64,000 nucleotides of DNA from Brasilonema sp. CT11 (GTDB taxonomy: Bacteria > Cyanobacteriota > Cyanobacteriia > Cyanobacteriales > Nostocaceae). Position 1 is the stretch's first letter. Each line of letters begins with the position of its first letter. Of the stretch, positions 1 through 64,000 are shown piece after piece. The translations under genes were made by a program, and so were the position numbers. The DNA is taken from assembly GCF_017982655.1 (NCBI RefSeq), contig NZ_JABXYX010000013.1, positions 33,254 to 97,253 on the forward strand, written 5' to 3'. The notes under the pieces were generated by a model. The model did not search any database. It was not told the origin of the DNA and was given only the letters and a program-made list of their open reading frames with translations.

Positions 1-2460
1 CCAGACATAGTTCTGATGCCCTTTAAGATCAGCAAGCAGCTTACCATTTGTATCCCACACCTTGGCTGTGTTGTCATATGATGCAGTGACAATGCGTTGA
101 CCATCCGGGCTAAATGCTGCACTGTTGACCTCGGACTGATGCCCTTTGAGGTCAGCCAGCAGCTTTCCATTTGTATCCCACACCTTGGCGGTGTTGTCCC
201 AAGATGCAGTCACAATGCGTTGACCATCCGGGCTAAATGCTGCACTGTTGACCTCGGACTGATGCCCTTTGAGGTCAGCAAGCAGCTGACCATTTGTATT
301 CCACACCTTGGCTGTGCCGTCAACTGATGCAGTGACAATGCGTTGACCATCCGGGCTAAATGCTGCACTCGCGACATAGTTCTGATGCCCTTTAAGATCA
401 GCCAGCAGCTTACCATTTGTATCCCACACCTTGGCTGTGCGGTCCCATGATGCAGTGACAATGCGTTGACCATCCGGGCTAAATGCTGCACTCCTGACCT
501 CGGACTGATGCCCTTTGAGGTCAGCAAGCAGCTTACCATTTGTTGTATCCCACACTTTGGCTGTGCCGTCAACTGATGCAGTGACAATGCGTTGACCATC
601 CGGGCTAAATCCTGCACTTGTGAGCGAGGACTGATGCCCTTTGAGGTCAGCAAGCAGCTTACCATTTGTTGTATCCCACACCTTGGCTGTGCCGTCTTTT
701 GATGCAGTGACAATGCGTTGACCATCCGGGCTAAATGCTGCACTTGTGAGCGAGGACTGATGCCCGTTGAGTTGCGCCCGTTCGTGGATGTTATCAACAA
801 TTGTTTGTAAAGCGAGGATGGGGCTAGCAGCAGGATATTTTTCTAAAGGGCGTCCATCCTTCACCAGTTCTTTCAACTTTTGTCCAGCATCCATCGCCGC
901 TAGTAATGCTTCTATTTCTTGATATTCAAATTGTCCTAAAGCTGCAACCCCTGCTCTTTCTAACTGTGTCCCTTCTTGTGCCTCTTGCGCTTGTTTAAAC
1001 GCATTAGTTGCAAATATTCCAGCGATAACTGCCCCAATTAAGCACAACGCTAATATCGTACCGCCAATGCGAATCTGCCGCTTGGCTTTTTGTTGCGCTT
1101 TGGTTAAAGTTTCATTCGCTTGTGCTAATATCCGTCCTTCTTCTTCTTTAACTTCTAAAGCAATTTCAATTTCTCTTTTATCTAATATTTGACTAGCAGA
1201 TAAAAACTCATAATCTTCATTGCTCAAACTTTTCCCAGCCGCCCATGCTAAGGCATCCTGCAACGCTTGACCCTGCAACAAACGCGACTCATCCTTAAAC
1301 TGTGAATCTACCCAAGCTCGAAGTGCTTGTGCATAAGGACGCAAGTCTGCCAGTGATTTTTCTAGCCAACTCTGGTTAAAAACAGCAGCATAAATACGGT
1401 TATAAACTCTCAGCTTGCTTTCACGCCTGACTACCAATCCGGAAAGCCGCAATTGGGTTTGTTCTAAACTATTATCGTCTGCAATTTCTTGGTCTTGTAG
1501 AATTTGTTGATACAGTCCTAACAATCTACCTGTCCTTTGTCCGCCTCCTCGTAAAATTCGGTCACGAATTGTTTTTAAATGCTCAGGTTCATCCTGAGAT
1601 TCCCAATTAGAAATGACTCTAGTTTGCACCAACTCCTCTACCGACTCAGCAACCCGATTTTCTGGAATAGCAGCATCAGCATCAAGAATCATCTGGCAAA
1701 GTTTTTGAGTGAGGAAAGGTTGTCCCCCTGTCCAATCCAAAATTGCTGCCATAGCTGCCTTTGGATTATTAGTTTTCACCGCCAAACCACCCGCTAACGG
1801 TTTAGCCTCTTGTAACTGAAAACCAGTGAGTTGAATCGCTCTACCAATATTAAAAGGAGTGCGGCGTTTATCTTGAATCAAATCACTGGGAGTGGCAACT
1901 CCAAGCAGCGCAAAAGTGAGCCGTTGATAATTTGGTTTTGTCGCTCGATTGTTATAGCATTCACGAATCAAAGCAAAAAAATCATCTCTCTCAAAACTCA
2001 GACTCAAAACACTGTCGATTTCATCAACAAAAATCACAATATTTTGAGCAACCAACTGCAATAACACAGTTTCAAAAAACTTGCTTAATCGGTTCACTGG
2101 AGATAGCAAACCTTCATTTAACCACCAACTATTTAAATCAAACTTTTCGTAGAGTTCAAGATTATTGATAATAGCATTAATTATCCCCGCATACCATTGT
2201 TCGGAAGTGAGTTCCGCAGTGCCAATGCTCGTAATATCAATATCAACACAGGCAAAACCCTCCGCCTGCAACCTTCGCATCGTTCGTATCTTCAGGCTAG
2301 ATTTGCCCATTTGTCGGGAGTTGAGGACATAGCAGAATTCCCCTGCTTTCAACGCTGTGTAGAAATCAACATCTGCCTGTCGCTGCACATAAGTGGGAGC
2401 ATCATTTGGCAGACTGCCCCCAACTTGATATTTGTATGATTTGTGAAATTGTTGATTCAT
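1..2460 (-). CDS. AAA-like ATPase with WD40 repeats (partial, C-terminus beyond window)
   Basis: Open frame from ATG at 2460 to the window edge without a stop, at least 820 codons, so the 3' end lies outside. N-terminus resembles the AAA-like domain of cyanobacterial signalling ATPases (AAA_35 type): a P-loop NSRQMGKSS near residue 50 and a Walker B stretch IVIFVDEID near residue 140. A basic and coiled region around residue 450 is followed by a hydrophobic segment ([19 protein letters not shown]), probably one membrane helix. From about residue 555 come at least seven WD40 repeats of 41-42 codons with the core [11 protein letters not shown] and [10 protein letters not shown]. Likely a membrane-anchored sensor or scaffold that binds ATP; the ligand is unknown. 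It lies downstream of the kinase gene at 3042-5096, which has the same ATPase module, 581 bp apart. Family assignment is from motifs; the function is inference. Confidence 0.85.
13..800 (-). repeat. Seven near-identical WD40-encoding DNA repeats
   Basis: Units begin at about 13, 136, 259, 382, 505, 631 and 757 on the plus strand, giving periods of 123 bp (four intervals) and 126 bp (the last two, which carry one extra Thr codon). The units differ at only a few positions, mainly in the codons for the variable WD40 surface residues. They are coding, inside the WD40 domain of the gene ending beyond the left edge. Confidence 0.9.
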
Positions 2461-2520
2461 TTAGATGTTTTTTTAAATTGTTTTATAGATTAGTTAAATA
2501 CTGATTTTATTAAGAAAATT

Positions 2521-2625
2521 TCCTTGTTCCCAGGTTCAACCTGGGAATACAGACAAAGCGGCTCTGCCGCTAGAGGAGGCGGAGCCTCCTGATAGTACAT
2601 TCCCAGCCAGAGACTGGGAACGAGA
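2521..2625. repeat. Intergenic palindromic repeat element
   Basis: Bounded by inverted arms GTTCCCAG (2526-2533) and CTGGGAAC (2614-2621). Inside there is a second hairpin-forming stretch, CGGCTCTGCCG and GGAGGCGGAGCCTCC. No coding potential. It resembles REP/MITE-like spacer repeats of filamentous cyanobacteria. Confidence 0.55.
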
Positions 2626-2900
2626 AAAGCGAGAAAAGCTTAAATAGCTAACCAACAATATCTTCTTTTTTATAGGGTTCAGACAAATCAAATTATGCAC
2701 TTTTCCTTGTTTCGATGGTCTAAGTTTTAAAAGTCATTGGCGAATAGAATTCGCTACTACACAAGCAAAGTCCACGGAGGTGGACTAATGCAAAATCAAG
2801 GATCTGCTAACCTGCGTTCGCGTAGCGTGTCCGAAGGACATAGGCAGGTTTTGTCTCTGTAGCCGCGATTTCTAATCGCCCGGTATTTTTGCTTGTGATA

Positions 2901-2987
2901 TGTCATTGCGAGCGCAACAAAGTGTAGCGAAGCAATCTCCAGCCCTTGCGATTGCTTCACTCCGCTATCGCTACGTTCGCAATGACA
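2901..2987. repeat. MITE-like repeat with TGTCATTGCGA ends
   Basis: Ends are TGTCATTGCGAGCG and, inverted, CGTTCGCAATGACA, a 14-bp inverted repeat with one mismatch. The inside is the AGCGAAGCAATC / GATTGCTTC type also seen near 38410-38452 and inside the element at 62440-62530. This family is common in cyanobacterial spacers. Confidence 0.65.
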
Positions 2988-3041
2988 GGCATTCGAGCGG
3001 ATATGATATAAGTCATAAATTGATCAAACGAGAAAAATCAT

Positions 3042-5096
3042 CTAATTCACCCCCAAATGCTCCCGAAAATATAACCGATATAAATCACATAAAGGCATAA
3101 CATCATTACCTTGAAACTTGACTAACCCCATACTGCGTAACTTAAACGCCAAACCCGTCTCTACCCGTACTGGCTGAGTCACAGCAACAACTTGTTTGAT
3201 AGCAGCAACTAACTTGCTATCTTCCTGTAAATTCATCAAATGACGGCGCAGGTGATCATTGTAAAAACCTTCTTCTGTGGGGGCAATTTTTAATAATTGC
3301 GATAAGCTAATTCTGTCACGAGCAATTTCATGAAGTGCTTTCCTAACTAAATAAGGATGTCCTCCTAACATTGCCATGAGTTGGTTGATTTCTTCTTGCG
3401 TCCAATTCAACTTGTCTCGTTGCACCAAATCCTGCACTTGTGACGAATTGAACTCTGGTAATTCAATTGGCAATCCCACGTTAAACGGTGATTGATTAAT
3501 GTTCAAAGGGATATAAACTTCCTTGGAATGGACAATCACCAATCGTAGTTTTTTCCAATTTTCATTATTCTTAGAAGTTTCATGCCAAGCTCTTAGTAAG
3601 CCAAAAAATTCTGAGGCAACTTGCGGATATTGAAAAACTTGATCCACTTCATCCAAACCCAAAACAATTGGGCTATGAATTTCTGACAGCAAGTATCTTT
3701 GAAAGTAGTTTGTACACTTATCCTTACTACCCAAAACACCTTGCCAATATTCAGTGAGTTTATTTTCAAGCTCAAAATTCTGAGCAATGCTGCCACAAAA
3801 CCACTGCAAGAATTTATCCAGACTGGTGAAAAATTCTGCATCTGCTGATTGAAAGTTCAAGTATGCAGTTTGACAACCATGCTGCTTCCCATGATCAAGA
3901 ACACGTGTTAAAAGTGAAGTCTTACCCATTTGCCGGGGTGCTTTAATCCGAATCAGCGCACCAGGTTGTAAAATTGTTTCGTAACAATCAGCCTCAGTGG
4001 GTGGACGTTCTACATAAAAGGCAGATTGCAAGCTAACTTGTCCTTCTGGTTGTTCAAAACTCCCAAAAGTAGCAGCTGGTTGGGGAGCAATGGTAGTTGA
4101 TGCTTGAGGATTGTTAGGTGTAGGTGCACTTTCACCAAACAACTGCCGAAAGAATTGCCAAATCTTTTGGACAATAGGAGTTTCAGCAGGTGGATCAGGA
4201 GAAATTGGGGTAACTGCTGGTGGTGGTTGGACAAATGTTGGCGCTTGAGAGATATCTAAGTATTGCTGCAAGGCTTCCAAGGCATCAGTAGCATTTTGGT
4301 AACGCTGACGACAGTCGTTGCGCACCATCGTATCTAAAATTTGCGCAAAACTGGGGCTAATATTAATCTTGTCTGGAAACAAAGCACAATACAACTCACC
4401 ATTATTGGCATCTCGTGGTAACTGTTTAGGGTGTAACCCAGTCAATGCACCAAAACCAATTATTCCCACCGCGTAGATATCGCTACTCAACTGGGGACGA
4501 GAATAGTGTTGTTCGATAGGCGCATAGCCACGAGTACCAATTGGTGCTGTCAGGCTACTTTCACCTTGAGCGTTGAGTTTCAAAGCACTGATTTCTTTAA
4601 CCGCCCCAAAGTCAATGAGTACAATTTTCCCATCTTGTCGCCGCCGCATTAAATTCGCTGGTTTGATATCTCGATGGATGACGTTTTGTTGATGAACAAA
4701 TGCCAAAACTTCCAAGATGTCCTTCAAAAGTTTAAAGACAACTTGCTCATTCTTCGGTGAACCAGGGATAATTTCTTTTGTTAAGTCATGCCCATCAACG
4801 AATTCCTGAACTAAGTAAAATTCCCCGTTTTCTTCAAAGTGGGCGGACAATTTGGGAATTTGGTTGTGTGCATTGCCTAAGCGATATAGAGTTTGTGCTT
4901 CTCTCTCGAATAACTTTTTGGCGATCGCCAAAACAGCAGGGCTTGAGTCTTTTGGTTTAAGATGTTTGACAACACACTCAGGTTGTCCTGGTAAATCTAA
5001 ATCACGAGCCAAGTAAGTATCGCCAAAACCCCCACCCCCCAGACATTGGAATATTTTGTATCGATTACGGAGTGTTACGCCAATTAGATGACTCAT
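3042..5096 (-). CDS. Serine/threonine protein kinase fused to AAA-like ATPase domain
   Basis: 684 residues. Residues 10-275 form a eukaryotic-type kinase: glycine loop GGGGFGDTY, catalytic loop HRDIKPAN, metal site LIDFGAV and activation segment GTRGYAPIEQ are all intact, so it should be active. After a proline-rich linker (about 285-355) a second module starts with P-loop APRQMGKTSLL and Walker B IVLGLDEVD, the same AAA-like type as in the WD40 protein downstream. There is no obvious membrane helix, so it is probably cytoplasmic. The ATG at 5096 has a good ribosome site (AGGAG, 7 nt upstream). Probably phosphorylates partner proteins in response to a signal sensed through the ATPase part; substrates are unknown. 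Confidence 0.93.
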   Translation of the reverse strand: MSHLIGVTLRNRYKIFQCLGGGGFGDTYLARDLDLPGQPECVVKHLKPKDSSPAVLAIAKKLFEREAQTLYRLGNAHNQIPKLSAHFEENGEFYLVQEFVDGHDLTKEIIPGSPKNEQVVFKLLKDILEVLAFVHQQNVIHRDIKPANLMRRRQDGKIVLIDFGAVKEISALKLNAQGESSLTAPIGTRGYAPIEQHYSRPQLSSDIYAVGIIGFGALTGLHPKQLPRDANNGELYCALFPDKINISPSFAQILDTMVRNDCRQRYQNATDALEALQQYLDISQAPTFVQPPPAVTPISPDPPAETPIVQKIWQFFRQLFGESAPTPNNPQASTTIAPQPAATFGSFEQPEGQVSLQSAFYVERPPTEADCYETILQPGALIRIKAPRQMGKTSLLTRVLDHGKQHGCQTAYLNFQSADAEFFTSLDKFLQWFCGSIAQNFELENKLTEYWQGVLGSKDKCTNYFQRYLLSEIHSPIVLGLDEVDQVFQYPQVASEFFGLLRAWHETSKNNENWKKLRLVIVHSKEVYIPLNINQSPFNVGLPIELPEFNSSQVQDLVQRDKLNWTQEEINQLMAMLGGHPYLVRKALHEIARDRISLSQLLKIAPTEEGFYNDHLRRHLMNLQEDSKLVAAIKQVVAVTQPVRVETGLAFKLRSMGLVKFQGNDVMPLCDLYRLYFREHLGVN

Positions 5097-5699
5097 TTCG
5101 TATCTCCTACCTTCTGGACTGGTAATTTATCAAAAGATAGAAAACAATACAAAAGTAAATTCAGTATAATTTTTTTTATTTCTTTCATTTTTACCCGCAC
5201 CAGATGAAAACACTCTAGTATAAACTTTCGAGTAAACACCCCTTCTTCTAACTATTATTATAAGTAATTACGTCGAGTTGATAGCCAAAACAAACAGCAG
5301 CTGATTTTATTTCGATTATTGTAACTGTTACTATGTTGGTTAATCTGTCATCGGTAACTATAGTTGTTAAAAGAGATACATCGAATGGTTAAGAAGTGTT
5401 GCTCTACGGTTTTAAATATGTAAATTATTTAACAATAAAGTATAGAATTGAGTTTGTGTGCTTTTCCTTTCTAAGTAGAACCACCAAATTAAACATAAAA
5501 TGCGTGGTGTCAAAAACCCGGTTTCTTTAAGAAACCGGGTTTCTAGATTTTACGTTTTTTTATGTTGATCTACTTATTTTGGAAAATTTGGCATGTTTCC
5601 GAGTCACACAGATAATTCATCTGTGTTAATCTATGTTAATCTGTGCTTCTAAATCCTAAATACAGGTTTTTGCCAAAAATTATCTTTTATAAATGAACT
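5097..5699. other. Intergenic region between divergent genes
   Basis: A+T-rich spacer between the divergent kinase and TPR genes, so it must hold both promoters; no clear -10/-35 pair can be singled out. It contains one strong hairpin (5514-5542). No ORF is supported. Confidence 0.6.
5514..5542. repeat. Perfect 14-bp hairpin
   Basis: Arms AAACCCGGTTTCTT and AAGAAACCGGGTTT are separated by one base. It sits in the middle of the spacer between divergent genes, not directly after a gene, so a dispersed palindromic repeat is more likely than a terminator. Confidence 0.7.
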
Positions 5700-6167
5700 A
5701 TGTTTGACAACTTTCAACCAATATCTATTATTGCAATAACTGCTGTTATTTCTAGTATTGTGCTCCTTGGTTATTTCTCCTGGAAAACTTTGAAAACTTC
5801 AAATCTTTTTCAAGAAGCAATCAATCTCTATCAACAAGAAGATTACAAAAGTGCTGAAGCAGCTTTTCGTCAAGTCATTGCTCTGAACTCTACTAACGAT
5901 GTTGTTCACTTGTTGCTAGGAGATACTTTGATACAGCAAGGAAAAATAGAAGAAGCAAGGCAACAGTTTCAAGAAGTGATTGACCGTGCTCCTAAAAAAA
6001 TTGATGCTTATTTGCGTCTGTCAAATGTTTTAATGCAACAAGAAAAAAAAGGAGAAGCAATTGGAACTCTGCAAAAAGCTAAATATTTATGCCAAGCACA
6101 ACGTCAACCAGAAAAAGCAGAACAAATTAATCGTATTCTTCAGAAAATGACTAAGAATAATTCCTAA
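5700..6167 (+). CDS. Membrane-anchored TPR protein
   Basis: 155 residues. One N-terminal hydrophobic helix (about residues 7-27) is followed by tetratricopeptide repeats from about residue 35 to 140 (patterns such as YQQEDYKSAEAAFRQVIAL and GKIEEARQQFQEVI). TPR arrays mediate protein-protein contacts, here probably at a membrane surface. The stop is 3 bp before cobA, so it is probably co-transcribed with cobA, hemD and perhaps coaE. A link to tetrapyrrole enzymes is only suggested by this position. Confidence 0.8.
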   Translation: MFDNFQPISIIAITAVISSIVLLGYFSWKTLKTSNLFQEAINLYQQEDYKSAEAAFRQVIALNSTNDVVHLLLGDTLIQQGKIEEARQQFQEVIDRAPKKIDAYLRLSNVLMQQEKKGEAIGTLQKAKYLCQAQRQPEKAEQINRILQKMTKNNS

Positions 6168-6170
6168 CTC

Positions 6171-6935
6171 ATGGCTGAACAAAGGGGCAAAGTCTACATC
6201 GTAGGTGCTGGACCTGGAGATATAGGATATCTAACGCTCAAGGCTTACAGGCTGTTATCAAGTGCTGAGGTTTTGGTTTACGATGCTCTGGTAGATCCTG
6301 AGTTGTTGCAATGTGTACCGCCTGATTGCTTGAAGCTGAATGTGGGGAAACGTGGTGGTCAACCGAGTACACCGCAAGCTGAAATCAACCAGTTAATGGT
6401 AAAGTATTGTCAGCACAGAAAGCAAGTTATTCGCCTCAAGTCTGGTGATCCATTTATTTTTGGTCGCTGTAGTTCTGAAATTGAGGCGTTGAAGACGGCT
6501 GGTTGTGAGTTTGAAGTTATCCCAGGAATCTCCTCAGCAATAGCAGCACCATTGCTGGCGGGAATACCTCTCACCGATCCAGTTATGAGTCGATGTTTTG
6601 CTGTGTTTACTGCTCATGATCCAGATGCTTTGGATTGGGAGGCGCTATCACGGTTAGAAACTTTAGTTATTTTAATGGGAGGACAGCATCTAGCAGAGAT
6701 TTTACACCGGCTCGTGCGACAAGGACGCTCGCGCTCAACACCCATAGCCATTATCAGATGGGCAGGAACACCTCAACAACAAATCTGGACAGGTACTTTA
6801 GAAAATATACTTGAGCAAACATTCGGTGTGTCGTTGTCGCCAGCGGTGATTGTGATTGGTGAAGTTGTGGGGCTACGTGGTTATCTGCAACCTGAGAAAA
6901 TATCATTAGAGAATTCTTCAGTCGCTGACACTTAG
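6171..6935 (+). CDS. cobA: Uroporphyrinogen-III C-methyltransferase
   Basis: 254 residues, the usual length for a stand-alone enzyme without the CysG oxidase half. It transfers two methyl groups from SAM to uroporphyrinogen III to make precorrin-2, the branch point to sirohaem and cobalamin. Visible family motifs: the N-terminal SAM loop VGAGPGD, the RLKSGDPFIFGR motif near residue 85 and a glycine-rich VIPGISSA stretch near 117. It is followed after 12 bp by hemD, which makes its substrate, so the two are likely one transcript. Confidence 0.95.
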   Translation: MAEQRGKVYIVGAGPGDIGYLTLKAYRLLSSAEVLVYDALVDPELLQCVPPDCLKLNVGKRGGQPSTPQAEINQLMVKYCQHRKQVIRLKSGDPFIFGRCSSEIEALKTAGCEFEVIPGISSAIAAPLLAGIPLTDPVMSRCFAVFTAHDPDALDWEALSRLETLVILMGGQHLAEILHRLVRQGRSRSTPIAIIRWAGTPQQQIWTGTLENILEQTFGVSLSPAVIVIGEVVGLRGYLQPEKISLENSSVADT

Positions 6936-6947
6936 CACCCCCAAACT

Positions 6948-7787
6948 ATGCACAGCAATCTACCCCTCTTCTCCTCTTCACGCCCCCTGACTGGTAAAAC
7001 AATTGTAGTCACACGAGCAGCTGGACACTCAAACCAGTTTACCCAAACTCTCACCTCATTTGGCGCAAATGTCATTGAAATGCCAACATTGGAAATTGGT
7101 CCGCCTTCGAGTTGGGAGGGTTTGGATCATGCAATCGCCCAGATATCTGAGTTCCACTGGTTAATTCTCACTTCCACCAATGGTGTAGGCTATTTCTTTG
7201 AAAGACTTTTCGCACAGGGTAAAGATGCTCGTGCTTTATCTAAAATCAAAATTGCCGTTGTTGGTGAGAAAACGGCTCAACGTCTCAATCAACACAGTCT
7301 ACAACCAGATTTTATTCCTCCTAACTTTGTTGCAGATTCTTTGGTGGAAAACTTTCCGGAAGAACTCACAGGTAAAAAGGTTTTGTTTCCCAGAGTAGAA
7401 AGCGGTGGACGGGAAATTTTAGTCCAACAATTCACAGCCAAAGGCGCAGAAGTGATAGAAGTGGCGGCTTATCAATCTTGCTGTCCCAAAAGTGTTCCTC
7501 CCTCAGCAGAGTTAGCCCTTGAAAGTGGAACTGTAGATGTTATTACCTTTGCGAGTTCTAAAACTGTGCAATTTTTCCATCAACTCGCACAGAAAATATT
7601 CTCTGAAGACTCTCAAAACAATCCATCTTTGGTGACTGATGCGTTGGAGGGAGTTTGTATTGCTTCCATTGGTCCCCAAACTTCTAAAACTTGTCATTCC
7701 ATATTTGGACGCGTGGATGTGGAAGCTGAGGAATATACCTTAGATGGATTGACTCAAGCACTGATAAAATGGGCAACAAATTCATAA
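6948..7787 (+). CDS. hemD: Uroporphyrinogen-III synthase
   Basis: 279 residues. Closes and inverts ring D of hydroxymethylbilane to give uroporphyrinogen III, precursor of haem, chlorophyll, bilins and cobalamin. The sequence shows the two-lobed HemD pattern: N-terminal TIVVTRAAGHSNQFT, then LTSTNGV near residue 76, KVLFPRVESG near 142 and the TFASSKTV motif near 203. These degenerate motifs are typical of this poorly conserved family. Part of the cobA-hemD pair, and relevant to bilin supply for the phycobilisome genes in the window. Confidence 0.93.
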   Translation: MHSNLPLFSSSRPLTGKTIVVTRAAGHSNQFTQTLTSFGANVIEMPTLEIGPPSSWEGLDHAIAQISEFHWLILTSTNGVGYFFERLFAQGKDARALSKIKIAVVGEKTAQRLNQHSLQPDFIPPNFVADSLVENFPEELTGKKVLFPRVESGGREILVQQFTAKGAEVIEVAAYQSCCPKSVPPSAELALESGTVDVITFASSKTVQFFHQLAQKIFSEDSQNNPSLVTDALEGVCIASIGPQTSKTCHSIFGRVDVEAEEYTLDGLTQALIKWATNS

Positions 7788-7885
7788 TCATAACTGCGGA
7801 TGTACAAGCTTTGCACAGAGATAATTTATCTGCGTCCAAAACTCGTGCATCTGCAGTTTCATATTCAAAAAACTAAAAATAACTC

Positions 7886-8476
7886 ATGACTAAACGCATC
7901 ATCGGGTTAACTGGAGGTATTGCGACAGGCAAAACAACTGTTGCCAATTATTTGGCTAGTGCTTACAATCTGCCCATCTTAGATGCAGATATCTATGCCA
8001 GAGAAGCTGTATCTGTCGGTTCACCCATTTTACAAGAAATTGCTCAACGCTATGGAGAAGAAATTTTACTCGCAGACGGTAACCTCAACCGCCAAAAGCT
8101 GGGTGAGATTATTTTTAACAATCAAGAAGAACGCATCTGGGTAGAGGGTTTAATTCATCCTGATGTGGGCGATCGCTTTCTCAAAGAAATTGCTTTATCG
8201 CCTGCACAAACATTAGTGTTAGTCGTCCCTTTACTCTTTGAAGCCCAAATGACTAATTTAGTCACAGAAATTTGGGTAGTCAGTTGTTCTGAACAACTGC
8301 AACTGCAAAGATTGATGCAGCGAAATCATTTAACTTTAGAGCAAGCACAAGCTCGTATCACAAGTCAAATGTCAATAGCAGAAAAAGTAGCCCAGGCTGA
8401 TGTTGTCTTGGATAATTCTTCCACTCTTGAAGTGCTGCTGAAACAGATAGATACAGCCATTTCAAAGATTTTGTAA
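7886..8476 (+). CDS. coaE: Dephospho-CoA kinase
   Basis: 196 residues, normal for the family. Phosphorylates the 3'-hydroxyl of dephospho-CoA, the last step of coenzyme A synthesis. P-loop GLTGGIATGKTT at residues 7-18, DAD at 33-35 for substrate binding, and the lid and CoA-binding stretches VVPLLFE and QLQRLMQRN are visible. It lies 98 bp after hemD on the same strand; co-transcription is possible but less sure than for cobA-hemD. Its end faces the convergent photolyase-like gene 17 bp away. Confidence 0.96.
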   Translation: MTKRIIGLTGGIATGKTTVANYLASAYNLPILDADIYAREAVSVGSPILQEIAQRYGEEILLADGNLNRQKLGEIIFNNQEERIWVEGLIHPDVGDRFLKEIALSPAQTLVLVVPLLFEAQMTNLVTEIWVVSCSEQLQLQRLMQRNHLTLEQAQARITSQMSIAEKVAQADVVLDNSSTLEVLLKQIDTAISKIL

Positions 8477-8493
8477 CTGTGACAATTTTCGTT

Positions 8494-9348
8494 TTACCTT
8501 TTACTTTTCTTCCCTTTTTGCCAACTTTGGCTGTTAGGTTGTTTCGTAAATTCCCCTTTAGGAAACAGCCGCGTTTCTAGTTCTTCATAACTTCCTTCAA
8601 AGTCACACTTTCCATACAAAGGACATTTTCGACAATAAACGCCTTCGGTGTAGCGTTCCAGGTTTTCGCGGTTGAAAAAATAAGGTTTGTGGCTAAAAGT
8701 GCTGGCTACCCACTGCCATGACATATTATTGCTTGCAGGATCACCATCTAGAAGATGTTCCAGAAACCATTTTGCCCCCGCTTGCCAACGAATGCGTCGC
8801 CAATGGATGATGTAAGCTGCCATCCACATCCGTGCATGATTGTGCAAGTATCCAGTTTCTCGTAAATCCTGACTGAAGCTGTCGATGCACACTCGTCCTG
8901 TGGTGCCTTGTTTGATATCATCAGGTAATTTTGGGGCATATTCAGCGATAGTGTAGCCAGTTTTGTATTCTTCTTCATCTTTCCAGATGCGATCGCCTAG
9001 CTTCACATATAGTCTTTGCCAGTAGTCACGCCAACCCAACTCATTAACGAGTTTAGTTGCATCGTCTTGGTGTTTGACGCGCCCAAGGACATCATCCCGA
9101 ATTTCTCGCAAGCTAAGGACGCCATAGCGAATATAAGGAGATAATCGCGTTACCGCGCCTGTGAAAAAGTTACGTGTTTTCGCGTAGCGTGCGGGGTCTA
9201 CTTTTTGTAGTACTTTAACAGCAGCTTTGCGTCCACCCACAGTTTCGCTGATGTGATCATCCCGTTCTGCGGCTTTGGGGAATTGTTCGCGGAGGTAGTC
9301 TACCAACTGATCGCGGTTGGCAAAGTCGCGTCGCATATCTTGAGTCAT
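8494..9348 (-). CDS. Photolyase/cryptochrome-like FAD-binding protein without antenna domain
   Basis: 284 residues, against about 450-500 for true photolyases. It contains only the helical FAD-binding half: LSPYIRYGVLS (about 70), ELGWRDYWQRLY (about 105), NHARMWMAAYIIHWRR (about 170) and DGDPASNNMSWQWVAS (about 202) match the photolyase FAD pocket. The N-terminal alpha/beta antenna domain is absent and the gene has a normal start, so this looks like a distinct short family rather than a broken gene. The C-terminus carries a C-x2-C-x5-C cluster (YCRKCPLYGKC), possibly a metal or Fe-S site. A role in light sensing or redox chemistry is inferred. Confidence 0.85.
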   Translation of the reverse strand: MTQDMRRDFANRDQLVDYLREQFPKAAERDDHISETVGGRKAAVKVLQKVDPARYAKTRNFFTGAVTRLSPYIRYGVLSLREIRDDVLGRVKHQDDATKLVNELGWRDYWQRLYVKLGDRIWKDEEEYKTGYTIAEYAPKLPDDIKQGTTGRVCIDSFSQDLRETGYLHNHARMWMAAYIIHWRRIRWQAGAKWFLEHLLDGDPASNNMSWQWVASTFSHKPYFFNRENLERYTEGVYCRKCPLYGKCDFEGSYEELETRLFPKGEFTKQPNSQSWQKGKKSKR

Positions 9349-9414
9349 TGTGTATCAGGCGTTGCAGGTATAAAATTGCCGAACGACTAAAGTCGCGGCT
9401 AGACACTCGCTTAT

Positions 9415-9609
9415 ATGCTAGCTAATCCTCACTTAGAAAAACCTTTATTTGGATTAGTCATGAATGGTAGTGATTTTATTTTTCTGAAACTTACTAGGGT
9501 AAATCAGCCAGAGTATGCTTTCTCTGACCAATTTACACTATTGAGACGCGAAAATGAATTATATAAAGTTCTCAGTATATTAAAGAAACTGGGTACAATT
9601 TTAATTTGA
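9415..9609 (+). pseudogene. C-terminal remnant of a type I restriction R-subunit-like protein
   Basis: 64 codons resembling the C-terminal end of short HsdR N-domain-like proteins that are common in cyanobacteria (core: FGLVMNGSDFIFLKL). The upstream half of such proteins, with the nuclease motif, is missing; the preceding 60 bp (near CGACTAAAGTCG) look non-coding. Most likely a 5'-truncated relic. It could still be translated as a small protein; recognition rests on remembered similarity. Confidence 0.45.
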
Positions 9610-9614
9610 TAATT

Positions 9615-10781
9615 ATGTCTAGTCGCCCTATCTACCTCGACTCTCACGCTACCACACCTGTTGATGAACGGGTAGTAGCAGCAATGCTACCCTACTTTAC
9701 CGAACACTTTGGTAACCCCTCCAGCATCAATCACCTTTACGGCTGGGAAGCAGAAGCTGCAGTCAAGCAAACACGAGAAATTCTTGCAGCAGCAATCAAC
9801 GCCACACCAGAAGAAATTGTCTTCACCAGTGGTGCAACAGAAGCGAATAATTTAGCTATCAAAGGTGTTGCAGAAGCCTATTTTCAAAAAGGACAGCATA
9901 TTATTACAGTTGTAACAGAACACAGTGCAGTTCTTGACCCTTGCAAGTATCTTAAAACGCTTGGTTTTGAAATCACAACCCTTCCAGTCCAAAAAGATGG
10001 ACTGATTGATTTAGCTAAGTTAGAAAAAGCTTTCCGTCCTGAGACAATTCTTGTTTCGGTGATGGCTGCGAATAACGAAATTGGGATTTTGCAACCATTA
10101 GCAGAAATTGGTGCAATGTGTCGAGAACGCAATGTCCTTTTCCACACCGACGCGGCGCAAGCTATTGGTAAAATCCCTCTTGATGTGCAGGCGATGAAAA
10201 TTGATGCAATGTCGTTAACAGCACATAAAGTCTACGGTCCCAAGGGTATTGGTGCATTATATGTCCGTCGCCGCAATCCCAGAGTCCAAGTTGCTCCTCA
10301 ACAGCATGGTGGTGGACACGAACGCGGAATGCGTTCTGGCACTTTGTATACACCGCAAATCGTAGGATTTGGTAAGGCGGTTGAGATTGCTTTAGAAGAA
10401 CAAGCCACAGAAAGCCAACGCCTGACACAGTTAAGACAAAGATTGTGGGAAAAACTTTCTCAATTAGAAGGAATTCATCTGAACGGACATCCTACGCAGC
10501 GACTTCCAGGAAATTTAAATATCAGCATTGACGGGGTAGATGGATCTGCACTGCTATTAGGATTACAAGCAGTGATGGCGGTGTCCTCTGGTTCTGCTTG
10601 CTCCTCAGTCACAACTGCACCTTCTCATGTTCTCATGGCTTTGGGACACTCGGAACAACAGGCTTATGCGTCGATACGCTTTGGTATAGGACGCTTCAAC
10701 ACAATTGAGGAAATTGACAAAGTTGCAGAACATACGATTTCTACGATTCAAAGTTTACGCAAGCAGGCTTTAACCGTGTAA
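9615..10781 (+). CDS. iscS: Cysteine desulfurase (IscS/NifS family)
   Basis: About 388 residues from the ATG at 9615 (an in-frame TTG at 9606 is less likely). PLP enzyme that takes sulfur from cysteine to form a persulfide for Fe-S cluster assembly. Visible: N-terminal IYLDSHATTP, the SGATEANNLA loop near residue 75, the HTDAAQAIGKI segment, the PLP lysine in LTAHKVYGPKG near residue 204 and the catalytic cysteine in SSGSACSS near residue 328. No nif or isc genes adjoin it, so whether it serves nitrogenase or general needs cannot be told from context. Confidence 0.95.
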   Translation: MSSRPIYLDSHATTPVDERVVAAMLPYFTEHFGNPSSINHLYGWEAEAAVKQTREILAAAINATPEEIVFTSGATEANNLAIKGVAEAYFQKGQHIITVVTEHSAVLDPCKYLKTLGFEITTLPVQKDGLIDLAKLEKAFRPETILVSVMAANNEIGILQPLAEIGAMCRERNVLFHTDAAQAIGKIPLDVQAMKIDAMSLTAHKVYGPKGIGALYVRRRNPRVQVAPQQHGGGHERGMRSGTLYTPQIVGFGKAVEIALEEQATESQRLTQLRQRLWEKLSQLEGIHLNGHPTQRLPGNLNISIDGVDGSALLLGLQAVMAVSSGSACSSVTTAPSHVLMALGHSEQQAYASIRFGIGRFNTIEEIDKVAEHTISTIQSLRKQALTV

Positions 10782-10815
10782 ATGTACTAGTCAGGCGCGC
10801 TCTAGAGCCGTTGAT

Positions 10816-11535
10816 TTAATATGAATGAGTTTGAAGCCAAGCTGCGATCGAAGGTGTTTTACTTATGATCAAATGTAGCGCATTAAGCTTCGGATATGGC
10901 TTAAGTAGTTCTTTTGGGGGTCGTAACGGTCCATGCGGCTCTGGTATATAAAAAAATGATGGAGTTGTCCAAAGTTTTGCAGTTTCATCCAATGTAGATA
11001 GAATATCAAACACTGCTAAATCAGCCCATGTTAGTGATGGACCAACAAGAAATGGAGAGCCTTGGTTGCTCCCAATCATCTGCTCAAACCTTTTGAAGTG
11101 CATCGGCACAGTTACGGCGAAGTACTCACACAGACGCTCCACTTTTTCCGATGCATCCCTCATTTTCATGATTAACCGATTATTCTGCACAATCCGATCA
11201 ACATAGCATCCGTACAAAAGGTCTAGCAGATCTCTCCATGCATCGACCACCATGTCTGATATGGCTGCCTGCACACTGTCTAATGGGTACAATCCTGCTT
11301 GTTTTGCAGCATACCGAGCGATCGCGCATGATTGACCTATTATGGTGTTACCAACTTCCAGGGTAGGTAACTGGTCGAAGGCGAGTTTCCCACTGTCCCT
11401 TTCCTGTGCATATTCCTGAAACGATAGTGTTCTATCTTCAAATAGAACACTACCATAAATGAAGATCAGGCGTGGAAGTTCCGCTCTGCCCTTTCCATCA
11501 TCAAAATACCGTAAGATTGGACGCAAATTTGTCAT
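10816..11535 (-). CDS. Glutathione S-transferase family protein
   Basis: 239 residues. N-terminal thioredoxin-fold domain with the cis-proline loop QLPTLEV near residue 56 and the glutathione-contact IGQSCAIARY near 65; C-terminal helical domain with LTWADLAVFDIL near 168. The layout is closest to sigma-class-like GSTs. Conjugates or reduces using glutathione; the substrate is unknown. It stands alone between convergent iscS and a minus-strand peptidase gene. Confidence 0.9.
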   Translation of the reverse strand: MTNLRPILRYFDDGKGRAELPRLIFIYGSVLFEDRTLSFQEYAQERDSGKLAFDQLPTLEVGNTIIGQSCAIARYAAKQAGLYPLDSVQAAISDMVVDAWRDLLDLLYGCYVDRIVQNNRLIMKMRDASEKVERLCEYFAVTVPMHFKRFEQMIGSNQGSPFLVGPSLTWADLAVFDILSTLDETAKLWTTPSFFYIPEPHGPLRPPKELLKPYPKLNALHLIISKTPSIAAWLQTHSY

Positions 11536-11870
11536 TGTTAGTAATGATGTTAGGGTTGGTTATTGTTTAATTCTACATTGTTTAGCTCTGAGCAAATATC
11601 AGCGCCAGAACCCGCTTTTAGCTCTAGCTAACGCATAATTTAACTTACTTTTCAAATGCGATACGCTTTGCGTCAAGCGTTCGACTGAGCGCTCACGCGG
11701 CTCGACTGAGCTTCGCCGAACGTCCGAAGTCCTCCGGCTTATCGCATTTGAGTCTCCCTGCTGGAGCGATGGCGATCGCACTCCCGGACAGTATGCAGGG
11801 CAAATAGCGAATGATTTATTAGCAGTGCTAAGCTGTCGCGCTTTTAATTTGCAGCCTTATTATGGTTTAG
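11536..11870. other. Intergenic region, repeat-rich
   Basis: No gene supported. The section 11660-11790 is G+C-rich, with palindromic pieces such as GAGCGCTC and CGACTGAGC and a GGCGATCGC octamer, typical of degenerate dispersed cyanobacterial repeats. Confidence 0.5.
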
Positions 11871-13205
11871 TCAATCATTGAAACCCTCTTCCCTTCTGCC
11901 TTCTGTCTTGAGCATAGCTGCCTTGCTGTTGAGTGCTTCCAACATAGCTTCTATAGCTCGTTCTTTTTGCGGATCTGCATTTTGAGCATATTCCAATGAA
12001 AATGGAACGTTAATATCTGGTGCAACTCCTTTGCCTTCCAACCGTTGTGTTTCGTTGAGAAACACATTTGAAACTGCTAAATAAACGAAGCTACCATCAG
12101 ACATCAGAAAAGGACGACCAGCAACAACTGCTCCTGTTGTTTTAGAACCAATCACAGGTCCTATTTTATGTTGCTTGAAACCATAAGCCAAAATTTCTTT
12201 ACTACTTCTGCTTCCCTCATTTATCACCATAACAACAGGCTTTTTCCATTGAGAAATAGAAGTATATCTTTTGCCATTGCGGGGGATACTGGTTATACTT
12301 GGACCTTCCTTTGCAGTGAATATATTGAGATAACCGATATCTCCTCCACCCCAGCCATCTCGTAAATCCAAAACCAACGCTTGTGCATTTCTCAAGCGAC
12401 CGTATATTAAATCTTCTCGAAGTTTCTCCTGGTCTGGATCAGCGGCGTTTGACCAAATATGAACGTAGCCGATTTTCTTACCATTGCGTTGAATAACCTG
12501 AGTACTGGCTTGTTGTGCTTCCAAAAACATGGTGGCTGCGTCATAGATATTGGGAGTGACAGCAATTTTTTCTTGGCTGTTGGCGTCAGGCTTTCTTTGA
12601 ATCAACAAAGTGACTTTTTGATTTGCTTTACCTGCAAAAGATTGTATCGGTTGATAAGGACGATTTTCCACACTCAGCAATTGGTCGCCCACTTTTAACC
12701 CAGCTTTTGCAGCCGGACTTTCGTCTAGAATGGCACTAATAAAAGTCTTACCGTTAATGTTTTTGGTGAATGCACCAATACCACTGTATTCAATCTTACT
12801 TTTTGGGAAAAACTTTTTTAATTCTTTCTGAAAATCAGGGTTATTTGCCTGAAAAATCCCTAAAAGCTGGTAGTATGCTGGCTCATCTTGAGTGTAGAAG
12901 CGGGTGTGAGAAGTTCGTAATTCAGAAAGCATTTGATTGATCACAACAGCAGCTTCTTGAATAGACTTGGTTCGCGCTACTTGAGGTTCATATTTTTGCC
13001 GTATTGCTTTCCAGTCCACTCCGTTAAATTTTGGATCATAAAAGTTTTCGTTAACAGTTTGCCAGACTTGTTCAAAAACTTTAACCTCGGTTTTGGCTAG
13101 CGTTTTAGGTAACGGGAAAATTAACCAGAGAAGGAACAATACTGCAAAAGACGTCAGCATTGCTATAGTTAAGCTTTTTAACTTAATGAATCTAAGTTTT
13201 TTCAT
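11871..13205 (-). CDS. S41-family (tail-specific type) peptidase
   Basis: 444 residues. An N-terminal hydrophobic segment (about 14-37, ending PLPKTLAKT) acts as a signal or anchor, so the protein is probably periplasmic or lumenal. A PDZ domain spans roughly 140-215 (SPAAKAGLKVGDQLLSVE) and the S41 protease domain follows, with LVLDLRDGWGGG, the serine in NEGSRSSKEILAYG near residue 333 and the lysine region IGSKTTGA. Related to carboxy-terminal processing proteases, but the N-terminal half differs from CtpA of photosystem II, so the substrate is unknown. Starts at 13205 with divergent relics upstream. Confidence 0.9.
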   Translation of the reverse strand: MKKLRFIKLKSLTIAMLTSFAVLFLLWLIFPLPKTLAKTEVKVFEQVWQTVNENFYDPKFNGVDWKAIRQKYEPQVARTKSIQEAAVVINQMLSELRTSHTRFYTQDEPAYYQLLGIFQANNPDFQKELKKFFPKSKIEYSGIGAFTKNINGKTFISAILDESPAAKAGLKVGDQLLSVENRPYQPIQSFAGKANQKVTLLIQRKPDANSQEKIAVTPNIYDAATMFLEAQQASTQVIQRNGKKIGYVHIWSNAADPDQEKLREDLIYGRLRNAQALVLDLRDGWGGGDIGYLNIFTAKEGPSITSIPRNGKRYTSISQWKKPVVMVINEGSRSSKEILAYGFKQHKIGPVIGSKTTGAVVAGRPFLMSDGSFVYLAVSNVFLNETQRLEGKGVAPDINVPFSLEYAQNADPQKERAIEAMLEALNSKAAMLKTEGRREEGFND

Positions 13206-13373
13206 AGTGTCTGCTTGATATATTTCTATTTTAGATGTTCTTCAAAACTATATTTCCAATGGAGATAAATCTATATTTTGCTCTAGCAACTAGCGCAAAG
13301 GATTTATACATTTATGACAATAAGTGTGGTATAATATTGACTAGAGTAAACCTTCGTTACCAAATTTCTCAAT

Positions 13374-13543
13374 TTGCCAGCCAAAGATATCTATCACGAT
13401 ACTGTCAAGCGTGCCTTACAGAAAGATGGTTGGACAATTACCCATGATCCATTTCCCCTTCAAATCGGCAACAAGCGTTTATCTAGCTGATTTGGGTGCA
13501 GAACGTTTAATCAGCGCTGAAAAAAGAACCCAAAAAATTAGCG
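13374..13543 (+). pseudogene. xisH-like relic (excision controlling factor family)
   Basis: From a TTG at 13374, 38 codons match the start of XisH-type proteins (PAKDIYHDTVKRALQKDGW, then THDPFPLQIGNK). An in-frame TGA follows at 13488; the downstream piece DLGAERLISAEK continues one frame over from 13489, so there is a frameshift. The start codon has probably changed from ATG to TTG. The gene stops abruptly near 13543, where toxin-like coding sequence begins. Confidence 0.65.
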
Positions 13544-13720
13544 AAATGGCACGCATCACAGAGAGCTAGATTATTTGGGTTAGGTAAAACACCATCTTAT
13601 GTTGACGGGCAGATTGCAGCAATTTCTGTTGTCAACAACTTAGTTTTAGTCACAAACAATCAGGTAGACTATGGCGACTTCCAAGGGCTTGAGATGGTAA
13701 ATTGGTTTCGCGATTCCTGA
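13532..13720 (+). pseudogene. C-terminal fragment of a PIN-domain (VapC-type) toxin
   Basis: From 13544 to the TGA at 13718-13720, 59 codons read in one frame. They include LGKTPSYVDGQIAAISVV and LVLVTNNQVDYGDFQGL, matching the last third of VapC toxins, including the late acidic active-site region. The N-terminal part with the first catalytic Asp is absent. It is fused directly to the xisH relic, pointing to a deletion that joined two genes. Confidence 0.65.
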
Positions 13721-14423
13721 AGCTGGAGAGCTAATAGCTCTTCACAATAATCAACACTTTAGTTTGCTATTTTCAATGTCATATATTTTCTCCTTTAAGA
13801 GCTAAAAGTTTCAGCTTAATTAAATTTAACTATTTAGGAATTATTTATTTTTATACAAATAAATTGCTGGGATTTATGTTGCCTGTTTGTTTCGGCTGAT
13901 GAGTCAATGCGCATAGAGAGCTATTGCCTTTTTTCCTGTAACTTCTCTCTAAATCTTGGTTGTGTTTACTACATCTTTTCACACTTTTAATTAAAGAATT
14001 CTTAAATTTTTTATTAATGTTCCGGAAATGATTCCTGGAAAAATACTCGGTATTTTGGGGAATATACGATTGTTCTAAAATACTCTTTTAAAGATTGTGT
14101 AAAGTTACACTAGTATTATCAAGGTTACGGTAGATTGTTATTGCTACTTGCAAAATATCAATCAATTAGCAAGCCATAAGATTTTATACCTCTATTAATA
14201 CTGCTGCAAAAAACAGCAAGTTTTTGTTTTTTAAGCTAAAGGTTTCTTTTGCAAGATTGGTCGTAAGCGAAAACAAGCTTGTTTTCGCTTCATTACAGTG
14301 GTTTTAGCATTGATGAAAAATATGGCTTTCAGCCGTATGAGTGCAGCCTTAATTTGGGCTTCAGTTTTCGTGTGTCAACTTAGTACTTTTTAGCCAATGA
14401 AGTGGCTCTAACAGGAGAGATTT
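13721..14423. other. Long A+T-rich upstream region of the RTX subtilase gene
   Basis: No ORF supported over about 700 bp. It holds a perfect 26-bp palindrome (14265-14290) and a Shine-Dalgarno sequence AGGAGA just before 14424. Presumably contains the promoter of the protease gene. Confidence 0.55.
14265..14290. promoter_or_regulatory. Perfect 26-bp palindrome upstream of subtilase
   Basis: AAGCGAAAACAAG followed immediately by its exact complement CTTGTTTTCGCTT, with no spacer, 134 bp before the start codon at 14424. No T-run follows, so it is unlikely to be a terminator; a dimeric regulator site or a leader hairpin is more likely. Confidence 0.5.
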
Positions 14424-17099
14424 ATGACAGGACAAGTAACCAGTCAAGGTGACTTTATTCACGAAGCCAACCGAGTACGCGCCGCTTTACCACAAGGCTT
14501 TGATGGCACAGGGGTGCGGATTGGTGTCATCAGCAACAGCTACAACGTCTCAGGTAAAGGTTCAGCAGAGGAGGATATAGCTTCTGGAGATTTGCCTGCT
14601 GATGGGGTGACGGTATTGCGAGAAGGACCAAGCGGCAATAGCCAAAGTATTGATGAAGGGCGAGCTATGCTGCAACTCATTCACGACCTTGCTCCAGGTG
14701 CTTCTTTGGTTTTTTCTTCAGTAATAGGCTTCCAGCGTGGAGTCGATAGCCCTGATGAAGATAACTATGCTGAGCAAGGTTTTGCTCAGCAGATAAAAAA
14801 TCTTGCTGACCCCAATATTGGTGCTGTCGATATCATAGTCGATGACTACTTCTACTTCGACGAACCATTGTTTCAAGATGGTAAAATTGCCCAAGCGATT
14901 AATGATGTTGTCACCAACCGTGGCGTTGCCTACTTTTCTCTTGCTGGCAACTTAGCTACACAAGCCTATGAGTCTACAGCATTTGCAGGGGCAGCAGATT
15001 CTGCTGGCATTTTCGCGGGTACTTTTCACGATTTCGACCCCGGTCCTGGTGTAGACACTCGTCAACTCATTACCCTTGCCCCTAATCAAAAAATCGACTT
15101 CACCCTACAGTGGGATGATCCCTTTTACACAGATAACGGTGTTAAAACTGATTTGGATTTCTTCCTAGTGGAACCTGGCACAGGTACCAAATTGAGTCAA
15201 TCTAACAATAACAACATTGAGGTCACTAAAACACCCTCAGAGTTTTTTGAATTTTCTAATCCCTACACAACACAGCTGCAAGCTGAGGTCATGATTCAGC
15301 TGAGTGCTGGACCAGAACCAGGGCGTATAAAGTATGTCAACTATGGCAGCAATAACTCTAGATCAATTACCTTCAATGAATTTGGCACTAATAGCCCAAC
15401 AGTTATTCCCCATGCTGCCGCAGTCAACGCCAGAGCAGTAGCAGCAGTTAACTACTATGACCAGGATAATCCAGCGGACTTTACTTCGGCAGGTCCAAGT
15501 ACCATTTTGTTTGATCCCAACGGTAATCGTCTACCTACTCCTGATGTACGATGGCAAAAACCTGATTTTGCTGCTATTCAAGGTACCGATACTACGTTTT
15601 TCCAATTTGATAAGAATGGTAATCCTATAGACAGTGATGGCAACACTTTCCCTAATTTCTTTGGCACATCAGCAGCAGCACCTCATGCAGCAGCAATAGC
15701 CGCCTTAATCAAGCAGGCTAATCCCACTTTCACACCCGCGCAAATTTACGAAAGACTAGAGTCAACGGCAAAGGATATCTATATCCCCGGCAGAGACAAT
15801 TTGACTGGAGTTGGGCTAATCAATGCCTACGATGCAATTTTTGGTCCGGTTGTACCCGCTCCTCTCAATTTCACTAACGATTTTGAGAACGGCGATCTTC
15901 CCCGTAGCTACGAAATCAAGACCACTGGCGCTGGACGAATTTTGGTTACTGGAGACAACGATCCATTAGGTACACGCCAAGTGACGCTGGACAGTTTTCT
16001 GTCTCCTAATGCCAGTTCACGACTCAACCCCAATGGTTCACTCAACGAGTTGATTCTGCACGTCAATGCTCTTGATCAATCCAGTGTCACACTCAGCTTT
16101 GACCAGAAAGAATTTAACGATGAAGATAATCCAATACCTGAGACTTTCACAAACTCGGTTAATGGTGATGGTGTTGCTTTGAGTGTTGATGGTACTAATT
16201 GGTTCCGGTTATTCGACTTGACTGGTTCCAACTCAACGAATACATACCAAACCAAAACTATCAATCTCAGTGAGTTTGCTGCTAATCAAGGTTTAACTTT
16301 GAGTGCAGATACCAGAATTAAGTTCCAGGAGTTTGGTAATTCTGCCATTCCCAATAGCGGATTTGCCCTTGATAATATCTCCGTCACCTCTGGTTCAGAA
16401 ATATTTGGTACTTCCAACGACGATACTTTGATTGGTACTGGTGGGAGTGACACTATCAAAGGCTTCAATGCTCAAGATATCCTTAATGGTCTTGCAGGTA
16501 ACGATACTCTTGATGGTGGTGATGGTGACGACAAACTCTATGGCGGGGAAGGGAATGATATCCTTGCGGGTGGTCAAGGTCAGGATCTCCTGTTTGGCGA
16601 AGCTGGGAACGACCAATTAAGTGGTGGTGATGGTGACGACAAACTTTATGGCGGCGAAGGAAATGATAACCTCCTTGGCGGTCAAGGTCAGGATCAACTT
16701 TATGGTGAAGCTGGCAATGATATCCTTAATGGTGGTGATGGTGACGACAAACTCTATGGCGGCGAAGGAGATGATACCCTCCTTGGCGGTCAAGGTCAGG
16801 ATCAACTTTATGGTGAAGCTGGCAATGATATCCTTAATGGTGGCGCTGGGGATAACACTCTCAGTGGTGGTGCTGGTCAAGATATTTTTGTCTTGTCAAC
16901 TCAGGGCAAGAATACAATTGTTGACTATGAGCATGGGCTAGATTTATTAAGGTTGACTGATGGGCTAAGCTTTGGCTCACTTTCTATCTTTGAAGAAAAT
17001 GGTGGTACTCGAATTGCTACTAACGACAATCAACCATTGGCTTTCTTGACCAATGTGAATCCTAACTTTGTTACGGTAGATGATTTTGTCACTGTTTAA
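14424..17099 (+). CDS. Secreted subtilase-like protein with RTX calcium-binding repeats
   Basis: 891 residues, start supported by AGGAGA. Residues 25-480 are an S8-type domain: IGVISNSYN (about 33-41), [17 protein letters not shown] with the presumed catalytic His near 87, and the serine motif GTSAAAPHA near 414. The usual Asp of the first motif is Asn38 here, so activity is uncertain. Residues 480-655 look like a beta-sandwich domain with LDNISV at its end. From about 660 to 830 run nonapeptide repeats of the GGxGxDxLx type ([17 protein letters not shown]), which bind calcium and mark type I secretion substrates. No signal peptide. An HlyD-type adaptor is encoded at 23521-25017. Confidence 0.88.
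16513..16850 (+). repeat. RTX-encoding 108-bp tandem repeats
   Basis: Within the subtilase gene, units starting near 16513, 16621 and 16729 repeat every 108 bp (36 codons, four nonapeptides each) with very high identity, indicating recent duplication. Confidence 0.85.
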
Positions 17100-17134
17100 T
17101 ATTATGTCTGCTTAATTGCGCATAACTTAAGAGT

Positions 17135-17164
17135 AGACCCAACCTTGCTAACAAGATCGGGTCT
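17135..17164. terminator. Likely bidirectional terminator
   Basis: Hairpin AGACCCAACCTTG / CAAGATCGGGTCT with a CTAA loop and two non-Watson-Crick positions, located between the convergent subtilase and glycosyltransferase genes. Confidence 0.55.
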
Positions 17165-17200
17165 TCGAGCAATTGTAGAATTTTAAATGAGCAGCGATTA

Positions 17201-18388
17201 TTACCAAACGACTTGCGATCGCTCTTGCACCACCCGCTTATACACATCCTCCGTCTGCTTGGCTAATTTAGACCAACTGAAGCGTCTGTCTAAATCTTCA
17301 TAAGCGTTATCAACCAGCCATTGTCGATAACCTGGATTTTTCAACACTTCGAGGATACCCCAAGCCAAGGAATCTGGGTTATTAGTATACGTAACTATAC
17401 CTGTTTTGGTATGTTGCACCACTTCTGGAAAACCACCTGTATCAGAAACGACAACAGGAACGCGAGAGGCGAAGCTTTCTAATGCAACAATACCAAAAGG
17501 TTCATACAAGCTAGGAAAAACAGCACAGTCAGCAACGGTTTGAAATTTATCTAAGTACTCATCAGACATAAAACCGGTAAAATAGCACTTGTTCGATATT
17601 CCTATATCCCAAGCTTGCTTTTTGAGATGGTCGGTATTGCCGCCACCGATGATCACAAACTTAACATAACCTCCCATTTGCCCCAGAACTTTGGGAGCAG
17701 CATTCAGTAGTACAGAGACGCCTTTTTCATAGGTCATGCGACCGACATAGTAAACAATTTTCTCACCGTCTTCGGCAAATTGGCGGCGAAAATCCAGAGC
17801 GTGAAAATCTTGGTGGTGCTGTTTTTTCTCCGGTCGGATACCGTTATAGATCACATCAATTTTGTTCCACGGAGAGTGTAACGCCTGTTCTACTTCCCGC
17901 CGCATATAGTCAGTGCAAACGATAACTCGCCAAGCGTTGAAAGCAAAAAGTTCTTCTTTGCCATTAATATAACGTTGAATATCAGTGTTAACACCGTTGT
18001 AGCGTCCGTATTCAGTTGCGTGAATAGTGGCAATCAGGGGAATTTGAAAGCTGTGCTTGAGGGCGATCGCCGCATCCCCAACAAGCCAATCATGTGCGTG
18101 AATGATATCAAACGGTCCTTCCTCCAGCATCAACTTACCGCCGTGATGCCCAATGCTTTGGTTGAGATTAACAACCCAGTGAAAAAAGTCATTACCAGCA
18201 GCCACAGGCACGCGATGAATCCGTAGTCCCTCCACTACCTCATACATCGGTGCATGACCAAACTCTGGTGTAATCAAGTGGATTTCATGTCCTAGCTTGA
18301 CCAGTTCCGGGTATAACTCTGCCACATGACGAGCAATTCCCCCAACTATTCGCGGTGGAAACTCCCAACTTAACACCAATATCTTCAT
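17201..18388 (-). CDS. GT4-family glycosyltransferase
   Basis: 395 residues. GT-B fold enzyme: N-terminal SWEFPPRIVGGIARH with the acceptor-side glycine motif, IIHAHDWL near residue 98, then the donor-side half with YVGRMTYEKGVSVLL near 215 and SLYEPFGIVALESFA near 293, the E-x7-E retaining motif. Transfers a sugar from a nucleotide donor; the N-terminus recalls glycogen-synthase-like GT4 enzymes, but the product cannot be named. Monocistronic in appearance: convergent with the RTX subtilase and 208 bp from the DUF2079 gene. Confidence 0.92.
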   Translation of the reverse strand: MKILVLSWEFPPRIVGGIARHVAELYPELVKLGHEIHLITPEFGHAPMYEVVEGLRIHRVPVAAGNDFFHWVVNLNQSIGHHGGKLMLEEGPFDIIHAHDWLVGDAAIALKHSFQIPLIATIHATEYGRYNGVNTDIQRYINGKEELFAFNAWRVIVCTDYMRREVEQALHSPWNKIDVIYNGIRPEKKQHHQDFHALDFRRQFAEDGEKIVYYVGRMTYEKGVSVLLNAAPKVLGQMGGYVKFVIIGGGNTDHLKKQAWDIGISNKCYFTGFMSDEYLDKFQTVADCAVFPSLYEPFGIVALESFASRVPVVVSDTGGFPEVVQHTKTGIVTYTNNPDSLAWGILEVLKNPGYRQWLVDNAYEDLDRRFSWSKLAKQTEDVYKRVVQERSQVVW

Positions 18389-18596
18389 ATAGTTCTATGC
18401 CCAACTCTTTACAAATCTATAATCTTCTACATTTATCTCAAGATACAAGTCTTCTTACTATAACAAGTCCCAAAATGGAATTTTTTTGATTTTTCTTAAC
18501 AATCTTCAGAAAAAAGTAGTGGTGGAGAGACTTTTAGAGAAAAAGTCAAAACTGAGAATTGTTTGTTCCCTCTTGGTTCCTAATTTTTGCTCTTTA

Positions 18597-20276
18597 TTAT
18601 GTTGCCCTGTTTTGTATTAATTCTTTCTCTAGCTGTTGGCGAAAACTTAACCAAGCTGCTGTGGCTTGTGGGTTAGGGGTTGCAGCTTTTTGGAGTAAAA
18701 TAACACCATCCCGAAAGCCAATTACTCCGTATTCCTGAGTCTTCGTCAGCTGGTCAAACAGTTGTACGAGTTCCCGTAAAAGATTACGCTCTTCCTTAAA
18801 TGCTGGTTGATACTGTTTTAACTGCCACAGATCGGCGATCGCATAATCAACTTTTTCGACCTGGCGTGCATCATTTCGCAACTCCAGCACAGGTAGGCGA
18901 ATGATTTCGCGGCGACTGGAAAGCTGAGGGACAAGGTAAGTCGTTGCAGAGACACTTCTGTCTGGTGGAATTTGTGCAAGCATTGGGCGAAACTGCAACA
19001 CATGACTCCATTGTTGAGGTAAAGACACATACACCAAAGGATTAAAAGAATCTGGTAAGAGAAAATAAAATGCTCTGTTTAAGCTAGAACTACTAGAAGT
19101 AAAGGAAAATAATAAAGAAAGACTCAGACAGAATGCCCAAAAACGGCGAAACGAGAGTTTAAATCTTTTTGGATGCTGCGACCACCAAAGAATAGCGCCG
19201 TAAAATAAACCAGGAACCACAGTTAAAGCATAGCGAACATTGATTGCTAGCACCGTCTCTCCCTTCCCCAAAAAGAGTTTCAGCAAGGGGAAACCAGCCA
19301 CCATCCAAGATGCAGGGGAAACAGCAGGGACAAACGCCAACGGTAGCCATTGCCCAAGTAAATACTTAATTGTCCGGTCTAGTGGTGTAACGAGTTCTAC
19401 GATCAATCGCCAAGGATTGCTAATCATTCCCCAAATAATTTCCTGAGTGGAAGCTTGACCGTCGCCATCCCCAAATTGCCCAAACCGTTCCAACATAAAC
19501 CGCCGGGAAACATCCTCAGAAAACAATGGCATAATTGTACTGGTGAGGAGCAACATGTAACCAAAACTGAGAATACAAGCAGCTAGTCCAGCGCGGGGAA
19601 AGCGTCTACTCAAAATCATGTAAACACCAACGCCGAATAAATTCACACCAGCATCTTCCCGAACTGCCAAAATCAAAACTGCTAGCACCCAAAACAGCCA
19701 CCACCAGCGCTTTTCCATTGCGAGTAACAAGCCAAAGACAAACAAGGGAATTTGGCTAATATCATGAAAGTTACTTAAAGTCGGACCAATAACAGCATTG
19801 GCAGCATAAAAACTAGCAGTAATCATCACTGCTAATGGTGGTTGTAGATACTGTCGTGCCAGTACATACAAAATCAAACCCGCAGCGGTGATGAATATAA
19901 CCTGTAAAACCCCTAAAGTTGCAGGAGAGGGAAACAAAGCATATATCGGTAGCCAAAGCAATAACGCTGGAGTAAAGTGTTGACCGAGGCGGTGGTAATA
20001 GACTGTAGCAAGTTCTCCAGAATGAACAACATTAGTGGAAAGACTTGAAGAAAGGGAACTTTGAAAGAATCGACCGTGAAGGTTATTCCAGAAAACTTGG
20101 TTAAAAATTCCTTGATCAAAAGAAGCGTAAAAACTATAGTAACGATTTAGGATAAGTATCAGACAAAGGACAAAGAATACTGTTGCCAATGGCAAGACAA
20201 AATTAATATCAGTGCGTGTCTTTGAGTACAAGTCTGGGTTTTGTCTTAGCTTATTTCGTAATTTTAAAAACATCAC
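18597..20276 (-). CDS. DUF2079 multi-pass membrane protein
   Basis: 559 residues with about ten hydrophobic helices. Characteristic DUF2079 features are the early FDQGIFNQVFW motif (near 55), GQHFTPALLLWLPIYALFP (near 98) and SNFHDISQIPLF (near 168). The family is related in topology to GT-C glycosyltransferases and mannosyltransferases, but no enzyme function is established to my knowledge. The C-terminal 150 residues are soluble and contain Tyr and Pro-rich segments. Start at 20276 (MMFLK). Function is unknown; the neighbouring glycosyltransferase is consistent with a cell-surface glycan role, which is inference. Confidence 0.85.
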   Translation of the reverse strand: MMFLKLRNKLRQNPDLYSKTRTDINFVLPLATVFFVLCLILILNRYYSFYASFDQGIFNQVFWNNLHGRFFQSSLSSSLSTNVVHSGELATVYYHRLGQHFTPALLLWLPIYALFPSPATLGVLQVIFITAAGLILYVLARQYLQPPLAVMITASFYAANAVIGPTLSNFHDISQIPLFVFGLLLAMEKRWWWLFWVLAVLILAVREDAGVNLFGVGVYMILSRRFPRAGLAACILSFGYMLLLTSTIMPLFSEDVSRRFMLERFGQFGDGDGQASTQEIIWGMISNPWRLIVELVTPLDRTIKYLLGQWLPLAFVPAVSPASWMVAGFPLLKLFLGKGETVLAINVRYALTVVPGLFYGAILWWSQHPKRFKLSFRRFWAFCLSLSLLFSFTSSSSSLNRAFYFLLPDSFNPLVYVSLPQQWSHVLQFRPMLAQIPPDRSVSATTYLVPQLSSRREIIRLPVLELRNDARQVEKVDYAIADLWQLKQYQPAFKEERNLLRELVQLFDQLTKTQEYGVIGFRDGVILLQKAATPNPQATAAWLSFRQQLEKELIQNRAT

Positions 20277-20778
20277 TTACTAACCCTGATTTAGGAACAC
20301 GGGGGAAAAATATTTTAACAGTTATCAGTTACCAGTTACCAGTTATCAGTTATCAGTTATCAGTTATCAGTTATCAGGTAGGAAACGGACAAAGTCCATC
20401 CCTTGTTCACTGTTCACTGTTCACTTATTTAGGATACTAAATTATACATTTTTTTCCACAGAGAAATAGTAGTTCTAAATAATTTATAAAAACCTCTGTT
20501 TATATCTTTTCTATCCAAAATTACGGAATGCCTTTCGGGCGTCTAGGTTTTTTTGTGGTTTGTCAAAAAAACCTCAAAAATAAAATAGGATTACTCTATG
20601 AAGTATGCGTTTTCATTTTTATTACAAATATTTGTAAAATAATTATCTGTTTTTAGATTCCTGAAAGAGTAATTATTATTTAAGACAAAATATTTGTGAT
20701 ACAAAACCTGATGAGCGAGAAGGTTTTTGTAAACTATGTTGTCAAAAACTAGATATTTACTTGAGGAAATCAATACTG
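20277..20778. other. Intergenic region with heptanucleotide repeats
   Basis: Between divergent genes. Contains the heptamer array at 20318-20377, a short TTCACTG tandem near 20405-20425 and an A+T-rich stretch that presumably holds the promoter of the downstream subtilase. No ORF supported. Confidence 0.55.
20318..20377. repeat. Heptanucleotide tandem repeat (STRR type)
   Basis: About eight copies of TCAGTTA/CCAGTTA. Similar arrays lie at 25068-25101, 29053-29100 (opposite orientation), 31458-31511 and 45030-45050. Short tandemly repeated heptamers are characteristic of heterocystous cyanobacteria. Confidence 0.85.
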
Positions 20779-22209
20779 ATGTTTACTCGTCTTGGTAGTA
20801 ACAGTTCTCTTTTTGATCAAGGGCAAAATATTACTTCTCTATCCTCAGTAGATACCTTTGATTATAACAACAATTACAACGTAAACCTTAACGGTCATAG
20901 TAGCTTTAACTCAGCGATGAATGGCCTAGAATCTAATGCTCAAGAACAATTTTTCAATGACAATGGGTACAGTTTCACCTCTGGCTATGGCTTAATAAAT
21001 GCAGCAGCAGCAGTGGCTAAAGCAGCTGGTCAAACTACCTTTGCTGATGTTCCTAACCTAGGTGGTAACAATTGGGGAGCCGACCTTGTGAAGGCTCCAG
21101 AAGCCTGGGCAAAAGGATACACTGGTAAGGGTGTAGTCGTTGCTGTTCTAGATACTGGGGTTGACTTCAACCACGATGATTTAAAAGATAATATCTGGAC
21201 AAATCCCAAGGAAATTGCTGGCAATGGCAAGGATGATGATGGCGATGGTTTGGTTGATGACGTCCACGGCTGGAACTTTGTTGATAACAACAACGATGTT
21301 TCAGATAAATTTGGTCATGGAACCCATGTCTCTGGAACTATTGCTGGGGAAAAGAATGACTTTGGCGTCACTGGTATTGCCTACGATGCCAAAATTATGC
21401 CAGTCAAAGTCCTTGGTGATGATGGTTCCGGCTCTTATACTTCGATTTCTAATGGTATTCACTATGCTGTGGATCATGGAGCTAACGTGATTAATCTTAG
21501 TCTTGGTGGTGGTTCTGCTGACAGCACTTTAGAGAAAGCTGTTGAATATGCCAGCAGCAAAGGAGTTGTTGTTGTTATGGCAGCTGGCAATGATGGTGGC
21601 TTGCAACCAGGCTATCCAGCGCGCTATGCAGATAAATCGGGAATTGCAGTTGGAGCAGTTGATAAAAATAATCAGATGGCTGACTTCTCTAACAAAGCGG
21701 GAATCAATTCACTTACTTACGTGACAGCCCCAGGAGTCAATGTGTATTCTACAATTCCGGGTAATAAATATGCTTCCTATAGCGGCACATCTATGGCGAC
21801 TCCTCACGTTGCTGGAGTTGTTGCTCTCATGCTCAGTGCTAACCACAATCTCACTGATGCTCAAGTACGTCAGATTATCGCAGAAACAGCCGTACACGAC
21901 ACACAAATGCCAAACTTTGGCCTGAGCAACTTTGTAACCAACAGCAGTGCTACAACTTTTAACTTCAGCATTAGGGATTACCAGGATGACTCTTATAAGT
22001 TACAAGACCAGTTGGATGATAACAATATTGTGCAATTCTCTAGCTTTAGTGTCAGTTCTACACTGAGTTCACAATTCTCAAGCTACCAATCAGGATTGAA
22101 TAATTATGTGAACTATAGTACGAGTCATTATGATAGTACCATTGATTCTGAAAACATACTCAACAAACGTCAAGAAATGCTAGAGGACTCCACGATCGCA
22201 CGGTTATGA
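20779..22209 (+). CDS. Subtilisin-like S8 serine protease
   Basis: 476 residues from the ATG at 20779 (a TTG at 20761 is also in frame). The complete triad is visible: Asp in VAVLDTGVDFNHDD near 123, His in GHGTHVSGTIAG near 179 and Ser in YSGTSMATPHVAG near 336. The first 100 residues contain SGYGLINAAAAVAKAAG and GGNNWGADLVKAPEAW, a prodomain-like stretch seen in cyanobacterial subtilases. An internal GKDDDGDGLVDD loop probably binds calcium. No classical signal peptide. The C-terminal 110 residues are Ser/Asn-rich and unassigned. Unlike the RTX subtilase at 14424, this one should be catalytically competent. Confidence 0.93.
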   Translation: MFTRLGSNSSLFDQGQNITSLSSVDTFDYNNNYNVNLNGHSSFNSAMNGLESNAQEQFFNDNGYSFTSGYGLINAAAAVAKAAGQTTFADVPNLGGNNWGADLVKAPEAWAKGYTGKGVVVAVLDTGVDFNHDDLKDNIWTNPKEIAGNGKDDDGDGLVDDVHGWNFVDNNNDVSDKFGHGTHVSGTIAGEKNDFGVTGIAYDAKIMPVKVLGDDGSGSYTSISNGIHYAVDHGANVINLSLGGGSADSTLEKAVEYASSKGVVVVMAAGNDGGLQPGYPARYADKSGIAVGAVDKNNQMADFSNKAGINSLTYVTAPGVNVYSTIPGNKYASYSGTSMATPHVAGVVALMLSANHNLTDAQVRQIIAETAVHDTQMPNFGLSNFVTNSSATTFNFSIRDYQDDSYKLQDQLDDNNIVQFSSFSVSSTLSSQFSSYQSGLNNYVNYSTSHYDSTIDSENILNKRQEMLEDSTIARL

Positions 22210-22257
22210 AACAATGATGGCGCTCTTGTGTTGGTTACACGCATTTTTGTTAAAGTT

Positions 22258-23193
22258 TTAGAGTAGCTGCGTTTGGGACGCTATGATCTCGCGTACCCAA
22301 ATGTGTAGTGGATCGTGATCGCGACGCATATGCCAAATCTGCATATACTCGTACTGACCAAGTTCAATCGGTGGCTCCAGGATAGCAAGGTTTGTATAGT
22401 TAGCAAAGAGCATTGCAATTCGACGAGGTAATGTCAAAATGAGATCGCTGTGAGCGACAATCATAGGAGCCGCGAGAAAATGCGGTAACTTCAACATCAC
22501 CCGACGTTTCACACCTAACCCTGACAACACTGTATCCACGTGGCTTGTAGGTGATTTGGGGATTGCGTTTACAGGCGAGTTTGTGATTGTAATTAAGGCA
22601 TGTGACCAAGCAACGTAAGATTCAACGGTAAAATCCGTTAGAGTGATGGGATGGTCAGCCCGAACGACAGACACAAAATCTTCAACAAATAACTTCTGGC
22701 ATTTAAACTCCGTAGTTTGGGGTAGATTTAGAACTCCTAAGCCTAGATCGATCTCTCCACTTCTTAGTAAATCTAGTGTGTCAGAACGCCAATGATGACA
22801 CTCCAGATTCAGATGGGGTGCATTGTCACAAATAAGCTTGAGAACCTTTGGCAATATCACAACGATTGAGTAATCTGATGCCGCTAGGTGGATTGTACCT
22901 TGTGCTGTTTTCGGTTCAAAAACGGTTGGTTGAATCAACAGTTTGATATCTAACAAAATTTTTTCTAGTGCTTCGAGTAGCTCAAGAGCGTATGGTGTGG
23001 GAACCATTTTTTTCTTTGAGCGCACAAGCAGTGGATCGTTGAATAGTTCGCGTAATCGCCCCAGGGTGTGACTGGTAGCTGATTGACTCAAACCAATTCT
23101 TTTTCCAGCATTCGTGACGTTACGCTCAAGCAGCAAGGCATGTAACACCAGTAAAAGATTAAGATCCACTTTCAACAAATCTATTTTATCCAT
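22258..23193 (-). CDS. LysR-family transcriptional regulator
   Basis: 311 residues. Winged helix-turn-helix at about 8-65 (LLVLHALLLERNVTNAG, LSQSATSHTLGRLRELF), then a two-lobed effector-binding domain (95-300). The arrangement DLNLLLVL...NDPLLVR resembles the NodD/NahR-like subgroup. LysR proteins usually regulate a divergent gene; here the upstream neighbour on the minus strand is the HlyD-like gene 327 bp away, so no obvious target is next to it. The stop lies close to the end of the convergent subtilase gene. Confidence 0.92.
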   Translation of the reverse strand: MDKIDLLKVDLNLLLVLHALLLERNVTNAGKRIGLSQSATSHTLGRLRELFNDPLLVRSKKKMVPTPYALELLEALEKILLDIKLLIQPTVFEPKTAQGTIHLAASDYSIVVILPKVLKLICDNAPHLNLECHHWRSDTLDLLRSGEIDLGLGVLNLPQTTEFKCQKLFVEDFVSVVRADHPITLTDFTVESYVAWSHALITITNSPVNAIPKSPTSHVDTVLSGLGVKRRVMLKLPHFLAAPMIVAHSDLILTLPRRIAMLFANYTNLAILEPPIELGQYEYMQIWHMRRDHDPLHIWVREIIASQTQLL

Positions 23194-23520
23194 ATGTATT
23201 AAGCCAAGTTAAGCTGTTGGACATTTAACTTGCATGTTACCTAAAAGTAAAACTCTTGTAGGGTGGGCATCTGGTTCTCCCTAATTATGCAAATTAAAAG
23301 TACATTAGCTTACTAGTTATTGATTCAGGGGGAGGCAGGGGGGGAAAAAATTGATAGAGACGGGGCAACCGAAGCCATCTTTCGGTGAAGAGATTTTCTT
23401 TTTCTTTTCACTTTTCACTTGTCACTTTTAACTGACAACTGCCACGAAGTCTAATACTTAGTAGGGCAATTGTCCATGCGCCCAGCGCCGCAAAGCGCTG
23501 CATCCTCGCACCCACCAAAC
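23194..23520. other. Intergenic region
   Basis: No gene supported. A G-rich stretch GGGGGAGGCAGGGGGG occurs near 23328-23345 and a TTTTCACTTTTCACTTGTCAC tandem near 23405. Presumably contains the LysR promoter. Confidence 0.45.
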
Positions 23521-25017
23521 CTACCTCACAGAAAATGCCTCACTGAATCGACGAGTAATTGGCTCAATTAAGAATGTCAAAATTGACTTCTTGCGAGTGA
23601 CAATCTCACCATTTGCAGCCATCCCAGGAGTAAATGCAACTTCTTGTCCCTGGGCCATTATGGAGTGTTTATTCAGCTTAATTCTGGTGGGGAAAACTAA
23701 GCCCATTTCTTTGTCAACAATAGCATTGGGACTGACTTGCACAACTTCACCATTAATGATGCCAAATTCTTGAAATGGGAAAGTCGCCATTTTGACTTTT
23801 GCTTTCATTCCCTCGCGAATAAAACCAATATCTCGGTTGAGGACTTTCACCTCTAAGAGAAGTTCTTGCCCTTCTGGTAAAATAGATACTAACTCTTCAC
23901 CCGCTTGCACTGGTCCTGTTGTCGCTTTGATTCTATAGATAGTACCTGTGACTGGAGCTTTGATAGTTTCCCTGTCTTGCTGCTTCTGCGCTTGCTCAAG
24001 TTGACCTTGAACGGTGGTTAGTTCTTCTTTGCGTTTGTTGATCTGGGTGATAATTTCACTTTGACGCTCTGATTCTATACGTTGTGCTTGACTGCCAGCT
24101 GCTTGATATGCTTCTTGGGCTTGGCGAATTTCCTGAACTTGAGCAGCTATATCTTTTTCAAAGGATGTAACTTTATCTTGAGCTTCTGTCACCTTATTTT
24201 GGGAGTTTATCACCTCATCATTCGCTCGGGTAATTTCCGTAGTCGCTCGATTGAGTCTTTCTTGGGCGTCCAAGTAATCGATTCGAGGAATAGCACCAGG
24301 AGTCACTAGGGTTTTGAGGCTTTGTTCCCTTTGTTGAGCAATGGCTAAGCCGCTTTCAACTTTCTTGCGGATATTTTGGGCGTTAACCAAGTTTGTTTTG
24401 GCGTTGGCAAGACTAGTTCTTGCGTTTACCAGATTTTCTTGCAAGCGAGTTTGGCGCACTTTCGCCTGGTTAGTCAGCGCTTGTTGGCGATTTGCTTCCG
24501 CAACGGAAGCTGCTTGACGCGCTTGATAATCTCGTAAACGAGAGTTTAACAATTGATCTTGAAGTTGTGTTCCAGCAATTTTGCCACCCGTACGTTCTGC
24601 ATCTAAACGTCGCAAATCTTCTTGAATTAATTTAGCAGATGAAGCTAAGCGAGTCACATCAACTCGTTGCAAATCTGGATCACGTTGAATTAGGGTTTGA
24701 CCTTTGATGACGCGATCGCCTTCTTTAACGTTGACCTTGACAATTGTTCCGTTACCTATGGATGTCACCGGTCGTACTTGTGTGGAAGCGATTAACTCTC
24801 CTGGTGCTGTCGCCACTTCATCAATCTTGGAAAAATTCGCCCAGGCGATTGTTCCCAGTACCACTACACTCAGTGTACCCGCTAATAATCTAGTGTACAG
24901 TGGTGGCAATTCCTGTACTGCTTTACCCAGTTCATAGGATAGGTGTTCATCAGGTTTTGCAAATCGCTGTTTTGTTTTACGTGCTGTAGCCGTATTTGCA
25001 GCTAGGGAATATCTCAT
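23521..25017 (-). CDS. HlyD-type membrane fusion protein
   Basis: 498 residues. One membrane helix near residues 42-62 (TLSVVVLGTIAWANF), a short biotinyl-lipoyl-like part (VTSIGNGTIVKVNVKEGDRVIKG), a long Gln/Ala-rich coiled coil (about 120-340) and a closing beta domain (KAPVTGTIYRIKATTGPVQAGEELVSI). This is the adaptor of type I secretion systems, linking an inner-membrane ABC transporter to an outer-membrane channel. No ABC or TolC gene is nearby. It is a candidate partner for export of the RTX protein at 14424-17099, but that is only inference from the window. Confidence 0.9.
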   Translation of the reverse strand: MRYSLAANTATARKTKQRFAKPDEHLSYELGKAVQELPPLYTRLLAGTLSVVVLGTIAWANFSKIDEVATAPGELIASTQVRPVTSIGNGTIVKVNVKEGDRVIKGQTLIQRDPDLQRVDVTRLASSAKLIQEDLRRLDAERTGGKIAGTQLQDQLLNSRLRDYQARQAASVAEANRQQALTNQAKVRQTRLQENLVNARTSLANAKTNLVNAQNIRKKVESGLAIAQQREQSLKTLVTPGAIPRIDYLDAQERLNRATTEITRANDEVINSQNKVTEAQDKVTSFEKDIAAQVQEIRQAQEAYQAAGSQAQRIESERQSEIITQINKRKEELTTVQGQLEQAQKQQDRETIKAPVTGTIYRIKATTGPVQAGEELVSILPEGQELLLEVKVLNRDIGFIREGMKAKVKMATFPFQEFGIINGEVVQVSPNAIVDKEMGLVFPTRIKLNKHSIMAQGQEVAFTPGMAANGEIVTRKKSILTFLIEPITRRFSEAFSVR

Positions 25018-25067
25018 AAGAATTTAGATTTTGGATTTTAGATTATAGGTGAGTAGTCAGTCCTAAA

Positions 25068-25132
25068 CAGTTATCAGTTATCAGTTATCAGTTATCAGTT
25101 GTGAAAAAACAATAACTTGATAACTGATAACC
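25068..25132. repeat. Heptanucleotide repeats in inverted arrangement
   Basis: Four to five CAGTTAT units (25068-25101) are followed by the complementary TTGATAACTGATAACC (25116-25131), so the transcript could fold into a hairpin upstream of the HlyD gene. Confidence 0.65.
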
Positions 25133-25247
25133 AAATCTTTCTATGGCACTTCGTGCCCTTCAGGTGGACACTGCACACAACCTAAAAAATAAGGATTTGA
25201 GCGCACGGAGAATCCAGCGCTGCAGCACTGGACTCACTGTTTACTGA

Positions 25248-26123
25248 TTAAATCGCCAGATAACGTCGCAAGAAACTTTCTAGTGTTTCCAGCTCAAAAT
25301 TGAAAGTAGTTTCCAATTTCGCAATTTCTTCTCTTGTACAGAAAAATTCGTTAGCTAGTAATGTACGAAACGTTCCCAAAGCTTTTTGTGCTTGGGGATT
25401 GAAAAAACCTAATGCACCCCGCAGTCCATCTACAGCTAAGAGTGGCGGGTTAATTATCAGTGGCTCTCGGTTAAAAATGCGACTAATAATTTTGGGAATA
25501 TCTTCTCGCGTTAAAATCTCTGGTCCCCCAACTGATAATATCTGATTTCGAGCCGCTTCAACTGTCACAGAATCTACTACTATCCTTGCCAAATCATCTG
25601 TACTAACACTAGAGGTACGGTTTTTGGGGTCGCCAACAAGCAGGTAAAACCCCGTTTCCCGAAAACGTTCTGCTAATGGTAGTAAGTCGGATGCTAATCC
25701 AGATGGGCGTAGGATAGTGTAGTTCAAGCCACTAGTTTCCAGGTATCGCTCCACTGCTCGTTTTGCCTTAAACACAGGAGCATCTTCGTATCCCCTGTCT
25801 GCTCCTAGCACGGAAATAAAAACAAAGTGCTGGACTTGATTAGCTTTTGCGGAATCTATAAGTTCGATGTTAGCGCGATAGTCTAAAGCTAAGGCATCTC
25901 CACCAGAACCGTGAGCGCTGATAATGTACTGTACGCCATGACAAGCTTTTTGAATATCTTTTTCTTGGCGCAAATCACCAATAAAGATGTTAGCTCCTCG
26001 GTGTTCTAACTCGCTGTAGCGCGAAGTCAGACGGACAAATGCTCGCACCTGCTTTTCTTGTTCACGTAAAAGTCGCACAACTGTGCGACCTATTCCCCCT
26101 GTGGCTCCAGTGACTAGAAACAT
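25248..26123 (-). CDS. NmrA/Ycf39-like NAD(P)-binding protein
   Basis: 291 residues. N-terminal Rossmann motif VTGATGGIGRTVV, then QVRAFVR with the basic residue expected for NADPH, GDLRQEKDIQKACHGV, and YTILRPSGL near 155. This is the atypical SDR group (NmrA, HSCARG, Ycf39), which often lacks dehydrogenase activity and acts as a redox sensor or assembly factor. The YxxxK dyad is not in the standard place, in line with that. Specific role unknown. No operon partner is evident: the HlyD-like gene downstream starts 230 bp away. Confidence 0.88.
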   Translation of the reverse strand: MFLVTGATGGIGRTVVRLLREQEKQVRAFVRLTSRYSELEHRGANIFIGDLRQEKDIQKACHGVQYIISAHGSGGDALALDYRANIELIDSAKANQVQHFVFISVLGADRGYEDAPVFKAKRAVERYLETSGLNYTILRPSGLASDLLPLAERFRETGFYLLVGDPKNRTSSVSTDDLARIVVDSVTVEAARNQILSVGGPEILTREDIPKIISRIFNREPLIINPPLLAVDGLRGALGFFNPQAQKALGTFRTLLANEFFCTREEIAKLETTFNFELETLESFLRRYLAI

Positions 26124-26272
26124 ATCAATTTTGGATTTTGGATTTTGGATTAGTCAAGACTCATGACCAAAACTATGGGTGTAGGGGCAACGCTTAGAGC
26201 GCTCAGCCAAACGGCGAAGCCCTTATACCCTTATACCCTTATACCCTTACACCCCTAGTTGTTGACTAAATT

Positions 26273-27055
26273 CTAAAATTCGACAATCACTGGTGCATGA
26301 TCGCTGGGTTGAGGTAACTTTCTCGGAGCTACATCAATAGTGCAGCTTTTGGCACGCTCATACAAATCAGGCGTGAGATAATGATGGTCAATTCGCCAAC
26401 CCAAATTACGGCGAAAAGATGCGGCTCGATAGTCCCACCAGCTGTAGTGTCCTCCTTCCGAGGAAAATTTGCGAAAAGCATCAGCAAATCCTAATAAAAG
26501 GATATCTCGTAAGGCTTGGCGCTCTGGTTCTGATGCCATGATGTGATTTTCGCTCTTTGCACTCTGATGAATATCTTTATCTTCCAGAGCAATGTTAAAG
26601 TCTCCACACACACAAATAGCCGCTTGTGATGAAAGAAGCGATCGCAAATACTCCTGCAGCACTGTTAGCCAACCCAGCTTGTATTCATATTTCTCGCTTC
26701 CCACTGCTGAACCATTGGGTACGTAAAGATTGACAATTGTTATACCATCTATTCTACCGGCAATCACCCGTTTTTGCTGATCCCAATCTGGTTGGATGTT
26801 CAATAAAGTCGGCGCAAAACCACAACTGACATCTAAGAGTGGTTGACGGCTGGCGATCGCTACACCGTTGTAAGCTTTTTGCCCTGATACATAAAGGTGA
26901 TAGCCCAATTCCTCGAAAGGTGCGCAAGGAAATTGTGCGTCTACAACTTTAATTTCTTGCATGCACAGGACATCTACGTTACTCTGACCCAGCCAATCAA
27001 TAACTTGCTCTAAACGAGTGCGAATCGAGTTGACATTCCAAGTCGCAATTTTCAT
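26273..27055 (-). CDS. xthA: Exodeoxyribonuclease III
   Basis: 260 residues. Mg-dependent AP endonuclease and 3'-5' exonuclease in base excision repair. All family motifs are visible: ATWNVNSIR, MQEIK near residue 34, NLYVPNG near 108, GDFNIALEDKD near 150, WWDYRA near 208, GWRIDHHYL near 219 and the final PSDHAPV. Full length. Start at 27055 fits the conserved MKIATWN beginning. It stands alone between other single genes. Confidence 0.97.
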   Translation of the reverse strand: MKIATWNVNSIRTRLEQVIDWLGQSNVDVLCMQEIKVVDAQFPCAPFEELGYHLYVSGQKAYNGVAIASRQPLLDVSCGFAPTLLNIQPDWDQQKRVIAGRIDGITIVNLYVPNGSAVGSEKYEYKLGWLTVLQEYLRSLLSSQAAICVCGDFNIALEDKDIHQSAKSENHIMASEPERQALRDILLLGFADAFRKFSSEGGHYSWWDYRAASFRRNLGWRIDHHYLTPDLYERAKSCTIDVAPRKLPQPSDHAPVIVEF

Positions 27056-27426
27056 CTTAGTTTGTCGTCATTCTCCAGGTTTTTGCGTCCTTTCGTCACC
27101 TATCTCCTCCTCGTGCAATATTCTCTATAATTGCTTTGGTTTCCAGATTTTCGTATTATTTGTTTAAAAAAAATTAAATTATTATGAGCCTCAAGATAGA
27201 TGAATCGTCATCCGGGCAAACTGTAATCTGAAAGTATACTCCAGCTATAGAAAAAATGGCTAGTATCAAATTAGCCAACGACTTTATCAGGGTAGCGTTA
27301 ACCTAAATTGCACTCGGGTAAGTCAGCCAGGTTAACTTAAAAATCAGATGATTAAGTATAAATGCTCTATCATCAGATATATGTCCTAGTAATAGGATCA
27401 TCTCACTTGCTGAACCAAAACAAACT
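27056..27426. other. Intergenic promoter region between divergent genes
   Basis: 371 bp between divergent xthA and a glycosyltransferase gene. A+T-rich; no ORF and no convincing regulator site seen. Confidence 0.5.
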
Positions 27427-28494
27427 ATGAAAATTGCTCAAGTAGCCCCCTTGTGGGAACGAGTTCCACCTCCAACATATGGAGGAATAGAGCTAGTCGT
27501 GAGTCGCTTGACAGATGAACTAGTACGTCGAGGTCACGATGTTACTTTGTTCGCATCAGGCGATTCGCAAACATTGGCGAAGTTAGAAGCAGTTTATCCT
27601 CGTGCATTGCGCTTAGACCCGAACGTCAAAGAGTATGGAGTGTACGAAATGCTGGAACTGAGCCAGGTTTACGAGATAGCAAAGGAATTCGATATCATCC
27701 ATTCTCATATGGGGATTACGGCATTACCCTTGGCGAGTTTTGTACAAACACCCACCGTGCATACAGTGCACAGCAGTTTTACAACGGATAACCAGAACCT
27801 ATACATCCACCATAACCAGCAACCATACGTTAGCATAAGTAACGCTCAACGTCAAATAAACCTGAACTACGTTAACACAGTCTACAACGGAATTGATCTA
27901 GAAGATTATCCTTTTGTTCCCCAACATCAACAACCACCATACCTGGCATTCTTAGGACGCTTCGCGCCAGAAAAGGGACCGCAGCATGCGATCGCCATTG
28001 CGAAAAAAGCTGGGTGGCATCTAAAAATGGCAGGGAAGGTTGATATAGTAGACTCTGAGTTCTTTGAACAAGAGATTGCTCCACAGATTGATGGTGAGCA
28101 AATTCAATACCTAGGCGAAATCGACCACGCCGAGAAGGTTAAACTGTTGGGCAATGCTGCGATAACTCTGTTTCCAATAGCCTGGCAAGAACCGTTTGGT
28201 TTAGTGATGACTGAATCAATGGCAACTGGTACACCAGTGATTGCCGTGAATTTAGGTTCCGTACCAGAGGTTATTGACCACGGTGTATCAGGTTTTGTCT
28301 GTCAAAGCTACGATGAAATGGCGGCAATGATTCCAGCAGCTTTGGAACTCAATCGTCAAACTTGTCGAGAACATGTAGAGAACAAGTTTAGTGTCAGCCA
28401 GATGGTTGATGGATACGAGGCGGTCTATAAAAAAATCATACAAGGCCGCATTCATTCAAACGGTCGCATTCATGATGCAAAAATCAAAGTTTAA
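27427..28494 (+). CDS. GT4-family glycosyltransferase
   Basis: 355 residues. GT-B enzyme with N-terminal PPTYGGIELVVSRL, DIIHSHMG near 97, the donor half FLGRFAPEKGPQHAI near 177 and WQEPFGLVMTESMATGTPVIAV near 256 containing the E-x7-E motif. This subgroup (GDP-mannose-type or sucrose-like donors) is common in cyanobacteria; the product is not predictable. Followed by a small zinc-ribbon gene 113 bp downstream. Confidence 0.9.
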   Translation: MKIAQVAPLWERVPPPTYGGIELVVSRLTDELVRRGHDVTLFASGDSQTLAKLEAVYPRALRLDPNVKEYGVYEMLELSQVYEIAKEFDIIHSHMGITALPLASFVQTPTVHTVHSSFTTDNQNLYIHHNQQPYVSISNAQRQINLNYVNTVYNGIDLEDYPFVPQHQQPPYLAFLGRFAPEKGPQHAIAIAKKAGWHLKMAGKVDIVDSEFFEQEIAPQIDGEQIQYLGEIDHAEKVKLLGNAAITLFPIAWQEPFGLVMTESMATGTPVIAVNLGSVPEVIDHGVSGFVCQSYDEMAAMIPAALELNRQTCREHVENKFSVSQMVDGYEAVYKKIIQGRIHSNGRIHDAKIKV

Positions 28495-28607
28495 TTAACG
28501 ATTTTTTAAGCTGAGCGCCTTGCCCTGAGCGTAGCCGAAGGGAGTCGAAGCTTTAACGCATCTATTACATCTATAAATTGATAGCTTTTCAAATGGAGGA
28601 CATAAAT

Positions 28608-28793
28608 ATGAGTATGAGATCCGATGATTGTCCGTGCTGTGGGGGTTCCCTACTACGTCATATTCGTCATGGTGAACTCTACTGGTTTTGCAAAACCTGT
28701 CGGCAAGAAGTGCCAGTGTTAACTGTGAGTCAGATGCCGAACTTGGAAGGAAGAAGTAAGGCATCTGTTTCTCAAACAGCACTCAAAGCGTAG
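28608..28793 (+). CDS. Small zinc-ribbon protein
   Basis: 61 residues from ATG 28608, chosen because GGAGG lies 8 nt upstream; in-frame upstream ATGs at 28593 and earlier lack a ribosome site. Two CxxC pairs (CPCCGGS and WFCKTCRQE) form a likely zinc ribbon. I recall similar small proteins in other filamentous cyanobacteria but no known role. Downstream of the glycosyltransferase gene, same strand. Confidence 0.75.
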   Translation: MSMRSDDCPCCGGSLLRHIRHGELYWFCKTCRQEVPVLTVSQMPNLEGRSKASVSQTALKA

Positions 28794-29142
28794 TGTTAGA
28801 AGGCAGAAGACTAGAAGATCTATCAAACAGTGAACAGTGAACAGTAAACAGTGAGTCCAGTGCGGCAGGAGGGTTTCCCGACAGAGGATAAGAGCGTTAG
28901 CGCAGCGAGACCGGAGGTCTTCCCCGATAGCCCTCCGGGTTCACCAGAGCCGGCACGAGGGAGACCCTCCCGTAGCGCTGGACTCACCGTAAGGCGTGGC
29001 GGAGCGCCATATGGTGAACAGTGAACAAGGGGTGGACGAGTCCGTTTCCTACCTGATAACTGATAACTGATAACTGCTAACTGGTAACTGGTAACTGATA
29101 AAGTTCCCGGCTCCACCTGGTAAAATCAGGTGGAGCAAATTA
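28794..29142. repeat. Intergenic dispersed repeat with heptamer arrays
   Basis: Begins with GTGAACA tandem units (28826-28850), continues with a G+C-rich segment containing GGGTTTCCCGACAGAGG and GCGCTGGACTCACCG, and ends with TGATAAC heptamers (29053-29100). The central part has a relative at 32300-32510 and shorter pieces near 25200-25245 and 36540-36600. Non-coding. Confidence 0.65.
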
Positions 29143-29157
29143 TTGGTTAAAGCTCGC

Positions 29158-30186
29158 GTGTTAGCAGCGTTACTTTACGGCAAAGAAAATTTACGTTTAG
29201 AACAAGTTGCATCCCCCACACCCGGCGTTGGTGAAGTTGTCATCCAAGTGGGAGCAGCAACAACTTGTGGTACAGATTTAAAAGTTTGGCGTCGCGGCGG
29301 TCATGCTAAAATGCTCAAACCACCAACACTGTTTGGTCATGAAGCAGCTGGCGAAATTGTCGCTGTAGGCGTTGGTGTCACAGGCTGGCAAGTGGGCGAT
29401 CGCCTAGTCGCAAATAATTCGGCTCCATGCATGAATTGCTTTTTTTGTCAACGGCAAGAATATTCCCTCTGTCCAAATTTGACATGGAATAATGGCACTT
29501 TTGCCGAATATTTAAAAATTCCTGCACCGATTGTGCAACATAATATGTTGCCAATTCCTGATGAGTTGCGTTATGAATTGGCAGCAATGACAGAACCTCT
29601 GGCTTGTGTGCTGCATGGAGTCGCTCGTTCCAACGTCAAACCAGGTGATTCTGTGGTGGTGTTGGGAGACGGGGCGATCGGGCTGATGTTTGTGGCTAAA
29701 TTGGCTCATGATCTTAAAGCTGAGGTATTACTCTTTGGAGGCAATAACCAAAGGTTAGAAATTGGAGAAAAACTGGGTGCAGCAAAGACATTTAATTATC
29801 ATCAATTCCCAGAGATTCCTAGTTTAGTTAAAGAACTGACACAGGGATGGGGTGCAGATGTGGTGATTGAAGCAACTGGTGTACCAAGTGTCTGGGAAAC
29901 CGCAATTGCTTGTGCTCGTCCTGGTGCAACTGTTAACCTATTTGGTGGTTGTCCACGAGATACAACTATTAGCGTGAATACAGAACAACTGCACTACAGC
30001 GAACTCACTCTCAAAGGAGTTTTTCATAATACTCCAGAGTATGTTCGGGCAGCACTGTCACTGATTGCAAGTCAGAAGATTCCCTTTGAATTGCTCATCA
30101 GCGAACACCGTCCATTGCAGGATTTAGAACAGGTGTTTTGTGATATGAGAGAGCGTAAGGTGATTAAAGTAGCAATGATTCCGTGA
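29158..30186 (+). CDS. Zinc-dependent alcohol/polyol dehydrogenase (MDR family)
   Basis: 342 residues from GTG 29158 (a TTG at 29143 is the alternative; the family consensus begins near LAALLYG). Catalytic zinc ligands are in TTCGTDLK and FGHEAAGE; structural zinc cysteines are C-x2-C-x2-C-x7-C in CMNCFFCQRQEYSLC. The Rossmann motif VVLGDGAIGLM lies near residue 168. The fold matches sorbitol/threonine dehydrogenase-like enzymes; the substrate is unknown. Upstream spacer holds repeats rather than a clear promoter. Confidence 0.9.
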   Translation: MLAALLYGKENLRLEQVASPTPGVGEVVIQVGAATTCGTDLKVWRRGGHAKMLKPPTLFGHEAAGEIVAVGVGVTGWQVGDRLVANNSAPCMNCFFCQRQEYSLCPNLTWNNGTFAEYLKIPAPIVQHNMLPIPDELRYELAAMTEPLACVLHGVARSNVKPGDSVVVLGDGAIGLMFVAKLAHDLKAEVLLFGGNNQRLEIGEKLGAAKTFNYHQFPEIPSLVKELTQGWGADVVIEATGVPSVWETAIACARPGATVNLFGGCPRDTTISVNTEQLHYSELTLKGVFHNTPEYVRAALSLIASQKIPFELLISEHRPLQDLEQVFCDMRERKVIKVAMIP

Positions 30187-30222
30187 TACTCCTACCCTAC
30201 CCATATGAAAGAGTCTCGATAA

Positions 30223-30408
30223 AACCTGAGAATATCAACTCGTAGATTAAACAAGTTGCGATCATATGCTGCGAGTCGTGATAAAACGGTGACTCAAATT
30301 GTTGAAGACTGGGTTGACAGGTTGCCCAACACAGAGATTGCCAATCACGCCGCCATTCCCGCTCACTCGTTGAGTGATAGTCAACATCAATCGGAAAATG
30401 CGCCCTGA
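30223..30408 (+). pseudogene. Ribbon-helix-helix antitoxin-like remnant
   Basis: 62-codon open frame without ATG, read after a TAA at 30220. It encodes RISTRRLNKLRSYAASRDKT followed by VTQIVEDWVDRLP, the pattern of short RHH/CopG-type antitoxins. The N-terminus with the start codon is missing. No toxin follows: the next gene is cpeR on the opposite strand. Probably a decayed toxin-antitoxin locus. Confidence 0.45.
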
Positions 30409-30470
30409 TTGCCCGCCGTCTCTCCCGACACCAAGCTTTGAGCTATGGTGCAAGGCTTACGGCGAAGAAG

Positions 30471-30821
30471 CTAAACACGCTCATCAAACCTTGTGCGAAA
30501 ACCACCGTATTTCAACCAGTATTGCTTTAAGGTATGGTGGGGCGTATGTAAACTTGCCTTCGCTCGATAAAGAATCACCTGACGATGATCGCCCATCCAG
30601 ATTTTGCCAATGGGTTCAATGGATAATAACGCTCCTCCCAGCGCCGCAATACACTCTGAAAATCGTTCAACCGCACTGTAATCAACTGATTCAAAAACAA
30701 AAAAATTTCCTGAACTGATCAAATGTCGGCTCCGGATCCAGCATTGCATTTTTTTTTCAGCTTCCGGTGGCAACATTCCTATTTTCACCCCAGCTTCTGT
30801 TTGCTCACCTAATACGTTCAT
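30471..30821 (-). CDS. cpeR: CpeR, activator of phycoerythrin genes
   Basis: 116 residues, or 101 if translation starts at the internal ATG 30776, where the conserved part (MLPPEAEKKMQCWIRSRHL) begins. CpeR is required for expression of cpeBA and related phycoerythrin genes in Fremyella and Nostoc; it resembles PP2C-type folds weakly and has no typical DNA-binding motif. Further conserved pieces: FFVFESVDYSAVERF, GKIWMGDHRQV and TPHHTLKQYWL. It is the last gene of the cpeCDESTR order, 12 bp after cpeT, so it is cotranscribed and would act as a feed-forward activator in green light. Confidence 0.88.
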   Translation of the reverse strand: MNVLGEQTEAGVKIGMLPPEAEKKMQCWIRSRHLISSGNFFVFESVDYSAVERFSECIAALGGALLSIEPIGKIWMGDHRQVILYRAKASLHTPHHTLKQYWLKYGGFRTRFDERV

Positions 30822-30833
30822 AAAACTCTTGCT

Positions 30834-31439
30834 TCAAAGACGATCCAGGGGAAGTTCATGTGCAAAACTTTCACGCTTTTCAAACTCCAACGCCCCAAAC
30901 GTAGATCCCCAAACTTGTTGATGGGTATTGACATCCATACCTTTGTCAAGACTAACCCAGGTTGTTGCCGTCAGCTCCACATCACTGATTAGATACGTTA
31001 AACAGCCCTTTCGTTCGAGCAGGCACTTGTTTCCTGGCTCCACACTACCTAGAAACATCTCGCCCTCTCGTTTGAAAATCATAGAGCAGTGATACCGTCG
31101 TTCAATACAATCAGGTGTAATGGTTCTGAGAATGCTTAATTCCCGTGCTGCTCCTGCATACAGCAATGGATCGTTAAGACTGTAATTTTCAATATAAATT
31201 TGATTTCCCTGATCAACGAATCGATGCACTCCCTGACGATAGGGACTCCACAAGTCGTAATCGTAAACCTGTTCTGAGTAAAAACCAATCGCATTGAAAA
31301 ACTCAAAGGGTAAGGGACGAAAAAAGATATGGATATGAGCAAATTGCTGAGGGTTATGGTAGGATTGCTTATAGTTGCTAAAATCACCTGCCATCCACTG
31401 AGCCAGCGTTGTTAAGTCATTGGCTTTTACTGAAGTCAT
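30834..31439 (-). CDS. cpeT: CpeT, phycoerythrin bilin lyase/chaperone family
   Basis: 201 residues, full length for CpeT/CpcT (calycin-like beta barrel). Conserved features: LAQWMAGDFSNYKQS at the start, HIHIFFRPLPFEFF near 34, FYSEQVYDYD near 54, and CSMIFKREGEMFLGSV near 118. Family members attach bilin to Cys155 of beta subunits (CpcT) or act with other lyases on phycoerythrin beta (CpeT). 77 bp after cpeS and 12 bp before cpeR. Confidence 0.93.
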   Translation of the reverse strand: MTSVKANDLTTLAQWMAGDFSNYKQSYHNPQQFAHIHIFFRPLPFEFFNAIGFYSEQVYDYDLWSPYRQGVHRFVDQGNQIYIENYSLNDPLLYAGAARELSILRTITPDCIERRYHCSMIFKREGEMFLGSVEPGNKCLLERKGCLTYLISDVELTATTWVSLDKGMDVNTHQQVWGSTFGALEFEKRESFAHELPLDRL

Positions 31440-31457
31440 GAGCGCGCGTTGTAAGGG

Positions 31458-31511
31458 TTAACTGATAACTGATAGGTGATAATTTATAACAGATAACAGA
31501 TAACTGGTAAC
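31458..31511. repeat. Heptanucleotide-type repeats between cpeT and cpeS
   Basis: Degenerate units of TGATAAC/AGATAAC (TAACTGATAACTGATAGG, TAACAGATAACAGATAACTGG) fill the 77-bp gap between cpeS and cpeT. Confidence 0.65.
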
Positions 31512-31516
31512 AATGA

Positions 31517-32059
31517 CTACTTGCTACTGGAAGAACGAATTTCTGAAGCAAACGATGCAGTCACTACTCCAGTTCCAGCACTCGTTTTGATCAGTGACAC
31601 CCGAAATCGCAAGTTTGGATTGGCAAACCAAATTTTCTCTTCAGCCGCTGCCCGATCATATGTCGTCAGCAGCACAAATGTCCCGTCTTCTGTTAGGTGA
31701 TAGTCACCAGCTGCTGCTATAGTTTCAGCGTATCCCTGATCTCTAAGTAATTTGCCCCGATTGGGGACATCAGGATCGGGAACTGGTACCAGAATACTAC
31801 TGCCTTTCATCTGTGCGTCTTCATCCCAATCTGACTGTCCCTCCCAAGTCATCCCAAAGGGAGACACAATCTGACTTTGGTCAACATTGTATGACTTACA
31901 CAGAGCAATCACAGCCTGATCCTCAGGTGAGAGTGCAATAATATCAATCACCGATTGTACAGCTTCAAAGTGGCTAAATGCTAAATGGTGGGCGCTACGC
32001 TGCGATCGCCAACGCCCAATTGAAAGCTCAACAAATTGCGTAATATCCATCGATTTCAT
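31517..32059 (-). CDS. cpeS: CpeS, phycoerythrobilin lyase (CpcS/CpeS type)
   Basis: 180 residues. Lipocalin-like lyase; CpeS attaches phycoerythrobilin to Cys82 of the phycoerythrin beta subunit. Recognisable: FVELSIGRWRSQRSAHHLAF at the N-terminus, the FGMTWEG strand near 68, and DGTFVLLTTYDRAAAEEKIW plus PNLRFRVSLI toward the C-terminus. Start at 32059; an ATG three codons later (MDITQF) is also possible. Position between cpeE and cpeT agrees with the known cpeCDESTR order. Confidence 0.93.
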   Translation of the reverse strand: MKSMDITQFVELSIGRWRSQRSAHHLAFSHFEAVQSVIDIIALSPEDQAVIALCKSYNVDQSQIVSPFGMTWEGQSDWDEDAQMKGSSILVPVPDPDVPNRGKLLRDQGYAETIAAAGDYHLTEDGTFVLLTTYDRAAAEEKIWFANPNLRFRVSLIKTSAGTGVVTASFASEIRSSSSK

Positions 32060-32517
32060 GGAATGAATTTTAAGAGCAACAGAACAACCACTAACTTTTC
32101 GGGTGTTTGTTTGCCACTTCGCTGGTGATTTTAAAACGTTCTGTGACTACTCCCTTGCAACCTAAAAGATTACCAATCTGAAAACCGCACTAGAGCGCAG
32201 AGAAAATACGCTTCGCTGTTAGAGGTAATTTTAGAGTAGCGAAGGGAGTAATAAGCATGTTTTGACGCAGCTGACAGTTCTCAGTGAGCAAGGTCATAAC
32301 CCAACGGCAGAGACAGATTCGACACGAGGGAAACCCAAAGGCAGCACTCGTCTGTTGTGTTCACCCTATGGCTAACGCCACGCCTTACGGCTATCGGGAA
32401 CGCCCGTCGCCTGGCTGTCGGGAAACCCTACCAAGAGCGCTGAACTCACCAGATGCCTCTGTCGGGAAACACTCATCAAGCACTGGACTCACTGATAACT
32501 GATCACTGTATTATTCT
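32060..32517. repeat. Repeat-filled spacer between cpeE and cpeS
   Basis: 458 bp. 32300-32510 carries the dispersed repeat seen at 28830-29040 (TCGGGAAACCCT, GCACTGGACTCACTG, then TGATAACTGATCACTG). No ORF supported. For genes in one operon this is a long gap. Confidence 0.6.
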
Positions 32518-33285
32518 CTAGGCAACTTCAGTAATACTGAGAATCTTGCCACCAGTTTTTTGGATGTTCTGAATCTTCTGCGACATTTGGTTATAGCCGA
32601 CTTCAAAGGTAACTTTGCCCATGCTTATACGAGGAGGATTAGAGCTACCACTTGCAACAGTAATCCGGAAACGCTTACCAGTATTGCTGTAGGCTCCAGA
32701 GCCAGTTGCTGGGAATTTGATTTTTGTTGGCAGGTTACTTCCTACATCACTAATCAATTTCGCGTTTTTGCCAGCAGCATCATAGGCAGCAAATCCGCGA
32801 TCTAGAGCGAAGGTGCGATTAAAGCCGACATTCTTAATGCCAGTTTGAGTACGATTGCCGCGTGAGTAAGGAACCACGTTTTCACCAAAACTCGCGATAT
32901 ACTCATCACTGTCAATGTAGGAGTTAATCTCCGCTTCGTAGCCCTGCTCATTGTAAATGAGAACATGTCTAGAAATCTCAGTCTGCTCAACTGGAGCGCG
33001 TCCTAACAGATGCTTGAAGTTTAATTCAATGAAACGGTAGGACGATGAAGTTTCAAAAAACAACGAGCGGTAAAGTTCGGATTGGGCAACGGCTCTGACA
33101 AATCCTCGAACGGTAATATCACGATTGCGCAGCAAGGATTCTGCACTGCTGAGGCGCTGACTTTCCATAACGTGGGCATTGCCTAGCACTTGCCGATACA
33201 CCGCCCGAATGATCGTCTGTAGATCATCTTCTAAGGTGTTGGGGCGTAGTTCAAGATACTCTGCATTTGCAATCCAAAGTGCCAT
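32518..33285 (-). CDS. cpeE: Phycoerythrin-associated rod linker CpeE
   Basis: 255 residues. N-terminal linker domain (about 15-150) with [34 protein letters not shown] and [21 protein letters not shown]-terminal CpcD-like domain (about 200-253), FRITV to [12 protein letters not shown]. It connects phycoerythrin hexamers in phycobilisome rods on the thylakoid surface. Third linker gene in the operon, so named CpeE by order; the three linkers are similar enough that D and E could be exchanged. Confidence 0.88.
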
Positions 33286-33841
33286 GGGAATTTCTCCTAA
33301 TGAAGTGTTTTATTGTTCAGTTTGATAAAGTTGAGAAATCACAAGAGTGATTTCATCGGTAAGCTGATTAGACAATAGGTTCAAAGCTGTTTTTCTATTC
33401 CTATGGCGAATGATTAGTATGAGTGATTTCCAATGAAACGACTCAATTGGTCATTGCACATAGTTGCTAGCATAATCTTATCGAAATTTCAATCTCTTAA
33501 ACCAGAGCTTCAAAGTTTTTTTTATCGTTTTTATGGAAACAGATCCAAAGGAGCATCGCCCGTTGGGCAGATCTTTGCGCGAGAATGGCGTTTGTTGACT
33601 GTTTTTGAGCAGCACTTTTGGGCGATGCTCCCTTGGGGCACCAACTCCATCGAATCCAAGATTTGAGGCAACAAAACTTAGTTTGGTTGGGGCGTAGGAC
33701 GCTTGGCGCGATCGCTTCTCTAGGAAACGCTGAACGCGCTCTGCATAGCGGCAGATCGCCACCAAAGGCTCAGTTCACAGCAGGAGCATCGCTCTCAAGA
33801 ATTACAAAGAACATGTCCATGCAATTCTTGAAAGTTCATGC
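33286..33841. other. Spacer between cpeD and cpeE with long inverted repeat
   Basis: 556 bp without supported gene. Inverted arms GAGCATCGCCC (33551-33561) and GGGCGATGCTC (33620-33630) flank about 58 bp; a third GGAGCATCGCTC copy lies near 33782. The 60 bp upstream of cpeE should hold its ribosome site (AGGAGA before 33285). Confidence 0.55.
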
Positions 33842-34597
33842 CTAGACAATCTCAGTGATGCTGACAATCTTAGCGCCGGTGCGGTTAATCCGCTGAATTT
33901 GAGGTGTCATGTTGTCACCAGAAACAATGTATTCGGTGGTGCTGACCCGACGAGGGCTATCAAACTTGGAACCCCGCACTAAAATCTTGAATTTCTTTTT
34001 GTTCGCTTCACCCGAACCACCGAGGTTTACATCTGCCGCTTTTATTTTGTTCGAGCTGTTGGTAGCCACTGGATAAACCAGTTGAGAGGACTTAACCGCG
34101 CTACTGATTTGAGAAGGACCACGATCCAGAGCAAACGTACGGTTATAGGAAACCTGACTCCGCCCAACCTCCGTTTTTGCCCCACGATTGTAGGGTACAA
34201 CATTTTCGCCAAATGCTGACTGGTACTCTTCGCTATCGATGTAGGAGTCGATTTCAGCGTCGTATCCCTTTTCCACACAACGAACGATGTGCTCGGAAAT
34301 CTCCGCTTGGGACTGGGGTGGACGACCGAGGAAGTGCTTGAAATTCAATTCTATAAAACGATAAGGAGCACACGATTCAAAATAACGCGAGCGGTAGAAA
34401 TCCGACTTAGCTACTGCGCGGACAAACTCCCGTACAGAGATAGTGCCATCTTTCAATTGTGATTCTGCACTCACCAAGCGCTCACTTTCCATCACATGGG
34501 GGTTGCCTAAAACCTGCTTGTAGACTGCCCGAATGACTGCTTGTACATCCTCTAGGTCGCGGGTGGGCCAGAGTTCTATTGGTGCTATTGTTGCCAT
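33842..34597 (-). CDS. cpeD: Phycoerythrin-associated rod linker CpeD
   Basis: 251 residues. Same architecture as its neighbours: linker domain about 18-150 ([54 protein letters not shown]) and a C-terminal CpcD-like domain (FKILVRGSKF to GAKIVSITEIV). Assembles phycoerythrin discs into rods. Named from its place between cpeC and cpeE. Separated from cpeC by 563 bp of hairpin-rich DNA, so relative dosage of the linkers may be affected. Confidence 0.88.
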   Translation of the reverse strand: MATIAPIELWPTRDLEDVQAVIRAVYKQVLGNPHVMESERLVSAESQLKDGTISVREFVRAVAKSDFYRSRYFESCAPYRFIELNFKHFLGRPPQSQAEISEHIVRCVEKGYDAEIDSYIDSEEYQSAFGENVVPYNRGAKTEVGRSQVSYNRTFALDRGPSQISSAVKSSQLVYPVATNSSNKIKAADVNLGGSGEANKKKFKILVRGSKFDSPRRVSTTEYIVSGDNMTPQIQRINRTGAKIVSITEIV

Positions 34598-35160
34598 AAT
34601 TAAGGGAATACTCCTAACACTTGTTTTGCTGAGAATTCAAAACTCAGTTCATACTGACCAGTGATTAGCAACTGAAGTAGCAATTACCAACTTCGCTATG
34701 CCTGACGTTACGCACTCGATGATTGCTGCGTAAAGGTTAGGGTTTGCAGTTTCAACTGCTTAAGATCACTCTGGGAACAAGTACGATACATTATCTGGAC
34801 GTTGGGAAAGCACCCCTAACTTCAAAACTTGGGAGGTACTCCAGGGCGAACGCACAAGCGATACGCGCTCGTCGCGTCTGCTTTTTGGGCAATAAGCTTT
34901 TTTGCCCAGAGAGATTCTTAAATAATCTCTCTGGCCAAATCGAATATTTAGAGCATAGGGCGATCGCGGCGCGCCCTTCTTTGTGCAGAGGGTTTTCTGG
35001 AGGAAAACTTTCTGCACACAGGGCAGGCGCAGAGGGTTTTCTGGAGGAAAACTTTCTGCACACAGGGCAGGCGAAGCAATCGCCGTGACTCAACACTCTT
35101 GCCTGTTCCCCAAGTCTGGTGCTATCAACGCGTCTGCTAATAACCGATCAGCATTTTCTG
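34598..35160. other. Hairpin-rich spacer between cpeC and cpeD
   Basis: 563 bp, no supported gene although several short frames are open. Contains AGAGAGATT / AATCTCTCT hairpin near 34909-34933, a GGGCAATAAGC / TTTTTTGCCC hairpin just before it, and a duplicated 45-bp unit at 34984-35073. Confidence 0.6.
34984..35073. repeat. Two copies of a 45-bp hairpin-forming unit
   Basis: Units start at 34984 and 35029 with period 45 and near-perfect identity. Each contains TGTGCAGA or GCAGAGGGTTTTCT and AGGAAAACTTTCTGCACA, which pair over most of their length. Located between cpeC and cpeD. Confidence 0.75.
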
Positions 35161-36009
35161 CTATACAGGCGTGATACTAGCGATGACACCGCCCTGTCTG
35201 TGAATCCGTTGATATTCTTCCGAAAGCTTCTCGAACGGTACCAAGTAAACCTGATTGCTGCGGCGGAATTTGGAAACTCGGTTAACCGCATTTGCTCGGT
35301 AGCCAGTGACTTCGATGCGGAAAACTTTGCCTTCTTCGCTTGCTCCCACACCAAGACGGACACGTGAGCCTAGTGGCGGGTTGCGGAAGGTTGATCCTGG
35401 TGGAACAACAGGGGTTGGTATTGCACTAATGACTAGTGAGTTGAGTTTTGGAGACTTCCCTGCCAAATCTCCCTTGAGAGAGCTAGTGGAAGCACCCCGC
35501 ACCAACTGGAAGGTATGGGTAAAGCCAATCATATGGCTTAATGCTTCGGTCTTGTAGCCTCTAATGTAAGGTACCAGGTTTTCACCAAAGGTGTTCTGAT
35601 ATTCGTCACTGTCAAGGTAGGAGTCGATTTCAGCTTCAAAATTACCTGCATCGAGGATGGCACTGTGAGCCTTCATTTCATCGTAACTATTAGGGGCACG
35701 ACCAAGTAAGTGCCGGAAGTTTAGCTCGATAAAACGATAGCGGGGGGTATCACCAAAGCGCGAGAAGTAGAGATCGGACTTTGCTACAGCCCGAACAAAC
35801 TCACGAACACTGAGTTCACCACGTTTGAATTGTGATTCTGGCACTGTCAGCCGCTCACTTTCCATGACGTACGCATTACCCAGCACTTGCCTGTAAACGG
35901 CTTGAATCAGGATTTGTGCTTCTTCATCAGAGCGACCTGGAACCCACTCAAGTGGAGGGGTTTCGTCAAATAAGCTAACTCCTAAACGTGATGCTGGTCC
36001 AAAAGGCAT
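35161..36009 (-). CDS. cpeC: Phycoerythrin-associated rod linker CpeC
   Basis: 282 residues, first gene of the operon. Linker domain about 28-165 ([53 protein letters not shown]), a Ser/Pro-rich linker, and a C-terminal CpcD-like domain (VFRIEVTGYRAN to GGVIASITPV). CpeC joins the innermost phycoerythrin hexamer to the rod. AGGAGA lies about 9 nt before the ATG. The leader has competing hairpins (36109-36160), a possible control point by analogy with the Cgi light system of Fremyella, which acts on the cpeC leader. No cpeBA genes are in this window. Confidence 0.92.
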   Translation of the reverse strand: MPFGPASRLGVSLFDETPPLEWVPGRSDEEAQILIQAVYRQVLGNAYVMESERLTVPESQFKRGELSVREFVRAVAKSDLYFSRFGDTPRYRFIELNFRHLLGRAPNSYDEMKAHSAILDAGNFEAEIDSYLDSDEYQNTFGENLVPYIRGYKTEALSHMIGFTHTFQLVRGASTSSLKGDLAGKSPKLNSLVISAIPTPVVPPGSTFRNPPLGSRVRLGVGASEEGKVFRIEVTGYRANAVNRVSKFRRSNQVYLVPFEKLSEEYQRIHRQGGVIASITPV

Positions 36010-36108
36010 TAAGCAAATCTCCTGGTTAACAACATAAGCTGAGAGTAATTATCTCAAAAGATTAAGTAAATTATGAATTGCTCTTTCAAGCAAGAAATTT
36101 AGAGTTTA

Positions 36109-36160
36109 GAGTTTTTATTAACTCTGGGAGCTAGAAAAACTCTTAACCGTGTGAGTTTTT
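36109..36160 (-). promoter_or_regulatory. Competing hairpins in the cpeC leader
   Basis: In the minus-strand transcript, AAAAACTC (36153-36160) can pair with GAGTTTTT (36135-36142) across a 10-nt loop; the same GAGTTTTT can instead pair with a second AAAAACTC (36109-36116) downstream. The two pairings exclude each other. About 100 nt upstream of the cpeC start. Confidence 0.5.
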
Positions 36161-36628
36161 TAACTTTATACCAAGGTTTTACACCTTGCACACCCTCAAT
36201 CTTCATATAACGTTGTAACCAAAAAAATTAAGAATTATTAAGTTTTATTGTATAGATTAGTTACATCAGTTTGACATCACTGAGACATCACCAAAATGCA
36301 GTAAATCACTCTTACTGAAAGCCACTATAGGGCAACGGTGGAGATGAACGTTTCTTCAAACTAGACTATTGTGGCATCCAAGACTTTAGTCAGCAAGCAG
36401 GCGATCGCGCTGACAAAGTCTTAACGTTTCTTAACTCATTTTTCAAGTTTTTTGTTCAACTCCAAAGCTCACCAGTAGCTGCTGTTGTAGGGGTTGGCCT
36501 CCGAATTCAATTCGGGGACCAACCCCTACACACGCTCTTATCCTCTGTCGGGAAACAAGGACTATGGCACAAAGTGCCACGCTACGCGCTTCAGTACTCG
36601 CTCCCCTACACCCCTAGTTTTGCTCAAT
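36161..36628. other. Probable promoter region of the cpe operon
   Basis: Upstream of cpeC. One TTGCACA (36186-36192) is present, half of the L-box type direct repeat known from chromatic acclimation genes, but the second half is missing. Further upstream is the hairpin at 36486-36530. No ORF supported. Confidence 0.4.
36486..36530. terminator. Strong 45-nt hairpin downstream of the ankyrin gene
   Basis: TGTAGGGGTTGG pairs exactly with CCAACCCCTACA, with an inner CCGAATT / AATTCGG stem. Lies about 100 bp after the end of the ankyrin gene (minus strand). It may end that transcript or be a dispersed repeat. Confidence 0.55.
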
Positions 36629-37333
36629 TCACTCGGTTGCGCCTGCCTGTTGTAAAATTTGAACTGCACTGACGGGACGAAACGATCGCTTTGCTTCACT
36701 TAATGCCGTTGCCCCCCAACGGTTTTTGGGACGAAAGTCCGCGCCATGCTCAAGCAGGAGTTCCATCACCTCCAAATCTCCCCGTGCTGATGCCATCATT
36801 AATGGAGTCCAGTCGCCAATGTTGTGCGTATTCACCGAGGCTCCCCGTGAAATCAGTGCCTTGACAGTATAAAACTGTCCATTGTCAACTGCCAAGTACA
36901 GCGCCGTATCGCCAATCCTGTTGGTTGCATGTACATCTGCCCCCAAGTCAATCAGACGCAGGATCAGATCTGTCAGACCAAAGCGAGCAATAGACATCAG
37001 CACAGTCTCACCGTAGTGGTTTCTCGAATGGATATCAGCTCCATAATCCAGCAACGCATTAACGCTTTCTGAATACCCACCCTCTGCGGCGTACATCAGG
37101 GCAGTATAGTTAGCATCATTTTTGATATTCACATCTGCACCATGAGTCAGTAGGATTTTAACCACATCCGCATAACCCTCTCCCGCTGCCCACATGAGTA
37201 AAGTATTGCTTTCTCCAACTGGGGTGACTCCCCCAGTTGTATTGACGTTTGCCTGTTGAGCTAACAGATCTGCCACCGCCGTAGCATCTCCTCGAACAAC
37301 TGCTCGGATCAATTCATTGTTCAGTGAAGACAT
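36629..37333 (-). CDS. Ankyrin-repeat protein
   Basis: 234 residues, made almost entirely of six to seven ankyrin repeats (ADVNIKNDANYTALMYAAEG, ADIHSRNHYGETVLMSIARF and so on). Ankyrin stacks bind other proteins. No signal peptide or membrane segment, so cytoplasmic. It lies directly upstream of the phycoerythrin linker operon on the same strand and 109 bp after the DUF2656-like gene, so an accessory or chaperone role for phycobiliproteins is possible but not shown. Confidence 0.9.
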   Translation of the reverse strand: MSSLNNELIRAVVRGDATAVADLLAQQANVNTTGGVTPVGESNTLLMWAAGEGYADVVKILLTHGADVNIKNDANYTALMYAAEGGYSESVNALLDYGADIHSRNHYGETVLMSIARFGLTDLILRLIDLGADVHATNRIGDTALYLAVDNGQFYTVKALISRGASVNTHNIGDWTPLMMASARGDLEVMELLLEHGADFRPKNRWGATALSEAKRSFRPVSAVQILQQAGATE

Positions 37334-37442
37334 AGTTTTCTACCCCCTACACTGACTATAGAACAAACCACATAGACGCAGAGGGGCTTCCCGCTTTCTT
37401 AGCAGACAAAGGAAAAGAACTACCAGAGAGTTATTGCATGAG

Positions 37443-37919
37443 TCAAGACTGCTTCAGTTCAACTTTAAACACACTATCAACAGGCTTTTGGGCAATAGTC
37501 GCATCCCAGGCGATCGCCCGCAAAAACTCCTCTGTTGATGCTGTTTCCACAACATCCACTCCCCATTGTCCAGGTTGCAGCGAGCCAGCCGAAGTACTCG
37601 TTGGTGGAGTCGTTTTCATTCCTCCCAGTACCAAAATATCTGGGATTGGTTGTTCGGCGGACTGTTGCGAGCGACGCTTTTGGGCTAGTATCTGGGCGCA
37701 GTGTTTGCCAACCTGCTGCGGTGAAAGCTCATCACTGGGAAACAGAATTTCTACGATCCAGTGAGGATTGTCCACTGTCTGACATTTGATATTTTTCTCA
37801 TCACCGAATCCTTCAATAAAGACGGTGGCGAACTGTTCTCGATCAAGTTCAGGAACACTGTTGTTTGACACATTAAAGTTATGAGAAAGCAGCATTCGTT
37901 GCTGGGGTAAGTCGTTCAT
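37443..37919 (-). CDS. DUF2656-like cyanobacterial protein
   Basis: 158 residues. Starts MNDLPQQRMLLSHNFNVSNN and contains LDREQFATVFIEGF, HWIVEILFPSDELSPQQVGK and a C-terminal GQWGVDVVETASTEEFL. I associate this with DUF2656, a family often located near phycobiliprotein genes, but I am not certain. No catalytic motif is evident. It is probably cotranscribed with the ankyrin gene downstream. Function unknown. Confidence 0.65.
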   Translation of the reverse strand: MNDLPQQRMLLSHNFNVSNNSVPELDREQFATVFIEGFGDEKNIKCQTVDNPHWIVEILFPSDELSPQQVGKHCAQILAQKRRSQQSAEQPIPDILVLGGMKTTPPTSTSAGSLQPGQWGVDVVETASTEEFLRAIAWDATIAQKPVDSVFKVELKQS

Positions 37920-38708
37920 CTTATCAAAGATTGTAGTTATCGAGACTGATATTTCAATTTATAATTTTTCGGCTATCCTTGCTTAACTGTTTCCTTCAAT
38001 TTATAAGGTAAGTTAACAAAACATTTTTGATACATCAGCTATTTAGATTCATAAATCGATACTTAATTAAATATTCACTTAACATCAGACAATTTATTGA
38101 CATTATTCGCAATTATTTACGTATTTACAAGCTTTGGCCAATGTAGTACGATTATTCATAATCTTGGCGACGTTTATAAAAAAATAAAAACACCCAATTG
38201 GTCTTCAAAAAAAACTCTACAGCATAAAATAGAGCAATTTCATTGTAGTGCAAACGCAATTTTGACTCCTATTGTTATGATTTTCAGACATAAAATTATT
38301 AACTTTTTTGAAGTCCTTTTATAAAGATTTTTTGCATAAGTTTCTTTCCTTGTTGACTTTTTACAAGTTTTGGTAGGTAGGTCAATATAAAAAAACATAA
38401 AATACGATTCTTGCGATTGCTTCGCTCCACTGCGTTTTGCTCGCAATGACATTTCACGTTTAATTAGGTTGAGCTACTTAACTGTTAAACCTAACTCTCC
38501 TTTTAACGTATAGCAGTTGCCAGGTAGATTAGGACATCAACTAATGAGAAAATACGGAAACCACGGGACAATTCCCAGCCTGCTCCCTGCTCCCTGCTCC
38601 CTGCTATATTTCCACGAAAGTCCCACACTCAATACTTTGTAGTGTGGGGTTATTGCTTTGCGTCGATACTTGGTAACAAACAAAAATTAGAGACTATGGC
38701 TGGTACGG
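37920..38708. other. Intergenic region, A+T-rich
   Basis: 789 bp without a supported gene. Contains a half copy of the TTGCGATTGC...GCTCGCAATGACA repeat (38410-38452) and three CTGCTCC units (38580-38605). Promoter of the DUF2656-like gene is expected at its left end. Confidence 0.5.
38410..38452. repeat. Partial TGTCATTGCGA-type repeat
   Basis: Right half of the repeat seen complete at 2901-2987: TTGCGATTGCTTCGCTCC ... GCTCGCAATGACA. Non-coding. Confidence 0.6.
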
Positions 38709-39446
38709 TTAGAATGCACTTGCCGTTGGGCGGACAATCACTTCATTGACGTCAACATCATCAGGCTGGGAAACGGCATATAAGACAGCTCTTGCGATCG
38801 CATCTGGAGTCAACGCGATTTTGCGGAATTCTTTCAAAGCTCCTTTTGCTGACTCTTCGGTGATATCAGAACCAAGTTCCGTTTCTACCACACCGGGGGA
38901 TATTGTTGTCACGCGGATATTTTTCGATTCCTGACGCAGTCCTTCGGATATTGCCCAAACGGCATATTTTGTCGCGCAATAGACAGCGCCAGTGGGTACC
39001 ACCACATGCGCGCCGATGGAAGCCGTATTGATAAACTGCCCGCCGCCTTGCGCTTCCATGATGGGTAGACCTGCAGCAATGCCGTTCAGCACGCCGTGGA
39101 TGTTCACATTAATCATGTTATCCCACTCCTCAACTTTCAAAGCGTTCATCGGGGATAAGGGCATAACGCCTGCGTTGTTATAGATGACATCGACGCGGCC
39201 AAACTTGTCCTTGGCAAAGTGAATGAACGCTTTCATATCCTCGCGATTGGCGACATCCACGGCTTTGAATTCCGCTGTACCGCCTGATGTGCGGATATCC
39301 TCAACAATCTTTTCCAGTTTTTCCGTGCGCCGTGCGCCCAGAACAACTTTTGCGCCGTTTTTGGCTAGCAGCTTAGCGCTAGCTTCACCGATTCCGCTAC
39401 TAGCTCCGGTGATGGCAATGACTTTGTTTTCAACGTTTAATACCAT
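38709..39446 (-). CDS. Short-chain dehydrogenase/reductase
   Basis: 245 residues from ATG 39446; the frame extends upstream but the conserved SDR start (NVENKVIAITGASSGIGEAS) begins just after this codon. Classical SDR: cofactor motif TGASSGIG, NNAGVM near 90, catalytic Ser in NTASIGA and YCATK near 158. Uses NAD(P)H; the substrate is unknown (YdfG/clavaldehyde-type subgroup is likely). Downstream of three aldo/keto reductase genes on the same strand, probably one acquired oxidoreductase cluster. Confidence 0.93.
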   Translation of the reverse strand: MVLNVENKVIAITGASSGIGEASAKLLAKNGAKVVLGARRTEKLEKIVEDIRTSGGTAEFKAVDVANREDMKAFIHFAKDKFGRVDVIYNNAGVMPLSPMNALKVEEWDNMINVNIHGVLNGIAAGLPIMEAQGGGQFINTASIGAHVVVPTGAVYCATKYAVWAISEGLRQESKNIRVTTISPGVVETELGSDITEESAKGALKEFRKIALTPDAIARAVLYAVSQPDDVDVNEVIVRPTASAF

Positions 39447-39529
39447 TTTACGAAATCCCTGATACAAATGATTGGTTTGTAATTCTTTCCCCCTGCTCCG
39501 GTGCCCCCTGCTAAGAGCCCCGTCCAGCT

Positions 39530-40414
39530 TCATCGTTCAGCAGTTGCAGCGATCAAGTTCAAATCTGCGACCATTTGAGGTGGAAGTTGTAAATCTGCGG
39601 CTTTGAGGTTCTCGCGCAGATGGTCAACAGATGACGTTCCGGGAATCAGCAAGATGTTGGGGGAGCGCTGGAGGAGCCATGCCAGCGCAACCTGCATCGG
39701 TGTCGCCTCAACAGCGGATGCAGCAGCTGTGAGCTTGGACGACTGTAGCTGCGTGAACCCACCCAGCGGGAAGAACGGTACGAAGGCGATGCCCCGCTTA
39801 GCAAGTTCGTCGATCAAGGGGTCATCATCGCGGTGCGCCAAGTTGTACTGATTCTGGACGCAAACGATCTCGGCGATCGCTTGAGCCTCTGCAAACTGCT
39901 GGGGGGTAATGTTGCTGAGTCCGAGATGGCGGATGAGACCCTGACGCTTCAGGTCAGCGAGCACGGTGAGCGGTTCCTCAATGGATGCTTCAATCGGTCC
40001 GTGAACGCCACCGACTCGGAGGTTGACAACATCCAACACCTCAAGACCGAGGTTACGAAGATTGTCGTGAACGGCGGCGATGAGTTCCTTCGGTGAGAGG
40101 GCGACTGGCCACGACTTATCCTCTGCCCGACGAGCTCCGACCTTTGTGACAATCACCAGTTCCTCGGGATACGGGTGAAGCGCCTGCCGGATAATCTGAT
40201 TGGTGATGTGCGGCCCATAAAAGTCGCTGGTGTCGATGTGATTGATGCCGAGTGCTACCGCTTCGCGCAGAACGGCAACGGCGGCGTCAACATCACGCGG
40301 CGGCCCCCATACTCCTGGACCGGCGAGTTGCATGGCACCGTATCCTAAACGCTTGAGAGTGCTCGAAGTATTTGGCAGCGTGAAACTACCGCCAAGATTT
40401 GTTTGCTCGGACAT
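39530..40414 (-). CDS. Aldo/keto reductase, YdbC-like
   Basis: 294 residues. TIM-barrel AKR very close in pattern to E. coli YdbC: RLGYGAMQLAGPGVWGPPRD at the start, NHIDTSDFYGPH (catalytic Asp and Tyr), VIVTKVGARR (Lys) and PNILLIPGTSSVDHL for NADPH. The usual catalytic His motif reads VVNLRVGG, i.e. the His is replaced, as I recall it is in the YdbC group. Reduces aldehydes; YdbC is a pyridoxal reductase-type enzyme, so that is a possible substrate. G+C-richer than neighbours. Confidence 0.9.
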   Translation of the reverse strand: MSEQTNLGGSFTLPNTSSTLKRLGYGAMQLAGPGVWGPPRDVDAAVAVLREAVALGINHIDTSDFYGPHITNQIIRQALHPYPEELVIVTKVGARRAEDKSWPVALSPKELIAAVHDNLRNLGLEVLDVVNLRVGGVHGPIEASIEEPLTVLADLKRQGLIRHLGLSNITPQQFAEAQAIAEIVCVQNQYNLAHRDDDPLIDELAKRGIAFVPFFPLGGFTQLQSSKLTAAASAVEATPMQVALAWLLQRSPNILLIPGTSSVDHLRENLKAADLQLPPQMVADLNLIAATAER

Positions 40415-40540
40415 ATTGCGGTTCCCTCCGGGGTTTTTTAGTTATTGAAATAAAATGTGAGCGTTTCGAGATTATCGCTTCGTTAAACCGAAAAACTATA
40501 AACTTTGCTCAATCTTTTGGTCAGACCAAAGCCTTTGGGA

Positions 40541-41584
40541 TTACTTACGCTCAATCCGGTCGGCGAGTCCGGCATAAACGAAATTTTTGACCATCTCATT
40601 CTCATAGAAATCGTGCGGAAAACCGAGTTCGATGCGGCTCGCTTCGTCAAGGCGTGTGAGATGTTCTGTACCGAGTTCGATTTCTAAACTAGCCAAATTA
40701 TCTTCGAGTTGGGCGATTTTCCGTGTTCCGATAATCGGAATAATCTGATTTTCCTGGTAGCGCAACCACGCCAGTGCTATCTGCGCCGCCGATTTTCCAG
40801 TTTCTTCAGCGACAGCTTTAATCTCGCGGGCAATGCGGTTGCCGCGTTCAGGATCATCCATATATCCCTGCATCATTTCGCTGCTGAAACGGGAATCTTT
40901 ATTCTCCTCTGATTGATTGAGATATTTGCCGGTCAGCACGCCGCCCGCCAGCGGCGACCACGCCGTGACGGTCAAACCCAATTCTTTCGCCATCGGCAGC
41001 AGCTCGCGCTCCGGCGTGCGTTCGAGAAGCGAGTATTCGATTTGCAGCCCGACAAATTGTGTCCAGCCGCGCAGCTCCGCCAGAGTGTTCGCCCGCGCCG
41101 TCCACCAAGCGGGTGCGTCCGAAACGCCGATATATAAAACTTTGCCCGCGCGGACGAGCGTTTCAAACGAGTGCATCACTTCTTCAATCGGCGTAAGCTT
41201 ATCCCAGATGTGCATCCACAGAAGATCAATATAATCGGTGTTCAGGCGTTTGAGACTGGCTTCGACCGACTGCACCATATTTTTGCGCTGGTTGCCGCCC
41301 GCGTTTGGGTCAACACCGAAATTCAACGCCTGCGTGTATTTGGTTGCCAAAACAATGCGCTCGCGCTCTTTTTGGATAAATTCGCCGAGCATTTTTTCGC
41401 TCGAACCGTTCGTGTAACCGTTCGCCGTGTCAATGAAATTTCCGCCCGCCTCTAAAAATGCGTCGAAAATCCGGCGGCTCTCGTCTTTTCCCGCACCCCA
41501 GCCCCAGTCCTCGCCGAAGGTCATCGTGCCGAGACAAATTTCCGACACCCGCAATCCGCTTTTTCCCAGTAATTTGTATTTCAT
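40541..41584 (-). CDS. Aldo/keto reductase
   Basis: 347 residues. Starts MKYKLLGKSGLRVSEICLG; catalytic residues appear in NFIDTANGYTNGSSE (Asp, Tyr), VLATKYTQ (Lys) and DLLWMHIWD (His). NADPH motif IPIIGTRKIAQLEDNL. Belongs to the YajO/AKR11-13-like group; the substrate is unknown. Its DNA is clearly G+C-richer than the phycobilisome genes (for example 40950-41110), which supports horizontal acquisition, possibly from a non-cyanobacterial donor. Confidence 0.92.
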   Translation of the reverse strand: MKYKLLGKSGLRVSEICLGTMTFGEDWGWGAGKDESRRIFDAFLEAGGNFIDTANGYTNGSSEKMLGEFIQKERERIVLATKYTQALNFGVDPNAGGNQRKNMVQSVEASLKRLNTDYIDLLWMHIWDKLTPIEEVMHSFETLVRAGKVLYIGVSDAPAWWTARANTLAELRGWTQFVGLQIEYSLLERTPERELLPMAKELGLTVTAWSPLAGGVLTGKYLNQSEENKDSRFSSEMMQGYMDDPERGNRIAREIKAVAEETGKSAAQIALAWLRYQENQIIPIIGTRKIAQLEDNLASLEIELGTEHLTRLDEASRIELGFPHDFYENEMVKNFVYAGLADRIERK

Positions 41585-41716
41585 AGATTTTTTTGCCTCC
41601 CTTTTTATTCTTAGAACTTACACAAAAACTCTCTCAAACTCTTATTCCTCTGTATTCTCTGCGTCCACCGCGCTTGATTTTTTGCGCTTTTTCATTCTTA
41701 TTAGAGGTAGAAAGCT

Positions 41717-42700
41717 TTAATGATTGAGCCTTTTCATTTGCTGTTCAGCGTAGCGAGATCCAGCGGTAATTCCTTTGGGAGCAACCGCTTCAATTTGACT
41801 CAACTCTTCATCAGTCAGCGTAATATCAGTTGCGCCAATGTTTTCTTCCAAGTAGCTCCGCCGCTTTGTACCCGGAATCGGCACAATGTCATCGCCCTGA
41901 GCCAGTAGCCACGCCAAGGCAAGTTGGCTGGGGGTCACGCCTTTTTCTTTTGCGATCGCTTTCACCTGTTCTACCAGTTGCAGATTCTTGTAGAAATTCT
42001 CGCCTTGAAATCTGGGTGCATTTCTGCGATAATCATCTTGGGCAAAATCTTCTGGGCTGGTGAACTGCCCTGAGAGAAATCCACGACCGAGCGGACTGTA
42101 AGCCACGTAGCCAATGCCTAACTCGCGGACAGTCGGCAAAATCTCATCTTCTGGATCACGGCTCCACAGGGAGTATTCCGTTTGCAGGGCAGTAATCGGG
42201 TGAACTGCATGTGCCCGTCGAATTGTGGCGGGAGCCGCTTCGGACATTCCAAGATAGCGGACTTTGCCCTGCTGCACCAGTTCTGCCATTGCCCCGATGG
42301 TCTCTTCAATCGGCACCGTTGGATCAACTCGATGCTGATAGTAAAGGTCAATCACATCCACTCCCAAGCGTTGCAATGAAGCATCACACGCTTGATGCAC
42401 ATATTCCGGTTTGCCGCTCACACCCACAAACTGACCATCGCTGCTACGGACGTTACCAAATTTTGTGGCTAACACAACCTGATCTCGACGATCGCGGATT
42501 ACTTTGCCCACCAATTGTTCATTTGTGAAGGGGCCGTACATATCAGCCGTATCCAGCAGCGTGACACCGAGTTCTAAAGCGCGGTGAATTGTGGCGATCG
42601 ATTCTTGCTCATCACGTCCTGCATAGAACTCAGACATGCCCATGCAGCCTAGCCCTAGTTCTGAAACTACCAGTTCTTTGCCAAGTTGACGTGTTTTCAC
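41717..42700 (-). CDS. Aldo/keto reductase, AKR13-like
   Basis: 327 residues. Motifs: [14 protein letters not shown] at the start, [15 protein letters not shown] (Asp, Tyr), VVLATKFG (Lys), LYYQHRVD (His) and [16 protein letters not shown] for NADPH. Full length and apparently active. It is divergent from the AraC-type regulator at 42890 across a 189-bp spacer, so it is the most likely direct target of that regulator, and the other reductases downstream may follow from the same promoter. Confidence 0.93.
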
Positions 42701-42889
42701 TAAAATTCTCCTGATTTAACTTGCGATTTTCAGTCTTCTCTTGCGGCATGGGTTCATCATAGGCTTGATCCGCTTTAGCATGAATACACAAACCTTGCAG
42801 ATGATTGCCTAATCCTCTCAAGTAAGGCATTGGCAACGGAGAAATATTTCCTATAATGGGCACATGGTTAAATCAGTCAAAAATTCGAC

Positions 42890-43807
42890 ATGACGATTGA
42901 GACACTGAGCCATGAGGCAGCGATCCGCAAATGTGAAGAACTGGCGGCATTGGTTGCGAGGCACACTGACGGCAAGGGAAACGGTGCCCATACAACTGCG
43001 ATCGATTCCTTAGCGTTCACGCGAGAATGTGAGACTTCCAAAGCAATTCACTGTGTCAGCGAACCGCTGCTCGCCATTGTGGTGCAGGGCAAAAAAGAAG
43101 TGTTGCTGAATGACGAAACCTATTGGTACGGTGTCGCTCAGTATTTGGTTGTTTCGGTGGATTTACCACTGGGTGGATGTGCGATAAAGGCGACACCCGA
43201 TCAGCCTTATCTGGGATTTAAGCTGAAGCTAGACCCAGCCCAACTCTGTGACATCATTGCTCAAACCAACCCAGACACAAGTAAGAAAGAATCAGTCAGA
43301 GGCTGGTTTATTAGCGATGCCTCGCCACTCTTGATTGATTGCGCCCTCCGGCTGACAAAGCTTTTAGATACACCGCAGGATATCCCGTTTATAGCACCGA
43401 TGATCATCCGCGAAATCTATTACCGTTTACTCATGGGTGAACAAAGCGAAGCGGTTCGTCAGATTGCTACCTCTGGCAGCAACATGCAGCGGATAGCTGA
43501 AGTGATCAAACGGCTCAAAGCAGATTTTACAAAACCGTTGCGGGTTGAGAATTTAGCAGAGCAAGCGAATATGTCTCCTGCATCGTTCCACCGGCACTTC
43601 AAGGCAGTCACCTCAATGAGTCCGCTGCAATATCAAAAACAATTGAGGCTATTGACTGCACGTCAGATTATGCTTGCCGAAAATGCTGATGCAACCCAGG
43701 CTGCTTATCAGGTTGGGTATGAGAGCACTTCGCAGTTCAGCCGCGAATATGCTCGCATGTTTGGTGCGCCGCCCATCAGGGATATTGAACGGTTACGGGT
43801 AGCCTGA
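42890..43807 (+). CDS. AraC-family transcriptional regulator
   Basis: 305 residues. N-terminal AraC-type ligand domain (about 10-190, pattern LAIVVQGKKEVLLNDETYWYG and DLPLGGCAI), and a C-terminal double helix-turn-helix (about 205-300: LRVENLAEQANMSPASFHRH and AAYQVGYESTSQFSREYARM). This subgroup (AraC_N type) commonly controls divergent oxidoreductase genes and responds to aldehydes or alcohols. Here it faces an AKR gene, and the same arrangement is known elsewhere (YqhC-yqhD in E. coli), so sensing of reactive aldehydes is a reasonable guess. Confidence 0.92.
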   Translation: MTIETLSHEAAIRKCEELAALVARHTDGKGNGAHTTAIDSLAFTRECETSKAIHCVSEPLLAIVVQGKKEVLLNDETYWYGVAQYLVVSVDLPLGGCAIKATPDQPYLGFKLKLDPAQLCDIIAQTNPDTSKKESVRGWFISDASPLLIDCALRLTKLLDTPQDIPFIAPMIIREIYYRLLMGEQSEAVRQIATSGSNMQRIAEVIKRLKADFTKPLRVENLAEQANMSPASFHRHFKAVTSMSPLQYQKQLRLLTARQIMLAENADATQAAYQVGYESTSQFSREYARMFGAPPIRDIERLRVA

Positions 43808-43832
43808 GGTAGACTTCTGGCTCACATTCCTA

Positions 43833-45026
43833 CTACGAGTTCGGTGTAAGCAGAATCAACTGACGTTTTTGGAGCGATCGCACTCCTTCCAAATCCATCC
43901 CCGTCTTCTGTATTAATGTCTCAACCGTTTCCTGTCCCTGAGCATTGTCGCACGCTTCTAAAAAAGCATACTCTGCTTCACTAAGTCTGACGACTTGATA
44001 GTTATAATCTAATATGACTTGACTTGGCCACCCTTCCATGCATGGACTGCGTTCGGGAATGGAATTGAGAACAGTCGCGTCATCTGACCAATCCATGCGG
44101 GATATTGGAGGACGACCGAGGAAGAATTCGTAGTGGCTGATTTCTGGATCAAGCAGTTCAGTGAGATGGTAGCGTTGACGTTCGCTCAGGTGTGCTGCCC
44201 GTTCCATCAAGTCTGGTTGTTGACCAATCAAACGTTCCAATTGCCAGTACAAAGGATTTGAGAAGCCGATGAACTCTAACCCAGAGGCATCAATCAACTC
44301 AAACAAAGTATCGATGCGATAGTCTATTTCCTGGGGATGGACGTACATATCGGCAAAGTAACCATCGCGGTGATTTTCCAGGGACCAACGTTCCTTTTCC
44401 CGCTTCAGCAGTCGGTTATTTTCCGGCAGGTTGGCAAAGATTTCCCGACCGACTTTCACCCCATCCTGATAGTCTCCACGGCGATCGCCTTGGAGGAGTG
44501 CGATCGCTTTTTGCATCAGGCTAATTTCCCAGCGTCCCAATTCGGCATACACAAAAATATGCATCAACCCCCCCGGAGCGAGTTTACCCGCCAGACTTTG
44601 TATGCCCTTGATCGGGTCGGGGAGATGGTGTAAAACACCAACGCAATTGATATACTCAAATTGACCTGATACCTGTTCTACATCATACAAACTCAGGTTG
44701 TGAAACTCAACGCCATCAGCTCCGGAACGCTGACAACGTTCGCGGGCAACTGCGATCGCCCCTGCACTCAAATCAATCGCGACTACCTGAGCATGGGGAT
44801 TTAGGTGTACGATATACTCTGTTCCTGCTCCCGTTCCGCATCCCGCATCGAGAATACGAACATTTTCACGCTCCGGTTTGCGTCCCGTGCAGAAGTTATA
44901 AGCTGTGTTCCAGTTCCATCGCCAGTTATATCCCGGTGGGGGTTCGTCTAGAAGCGGATCTGGAGGGAAGGGATAGGTGTTGTAAAGTTTGGCAACTGCC
45001 GAGCTGACTGCGTGAGAGGAATCCAT
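43833..45026 (-). CDS. SAM-dependent methyltransferase, phycobilisome operon
   Basis: 397 residues. Class I methyltransferase with motif I ILDAGCGTGAGTEY near residue 58, followed by VVAIDLSAGAIAVARERC and VGVLHHLPDP near 128. The N-terminal YNTYPFPPDPLLDEPPPGYN is typical of a cyanobacterial group. It is the last gene of an operon with cpeF and an orphan phycobiliprotein-like gene. CpcM, which methylates Asn72 of beta phycobiliproteins, is a possible identity given size and context, but I cannot confirm it; the substrate is therefore open. Confidence 0.85.
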   Translation of the reverse strand: MDSSHAVSSAVAKLYNTYPFPPDPLLDEPPPGYNWRWNWNTAYNFCTGRKPERENVRILDAGCGTGAGTEYIVHLNPHAQVVAIDLSAGAIAVARERCQRSGADGVEFHNLSLYDVEQVSGQFEYINCVGVLHHLPDPIKGIQSLAGKLAPGGLMHIFVYAELGRWEISLMQKAIALLQGDRRGDYQDGVKVGREIFANLPENNRLLKREKERWSLENHRDGYFADMYVHPQEIDYRIDTLFELIDASGLEFIGFSNPLYWQLERLIGQQPDLMERAAHLSERQRYHLTELLDPEISHYEFFLGRPPISRMDWSDDATVLNSIPERSPCMEGWPSQVILDYNYQVVRLSEAEYAFLEACDNAQGQETVETLIQKTGMDLEGVRSLQKRQLILLTPNS

Positions 45027-45065
45027 TGTTCAGTTATCAGTTATCAGTTTTTTGCTTTTGAGTCT

Positions 45066-45647
45066 TCAGTGTTTGAAAGATTTCAGTTGAGTGATCAGAT
45101 GGTCAAAATAGGGAGCGAGTGCTGCTTGCTCCTCAGAGTCAATCCGTTTCAAACTCGCAATTTTAATATTTTCCAAACCAACCACCATTGCATCAAGAGG
45201 AACTCGTAGTCCTTGATACAACAAACTCATGTATTCTAGTCCTGTGGGGCTTGTGTACTCAGTGCTGTGACCGGCTAGACCATACGTGATGCAGCGCAGA
45301 AAGTGCCAAAAATCACGCCAGCAAGCTTCGGCACGCTCTGGTGGGTAAAGACCACCTCCGGGTTGAGTAATGCCAGGGAAAGTTATCAGGACTTGTTCTC
45401 TTGCTTCGTCTACGATTTCAGTTACGCGATCACGCAACAGCCGTGCGACTGGAATGAATCCTGAGGTTTGGGGGGAGAGGGTTTGGATGTGCTGTAAATC
45501 TTCATCGGTGAGATATCGTCCTTGATCATCGGCTGCTTGGAACAGAGGAATGATTGCTCTTGGGTGCGTCGTCTCCCAGCCGGAAAAACTGACAATTCTC
45601 GCTTTTTGAATAAGTTCTTTGACTGCTTCACTGAGTTCAGGCTTCAT
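45066..45647 (-). CDS. Orphan phycobiliprotein-fold protein
   Basis: 193 residues, somewhat longer than normal alpha or beta subunits (160-177). The helix around 108-126 reads ACWRDFWHFLRCITYGLAG and aligns with the Cys84 helix of phycobiliproteins (C-x-R-D and L-R-x-x-T-Y), so the bilin-linking Cys and the Arg/Asp pair that hold the chromophore are conserved. Later GLEYMSLLYQGLRVPLDAMV matches the end of the globin fold. It is not CpeA, CpeB or a known Apc/Cpc subunit by length and flanks. The gene lies between a small beta-barrel-like gene and a methyltransferase, downstream of cpeF. Role unknown. Confidence 0.78.
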   Translation of the reverse strand: MKPELSEAVKELIQKARIVSFSGWETTHPRAIIPLFQAADDQGRYLTDEDLQHIQTLSPQTSGFIPVARLLRDRVTEIVDEAREQVLITFPGITQPGGGLYPPERAEACWRDFWHFLRCITYGLAGHSTEYTSPTGLEYMSLLYQGLRVPLDAMVVGLENIKIASLKRIDSEEQAALAPYFDHLITQLKSFKH

Positions 45648-45706
45648 GTTTTACCGATACTTTTTCGCTGACGTTTGCTAACAAATACAATCTTGAAGTT
45701 CTTGTA

Positions 45707-46009
45707 CTAACGTATTCGGTGCTCAGTCACTAGGGTTAAGCTACTCCACTTTCCTTGGTCATTATACGCACGAATCATGCGCTGGCGTAACCCTGGCTGA
45801 AATACCCAATCAACTTCCAGAAAGAAAGCGTGTCCTGATTTTATCTGGGTTGGACAGGTGGAAGATGCGCCATCGGGTAGTAGTAAAACTTGGTAATCTA
45901 GAGACTCGTGGTCAAAGTCCAGACGGGATTCATTACTATTAGCCGCAATTGTCATCGTATACTGAGTTTTCTCTTCCCCCCATAAGAAATCTTGTACACA
46001 CTCATTCAA
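45707..46009 (-). CDS. Small protein resembling the C-terminal part of DUF3598/CpcS-like barrels
   Basis: 100 residues. The region GHAFFLEVDWVFQPGLRQRM and GKWSSLTLVTEHRI resembles the last strands of DUF3598 proteins, relatives of CpcS-type bilin lyases. The N-terminal half of such proteins is absent, so it is either a natural short variant or a truncated gene. It begins 24 bp after cpeF and is 59 bp before the orphan phycobiliprotein gene, so it is probably cotranscribed. Function unknown. Confidence 0.5.
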   Translation of the reverse strand: MNECVQDFLWGEEKTQYTMTIAANSNESRLDFDHESLDYQVLLLPDGASSTCPTQIKSGHAFFLEVDWVFQPGLRQRMIRAYNDQGKWSSLTLVTEHRIR

Positions 46010-46033
46010 GGAAGTGCTTCCAACCTGGATTTT

Positions 46034-46954
46034 TTATTCCCAGTCGTCCTCTTGCTGTGAGTGTTTCTCTATTTGAGAAATCGCCAACTTGATCACTGGT
46101 TGAACCCCTGTTTCACTTTCTTGCCCTAACGCCGCTTGCAAGGGTTCTAACGCCGTGCGATCGCCTATCTTCATTAATGCCAGTGCAGCTGCTTTGCGGC
46201 TTTGCCAATCAGGATGATCCAGTAACGAAATCAAGTTGGCAACTGCTGGTCGATAGCTCAAATTACCCAAGACTGCTGCGGCTTCGCAGCGTACATTTGT
46301 GTCTGGATCGCCCAGGGCTTTAACCACAATCCCAAATGCTTCCTCTTGGGGGTTTTCTTGGAGAATTTTGGCGATCGCCCCAATCACAGCAGCGCGAACG
46401 TCAGGCGAGTCAGAGTCAATTACCTTATAAATATACTCCTTTGCCTGTGCGCCGATAAATGCCAGCGCCCATGCGGCATGACCCTTGGTATTTTCAGAGG
46501 AATTTGAGTCCGCTAAAATTTCCAGCAAAGGTGGTACAGCTGCCTCACCTGTCCTAGCCAGCGCACCAACTGATGAACCCTGGACAACTGTGTCTTCATC
46601 ATTGAGGAAAGAATGAACCAGAACCGGAACTGCTTTTGGATCAGCAATAATTGTCAGAGTTTTGGCGCTGGCGCGACGCACAACCACATTTGGGTGATGT
46701 GCCAGTGCTTCCAGTAAGAATGGAGTTGCCAATTCACCAATTTGACCGAGTGTCTCTGCAACTCGCATCCTAACCAACCCGCGTGAATCTCCTAAAGACT
46801 CAATTATCCGTTTGAGGAGTTCATGGTCATTGGGATTGAAGGTGTCCAGATCCATTTGCTCCTTAACCATTTCCAGCAAAGCATCGGTTTGTTCCTGGGA
46901 CGGTGGTATTAAATTCTGGCCGGATTTCGTTTCACTATTGAGCAGATCACTCAT
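46034..46954 (-). CDS. cpeF: CpeF-type HEAT-repeat bilin lyase
   Basis: 306 residues. HEAT-like repeats throughout (VRMRVAETLGQIGELATPF, VVRRASAKTLTIIADPKAVP, VQGSSVGALARTGEAAVPPL, HAAWALAFIGAQAKEYIY). The N-terminal MVKEQMDLDTFNPNDHELL and the overall length match my memory of CpeF, which attaches the doubly linked phycoerythrobilin to the phycoerythrin beta subunit in Fremyella; MpeV-like lyases are related. Other E/F-type lyases (PecE/F, CpcE/F) remain possible. First gene of a probable four-gene minus-strand operon ending with the methyltransferase at 43833. Confidence 0.7.
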   Translation of the reverse strand: MSDLLNSETKSGQNLIPPSQEQTDALLEMVKEQMDLDTFNPNDHELLKRIIESLGDSRGLVRMRVAETLGQIGELATPFLLEALAHHPNVVVRRASAKTLTIIADPKAVPVLVHSFLNDEDTVVQGSSVGALARTGEAAVPPLLEILADSNSSENTKGHAAWALAFIGAQAKEYIYKVIDSDSPDVRAAVIGAIAKILQENPQEEAFGIVVKALGDPDTNVRCEAAAVLGNLSYRPAVANLISLLDHPDWQSRKAAALALMKIGDRTALEPLQAALGQESETGVQPVIKLAISQIEKHSQQEDDWE

Positions 46955-47082
46955 TATTAATTACCTATCACCAATGACTGTGTGGGATGAGCTAGCTGTG
47001 CATGCCAAAAATGAGTAGAACGAATCGCACTAAACCACAGTATAATAAGCTTTGTCACTTTTAGCATCGCTGCCTTTTTGTA

Positions 47083-47322
47083 TTAATGACTCGTCAACAG
47101 AGCAGTTTGGCGATCGCGGAGGTCTTTGAGCACAGCATCAATTTTGGCAAGTTCCGGTTCAAGTTGAGCGAGTGCGGTTGCCTTCATCACCTTAGCCTTT
47201 TGCGCCGTTGCTAGCCTTTGATTAATCAACCTTTCGCGATATTCCTCAAATTCTGCAATCACCTCGCTCAGTTCTTCAGGGGAAGTTTGATTTGTTGGCG
47301 TGTGTTCTGAATTTTCAGTCAT
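47083..47322 (-). CDS. Small coiled-coil hypothetical protein
   Basis: 79 residues, highly charged and helical, no Cys, with a heptad-like stretch from about residue 18 to 74 (LSEVIAEFEEYRERLINQRL to LAKIDAVLKDLRDRQ). Reads as a single coiled coil. No known function. It lies 128 bp upstream of cpeF on the same strand, so it may be the first gene of that operon. Confidence 0.6.
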   Translation of the reverse strand: MTENSEHTPTNQTSPEELSEVIAEFEEYRERLINQRLATAQKAKVMKATALAQLEPELAKIDAVLKDLRDRQTALLTSH

Positions 47323-47439
47323 TTTGAGTTTTTCCTAAAGTTGTATTTATAAAAAGTCTAAGCTCGATTTTCTCAGATCACGTCACCACCAAGCAAACCT
47401 TTTTGATTACAGTGATGGTAAGTTGTGCCATATATTGCT

Positions 47440-48096
47440 ATGGATATTCACGAAATCAAAACTGCTTTAAATAATTCTGATTTTCAATATCGATTGAAAG
47501 CGATCGCTGCCCTCAAAGACTATACACCAGAGGTAGCCGTTCCCCTACTCACCAGCAAACTTCGTGATTCGGAATTTCTGGTGCGATCGTTTGTTGCTAT
47601 GGGACTGGGCAAACAACAGACTGCTGAATCCTTCGCTGCCTTGCTGGAGTTGATGAAATTTGACAACACCCCCAACGTCCGGGCAGAGGCTGCGAGTTCT
47701 CTTTCTCTGTTTGGCAAAGTTGCTGCGTCTCATTTGGTTTTCACCTTTTTTCGGGATGATCACTGGTTAGTACGGCGTAGTATTCTGGCAGTGCTGGTTG
47801 ATCTGGAGTGTCCTAACGAATTGTTTGAAATCTGCATCCAAGCTTTAGCGGGAGAAGACTTTAGCGTACAGGCAGATGCCATAGATGCGCTTGGTACATT
47901 TGCTCTAACAAGTCTTGAGGAACCCGCTTTGTCTCAGTTGTTGGCGCTCGTTGGTTCAGAGTCTAAACAAATTCGCATACATGTTGTTCAGGCACTGAAG
48001 CGGTTTGATCATCCGCAGGCAAAAGAAGCCCTGAGGCAACTTCGCCAAGACCGAGATCATCAAGTCGTCGCCGCTGTACTAGAAAACTTGCTTTAG
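47440..48096 (+). CDS. HEAT-repeat protein
   Basis: 218 residues from ATG 47440; a GTG at 47425 is the alternative. Five to six HEAT-like repeats (LKAIAALKDYTPEVAVPLL, VRSFVAMGLGKQQTAESF, VRRSILAVLVDLECPNEL, VQADAIDALGTFALTSL). It resembles general cyanobacterial HEAT proteins more than CpeZ or NblB as I recall them. It is transcribed divergently from the small coiled-coil gene and cpeF, so it probably belongs to the phycobilisome locus, perhaps as a scaffold or chaperone. Confidence 0.8.
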   Translation: MDIHEIKTALNNSDFQYRLKAIAALKDYTPEVAVPLLTSKLRDSEFLVRSFVAMGLGKQQTAESFAALLELMKFDNTPNVRAEAASSLSLFGKVAASHLVFTFFRDDHWLVRRSILAVLVDLECPNELFEICIQALAGEDFSVQADAIDALGTFALTSLEEPALSQLLALVGSESKQIRIHVVQALKRFDHPQAKEALRQLRQDRDHQVVAAVLENLL

Positions 48097-48391
48097 CAGT
48101 GATGTGTTTTGACCCAAAAAGAATTCCTCTCCTTGGCAGACAGTATCCAAGGAGGGAACGCTATCATAGAAATACATAATTATGTTGAATTTGCAAAAAA
48201 AATTCATGGAGTTAGAAAATCTATCAAAAAGACTTCTAGCCCGCTATTGTCAAACGAAACAATCTAGTTTGTATGATCATAGAACTAAAAAAGTATAAAC
48301 TTTGACAGATTTTCTTCACCAGTTTGTCAAAATTCATAGAGACAAAAACACTAAAATGCCGTAGTTTCGCTCATAGTTAAAGAGGTTATTT

Positions 48392-48592
48392 ATGTCTGAC
48401 ACTCTCCCAGGTCAAATGACGTGGAAAGCCCCAGGTACAACAGATTGTGTGTTACATCTGCGACACAATTCCTCAGAACCTTGGCGGTATTATAAGGAAT
48501 TCCCAGAGTATGTTGTGCCTGATCCACCCGACTTTTCAGAAGGGTATGCGACATTTGTTGCACTCTTGAAAAAGAAGTGGGAAACGGTTTGA
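48392..48592 (+). CDS. Small conserved-looking hypothetical protein
   Basis: 66 residues; start ATG 48392 with GAGG about 7 nt upstream. Sequence features: LPGQMTWKAPGTTDCVLHLR, EPWRYYKEFPEYV, DPPDFSEGYATF. Mostly polar with several Trp/Tyr/Pro residues, no membrane segment or metal motif. I do not recognise the family. It sits alone between the HEAT-repeat and histidine kinase genes. Confidence 0.5.
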   Translation: MSDTLPGQMTWKAPGTTDCVLHLRHNSSEPWRYYKEFPEYVVPDPPDFSEGYATFVALLKKKWETV

Positions 48593-48649
48593 TGTTCATA
48601 AATTCTCATGACAGCGGTTTTCAGGATAATCTGCAAGTGAAACAAATTG

Positions 48650-50197
48650 TTATGAGGCATCACCGGGAGCGTTAAGCGCAGCTCTGCCGTAGGCAATCGC
48701 CAGCCGCACTGTAAAAATGGAACCTTCATTTAGCTTACTTTTGACAGAAATAGAGCCACTAGAGCGAGATAGCAATAATTGCACAATTGATAAGCCTAAG
48801 CCAACACTACCAGAATCTTCTGTTGTGGTTGGACGTAAGCGATAAAAGCGCTCAAAGATTTTAGGAATCTCGCTATCAGCAATACCAATACCAGTATCGC
48901 GAAATTCCAATTGGACATAATCACCCTGAACACGTCCTTGTACCCAAACTTGTCCACCTTTGGGGGTGAAATTAATGCTGTTGGAAAGCAAATTAATTAC
49001 AATCTGCCTTAGTCCACCACTGACACACCAAACAGCTGGAAGTTGAGTTCCTACAGTGTAGGCTACCATGATGCCTTTTTCTCGGGCTAGGGGCTGATAA
49101 ATACTCACCACTCCAGGCACAACTTCCGAAAGACGTACAACCTCCAAAGGCATCTGTGGTAAATTGCGCTCTAACTGCACCATATCAAACACTCCAGTAA
49201 TCAGAGCATTTTGGCGATCGCACTCTTGTTTAAGCATTTGAAAATAACGTTGTTTTGAAGCGATTTTCAAATGAGGAGAATTTAAAAGACTCAGAGCTGT
49301 TTTCATGTGTGTTAGAGGTGCACGTAGTTCCTGGCACACACTGCTCAAATATTCATCTTTGAGTTGCAGATTCTCTTGGAGTTTTTGATTTTTCTGCTGC
49401 ATGTTAGCAAGACGCTTTGTCGTTCTTTGACGATAAATTTCATCTTGTTGCTGAAGTTGTTTTGCCAACAGTTGACTGATAAGTGTTGGTTCTGGTGCTG
49501 AAGGACAAATAAAATCAGCAGGCATAAGTAAAGATGACTGTGGTCTGATGGCAGATTTCATCACATCCAACACGAGTTGAATAGTTTGTCCCTCAAAAAT
49601 CGTCACAGCAAGTAACGGTGCAGTTTTTTTTCTATTTGCTTTCGCCAAATTGTTTTGGCGTGATCTATTGGGTCTATGAGCCAAAATCAGACAGCAATAC
49701 TGCGACGACAACACCATCACAAAGTATTCCCGTTGTAACTGGCTATTTGGTGCGCTTTGAACCAGGAAAGATTGGGAAAATGAAGAGGTCGGGGAGGTAC
49801 TGCTGTACTCTTGCACAGAATCTTTGCTAAGGTGTGGCGTTTGTGTCAACACAGGAGAGTTTCCTCGTTGAGTCCCAGTGGTGTGTCTCTGGCGTGAGGA
49901 CGAGGGAGTTTGTTCTCCTTCTACTTCTGTTTTGCTTTCCTGAATGTGCAAAGTACGAATGACACCAGACATCGTCACTTGTTGTTGATAACGCTGAATT
50001 TCTGAGTGCCAAATTTTTCCAGGTGGTAGTTTAACCCACAAAGTAGCTGCAATCTGTTGCTCAATGAGTAAATCAATTTGTGATTTCAATTGTGCTAGCA
50101 GAGTTGCAGGACTATGAGGCAATAGTTGCGCAAGCGCTTGCATCCCTGAAGCCAACTGCTGATAAATGGACACATCCTGAGCAAAAGAAAAGTTCAT
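48650..50197 (-). CDS. Histidine kinase-like protein with substituted H-box
   Basis: 515 residues. Residues 1-230 form a sensory region of DICT-like character (FVMVLSSQYCCLILAHRP, VTIFEGQTIQLVLDVMKSAI); a coiled coil follows (about 245-290). The dimerisation helix reads SSVCQELRAPLTHMKTAL: the phosphoacceptor His before E is Gln. The ATPase part is intact: N-box RQIVINLLSNSINF, G1 FRDTGIGIADSEIPK, G2 VGLGLSIVQLL. So it may bind ATP without autophosphorylating at the usual site, or use the nearby His of THM. No adjacent response regulator. Cytoplasmic, no membrane helices. Confidence 0.88.
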   Translation of the reverse strand: MNFSFAQDVSIYQQLASGMQALAQLLPHSPATLLAQLKSQIDLLIEQQIAATLWVKLPPGKIWHSEIQRYQQQVTMSGVIRTLHIQESKTEVEGEQTPSSSRQRHTTGTQRGNSPVLTQTPHLSKDSVQEYSSTSPTSSFSQSFLVQSAPNSQLQREYFVMVLSSQYCCLILAHRPNRSRQNNLAKANRKKTAPLLAVTIFEGQTIQLVLDVMKSAIRPQSSLLMPADFICPSAPEPTLISQLLAKQLQQQDEIYRQRTTKRLANMQQKNQKLQENLQLKDEYLSSVCQELRAPLTHMKTALSLLNSPHLKIASKQRYFQMLKQECDRQNALITGVFDMVQLERNLPQMPLEVVRLSEVVPGVVSIYQPLAREKGIMVAYTVGTQLPAVWCVSGGLRQIVINLLSNSINFTPKGGQVWVQGRVQGDYVQLEFRDTGIGIADSEIPKIFERFYRLRPTTTEDSGSVGLGLSIVQLLLSRSSGSISVKSKLNEGSIFTVRLAIAYGRAALNAPGDAS

Positions 50198-50535
50198 GGG
50201 TTAGCACAACAAGGAAAATAATCAACTAAAAAATTCTGCACTAACTTCTCATCTTAATTAATAAAGTCGCAAAAAAACCTTGTCTTATGATTATTCACAG
50301 AAAAAAGACACAGATAGCTAAGTATTAATATTTGTATATATAGGAATTCTAAATCATAAGCCCCTACACCCTTTCTTGGTCAAGCCAGAGGCTTATCGCA
50401 TGATTCATATTTTGGTTCAGCAACGCCTAAAGAAACACTTCCCTCACTCAAGAGTGTTTCTTCACAGTCATACCAAAAAACGCTAAGTTTTCTCTCAGCG
50501 TCTACGAAATATTGTTATATTCTGAGCTAAACAAA
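50198..50535. other. Intergenic region with terminator-like hairpin
   Basis: No ORF supported. Contains the AAGAAACACT / AGTGTTTCTT hairpin (50430-50462), which lies downstream of the hypothetical gene at 50536. Confidence 0.55.
50430..50462 (-). terminator. Putative terminator hairpin
   Basis: Arms AAGAAACACT and AGTGTTTCTT with a 13-nt loop. It is about 75 bp after the stop of the minus-strand hypothetical gene, so it fits as its terminator. Confidence 0.5.
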
Positions 50536-50967
50536 TTACTCACGAGTTGATTTGACAACATTCAAAAGGCGATCGCGAATTGCCTTGAGTTGCTCTTCAT
50601 TGTTGACTGGTGAGCGTGGTGGTGGTAATTCTGTATTAGGCCAAGTGGTTAAATCAAAGCAAGGACATGCCAACGGCGGCATACCCAAATTTTTCACAGG
50701 TACTGGCATATCGCAACGCGCGCAGGGAGAAACATCCCAAGCAGGTGTCAGCAATTGTGCTATGGTTTCCCGTGTACCTTCTATGTAGCAGTCGCCTGAC
50801 TCAGGTAAAATAATCCTTTGCCAGCACTGTTCAAACTCATCGCTATAGCGATCGCCAGCTATAACTTTTTGCGGCTGTAAGGTTGCCGCACCGTTGTCTA
50901 TGACAACTTTTTTGCCTAGCTGGAACCAGTAAGCTAAATATCTTTTTACGTCTTGTTGTGATGCCAT
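50536..50967 (-). CDS. Conserved cyanobacterial hypothetical protein with CxxC site
   Basis: 143 residues. N-terminal VKRYLAYWFQLGKKVV, central YSDEFEQCWQRIIL and a C-terminal CARCDMPVP ... LACPCFDL (C-x2-C and C-x-C) that could bind zinc. No membrane segment. I recall similar unannotated cyanobacterial proteins. Located downstream of cobU on the same strand (77 bp), possibly cotranscribed. Confidence 0.65.
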   Translation of the reverse strand: MASQQDVKRYLAYWFQLGKKVVIDNGAATLQPQKVIAGDRYSDEFEQCWQRIILPESGDCYIEGTRETIAQLLTPAWDVSPCARCDMPVPVKNLGMPPLACPCFDLTTWPNTELPPPRSPVNNEEQLKAIRDRLLNVVKSTRE

Positions 50968-51044
50968 ACTAAAATTCTAGACTGTAGATTCTAGTTTTTA
51001 TGTGAGGAATTTTGAATAAACTCTTAAGAAGAGTTACTGAGTTC

Positions 51045-51623
51045 TTAACTATTAGTTACTTTGCGATTTCTATGCGAGTTTTTTAATTTAGCCAAAGGCG
51101 AACCGAGCAAGCTCAAATTGAGAACATGACCCCCTGTTACTAAATAAACTTCTTGGCTGATACCTGCCAACTGACGTACCAAATGACCTAGGCGATCGCG
51201 GAAGGTTCGACCAATAGGATAAGCTGGCACAACACCCCAACCTGTTTCCTCTGCAACAAAAATCACATCAGCAGCAACTAACTCCACTGTTTGTAAAAAC
51301 TCTTGAACAATGTTTTCCCAAATAAACTCGTCTTGTTCCAAAAAATTTGCAACCCAAGTACCTAAAGAATCTACCAAAAGACAGATATTTTGTTCTGCGT
51401 TCGCAAGAGTTACAGACAATTCATATGGCACTTCTAATGTCGCCCAATCTTGAGGACGGCGTTGTTTATGTTGTAGAATACGTTGTTGCCATTCTTTATC
51501 TTCTGAGTTTTCTACTGCCGTTGCCACATAGATAACCGCTTTTTGTGATTGCATAGCCAAAATTTCTGCCCATTCACTTTTACCAGAACGTGCTGGTCCA
51601 GTTACTAATACGACTTTACTCAA
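51045..51623 (-). CDS. cobU: Adenosylcobinamide kinase / adenosylcobinamide-phosphate guanylyltransferase
   Basis: 192 residues. Bifunctional enzyme of cobalamin nucleotide-loop assembly. P-loop GPARSGKSEWAE at residues 9-20, the guanylylated His in LQHKQRRPQDWATLE near 52, LLVDSLGTWVANFL near 82 and FVAEETGWGVVPAYPIGRTF near 120 match CobU/CobP. Full length. Relevant to pseudo- or true B12 synthesis; other cob genes in the window are only cobA/hemD. Confidence 0.95.
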   Translation of the reverse strand: MSKVVLVTGPARSGKSEWAEILAMQSQKAVIYVATAVENSEDKEWQQRILQHKQRRPQDWATLEVPYELSVTLANAEQNICLLVDSLGTWVANFLEQDEFIWENIVQEFLQTVELVAADVIFVAEETGWGVVPAYPIGRTFRDRLGHLVRQLAGISQEVYLVTGGHVLNLSLLGSPLAKLKNSHRNRKVTNS

Positions 51624-51690
51624 AGCTGTTTACCTAGTATCTTGAATTGAGAAGGGTTGCAACTCTACTAGGTTATCAGTAAATGATGTA

Positions 51691-52521
51691 GTGGCTCTTG
51701 TGCCTTTATCCTTGAACACTACAAACACAACACACTTTGATATTCGTATGAAAGCAGGCATAAAACGCATAGAGGCAACTCTACACGATTTAGGGACTCG
51801 CAACACTGCTGGGTCTGTCGAACCAGATACTTCAACAAAGCAGTCTCTATCGTTTCGGATCAGCTTTGGGGGAGCAGAGCACTCAGCAGATCATCCTGAG
51901 CTTTGCGAGGAAGAGCATTCTAGACACTTGGAACAAAACTTAGCTACCTACAATACTTCTGTGCAAACTTTTTCAGCGCAAGACAGCAGTGGCAAAACAC
52001 CAAGCCTACCAAAGCTCAAAACTCCTGGTTTTACTAGCCATCGCAACGGAGCAAATCCGGCCTTTGCAATGAATTTGTTGCAAGATATTCAGGAAAGTGT
52101 CGGATCTTGGCAAAAAGAACTGCAAAAAATTCTCCGCCAGATTCAAGATCTTTATTTAGAAGGACCCATTGTCAATGGCTGGCTAGAATCCCATGAACGC
52201 GAACCCGAACCAGGAGGAACCGCAACACTGCGCCATGCAGAAGTTGACCGTTTGATGGACTACGTAGAAGAAATTTGTGCAGAAAAGACAAATGTTTCCT
52301 GCCAATCACCCCGTGCTGGGTATCGTTTGTGTGGTTTGGATGCTTCTGGTAAAGTGTGGTCACGTCCATGTCCACCTGATCAGGTTGCAAGCGTGAGCAT
52401 GGCAATTGCGCGTTACCAAAAATTGCGCCAACTGTTGGGACGAAAGCAAGATCTAGAAACTCGTCTGAATCAACTAGCAGAAACTCTTGTGATTTTGCAC
52501 GGTCATATTCAATCGCAGTAA
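51691..52521 (+). CDS. Hypothetical protein (cyanobacterial)
   Basis: 276 residues from GTG 51691; the ATG at 51748 (MKAGIKRIEATLHDLG) is an alternative and may be the real start. The middle third (about 30-110) is Ser/Thr-rich and low in complexity. The C-terminal half has SVGSWQKELQKILRQIQDLY, GWLESHERE and a terminal helical stretch QKLRQLLGRKQDLETRLNQL. No known motif; I do not recognise a function. It lies divergent from cobU with 67 bp between starts. Confidence 0.65.
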   Translation: MALVPLSLNTTNTTHFDIRMKAGIKRIEATLHDLGTRNTAGSVEPDTSTKQSLSFRISFGGAEHSADHPELCEEEHSRHLEQNLATYNTSVQTFSAQDSSGKTPSLPKLKTPGFTSHRNGANPAFAMNLLQDIQESVGSWQKELQKILRQIQDLYLEGPIVNGWLESHEREPEPGGTATLRHAEVDRLMDYVEEICAEKTNVSCQSPRAGYRLCGLDASGKVWSRPCPPDQVASVSMAIARYQKLRQLLGRKQDLETRLNQLAETLVILHGHIQSQ

Positions 52522-52891
52522 TTTCACTGAAATTTCGCGCTTAGAATACAGAACTCAGGACTCACCAACCCAGAAGGGTTCTTTTACACCTATTAATGAG
52601 TCGGAAACCAGAGAAACTAAAGTTATTCGTATTGAGTTGTAAACATAATTCTGAGTTCTGTTTTTTGAATTATTCAGAAAAATCTTCGTAAAGAACTAAA
52701 GATAATTTCATATTTTCTAAAAAAAGTTGTTTTTTAGTGAGAAATATTTGCTATAGATAAGATCAACAGCAGGCTAGAGTGAGACTTTGTTATTGCTTAG
52801 TCGTTAATGCTTAGTGGTTAGTAAAATAGCTAACAACTGTCAACCGAAAACGAACAACCAACAAAGTCTAAAAAACATAAACTTAAAGTCT
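52522..52891. other. Intergenic region
   Basis: A+T-rich spacer of about 370 bp before the polysaccharide cluster; no ORF, repeat or clear promoter motif seen. Confidence 0.5.
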
Positions 52892-53824
52892 ATGCCAAAC
52901 ACACAAATCTCTGCGATTATTTGTACTCACAATCGAGACACCTATCTAGGCGCTGCGATAGATAGCCTTTTGGCACAGGATTTTGATGGTGAGTTTGAAG
53001 TCGTGGTCGTGGATAATGGATCGAGCGATCGCACTGTTGAAGTCGTAGAACACAGAAGCCACAATCCTCGCCTTAAGTATATCTTTGAGCCTGTTCTTGG
53101 CTTATCTGTTGCTCGCAACACTGGCGCGAGAGTTGCTAGTGCTGAAATTTTGGCATACCTTGACGACGATGCAGAAGCTAGCTCTAACTGGTTACAGGTT
53201 TTATACTCAGCTTATCAAGATAACCCGAAACTAGCGATCGCTGGTGGTAAAGTGACTCTACTATGGCCAGAAGGAACCCAAGCACCACGTTGGCTATCAA
53301 AAGGATTATCTGCCAATTTGGGAGCATACGACTTAGGCGACAGTATTGTCTACATTAATAACCCAGGACAAACCCCCAGAGGCTTGAACTACTCTATCCG
53401 CCGCAGCTTTCTCGAAACAGTAGGGGGTTTTAATACTCATCTTGGTCGAATTGGGACAAAATTATTATCAAACGAAGAACTGCAAATGACCGAACTTGCC
53501 CTGCAACACCAAATGCAAGTTGCTTATCTTCCCAACGCCACAGTCGCTCACAATGTCTCCCCAGAACGCCTCAAACGCTCTTGGTTTATTAGCCGGGGTT
53601 GGTGGCAAGGAGTGAGTGAGTGTTACCGCGAACAACTTGCTGGCAAAGCTGGTTTCGGTCAATTGCAGCGTGGTAGCGAGCGTTTTTTACGTGGTTTATA
53701 TAAAACATTACAATATTTTCCCGATCCAGCAGAACGATTTGATAAACTTGTGTATGCGTATGGTCAAATTGGATACTTAAGTACTGCTATTCAGGGTCTT
53801 CTGTCCAAATCTAAGAAAGAGTAA
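52892..53824 (+). CDS. GT2-family glycosyltransferase
   Basis: 310 residues from ATG 52892 (ISAIICTHNRDTYLGAAIDS), preferred over the 52814 start because the conserved GT2 fold begins right after it. Asp residues for UDP-sugar are in VVVDNGSSDR and LAYLDDDAEAS. The C-terminal part has LNYSIRRSFLETVGGFNT and HNVSPERLKRSWFISRGWW. Inverting GT2 of the exopolysaccharide type. First gene in a set of two glycosyltransferases and an acetyltransferase, likely an extracellular polysaccharide locus. Confidence 0.9.
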   Translation: MPNTQISAIICTHNRDTYLGAAIDSLLAQDFDGEFEVVVVDNGSSDRTVEVVEHRSHNPRLKYIFEPVLGLSVARNTGARVASAEILAYLDDDAEASSNWLQVLYSAYQDNPKLAIAGGKVTLLWPEGTQAPRWLSKGLSANLGAYDLGDSIVYINNPGQTPRGLNYSIRRSFLETVGGFNTHLGRIGTKLLSNEELQMTELALQHQMQVAYLPNATVAHNVSPERLKRSWFISRGWWQGVSECYREQLAGKAGFGQLQRGSERFLRGLYKTLQYFPDPAERFDKLVYAYGQIGYLSTAIQGLLSKSKKE

Positions 53825-53830
53825 CAACCT

Positions 53831-54739
53831 ATGACTTGTATGTCTTTCAAATTACCCGTGTCCGTCCTCATTCCAGCCAAAAACGAACAAGCAAATTTGC
53901 CTGCTTGTCTGGCAAGTGTTCAAACCGCTGATGAGGTCTTTGTTATAGATTCTCAAAGTACTGACAAAAGCGTCGAAATTGTTCAAAGTTATGCTGCGAA
54001 CGTCGTACAATTTTACTTTAATGGAAGCTGGCCTAAAAAGAAAAATTGGTCTTTAGAAAATTTACCCTTCCGTAACGAGTGGGTGTTAATTGTTGATTGT
54101 GATGAGCGTATTACCTCCGAACTGTGGGATGAAATTGCCCAAGTTATTCAAAATCCCGAATACGATGGTTACTACCTCAACCGCCGAGTCTTTTTCTTAG
54201 GAACATGGATTCGCCACGGTGGTAAATATCCCGATTGGAATTTGCGTTTATTTAAACATAAAAAAGGTCGCTACGAAAACCTGAATACTGAGAATATTTC
54301 CAACACTGGTGATAACGAAGTTCACGAACACGTTATCTTAGATGGAAAAGCTGGATATCTGAAAAACGACATGATACACGAGGATTTCCGTGACCTTTTT
54401 CACTGGATAGAACGGCATAACCGTTATTCCAATTGGGAGGCTCATGTTTATCGAAATCTTCTCGCTGGTAAAGATGATACCGAAACCATTGGCGCAAATC
54501 TCTTCGGGAATGCTCCACAACGTAAGCGCTTTCTGAAAAAACTGTGGGTGCGACTACCATTTAAACCGTTTTTACGGTTTATTTTGTTCTACATCATTCA
54601 GCGTGGTTTTTTGGATGGTAGAGCCGGGTATATTTATGCACGCCTTCTCAGTCAATATCAGTATCAAATAGAGGTCAAACTTTACGAATTACGTCAATAT
54701 AGCGGACAACTCAACATCACATCCACAACCAGCGGCTGA
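53831..54739 (+). CDS. GT2-family glycosyltransferase, WaaE-like
   Basis: 302 residues. VSVLIPAKNEQANLPACLAS, VFVIDSQSTDKSVEI and WVLIVDCDERITSELWDEI are the WaaE/KdtX-type GT2 pattern; PDWNLRLFKHKKGRYEN and GKAGYLKNDMIHEDFRDL follow. The C-terminal region with FLRFILFYIIQRGFLDG suggests membrane association. Only 6 bp after the preceding glycosyltransferase, so they are one operon. The sugar is unknown. Confidence 0.9.
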   Translation: MTCMSFKLPVSVLIPAKNEQANLPACLASVQTADEVFVIDSQSTDKSVEIVQSYAANVVQFYFNGSWPKKKNWSLENLPFRNEWVLIVDCDERITSELWDEIAQVIQNPEYDGYYLNRRVFFLGTWIRHGGKYPDWNLRLFKHKKGRYENLNTENISNTGDNEVHEHVILDGKAGYLKNDMIHEDFRDLFHWIERHNRYSNWEAHVYRNLLAGKDDTETIGANLFGNAPQRKRFLKKLWVRLPFKPFLRFILFYIIQRGFLDGRAGYIYARLLSQYQYQIEVKLYELRQYSGQLNITSTTSG

Positions 54740-54974
54740 GAACCACATGCCCTGGTGAGTGTGGGAGAAAATCGCCCCAGTTTAAAAATTCAAAATTCAT
54801 TTTTGAATAAAGCAAATAGTGCTTTAGGAGCATCTGACAAGCGGCGCACCACCCGTTATGAATGAAAGAAACACTCTTTCCCTTCTTCGGTATTCTTTGT
54901 TAAGCGTGTTTATTAAAAGACAAGGAGACAAGGAAGCTTGTAACCTTGGACTAATGACTAATGACTCATAACTA

Positions 54975-55538
54975 ATGACTAGTGAAGAACCTTTTGTAGA
55001 TTTACGTAAATATAACCAATCCTGGTTTGACCGAGGACGGGCAGGTTGGTATATTTTGTTATGGTGGTTTGTACAGGCGATCGCCTTCCCCCTAACCCCC
55101 CACCCGCTCAATAGTCTACGTTGCGCGTTGCTGCGGCTGTTTGGCGCTCGTGTTGGCAAAGGCGTAATCATTAGACCTACAGCTCGCTTTACTTACCCTT
55201 GGAAAATTACAATTGGGGACTACAGTTGGATAGGAGATGACGTAGTTCTCTACAGCCTTGACGATATCAACATTGGTGAGCACTGCGTCATTTCTCAAAA
55301 AAGTTACCTGTGTACTGGTAGCCATGATATAACAGACCCAGCTTTTGGGTTGAAAACAGCGAGTATCACCATTGGTAATGGAGTATGGATAGCCGCTGAT
55401 TGCTTCGTTGGACTAGGAGTAAAAATTGGGGCTAATGCTGTGATTGGCGCTCGTAGTAATGTTTTTACTGACATACCTTCTGAGCAAGTTAGCTGGGGAA
55501 CCCCTTGTACTCCTCGCTATTTAAGAAAGCGGGAGTGA
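54975..55538 (+). CDS. hpsU: WcaF-like acetyltransferase (HpsU-type)
   Basis: 187 residues. Left-handed beta-helix hexapeptide protein: GKGVIIRPTARFTYPWKITI, IGDYSWIGDDVVLYSL, SITIGNGVWIAADCFV. N-terminal VDLRKYNQSWFDRGRAGWYI and QAIAFPLTPHPLNSLRCALL is characteristic of the WcaF/HpsU group. HpsU is linked to hormogonium polysaccharide synthesis in Nostoc punctiforme; the naming is from remembered similarity and is uncertain. It would acetylate a glycan made by the two upstream glycosyltransferases (236 bp upstream). Start at 54975 follows a TAATGACTAATGAC spacer repeat. Confidence 0.72.
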   Translation: MTSEEPFVDLRKYNQSWFDRGRAGWYILLWWFVQAIAFPLTPHPLNSLRCALLRLFGARVGKGVIIRPTARFTYPWKITIGDYSWIGDDVVLYSLDDINIGEHCVISQKSYLCTGSHDITDPAFGLKTASITIGNGVWIAADCFVGLGVKIGANAVIGARSNVFTDIPSEQVSWGTPCTPRYLRKRE

Positions 55539-55553
55539 ATAAGTTAACATTCG

Positions 55554-56402
55554 TCAAACTTCTGGTTTTGGTGTTGGAGGCATGACTACTTTTTTCGCTA
55601 ATCCCAGAGTTTCCAATGTCTTAATTGCCCACCAAGTCATATCCACTTCCCACCACTGGTATCCAGCTTTTGCGACATTTGGGTGAGCATGGTGATTATT
55701 ATGCCAACCTTCTCCATAAGTTAAAAGTGCTGCCCACCAAAGATTACGAGAGTTGTCCTTCAACTGGAAACGACGATAACCGCGTAAGTGAGTTGCAGAG
55801 TTGATAAACCAAGTCGTATGCCAAAGCAATACTGCTCGCACAAAGACTCCATAGATCACAAAAGACCATCCACCCAAAGCATACAGTAGGACACCAACAG
55901 GAATTTGGAGCAGTAAGAAGGAGCGATTTAGCCAACGATAGTATGGATCACGCTCTAATTCCGCAGCAAATCGTTTGTAATGTTCGTGTTCAAAAAACTC
56001 TGGACGTGGGTAAAAAATCCAAAGCATATGACTCCACCAGAAACCACGCTTGGCAGAGTAAGGATCTTTATCTACATCTTCTGTATAGGCATGATGCAGC
56101 CGATGTCCAGCAACCCAAAAGATTGGTCCTCCTTGCATGGCGAGTGCTCCTATGGTGGCGATCGCATATTCCAACCACTTCGGCACAGAAAAACTTCGGT
56201 GAGTTAAAAGTCGGTGATACCCTAAACAAATACCAATGCTGCCAAATAACCAGTGCAGCAATATCATCACTCCCAAAGCAGACCAAGAAAAACACCAAGG
56301 AGCGAGCATTGCCAAGGCATGAAATGTACCGAAAAATGCCACGTTGGTCCAGCTCAGAGTAAGCGGCTGCTTACCAACTGCCGCAGCTGAGTTGATAGTC
56401 AT
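55554..56402 (-). CDS. desC: Delta-9 acyl-lipid desaturase
   Basis: 282 residues. Three histidine boxes of the di-iron centre are visible: HRLLTH near 62, HRLHH near 100 and HNNHH near 235. Several membrane helices surround them (ALGVMILLHWLFGSIGICL, PVGVLLYALGGWSFVIYGVF). Introduces a delta-9 double bond in membrane lipids; induced by cold in related organisms. Convergent with the acetyltransferase (15 bp) and divergent from the TetR-like gene at 56584, with palindromic sites between the two starts. Confidence 0.93.
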   Translation of the reverse strand: MTINSAAAVGKQPLTLSWTNVAFFGTFHALAMLAPWCFSWSALGVMILLHWLFGSIGICLGYHRLLTHRSFSVPKWLEYAIATIGALAMQGGPIFWVAGHRLHHAYTEDVDKDPYSAKRGFWWSHMLWIFYPRPEFFEHEHYKRFAAELERDPYYRWLNRSFLLLQIPVGVLLYALGGWSFVIYGVFVRAVLLWHTTWFINSATHLRGYRRFQLKDNSRNLWWAALLTYGEGWHNNHHAHPNVAKAGYQWWEVDMTWWAIKTLETLGLAKKVVMPPTPKPEV

Positions 56403-56435
56403 AAATCTTTCCTTTAACGTGAATGCCGTAAATAC

Positions 56436-56457
56436 ACTAGTACACTCTTGTACTAGT
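56436..56457. promoter_or_regulatory. Palindrome near desC start
   Basis: ACTAGTACA, 4-nt spacer CTCT, TGTACTAGT: a perfect 9+4+9 inverted repeat, 34 bp before the desC start codon. This size fits a TetR-type operator; it lies between divergent desC and the tetR-like gene. Confidence 0.55.
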
Positions 56458-56507
56458 TACCACATTCCCTGTCAAAACTAGCGAAGATAGCTAAAGTAAA
56501 AACAGAG

Positions 56508-56572
56508 GATGCAAGTGCTACTTACATCTGTTAGCTTAGCAAAGATAAAATTTTAATGCAAGTGCCACTTGC
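56508..56572. promoter_or_regulatory. Pair of GCAAGTG palindromes before the tetR-like gene
   Basis: GCAAGTG-C-CACTTGC at 56558-56572 is an exact palindrome with a single centre base; an imperfect version GATGCAAGTGCTACTTACATC (21 nt) lies at 56508-56528. Their position just before ATG 56584 suggests autoregulation. Confidence 0.55.
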
Positions 56573-56583
56573 ACTTTCGACTT

Positions 56584-57798
56584 ATGTCTGGGGAAATCAT
56601 TTCAACGCGACAAAGGCTGATTAATGCAGCAATGGAGTTGTTTGCAGCTCAAGGAATTACCGAAACGACAACCAAGGCAGTCGCTGAATTAGCAAAAGTT
56701 AATGAAGTGACGCTATTCCGGCAATTTGGTAATAAGCACGGATTGGTTTTGGCTGTCATTTCCGAATCACCAGTGTTTAAAGAACTTGGTCAATCTTTAA
56801 CAACACAAGCAAGTCAAACAAACAGTGTTTACCAAGCTCTCAAAGACTACTGCGAAAACCGCTTAACGGCTCTAGAACAAGTTCCAGAATTGGTACGTTC
56901 TCTGGTAGGTGAGGCAGGAAAATACCCAGTAGAAAATCGTCAGGCACTGGGAAAAAGCTTAACTCAAGCAAATGAATATGTTGCTGAATATTTAGCAACA
57001 GTCATGGAACGCGACCAATTACATATACAATTATCACCTCAAAAGCTAGCAAGTTTACTCAATAGTATGTTGTTGGGGTATGCCGTGATTGAGTTTACCA
57101 GTGAATTTCATGAACTTTGGCATGACAGAGATGAGTTTCTAGAAACTTTGGTGGCACTGTTTTTAAAGGTTGCCACACAATCCTCAAATCAAGTTAACAG
57201 TGAGTTTATTCCGACAGAAAACGTTGTAGATTTACCAGCGAATTTAGTCCACTTGGTTTTGCAAAGAGCCAAAAAATCAGAACTGCGAGATTATGCCCTG
57301 ATGTACGTTTTGTTTGGCGCAGGCTTATCTGCAGAAGAAATTGCTCACTTAGAGCGATCGCACCAAATCCAAAATTCCAACCAGTACTTATTGCAAATTA
57401 CTCAAGGCGCTACTCGACAAGTTCCTGTGAATCAGTGGATTATGGGTAAACGATATGGATCGTATACTCGTAATCCCTTAACTCAGTGGCTCAAAAGTCG
57501 AAAAGATGACCACTCCGCATTCTTTCTTAATGATGATGGAATGCCAATTTCAGAAGTAGAAATACAACACCGGTGGCAAATATTAACTGAGGAATTATTA
57601 ACACCAGAAGGGCAACAGCCAGTTATTGAGCAAGCTCAACAGACATGGTGTGTAGAAATGTTAATGAAGGGAATGAATTTAGAAGATATGAGTATAATTA
57701 CAGGCTGGACTCGCACAAAATTACAAGCGTATGCTCGTAGAGCTAAAGAAAAATCAGCTTTAGAGCAAGCGATTCGCCTCGATCATAAGCCACAGTAG
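56584..57798 (+). CDS. TetR-like regulator fused to degenerate tyrosine-recombinase domain
   Basis: 404 residues from ATG 56584 (an in-frame TTG at 56569 overlaps the operator-like palindrome). N-terminal TetR domain about 5-65: TRQRLINAAMELFAAQGITE, VAELAKVNEVTLFRQFGNKH; a helical regulator core to about 205. From about 215 a second domain resembles a phage-type integrase fold: LRDYALMYVLFGAGLSAEEIAHL, then RQVPVNQWIMG, GMNLEDMSIITGWTRTKLQAYARRAKE. The catalytic Arg of the GLR motif is Ser and no HxxR motif is seen, though a Tyr is at the expected end, so recombination activity is unlikely. Unusual fusion. Confidence 0.8.
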   Translation: MSGEIISTRQRLINAAMELFAAQGITETTTKAVAELAKVNEVTLFRQFGNKHGLVLAVISESPVFKELGQSLTTQASQTNSVYQALKDYCENRLTALEQVPELVRSLVGEAGKYPVENRQALGKSLTQANEYVAEYLATVMERDQLHIQLSPQKLASLLNSMLLGYAVIEFTSEFHELWHDRDEFLETLVALFLKVATQSSNQVNSEFIPTENVVDLPANLVHLVLQRAKKSELRDYALMYVLFGAGLSAEEIAHLERSHQIQNSNQYLLQITQGATRQVPVNQWIMGKRYGSYTRNPLTQWLKSRKDDHSAFFLNDDGMPISEVEIQHRWQILTEELLTPEGQQPVIEQAQQTWCVEMLMKGMNLEDMSIITGWTRTKLQAYARRAKEKSALEQAIRLDHKPQ

Positions 57799-57809
57799 CA
57801 ATGAATACA

Positions 57810-58250
57810 TCACTGACTCTCTTCTGGCAGCCAATCTTCATCTAATACGAACTCTACAGGATATGGACACTCTTTTGGAAACACTGAAATCTGTATATTA
57901 GTTTGCTTCGCTGCTTGGTGGCGTGCGCGTTGGTAACTCTCTTCAAGTTGCTCTGTAGGATAGTTTTTAAGACTAGGACTATCTTCAATTGCTAATTCAA
58001 TTTGAGTGCGTGCATCAGTGATAAAATCTAGCCAGCTATCCGAGCGACGCTGAGGTTGATATTGCCACTTGAGCAAATGTAGTAGAAGGCGAGTTAGTTG
58101 ACTCGCAATCCCGCGCCGCTCACTTTTACCCAACTCTTCGACCTCTGAAATCAGATGCTCTACATCAATTTCATGCCAGCGACGTTCCCGCAAGAATTGG
58201 GCTGTCTGGTCAATCCATGAATTAAAATCTGTCAAATACGCTTCGTTCAT
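57810..58250 (-). CDS. DUF29-family protein
   Basis: 146 residues from ATG 58250. DUF29 features: FNSWIDQTAQFLRERRWHEI, VEHLISEVEELGKSERR, LLLHLLKWQYQPQRRSDSW. These small cyanobacterial proteins are abundant and uncharacterised, often next to toxin-antitoxin genes. An in-frame extension to 58355 is read through a decayed toxin gene and was not used. The start ATG overlaps the TGA of the toxin-remnant frame (58247-58250). Function unknown. Confidence 0.85.
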   Translation of the reverse strand: MNEAYLTDFNSWIDQTAQFLRERRWHEIDVEHLISEVEELGKSERRGIASQLTRLLLHLLKWQYQPQRRSDSWLDFITDARTQIELAIEDSPSLKNYPTEQLEESYQRARHQAAKQTNIQISVFPKECPYPVEFVLDEDWLPEESQ

Positions 58251-58300
58251 GACTCGCTTTCTACTGCTAATACAGCATCGCTGACTGTGTCTACAGCATC

Positions 58301-58360
58301 TCAATAATAACGCTTGACCAAGCCAACAATTTGACCCTGTAGCTGGATTAACCATTCCAT
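58301..58360 (-). pseudogene. Truncated PIN-domain toxin remnant
   Basis: Nineteen codons from ATG 58360, beginning MEWLIQLQGQIVGL, which matches the start of PIN-domain toxins paired with this kind of antitoxin. The frame then hits TGA at 58301. The first catalytic Asp and the rest of the PIN domain are gone. The same frame resumes weakly (DAVDTVSDAVLAVESES) up to the DUF29 start. Confidence 0.5.
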
Positions 58361-58563
58361 GAATCTCTTTCCCGATTCACATATTCTTGAGCATCAATAT
58401 CCTGCCAAATCTCTTTTCCCAGCCCTTCTAATTCCATAATGCTGCGTTTGGGTTTAGGGGTTATGCGCCGACGCACGAGCGCAGCTAACTCCTCTAACAA
58501 GCAGAGTTGTTCATCTGGTGTGAGGTTTTCAACTTGGCGACGGATTTCTTGGTAGGTAGCCAT
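58348..58563 (-). CDS. VapB-like antitoxin, orphan
   Basis: 71 residues: MATYQEIRRQVENLTPDEQL, LLEELAALVRRRI, then ELEGLGKEIWQDIDAQEYVN and a C-terminal RERDSWNG. This is a common cyanobacterial antitoxin that precedes a PIN toxin by an overlap; here the toxin start overlaps its last codons (58360) but the toxin is truncated. So the antitoxin is intact but orphaned. Confidence 0.7.
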   Translation of the reverse strand: MATYQEIRRQVENLTPDEQLCLLEELAALVRRRITPKPKRSIMELEGLGKEIWQDIDAQEYVNRERDSWNG

Positions 58564-58691
58564 AATGCTTTCTCAATTTTGCCTGTATAGCTGATCGTGC
58601 CATGTTGCCATTACATAGACTAACAACCTACAATTTGTAGACAACAAAGCAGATATCAAAATATTAGTATCAAAAACCGCAACGTATCGCA

Positions 58692-58931
58692 CTAATCCTC
58701 ATGCACCACTTTATCAACGAAAGCTTCGCGCTCCTGCTCGGTCATTGTATCCCAGTTGTAGCCTCGTTCTTGAGCAATAAGTCTAACTTTATCGACTCCA
58801 TAGCAAGGGTAGTGCCTCCCACTGCCCCACTGTTGGAGAAGTAGGAATCTAAACACCTCTACTTACTGTTCGCTAAGTAGCTGTTTAACTAATTCAATGA
58901 CTTGCTCATTGATCAGCTTTAATGTGGGCAT
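58692..58931 (-). pseudogene. Antitoxin-like gene with in-frame stop
   Basis: An 80-codon frame from ATG 58931 with TAA as codon 23: MPTLKLINEQVIELVKQLLS, EQ, stop, then VEVFRFLLLQQWG and GVDKVRLIAQERGYNWDTMT, EQEREAFVDKVVHED. The last part matches small cyanobacterial antitoxin-like proteins ending in ERG-x-NWD-x-M-x-E-x-EREAF. A Lys codon has probably become TAA. Close to hicBA. Confidence 0.5.
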
Positions 58932-59006
58932 CTTGTCTGTTTTGAAGATTGTGGAACCACTTCTAATTGAACGTTCCCATTATAGTGTTAGACCGCGACT
59001 GCCTCT

Positions 59007-59228
59007 CTACAGTAATGACACGAATTCTTCAACGCTAAGTTCAACGTCTCGAATAATAGCTCGAAGTGTGCCCTTAGCCAACTCCTGATGATCTGGGACA
59101 ACAATTTGAGCAAATGGCTCATCTCTTCGCAGAATAATGTGACTGCTCTCTCTACGTTTTTGGTAGAAACCAATCTTTTCCAAAGCTTTGATACACTCTC
59201 TTCCTGAAATACTGGGTAACTTGCTCAC
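59007..59228 (-). CDS. hicA: HicA toxin
   Basis: 73 residues. dsRBD-like mRNA interferase: LPSISGRECIKALEKIGFYQ, the catalytic His in SSHIILRRDEP near 30, VPDHQELAKGTLRAIIRDV. Overlaps the end of hicB by 4 nt (ATG at 59228, hicB ends at 59225), the usual coupled hicB-hicA order is therefore present. Cleaves mRNA under stress unless bound by HicB. Confidence 0.93.
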   Translation of the reverse strand: MSKLPSISGRECIKALEKIGFYQKRRESSHIILRRDEPFAQIVVPDHQELAKGTLRAIIRDVELSVEEFVSLL

Positions 59229-59443
59229 ACGACTACTAGGAATGTTTCAAAATTGTCTTCTGGCACAGGTAAGCCATCTTCTTCCAATGCATTCACGTAG
59301 CCTGCAATAGCTTCCTTGATGTTCGACAAAGCCTCCTCCTTAGTGTTTCCCTGGCTAATACATCCTTTTAGGCTTGGACACTCTACAACCCAATAACCAT
59401 CTTCATCCTTATATAAAATGACTTGCCTTGTATGCCGATTCAT
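59225..59443 (-). CDS. hicB: HicB antitoxin
   Basis: 72 residues. HicB fold: YKDEDGYWVVECPSLKGCIS, QGNTKEEALSNIKEAIAGYV, NALEEDGLPVPED. It lacks a C-terminal DNA-binding domain, as do many short HicB forms, so autoregulation may be weak. Neutralises HicA encoded immediately downstream with a 4-nt overlap. The only intact toxin-antitoxin pair in the window. Confidence 0.92.
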   Translation of the reverse strand: MNRHTRQVILYKDEDGYWVVECPSLKGCISQGNTKEEALSNIKEAIAGYVNALEEDGLPVPEDNFETFLVVV

Positions 59444-59495
59444 AGTTACAAACTATATAGTCTTTCCTCATTTTACCCTTGAATATAGGTGTATC

Positions 59496-59780
59496 TTAAC
59501 TTAGACTAAACCAGCAACAGATCATGAGAAAAGTGAGCCAATAACCCCACAAACAAAAAATCCCGCCATCGTCTAAAGCTTGGTGTTGATGGCGCTTACA
59601 CAAAGTTGAAAACCAACCGGAGTCACAACCATCCAAGCTAATCTGTCCCTCGTCATATTTATACTGTTGTGGCAACCGACCTGCAAAACCAGCGTACCAA
59701 AATTCATAATCATCAGGTTGTTGAGGGCGAAGGATGAGGCACTCAGTGTTAATCGTTAGTGTCCAAGACATTTCAGTCAT
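59496..59780 (-). pseudogene. N-terminal fragment of GNAT-like acetyltransferase
   Basis: 94 codons. The first 70 resemble the start of RimJ/GNAT acetyltransferases (LTINTECLILRPQQPDDYEF, WYAGFAGRLPQQYKYDEGQI), but the acetyl-CoA binding part is missing and the tail (ALDDGGIFCLWGYWLTFLMI) is out of the family pattern. Probably truncated by a deletion or frameshift near 59570. Confidence 0.5.
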
Positions 59781-59939
59781 TATGAACGTAATCAGCCCAA
59801 TTCACTGATCCAAACTTAGCACCGAACGCTAAACAGATAACCTCAAACCACTGCCACAACAGGTCTTGGTTATTTAATTTTCCTGCCGGAGGATCTGTGT
59901 CGCTTTGCCACAGATCCCTCTTGTAGTTTTTACCGATGG

Positions 59940-60716
59940 TTAAGCCTTACTTTCCCGTAACGTGAGGATTTCAACGCCGTCTTCAGTAACGGCGAGAGTG
60001 TGCTCAAATTGAGCGGAAAGTTTGCGATCGCGTGTCACAGCAGTCCAACCATCACCCAAATGTTCAACTTCCCACGTACCTTCGTTAATCATCGGCTCTA
60101 TGGTAAAAACCATACCAGGTCGCAGACGTTTTCCCTTACCACGGATACCGTAATGAGGTATTTCCGGCGCAGTGTGGAAAACGTTGCTGACACCGTGTCC
60201 TACGAAGTCTCGCACCACAGAAAAGCCCTGCGCCTCAGCATACTCCTGAATGGCTGCACCAATATCTCCAATACGTGCTTGTGGCTTAACTTCAGCAATA
60301 CCTCTTCTGAGGCATTCCTCTGTCACCTCTACCAACTTTTTGGCTTTTGGGGAAGGGGTACCAACAAAGAATGTCTTGGATGTATCACCGTGATAGCCAT
60401 CAACAAGCGGCGTCACATCAATATTAATGATGTCACCTTCCTTGAGAATTTGCTTGGCATTAGGAATGCCGTGACAGATGACTTCATTCACACTCGTGCA
60501 AATTGACTTAGGAAAACCCTTGTAGCCAAGAGGTGCACTTTTTGCACCATGCGCCTGTGTCCACCGTTCGGCTTCGTCATTCAGTTCAAGAGTACTAACC
60601 CCCGGCTTCACCAGTGGTTCAAGATGGTGTAAGAGTTCGGCTGCCAAGCGTCCAGCCTTACGCATTTTATCTAGTTCTCTGTTAGATAGAATAACAATTG
60701 TTTCACTTTTCATCAA
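59940..60716 (-). CDS. map: Methionine aminopeptidase, type I
   Basis: 258 residues. Removes the N-terminal Met from nascent proteins; di-metal hydrolase. Visible metal ligands: VICHGIPN (His), NIDVTPLVDGYHGDTSKTFF (two Asp), GHGVSNVFH (His), FTIEPMIN (Glu) and QFEHTLAVTEDG (Glu). No zinc-finger extension, so the short bacterial form. Start at 60716 (MMKSETI), or one codon later. One of several map genes likely in such a genome. Confidence 0.96.
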   Translation of the reverse strand: MMKSETIVILSNRELDKMRKAGRLAAELLHHLEPLVKPGVSTLELNDEAERWTQAHGAKSAPLGYKGFPKSICTSVNEVICHGIPNAKQILKEGDIINIDVTPLVDGYHGDTSKTFFVGTPSPKAKKLVEVTEECLRRGIAEVKPQARIGDIGAAIQEYAEAQGFSVVRDFVGHGVSNVFHTAPEIPHYGIRGKGKRLRPGMVFTIEPMINEGTWEVEHLGDGWTAVTRDRKLSAQFEHTLAVTEDGVEILTLRESKA

Positions 60717-60813
60717 ATTTCGTCTAAAGAAGAATCTCCCATAAATATAGTTTGCCGTGTTTGTGTGGATAACTGTATATTGGTTTGAGCAACAGCAAAC
60801 TCAACTAATCCTT

Positions 60814-61827
60814 TTATGGTTGGGTTTCATCCTCAACAACCACAGTCAACCCCATTTCGGCAGAACGTCTTGCTGCATCTGCAACCTTGAGGGTGTACAA
60901 GCTTTCTTCTGGGGTGACGTACAAGGGAGTGCCATCAATAAGATGGTCTAACACCATTGTCGTATCTTTGGCAAGCAAACCGCGACGAGCACCAACTTCT
61001 ATCGGTTTTGTTTCTCCTCGCTGTACCAAAACTCCCTTATCGCCATCAAAAATTAATCCGCCATCTTCACCATGAACCTCAAATCTACGTTCTGCCTGCC
61101 ACAAAGTTTCACCTTTACCATAGACAACGTGGGCTAACAGTCCGCTATTGAAGGACAAATGAGTATCACAGAAACAGCTTTGGTAATACTCTTTCTCTAT
61201 TTGCCAAAATCGGTTATGACAGTTAACCGAGACAACTTTACCAAACAAATCCACAAGACGGTGCAATCGAGAAAGTGCGCCAATCAAAGGAAAGCCGAAA
61301 AGCTCATGATTGTACGTCCATTTGCGGGGTGCAGGATGTTCCGGCTTGGTTGTGTTGTAGCGCACAAAAAAGACTTGACCAACTTGTGATAGATGTTGTT
61401 TCAAAGATTGATGCAATCCACCCAAAAGTTCGATATGTTCAACATGGAGGAATTTTTTTTGTGCTTTTGCGAAGGCAATGAGTTCTTCAGCTTCTGCCAC
61501 GTTTAAAGAAAGAGGGTATTCTACAACAACGTGTTTACCATTCTTAAGTGCTTGTCGGGCGATTATACCATGATCCCGAGTCACAGTACAAATCATAACT
61601 AAGTCTATGTTGTCTTGCTCGACCAGTTGCTGCCAAGAATTTACGACCATTATCTGGTAATTTTTAGCAAAAGCTTGTGTCTTCTCTGGTGTGTGACCGA
61701 CAACAGCGACTAAATGGGAGCGCTCATCATGCAGCAATGCTTCCGCCCGTAATTTTGCTGTATATCCAGTACCAACCAAACCCACTCGTATGGGGTGTTT
61801 TTGCGAAAAAGTAGAATTATCGTACAT
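60814..61827 (-). CDS. bvdR: Biliverdin reductase
   Basis: 337 residues from ATG 61827 (MYDNSTFSQKHPIRVGLVGT), preferred over the 61863 start. Gfo/Idh/MocA-like fold with NAD(P) motif VGLVGTGYTAKLRAEALL; VVVEYPLSLNVAEAEELIAF, LHVEHIELLGGLHQSLKQHL and PAPRKWTYNHELFGFPLIGA closely match my memory of cyanobacterial BvdR (Synechocystis slr1784). It reduces biliverdin at C10 to bilirubin and is linked to normal phycobilisome assembly in Synechocystis. Location near two ferredoxin genes and far phycoerythrin genes fits bilin metabolism. Confidence 0.85.
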   Translation of the reverse strand: MYDNSTFSQKHPIRVGLVGTGYTAKLRAEALLHDERSHLVAVVGHTPEKTQAFAKNYQIMVVNSWQQLVEQDNIDLVMICTVTRDHGIIARQALKNGKHVVVEYPLSLNVAEAEELIAFAKAQKKFLHVEHIELLGGLHQSLKQHLSQVGQVFFVRYNTTKPEHPAPRKWTYNHELFGFPLIGALSRLHRLVDLFGKVVSVNCHNRFWQIEKEYYQSCFCDTHLSFNSGLLAHVVYGKGETLWQAERRFEVHGEDGGLIFDGDKGVLVQRGETKPIEVGARRGLLAKDTTMVLDHLIDGTPLYVTPEESLYTLKVADAARRSAEMGLTVVVEDETQP

Positions 61828-61965
61828 TATGATTGTTACTATCTTGAAAATAAGAATCATCAACCGTGAAAATAACCCTATTTTCCTATTTTTGATTCAA
61901 AAAGCGTGACATAAATCAACTTACCTAAGATTGATATATTTAGCAATTTTTTATACTACTATTTC

Positions 61966-62103
61966 CAGTTACATTTCTTTTTTTTTTTTTCGTAATATCA
62001 CAAGTGAAGCAATTTCAATGAACGACTGATTTAGTTAAAATAAACCGTTGTATTTGCTTTAAGATAATTTATACGATCCGTTTGCAAAAGAGAGGATAAC
62101 TAA
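61966..62103 (+). promoter_or_regulatory. Leader of first ferredoxin gene (duplicated)
   Basis: Shares blocks GTGAAGCAA, CGTTGTATTTGCTT, GATAA-TTATAC and ATCCGTTTGCAAAAG with the region 63139-63277 before the second ferredoxin gene. Includes a ribosome site AGAGGATAAC. Probably contains the promoter of each gene. Confidence 0.65.
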
Positions 62104-62400
<297 letters not shown>

Positions 62401-62439
62401 AGGTTAGGCACCTCAAAAATTAACCTTTTCCAAAAAGTC

Positions 62440-62530
62440 AGGACTTACGCAAAAATAACCCAATTCTGTCATTGCGACCGAAGGGAAGCAATCGCAAAGC
62501 CTTATTTTTCGTCGCGAGTGCGTAAGTCCT
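62440..62530. mobile_element. 91-bp MITE-like insertion
   Basis: Terminal inverted repeats AGGACTTACGCA / TGCGTAAGTCCT (12 bp, exact). Flanked by AAAAGTC on both sides (62433-62439 and 62531-62537), a 7-bp target duplication. The homologous region after the second ferredoxin gene (about 63600-63625) is uninterrupted, showing the empty site. No ORF; contains the GTCATTGCGA/AAGCAATCGC core of the dispersed repeat family. Confidence 0.75.
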
Positions 62531-62537
62531 AAAAGTC

Positions 62538-63138
62538 ACTGATGTAGCAGGAATAGAAAAAAGCAGCATAGTAAACAGAAAAGATTTCTCTTTACTATGT
62601 TTGGTCTGTTCCTTACACTTACTTTGCCAATAAATCTAGGGCGTCGGTCAAGTATTTGTAATTGACTCTATGCAATGTTTATGCATATCCAATTTTTGAT
62701 AGAATTGGGCAGGTTACAAGCAAGTCAGTTAGGTGAGTGAAAGTACAAAAGCTATAAATGCAGATTGTGTTTGCATTGTCAACCGTTATTACTTGACCGC
62801 CTCTCTAGATTTACCGTTATTAAGCTAAACACATCTAATTTTCCAAAGTGAGCCAAACCATCCAAAGGTTTGAGGTGACAAACTATCCAAGTTGAATTTA
62901 GAACAGCTTGCAAGCAGGAACACAGGGAACTGTATGCCCCTGCTTGATTATTTACAGCATTTTTCAGATATGCAGACATACGTTTGACAGGGAGGAAACC
63001 ACAGAGTCAGGGAGTAGAGAGTGGTATAGTCAAATCAATTGAAAAACGCTGTAAAAACCTAGGAAGTTGATGCTCGTTATTATAAATAAAACTTATATTT
63101 AATAACTCACAAAATTTCATTACTAATCGAGTTGAATT
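62538..63138. other. Spacer between the two ferredoxin genes
   Basis: About 600 bp, no supported gene. It follows the MITE-like element and precedes the second duplicated leader. No recognisable elements. Confidence 0.5.
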
Positions 63139-63277
63139 TCTGGTTACATGCTTTTATTTTTCTCGTAGTATCAGAAGTGAAGCAAATTTTAACCAATGGC
63201 TGATCTGATAAGATGAGTCGTTGTATTTGCTTCAGGATAACTTATACAATCCGTTTGCAAAAGAAGAGGATGACAAA
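63139..63277 (+). promoter_or_regulatory. Leader of second ferredoxin gene (duplicated)
   Basis: Counterpart of 61966-62103, with the same order of conserved blocks (GTGAAGCAA, CGTTGTATTTGCTT, ATCCGTTTGCAAAAG) and ribosome site AGAGGATGAC before ATG 63278. Confidence 0.65.
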
Positions 63278-63577
63278 ATGGCTAGTTATAAAGTGACACT
63301 GATCAACGAAGCTGAAGGGGTGAACGAAACAATTGAAGTACCAGAGGATGAATTTATTCTAGACGTTGCTGAAGAACAAGGTCTTGACCTACCATACTCT
63401 TGTCGTGCTGGTGCTTGCTCTACCTGTGCTGGTAAACTCACAAAAGGTGAAGTTGACCAGTCTGAGCAGTCTTTCTTGGACGATGACCAAATCAAAGCTG
63501 GATATGTGCTAACTTGTATTGCTTATCCAACGTCTGACTGTACCATCGAAACCCACCAGGAAGAAGCACTTTATTAA
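63278..63577 (+). CDS. petF: [2Fe-2S] ferredoxin I
   Basis: 99 residues from ATG 63278; an upstream ATG at 63221 is part of the leader shared with the other copy. Classic PetF sequence: [14 protein letters not shown] (C41, C46, C49) and [20 protein letters not shown] (C79). Accepts electrons from photosystem I and passes them to FNR, thioredoxin reductase, nitrite reductase and bilin reductases. Second member of the tandem pair and the one closer to the standard photosynthetic form. Confidence 0.96.
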
Positions 63578-63729
63578 AAGTTAGGCACCCAAAATCAACC
63601 TCTTTCAAGAGTCGCTGATGTGGTAAGGAGGGAAAACAAGCAACTTGTGCTGTGGCTGGAAGTCTAGATTTACGTTATGCAAGTAGGAACACTAGGAAAC
63701 CCTATGTTTTGTTTGATCTTGATTCCAGA

Positions 63730-64000
63730 CTAACTGTTCAATCTATCTGACGTTGCGGCTTCTTGTTTTTTCTCATCTCCTCCCGTCAAATTACTCAAAC
63801 TCCGACTCGCAACATCTGCGCTCATACCCCAAATTAATAATCCTAAATAATCAGAAAAAGGGTCAGCACCAAAAGTTGACCCTTTTTGCATATACAAAGA
63901 ACGCAATCCCACCACCGATAAACCAACCAACAACGCTAGAGAAAACAATGGTCGTGCAAACCAATAAGTTGCTTGAGTACGAAACTCACTTCCAGATAAG
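63730..64000 (-). CDS. Membrane protein, C-terminal part (cut by window edge)
   Basis: Open frame entering from the right edge and ending at 63730. About 90 codons are visible: LSGSEFRTQATYWFARPLF, a hydrophobic helix SLALLVGLSVVGLRSLYM, then YLGLLIWGMSADVASRSLSN and a charged tail. A TTG at 63948 could be mistaken for its start, but the frame is open to the edge, so the gene is most likely longer. Family unknown; a cyanobacterial multi-helix protein is likely. Confidence 0.6.
   Translation of the reverse strand, partial: LSGSEFRTQATYWFARPLFSLALLVGLSVVGLRSLYMQKGSTFGADPFSDYLGLLIWGMSADVASRSLSNLTGGDEKKQEAATSDRLNS

Follow-up and report, generated by a model that had tools for sequence, protein, structure and literature searches.

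An AplA-type phycobiliprotein and its neighbours in a phycoerythrin-associated gene run of Brasilonema sp. CT11

The gene run at 43833-46954 of the window (the whole 64,000-nucleotide stretch of Brasilonema sp. CT11 DNA that was analysed) is very probably part of a phycoerythrin (PE) regulon module rather than a self-contained new system, and brings together AplA, a CpeF-type lyase and a CpcM-like paralogue. On the minus strand, the run consists of a HEAT protein, a 100-aa open reading frame (ORF), a PF00502 protein and a class I SAM methyltransferase, with the gaps of 24, 59 and 39 bp that had been reported in the initial annotation (Table 1), and this spacing suggests that the four are carried on one transcript. 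The same annotation had proposed an undescribed phycobiliprotein system, a proposal that fell once the phycobiliprotein was placed with published aplA by both clade and synteny. What probably brings CpeF, the methyltransferase and aplA into one gene run is that phycoerythrin production calls for all of them. The four-gene run, with its BFA part whole or partial, was seen solely in loci of the window's genus group (L003-L005 and L032-L034, with one additional gene interposed in L034). Within 1.5 kb of aplA, the HEAT, BFA and methyltransferase genes occur in 8, 6 and 5 named loci, respectively, among the best 80 of 232 loci, on which all aplA locus counts rest.

Table 1. Features of the gene run and its surroundings, in window coordinates
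Feature	Coordinates	Strand	Details
Class I SAM methyltransferase, PE-linked paralogue (CpcM candidate)	43833..45026	-	397 aa; Methyltransf_12 E 5e-19
aplA, predicted allophycocyanin-like phycobiliprotein	45066..45647	-	193 aa; PF00502 E 7e-49
DUF3598/BFA1-type gene remnant (last third)	45707..46009	-	100-aa ORF; BFA1_C positions 51-135 of 135
Predicted cpeF-type HEAT-repeat bilin lyase (MpeV/CpeF lineage)	46034..46954	-	306 aa; HEAT/PBS-lyase repeats
Conserved 79-aa protein, directly before cpeF-type gene	47083..47322	-	without match over Pfam cut-off
NblB-like HEAT protein, divergent	47425..48096	+	NCBIfam NblB 97.9 bits
Conserved 66-68-aa protein near aplA and the NblB-like gene	48392..48592	+	no Pfam match
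PE rod operon: three linkers, cpeS (31517-32059), cpeT, 116-aa CpeR-like protein	30471..36009	-	Pfam PBS_linker_poly/CpcD, CpeS, CpeT

The phycobiliprotein of the run is, judged on its sequence features, AplA (allophycocyanin-like), a protein outside the antenna subunit families. The AplA class was reportedly named and described in 2004, and a 28-residue N-terminal extension relative to allophycocyanin is what we take to be the criterion of that 2004 paper. A covalently bound bilin and absence from phycobilisomes are further criteria of the class. The window protein has such an extension at about residues 1-28. The stretch preceding its residue 36 has a median length of 35 residues in 104 AplA rows of the alignment (range 30-106, which counts upstream starts too; some genomes are counted twice among the rows), as against 7 in this genome's ApcA and ApcD. 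The protein had been recognised from the outset as a divergent member of the phycobiliprotein fold with a bilin-type cysteine, and this description holds: in the alignment, Cys109 falls at the bilin cysteine of allophycocyanins, and the Cys-x-Arg-Asp bilin site is intact, with C109, R111 and D112 kept in 104/104 rows. Against the NCBIfam antenna models, its scores for ApcA (71 bits, cut-off 270) and ApcB (66 bits, cut-off 228) both lie below the cut-offs.

In a phycobiliprotein tree whose bootstrap was still short of full settling, AplA forms a 28-row clade at 100/100, separate from 18 other phycobiliproteins, and this clade takes in orthologues from three loci (L179, L180 and L181) that are probably from marine Synechococcus. 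L179 and L180 share the order apl, linker-like gene(s), pentapeptide gene, cpe linkers, cpeS, cpeT and a CpeR-like gene (named from place and size, as cpeZ is named by position, neither via a family model). This order agrees with an excerpt of Six et al., in which marine aplA lies upstream of cpcGII, with a pentapeptide gene downstream of the latter, and the linker-like gene is probably cpcGII. In L181, a linker between apl and the pentapeptide gene is absent, and a phycocyanin-type pair precedes apl, as described for some clusters in an excerpt of another paper. According to further excerpts, one study found aplA in every PEII-containing marine Synechococcus that it covered, and AplA has been placed in a new class of photosensors whose function is unknown. 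Literature searches on AplA returned brief mentions only, and a search for 'orphan phycobiliprotein' gave no match.

With the AplA of Fremyella diplosiphon and of marine PEII Synechococcus, the window protein shares the 28-residue extension, the intact bilin site, allophycocyanin as the closest relative and a location in a PE gene region. It falls in the same clade as the syntenic orthologues of marine aplA, whereas Fremyella AplA is likened to it by features only. The names AplA, CpeF and CpcM are given here by features, synteny and co-occurrence. A text search for named aplA in plasmid records matched 6 of 72,556. Three of these carry, within PE clusters, AplA homologues of 57-60% whose annotation reads only phycobilisome protein or phycocyanin; the other three hold 27-29% homologues. 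We also considered whether smURFP, which was engineered from allophycocyanin alpha and scored near the top, might be an aplA derivative; this is not supported, since it is outscored there by several ApcD chains covering an identical stretch, and smURFP differs from the window protein in its 27-30% identity and missing N-terminal part.

PE genes surround aplA in the loci examined, and the distribution of aplA closely matches that of CpeY. Among 59 relatives, each occurs in 21 genomes and both occur in 20; among 244 genomes of the phylum, AplA was detected in 22, CpeY in 20 and both in 19, at strict thresholds (E 1e-40 for aplA and E 1e-100 for CpeY) from which weaker orthologues fall out. In 8 of 15 genomes of the marine-type group f36 searched again, full-length aplA was found at E 1e-33 to 1e-38. 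The exceptions are aplA without CpeY over the threshold in G049 (of the 59) and in G274, G276 and G089 (of the 244), CpeY without aplA in G026 and G136, and G057, which lacks aplA and whose CpeY-like gene reaches 574 bits against a cut-off of 600. The 116-aa protein of the window's PE rod operon, termed CpeR-like on its place and size, has no Pfam match and is 83% identical to the gene after cpeT in relatives.

Of the gene families counted, the NblB-like HEAT gene is most often found close to aplA: 51 of the best 80 of 232 loci have it within 1.5 kb, and in 49 it is divergent upstream. At 50% identity or more (a line of our own; E 1e-30 gave 25), it occurs in 23 of the 59 genomes, including 20 of the 21 with aplA. 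The window copy is a HEAT-repeat protein whose best model is NCBIfam NblB; it differs from NblB in scoring far below the equivalog cut-off of 300 bits and in adjoining aplA, and is therefore probably a separate paralogue. A family of 66-68-aa proteins is found in 26 of the best 80 loci as well, its window copy matching at 68% over 66 aa. Most likely, in our view, a single bilin is bound at Cys109 of AplA through the action of an S-type (CpeS) lyase, with the divergent NblB-like protein possibly acting as a helper or dedicated lyase.

It is conceivable, if somewhat unlikely, that AplA instead carries bilin while phycobiliproteins are turned over or assembled, with the NblB-like protein moving bilin to or from Cys109 and AplA buffering phycoerythrobilin or phycocyanobilin during phycoerythrin remodelling. 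The frequent proximity and co-occurrence of the two genes would fit such a role, as would the two CpeS-type families found within 1.5 kb of aplA (in 9 and 6 of the best 80 of 232 loci) and the study of NblB, a CpcE homologue, in phycobilisome degradation (according to an excerpt), but the neighbour's score of 97.9 bits lies below the NblB cut-off of 300, the NblB-like gene occurs without aplA in G026, G040 and G054, and none was seen beside aplA in the three f36 loci examined (L179-L181), which differ from the window in this respect.

A further detail of AplA, which is new, is a second cysteine 4 or 10 residues past the bilin cysteine, present in 112/113 distinct AplA sequences and in 0/121 other phycobiliproteins. 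A regular expression gave 111/113, and its exception in L047 was a false motif position, with Cys119 present in the alignment; L154 has a true Ser in place of the second cysteine. The residue lies at +10 (Cys119) in the window's group and at +4 (Cys113) in the marine-type rows of f36, and both are present in one intermediate. AplA is most likely a light- or bilin-responsive protein in PE-making cells. A bolder idea, which we consider improbable, is a two-cysteine biliprotein sensor of PE producers, in which this second thiol of the bilin helix would reversibly make a further thioether or serve as a redox switch on the bilin, with output through the conserved N-terminal helix and the adjacent NblB-like partner rather than energy transfer.

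The third intact gene of the run, correctly taken from the start for a SAM methyltransferase and probably acting on protein, belongs to a family that is probably the beta-Asn72 methyltransferase CpcM, known from the titles of published work as a phycobiliprotein methyltransferase. Among the 244 phylum genomes, the family occurs in 98, ApcA in 98 and both in 97, with the methyltransferase without ApcA in G184 and ApcA without the methyltransferase in G032. In addition, 56 of the 59 relatives have the family, whether aplA is present or absent (no association, p 0.26). A phyletic profile had been suggested as a check. In it, the methyltransferase follows the phycobilisome core and not AplA, and aplA and the cpeF-type gene follow CpeY. 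Ordinary copies lie 0.5-7.7 kb from apcE in 13 of 20 regions, which represent 20 of the 56 genomes, picked partly on a hint of a nearby phycobiliprotein, and which include one ending at a contig end (L123) and two broken copies (L121 and L125).

The methyltransferase tree, which omits duplicates (L001-L004), pieces shorter than 300 aa (L006, L007, L065, L121 and L125) and the L054 fragment, sets a PE-linked lineage apart from the apcE-linked copies with moderate support (90/87, 90/90), and the existence of a lineage sitting in PE clusters is a new detail. The window copy is the sole intact one found in this genome assembly, and two of the sampled genomes (G015 and G078) have the methyltransferase only as a copy near cpeY. 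The window family resembles CpcM as a SAM methyltransferase with a phycobilisome-wide phyletic profile and differs from it in that the window copy is a PE-linked paralogue. This genome's CpeB has Asn73, and the methylated beta-subunit Asn is found in 0/104 AplA rows; the enzyme would act on CpeB and other beta-subunits. That it might methylate lysines in proteins of the phycobilisome or of photosynthesis, and not Asn, is suggested by its nearest solved relative, 8hkr (called a protein lysine methyltransferase; residues 5-259 aligned), but we find this doubtful: the match is distant (74 bits), the co-occurrence with ApcA and the proximity to apcE fit a phycobiliprotein-specific enzyme, and one such enzyme, CpcM, is already known from those titles.

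The HEAT protein at the head of the run is identified from its features as a CpeF/MpeV-type lyase, as had been anticipated: it is a HEAT/PBS-lyase repeat protein of about 300 aa (306 aa, HEAT_PBS E 5e-21), and the cpeF-type gene occurs in 21 of the 59 relatives, 20 of them shared with CpeY (the exceptions to co-occurrence being G049 and G024). No CpeF model was among the NCBIfam matches in the window. The gene adjoins the cpeZ-position gene in L185, L180 and L181 and cpeY in L112, and is near both in L045. It resembles CpeF/MpeV as a HEAT-repeat lyase gene of PE genomes; it differs in lying beside aplA in the genus group and a few other loci. Of the 22 loci with the HEAT gene (best 80 of 232), 21 encode a homologue of the 79-aa protein upstream of it, at most 400 bp away and on the same strand. 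According to an excerpt, CpeF acts on CpeB Cys50/61. This genome's CpeB has Cys51 and Cys62, to which the lyase would attach doubly linked phycoerythrobilin, and Cys at either site occurs in 0/104 AplA rows.

The 100-aa ORF had been described as a small DUF3598-like protein; the family stands, the intact small protein does not. The ORF begins with a TTG start, and in a tblastn search its stretch matched only residues 213-319 of a 319-aa Brasilonema angustatum homologue. A 281-aa DUF3598/BFA1 homologue has both N- and C-terminal domains, unlike the window ORF. The sequence is a relic, the last third of a gene for about 319 aa, and has decayed in three sister genomes too, where leftovers cover residues 1-30 (L031), 1-31 and 232-318 (L034) and scattered C-terminal fragments (L035). 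This decay rules out the ORF as a system component.

AplA lacks the target residues of CpeF and of the methyltransferase, and a system formed by the three, as first proposed, is therefore not supported; at the canonical residues (0/104 rows each), AplA is ruled out as a substrate of either CpeF or a CpcM-type enzyme. The tight same-strand spacing and the cpeF-type (8/80) and methyltransferase (5/80) genes near aplA in the best 80 of 232 loci speak for a dedicated system of four parts, with the orphan phycobiliprotein receiving its bilin from CpeF and being methylated by the methyltransferase. Such a system is very improbable given the absence of the Cys51/Cys62 pair and the Asn site from AplA, the indifference of the methyltransferase to aplA, the relic state of the DUF3598 part and a linkage limited to few lineages.

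The data bind AplA tightly to phycoerythrin and make the NblB-like HEAT protein its likely partner gene. AplA can be tested at two points, its second cysteine and its conserved N-terminal helix, and a phycobilisome-linked methyltransferase family tied to PE clusters opens the way to direct tests of PE beta-subunit methylation.

The four-gene run represents a known class, and its arrangement, though unusual, is local. Its order and gaps are as the initial annotation had them (four minus-strand ORFs at 43833-46954, spaced by 24, 59 and 39 bp), and the lyase, phycobiliprotein and methyltransferase stand as well, but the small DUF3598-like barrel proposed as a fourth component is a relic.

Features of the four-gene run and its surroundings
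Feature	Position	Strand	Remark
Three rod linkers, cpeS, cpeT, CpeR-like gene	30471-36009		about 8 kb from the run; CpeR-like named from place and size
Ankyrin-repeat gene, DUF2656 gene	36629-37919	-	adjoin linker operon
SAM methyltransferase, 397 aa	43833-45026	-	run; ORF and domain search
PF00502 phycobiliprotein (AplA), 193 aa	45066-45647	-	run; ORF and domain search
DUF3598/BFA1 ORF, 100 aa	45707-46009	-	run; ORF and domain search
HEAT-repeat protein, 306 aa	46034-46954	-	run; ORF and domain search
Conserved 79-aa protein	47083-47322	-	upstream, directly before cpeF-type gene
NblB-like HEAT gene	47425-48096	+	upstream, divergent
Small conserved ORF, 66-68-aa protein	48392-48592	+	upstream
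Histidine kinase, N-terminal DICT sensory domain	48650-50197	-	adjoins module

The region goes with phycoerythrin (PE). Among 59 relatives' genomes, aplA occurs in 21, CpeY over the cut-off in 21 and both in 20; at strict thresholds, the corresponding counts among 244 phylum genomes are 22, 20 and 19. At aplA loci, the gene is surrounded by pebA, pebB, cpeS, cpeT, a CpeR-like gene and linkers. The window's genome carries CpeB/CpeA beside CpeY on a different contig and also encodes ApcA, B, D, E, F and two phycocyanin-type pairs, labels that rest on similarity and position except for ApcA and CpeY. Across the best 80 of 232 aplA loci, a homologue of the 79-aa protein, for which no confident family match was found, immediately precedes the cpeF-type gene in 21 of the 22 loci holding one. 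The 66-68-aa protein, found in 26 of these 80, gave no match in a Pfam search and may correspond to one of the unnamed genes marked 'unk' in phycobilisome regions. Members of the ankyrin-repeat and DUF2656 gene families are found no more than 10 kb from aplA at 16 and 14 of the 80 loci, respectively.

Plasmids carry aplA inside PE clusters in Pseudanabaena PCC 7367 and Rippkaea PCC 8801 (clusters recognised by annotation) and in Gloeothece PCC 7424 (by similarity). Of the plasmids bearing such clusters (L111, L112, L113), typing calls one conjugative and another mobilizable; lateral spread of the PE/aplA module is therefore possible.

The barrel ORF covers residues 213-319 of a 319-aa homologue, and a 281-aa Microseira homologue carries both DUF3598_N and BFA1_C domains. 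Residues 1-30 of the 319 remain in B. bromeliae (L031), residues 1-31 and 232-318 in Scytonema RU_4_4 (L034), and two overlapping C-terminal fragments in Brasilonema UFV-L1 (L035).

The HEAT-repeat protein is CpeF-type, as first proposed: its gene occurs in 21 of the 59 genomes, 20 of them also with CpeY, and in PE clusters it adjoins cpeY or the cpeZ-position gene. In the marine-type group (f36), a homologue (37-43%) lies near CpeA/CpeB and, at L180 and L181, next to the cpeZ-position gene; mpeV is described as the closest Synechococcus RS9916 homologue of Fremyella cpeF. CpeF is reported to act on Cys50/61 of CpeB, to which it attaches the doubly linked bilin; CpeB of the window's genome has Cys51 and Cys62.

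The methyltransferase comes from a family linked to phycobilisomes. That family is present in 56 of the 59 genomes, where its presence is not associated with that of aplA (p 0.26); among the 244, it and ApcA each occur in 98, and together in 97. Of 20 regions fetched, 13 have apcE in divergent orientation at a distance of 0.5-7.7 kb. With moderate support, the window copy and eight other rows within 10 kb of aplA separate in the tree from 11 apcE-linked rows. G015 and G078 have one copy found each, 1-2 kb from cpeY, where G008 and G094 have a second. The apcE-side copy of the window's genome is broken into two frames (L121, C22:98000-117500, about 5128-6340), leaving the window copy as the only intact one found; that of the sister genome G004 (L125) is reduced to its C-terminal part, and G001, G003 and G005 retain a full-length frame. 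CpcM, described as an asparagine methyltransferase of beta-subunits, is known to have a comparable range, and the window protein is a candidate CpcM; the nearest solved structure carries a lysine methyltransferase name. The target asparagine is kept in the genome's CpeB, both phycocyanin-type beta chains, ApcB and ApcF, and also in ApcA and ApcD.

The first interpretation holds in part, but a dedicated system joining AplA, CpeF and the methyltransferase is not supported: in the alignment, none of 104 AplA rows has a cysteine at the column of CpeB Cys51 or Cys62, and none has the asparagine that is methylated in beta-subunits. CpeF and the methyltransferase probably serve CpeB, and AplA would be a separate biliprotein produced under the same conditions. 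AplA's most frequent close neighbour is the NblB-like HEAT gene: at 51 of the best 80 of 232 loci the two are no more than 1.5 kb apart, and in 49 of those it is upstream and divergent; two CpeS-type lyase families lie as close in 9 and 6 of the 80. One of these proteins would attach or move the AplA bilin. Of 113 distinct AplA sequences, 112 have a second cysteine after the bilin cysteine, at +10 or +4: at +10 in the window (Cys119), at +4 in the marine-type rows and at both in L183, the single exception (L154) having Ser at +10. None of 121 other phycobiliproteins compared has a cysteine at either position; the literature passages on AplA that we consulted make no mention of it, and we do not claim it as new. 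Two testable additions come out of the analysis. AplA itself may act in light sensing, as has been suggested in print, or in bilin carrying.
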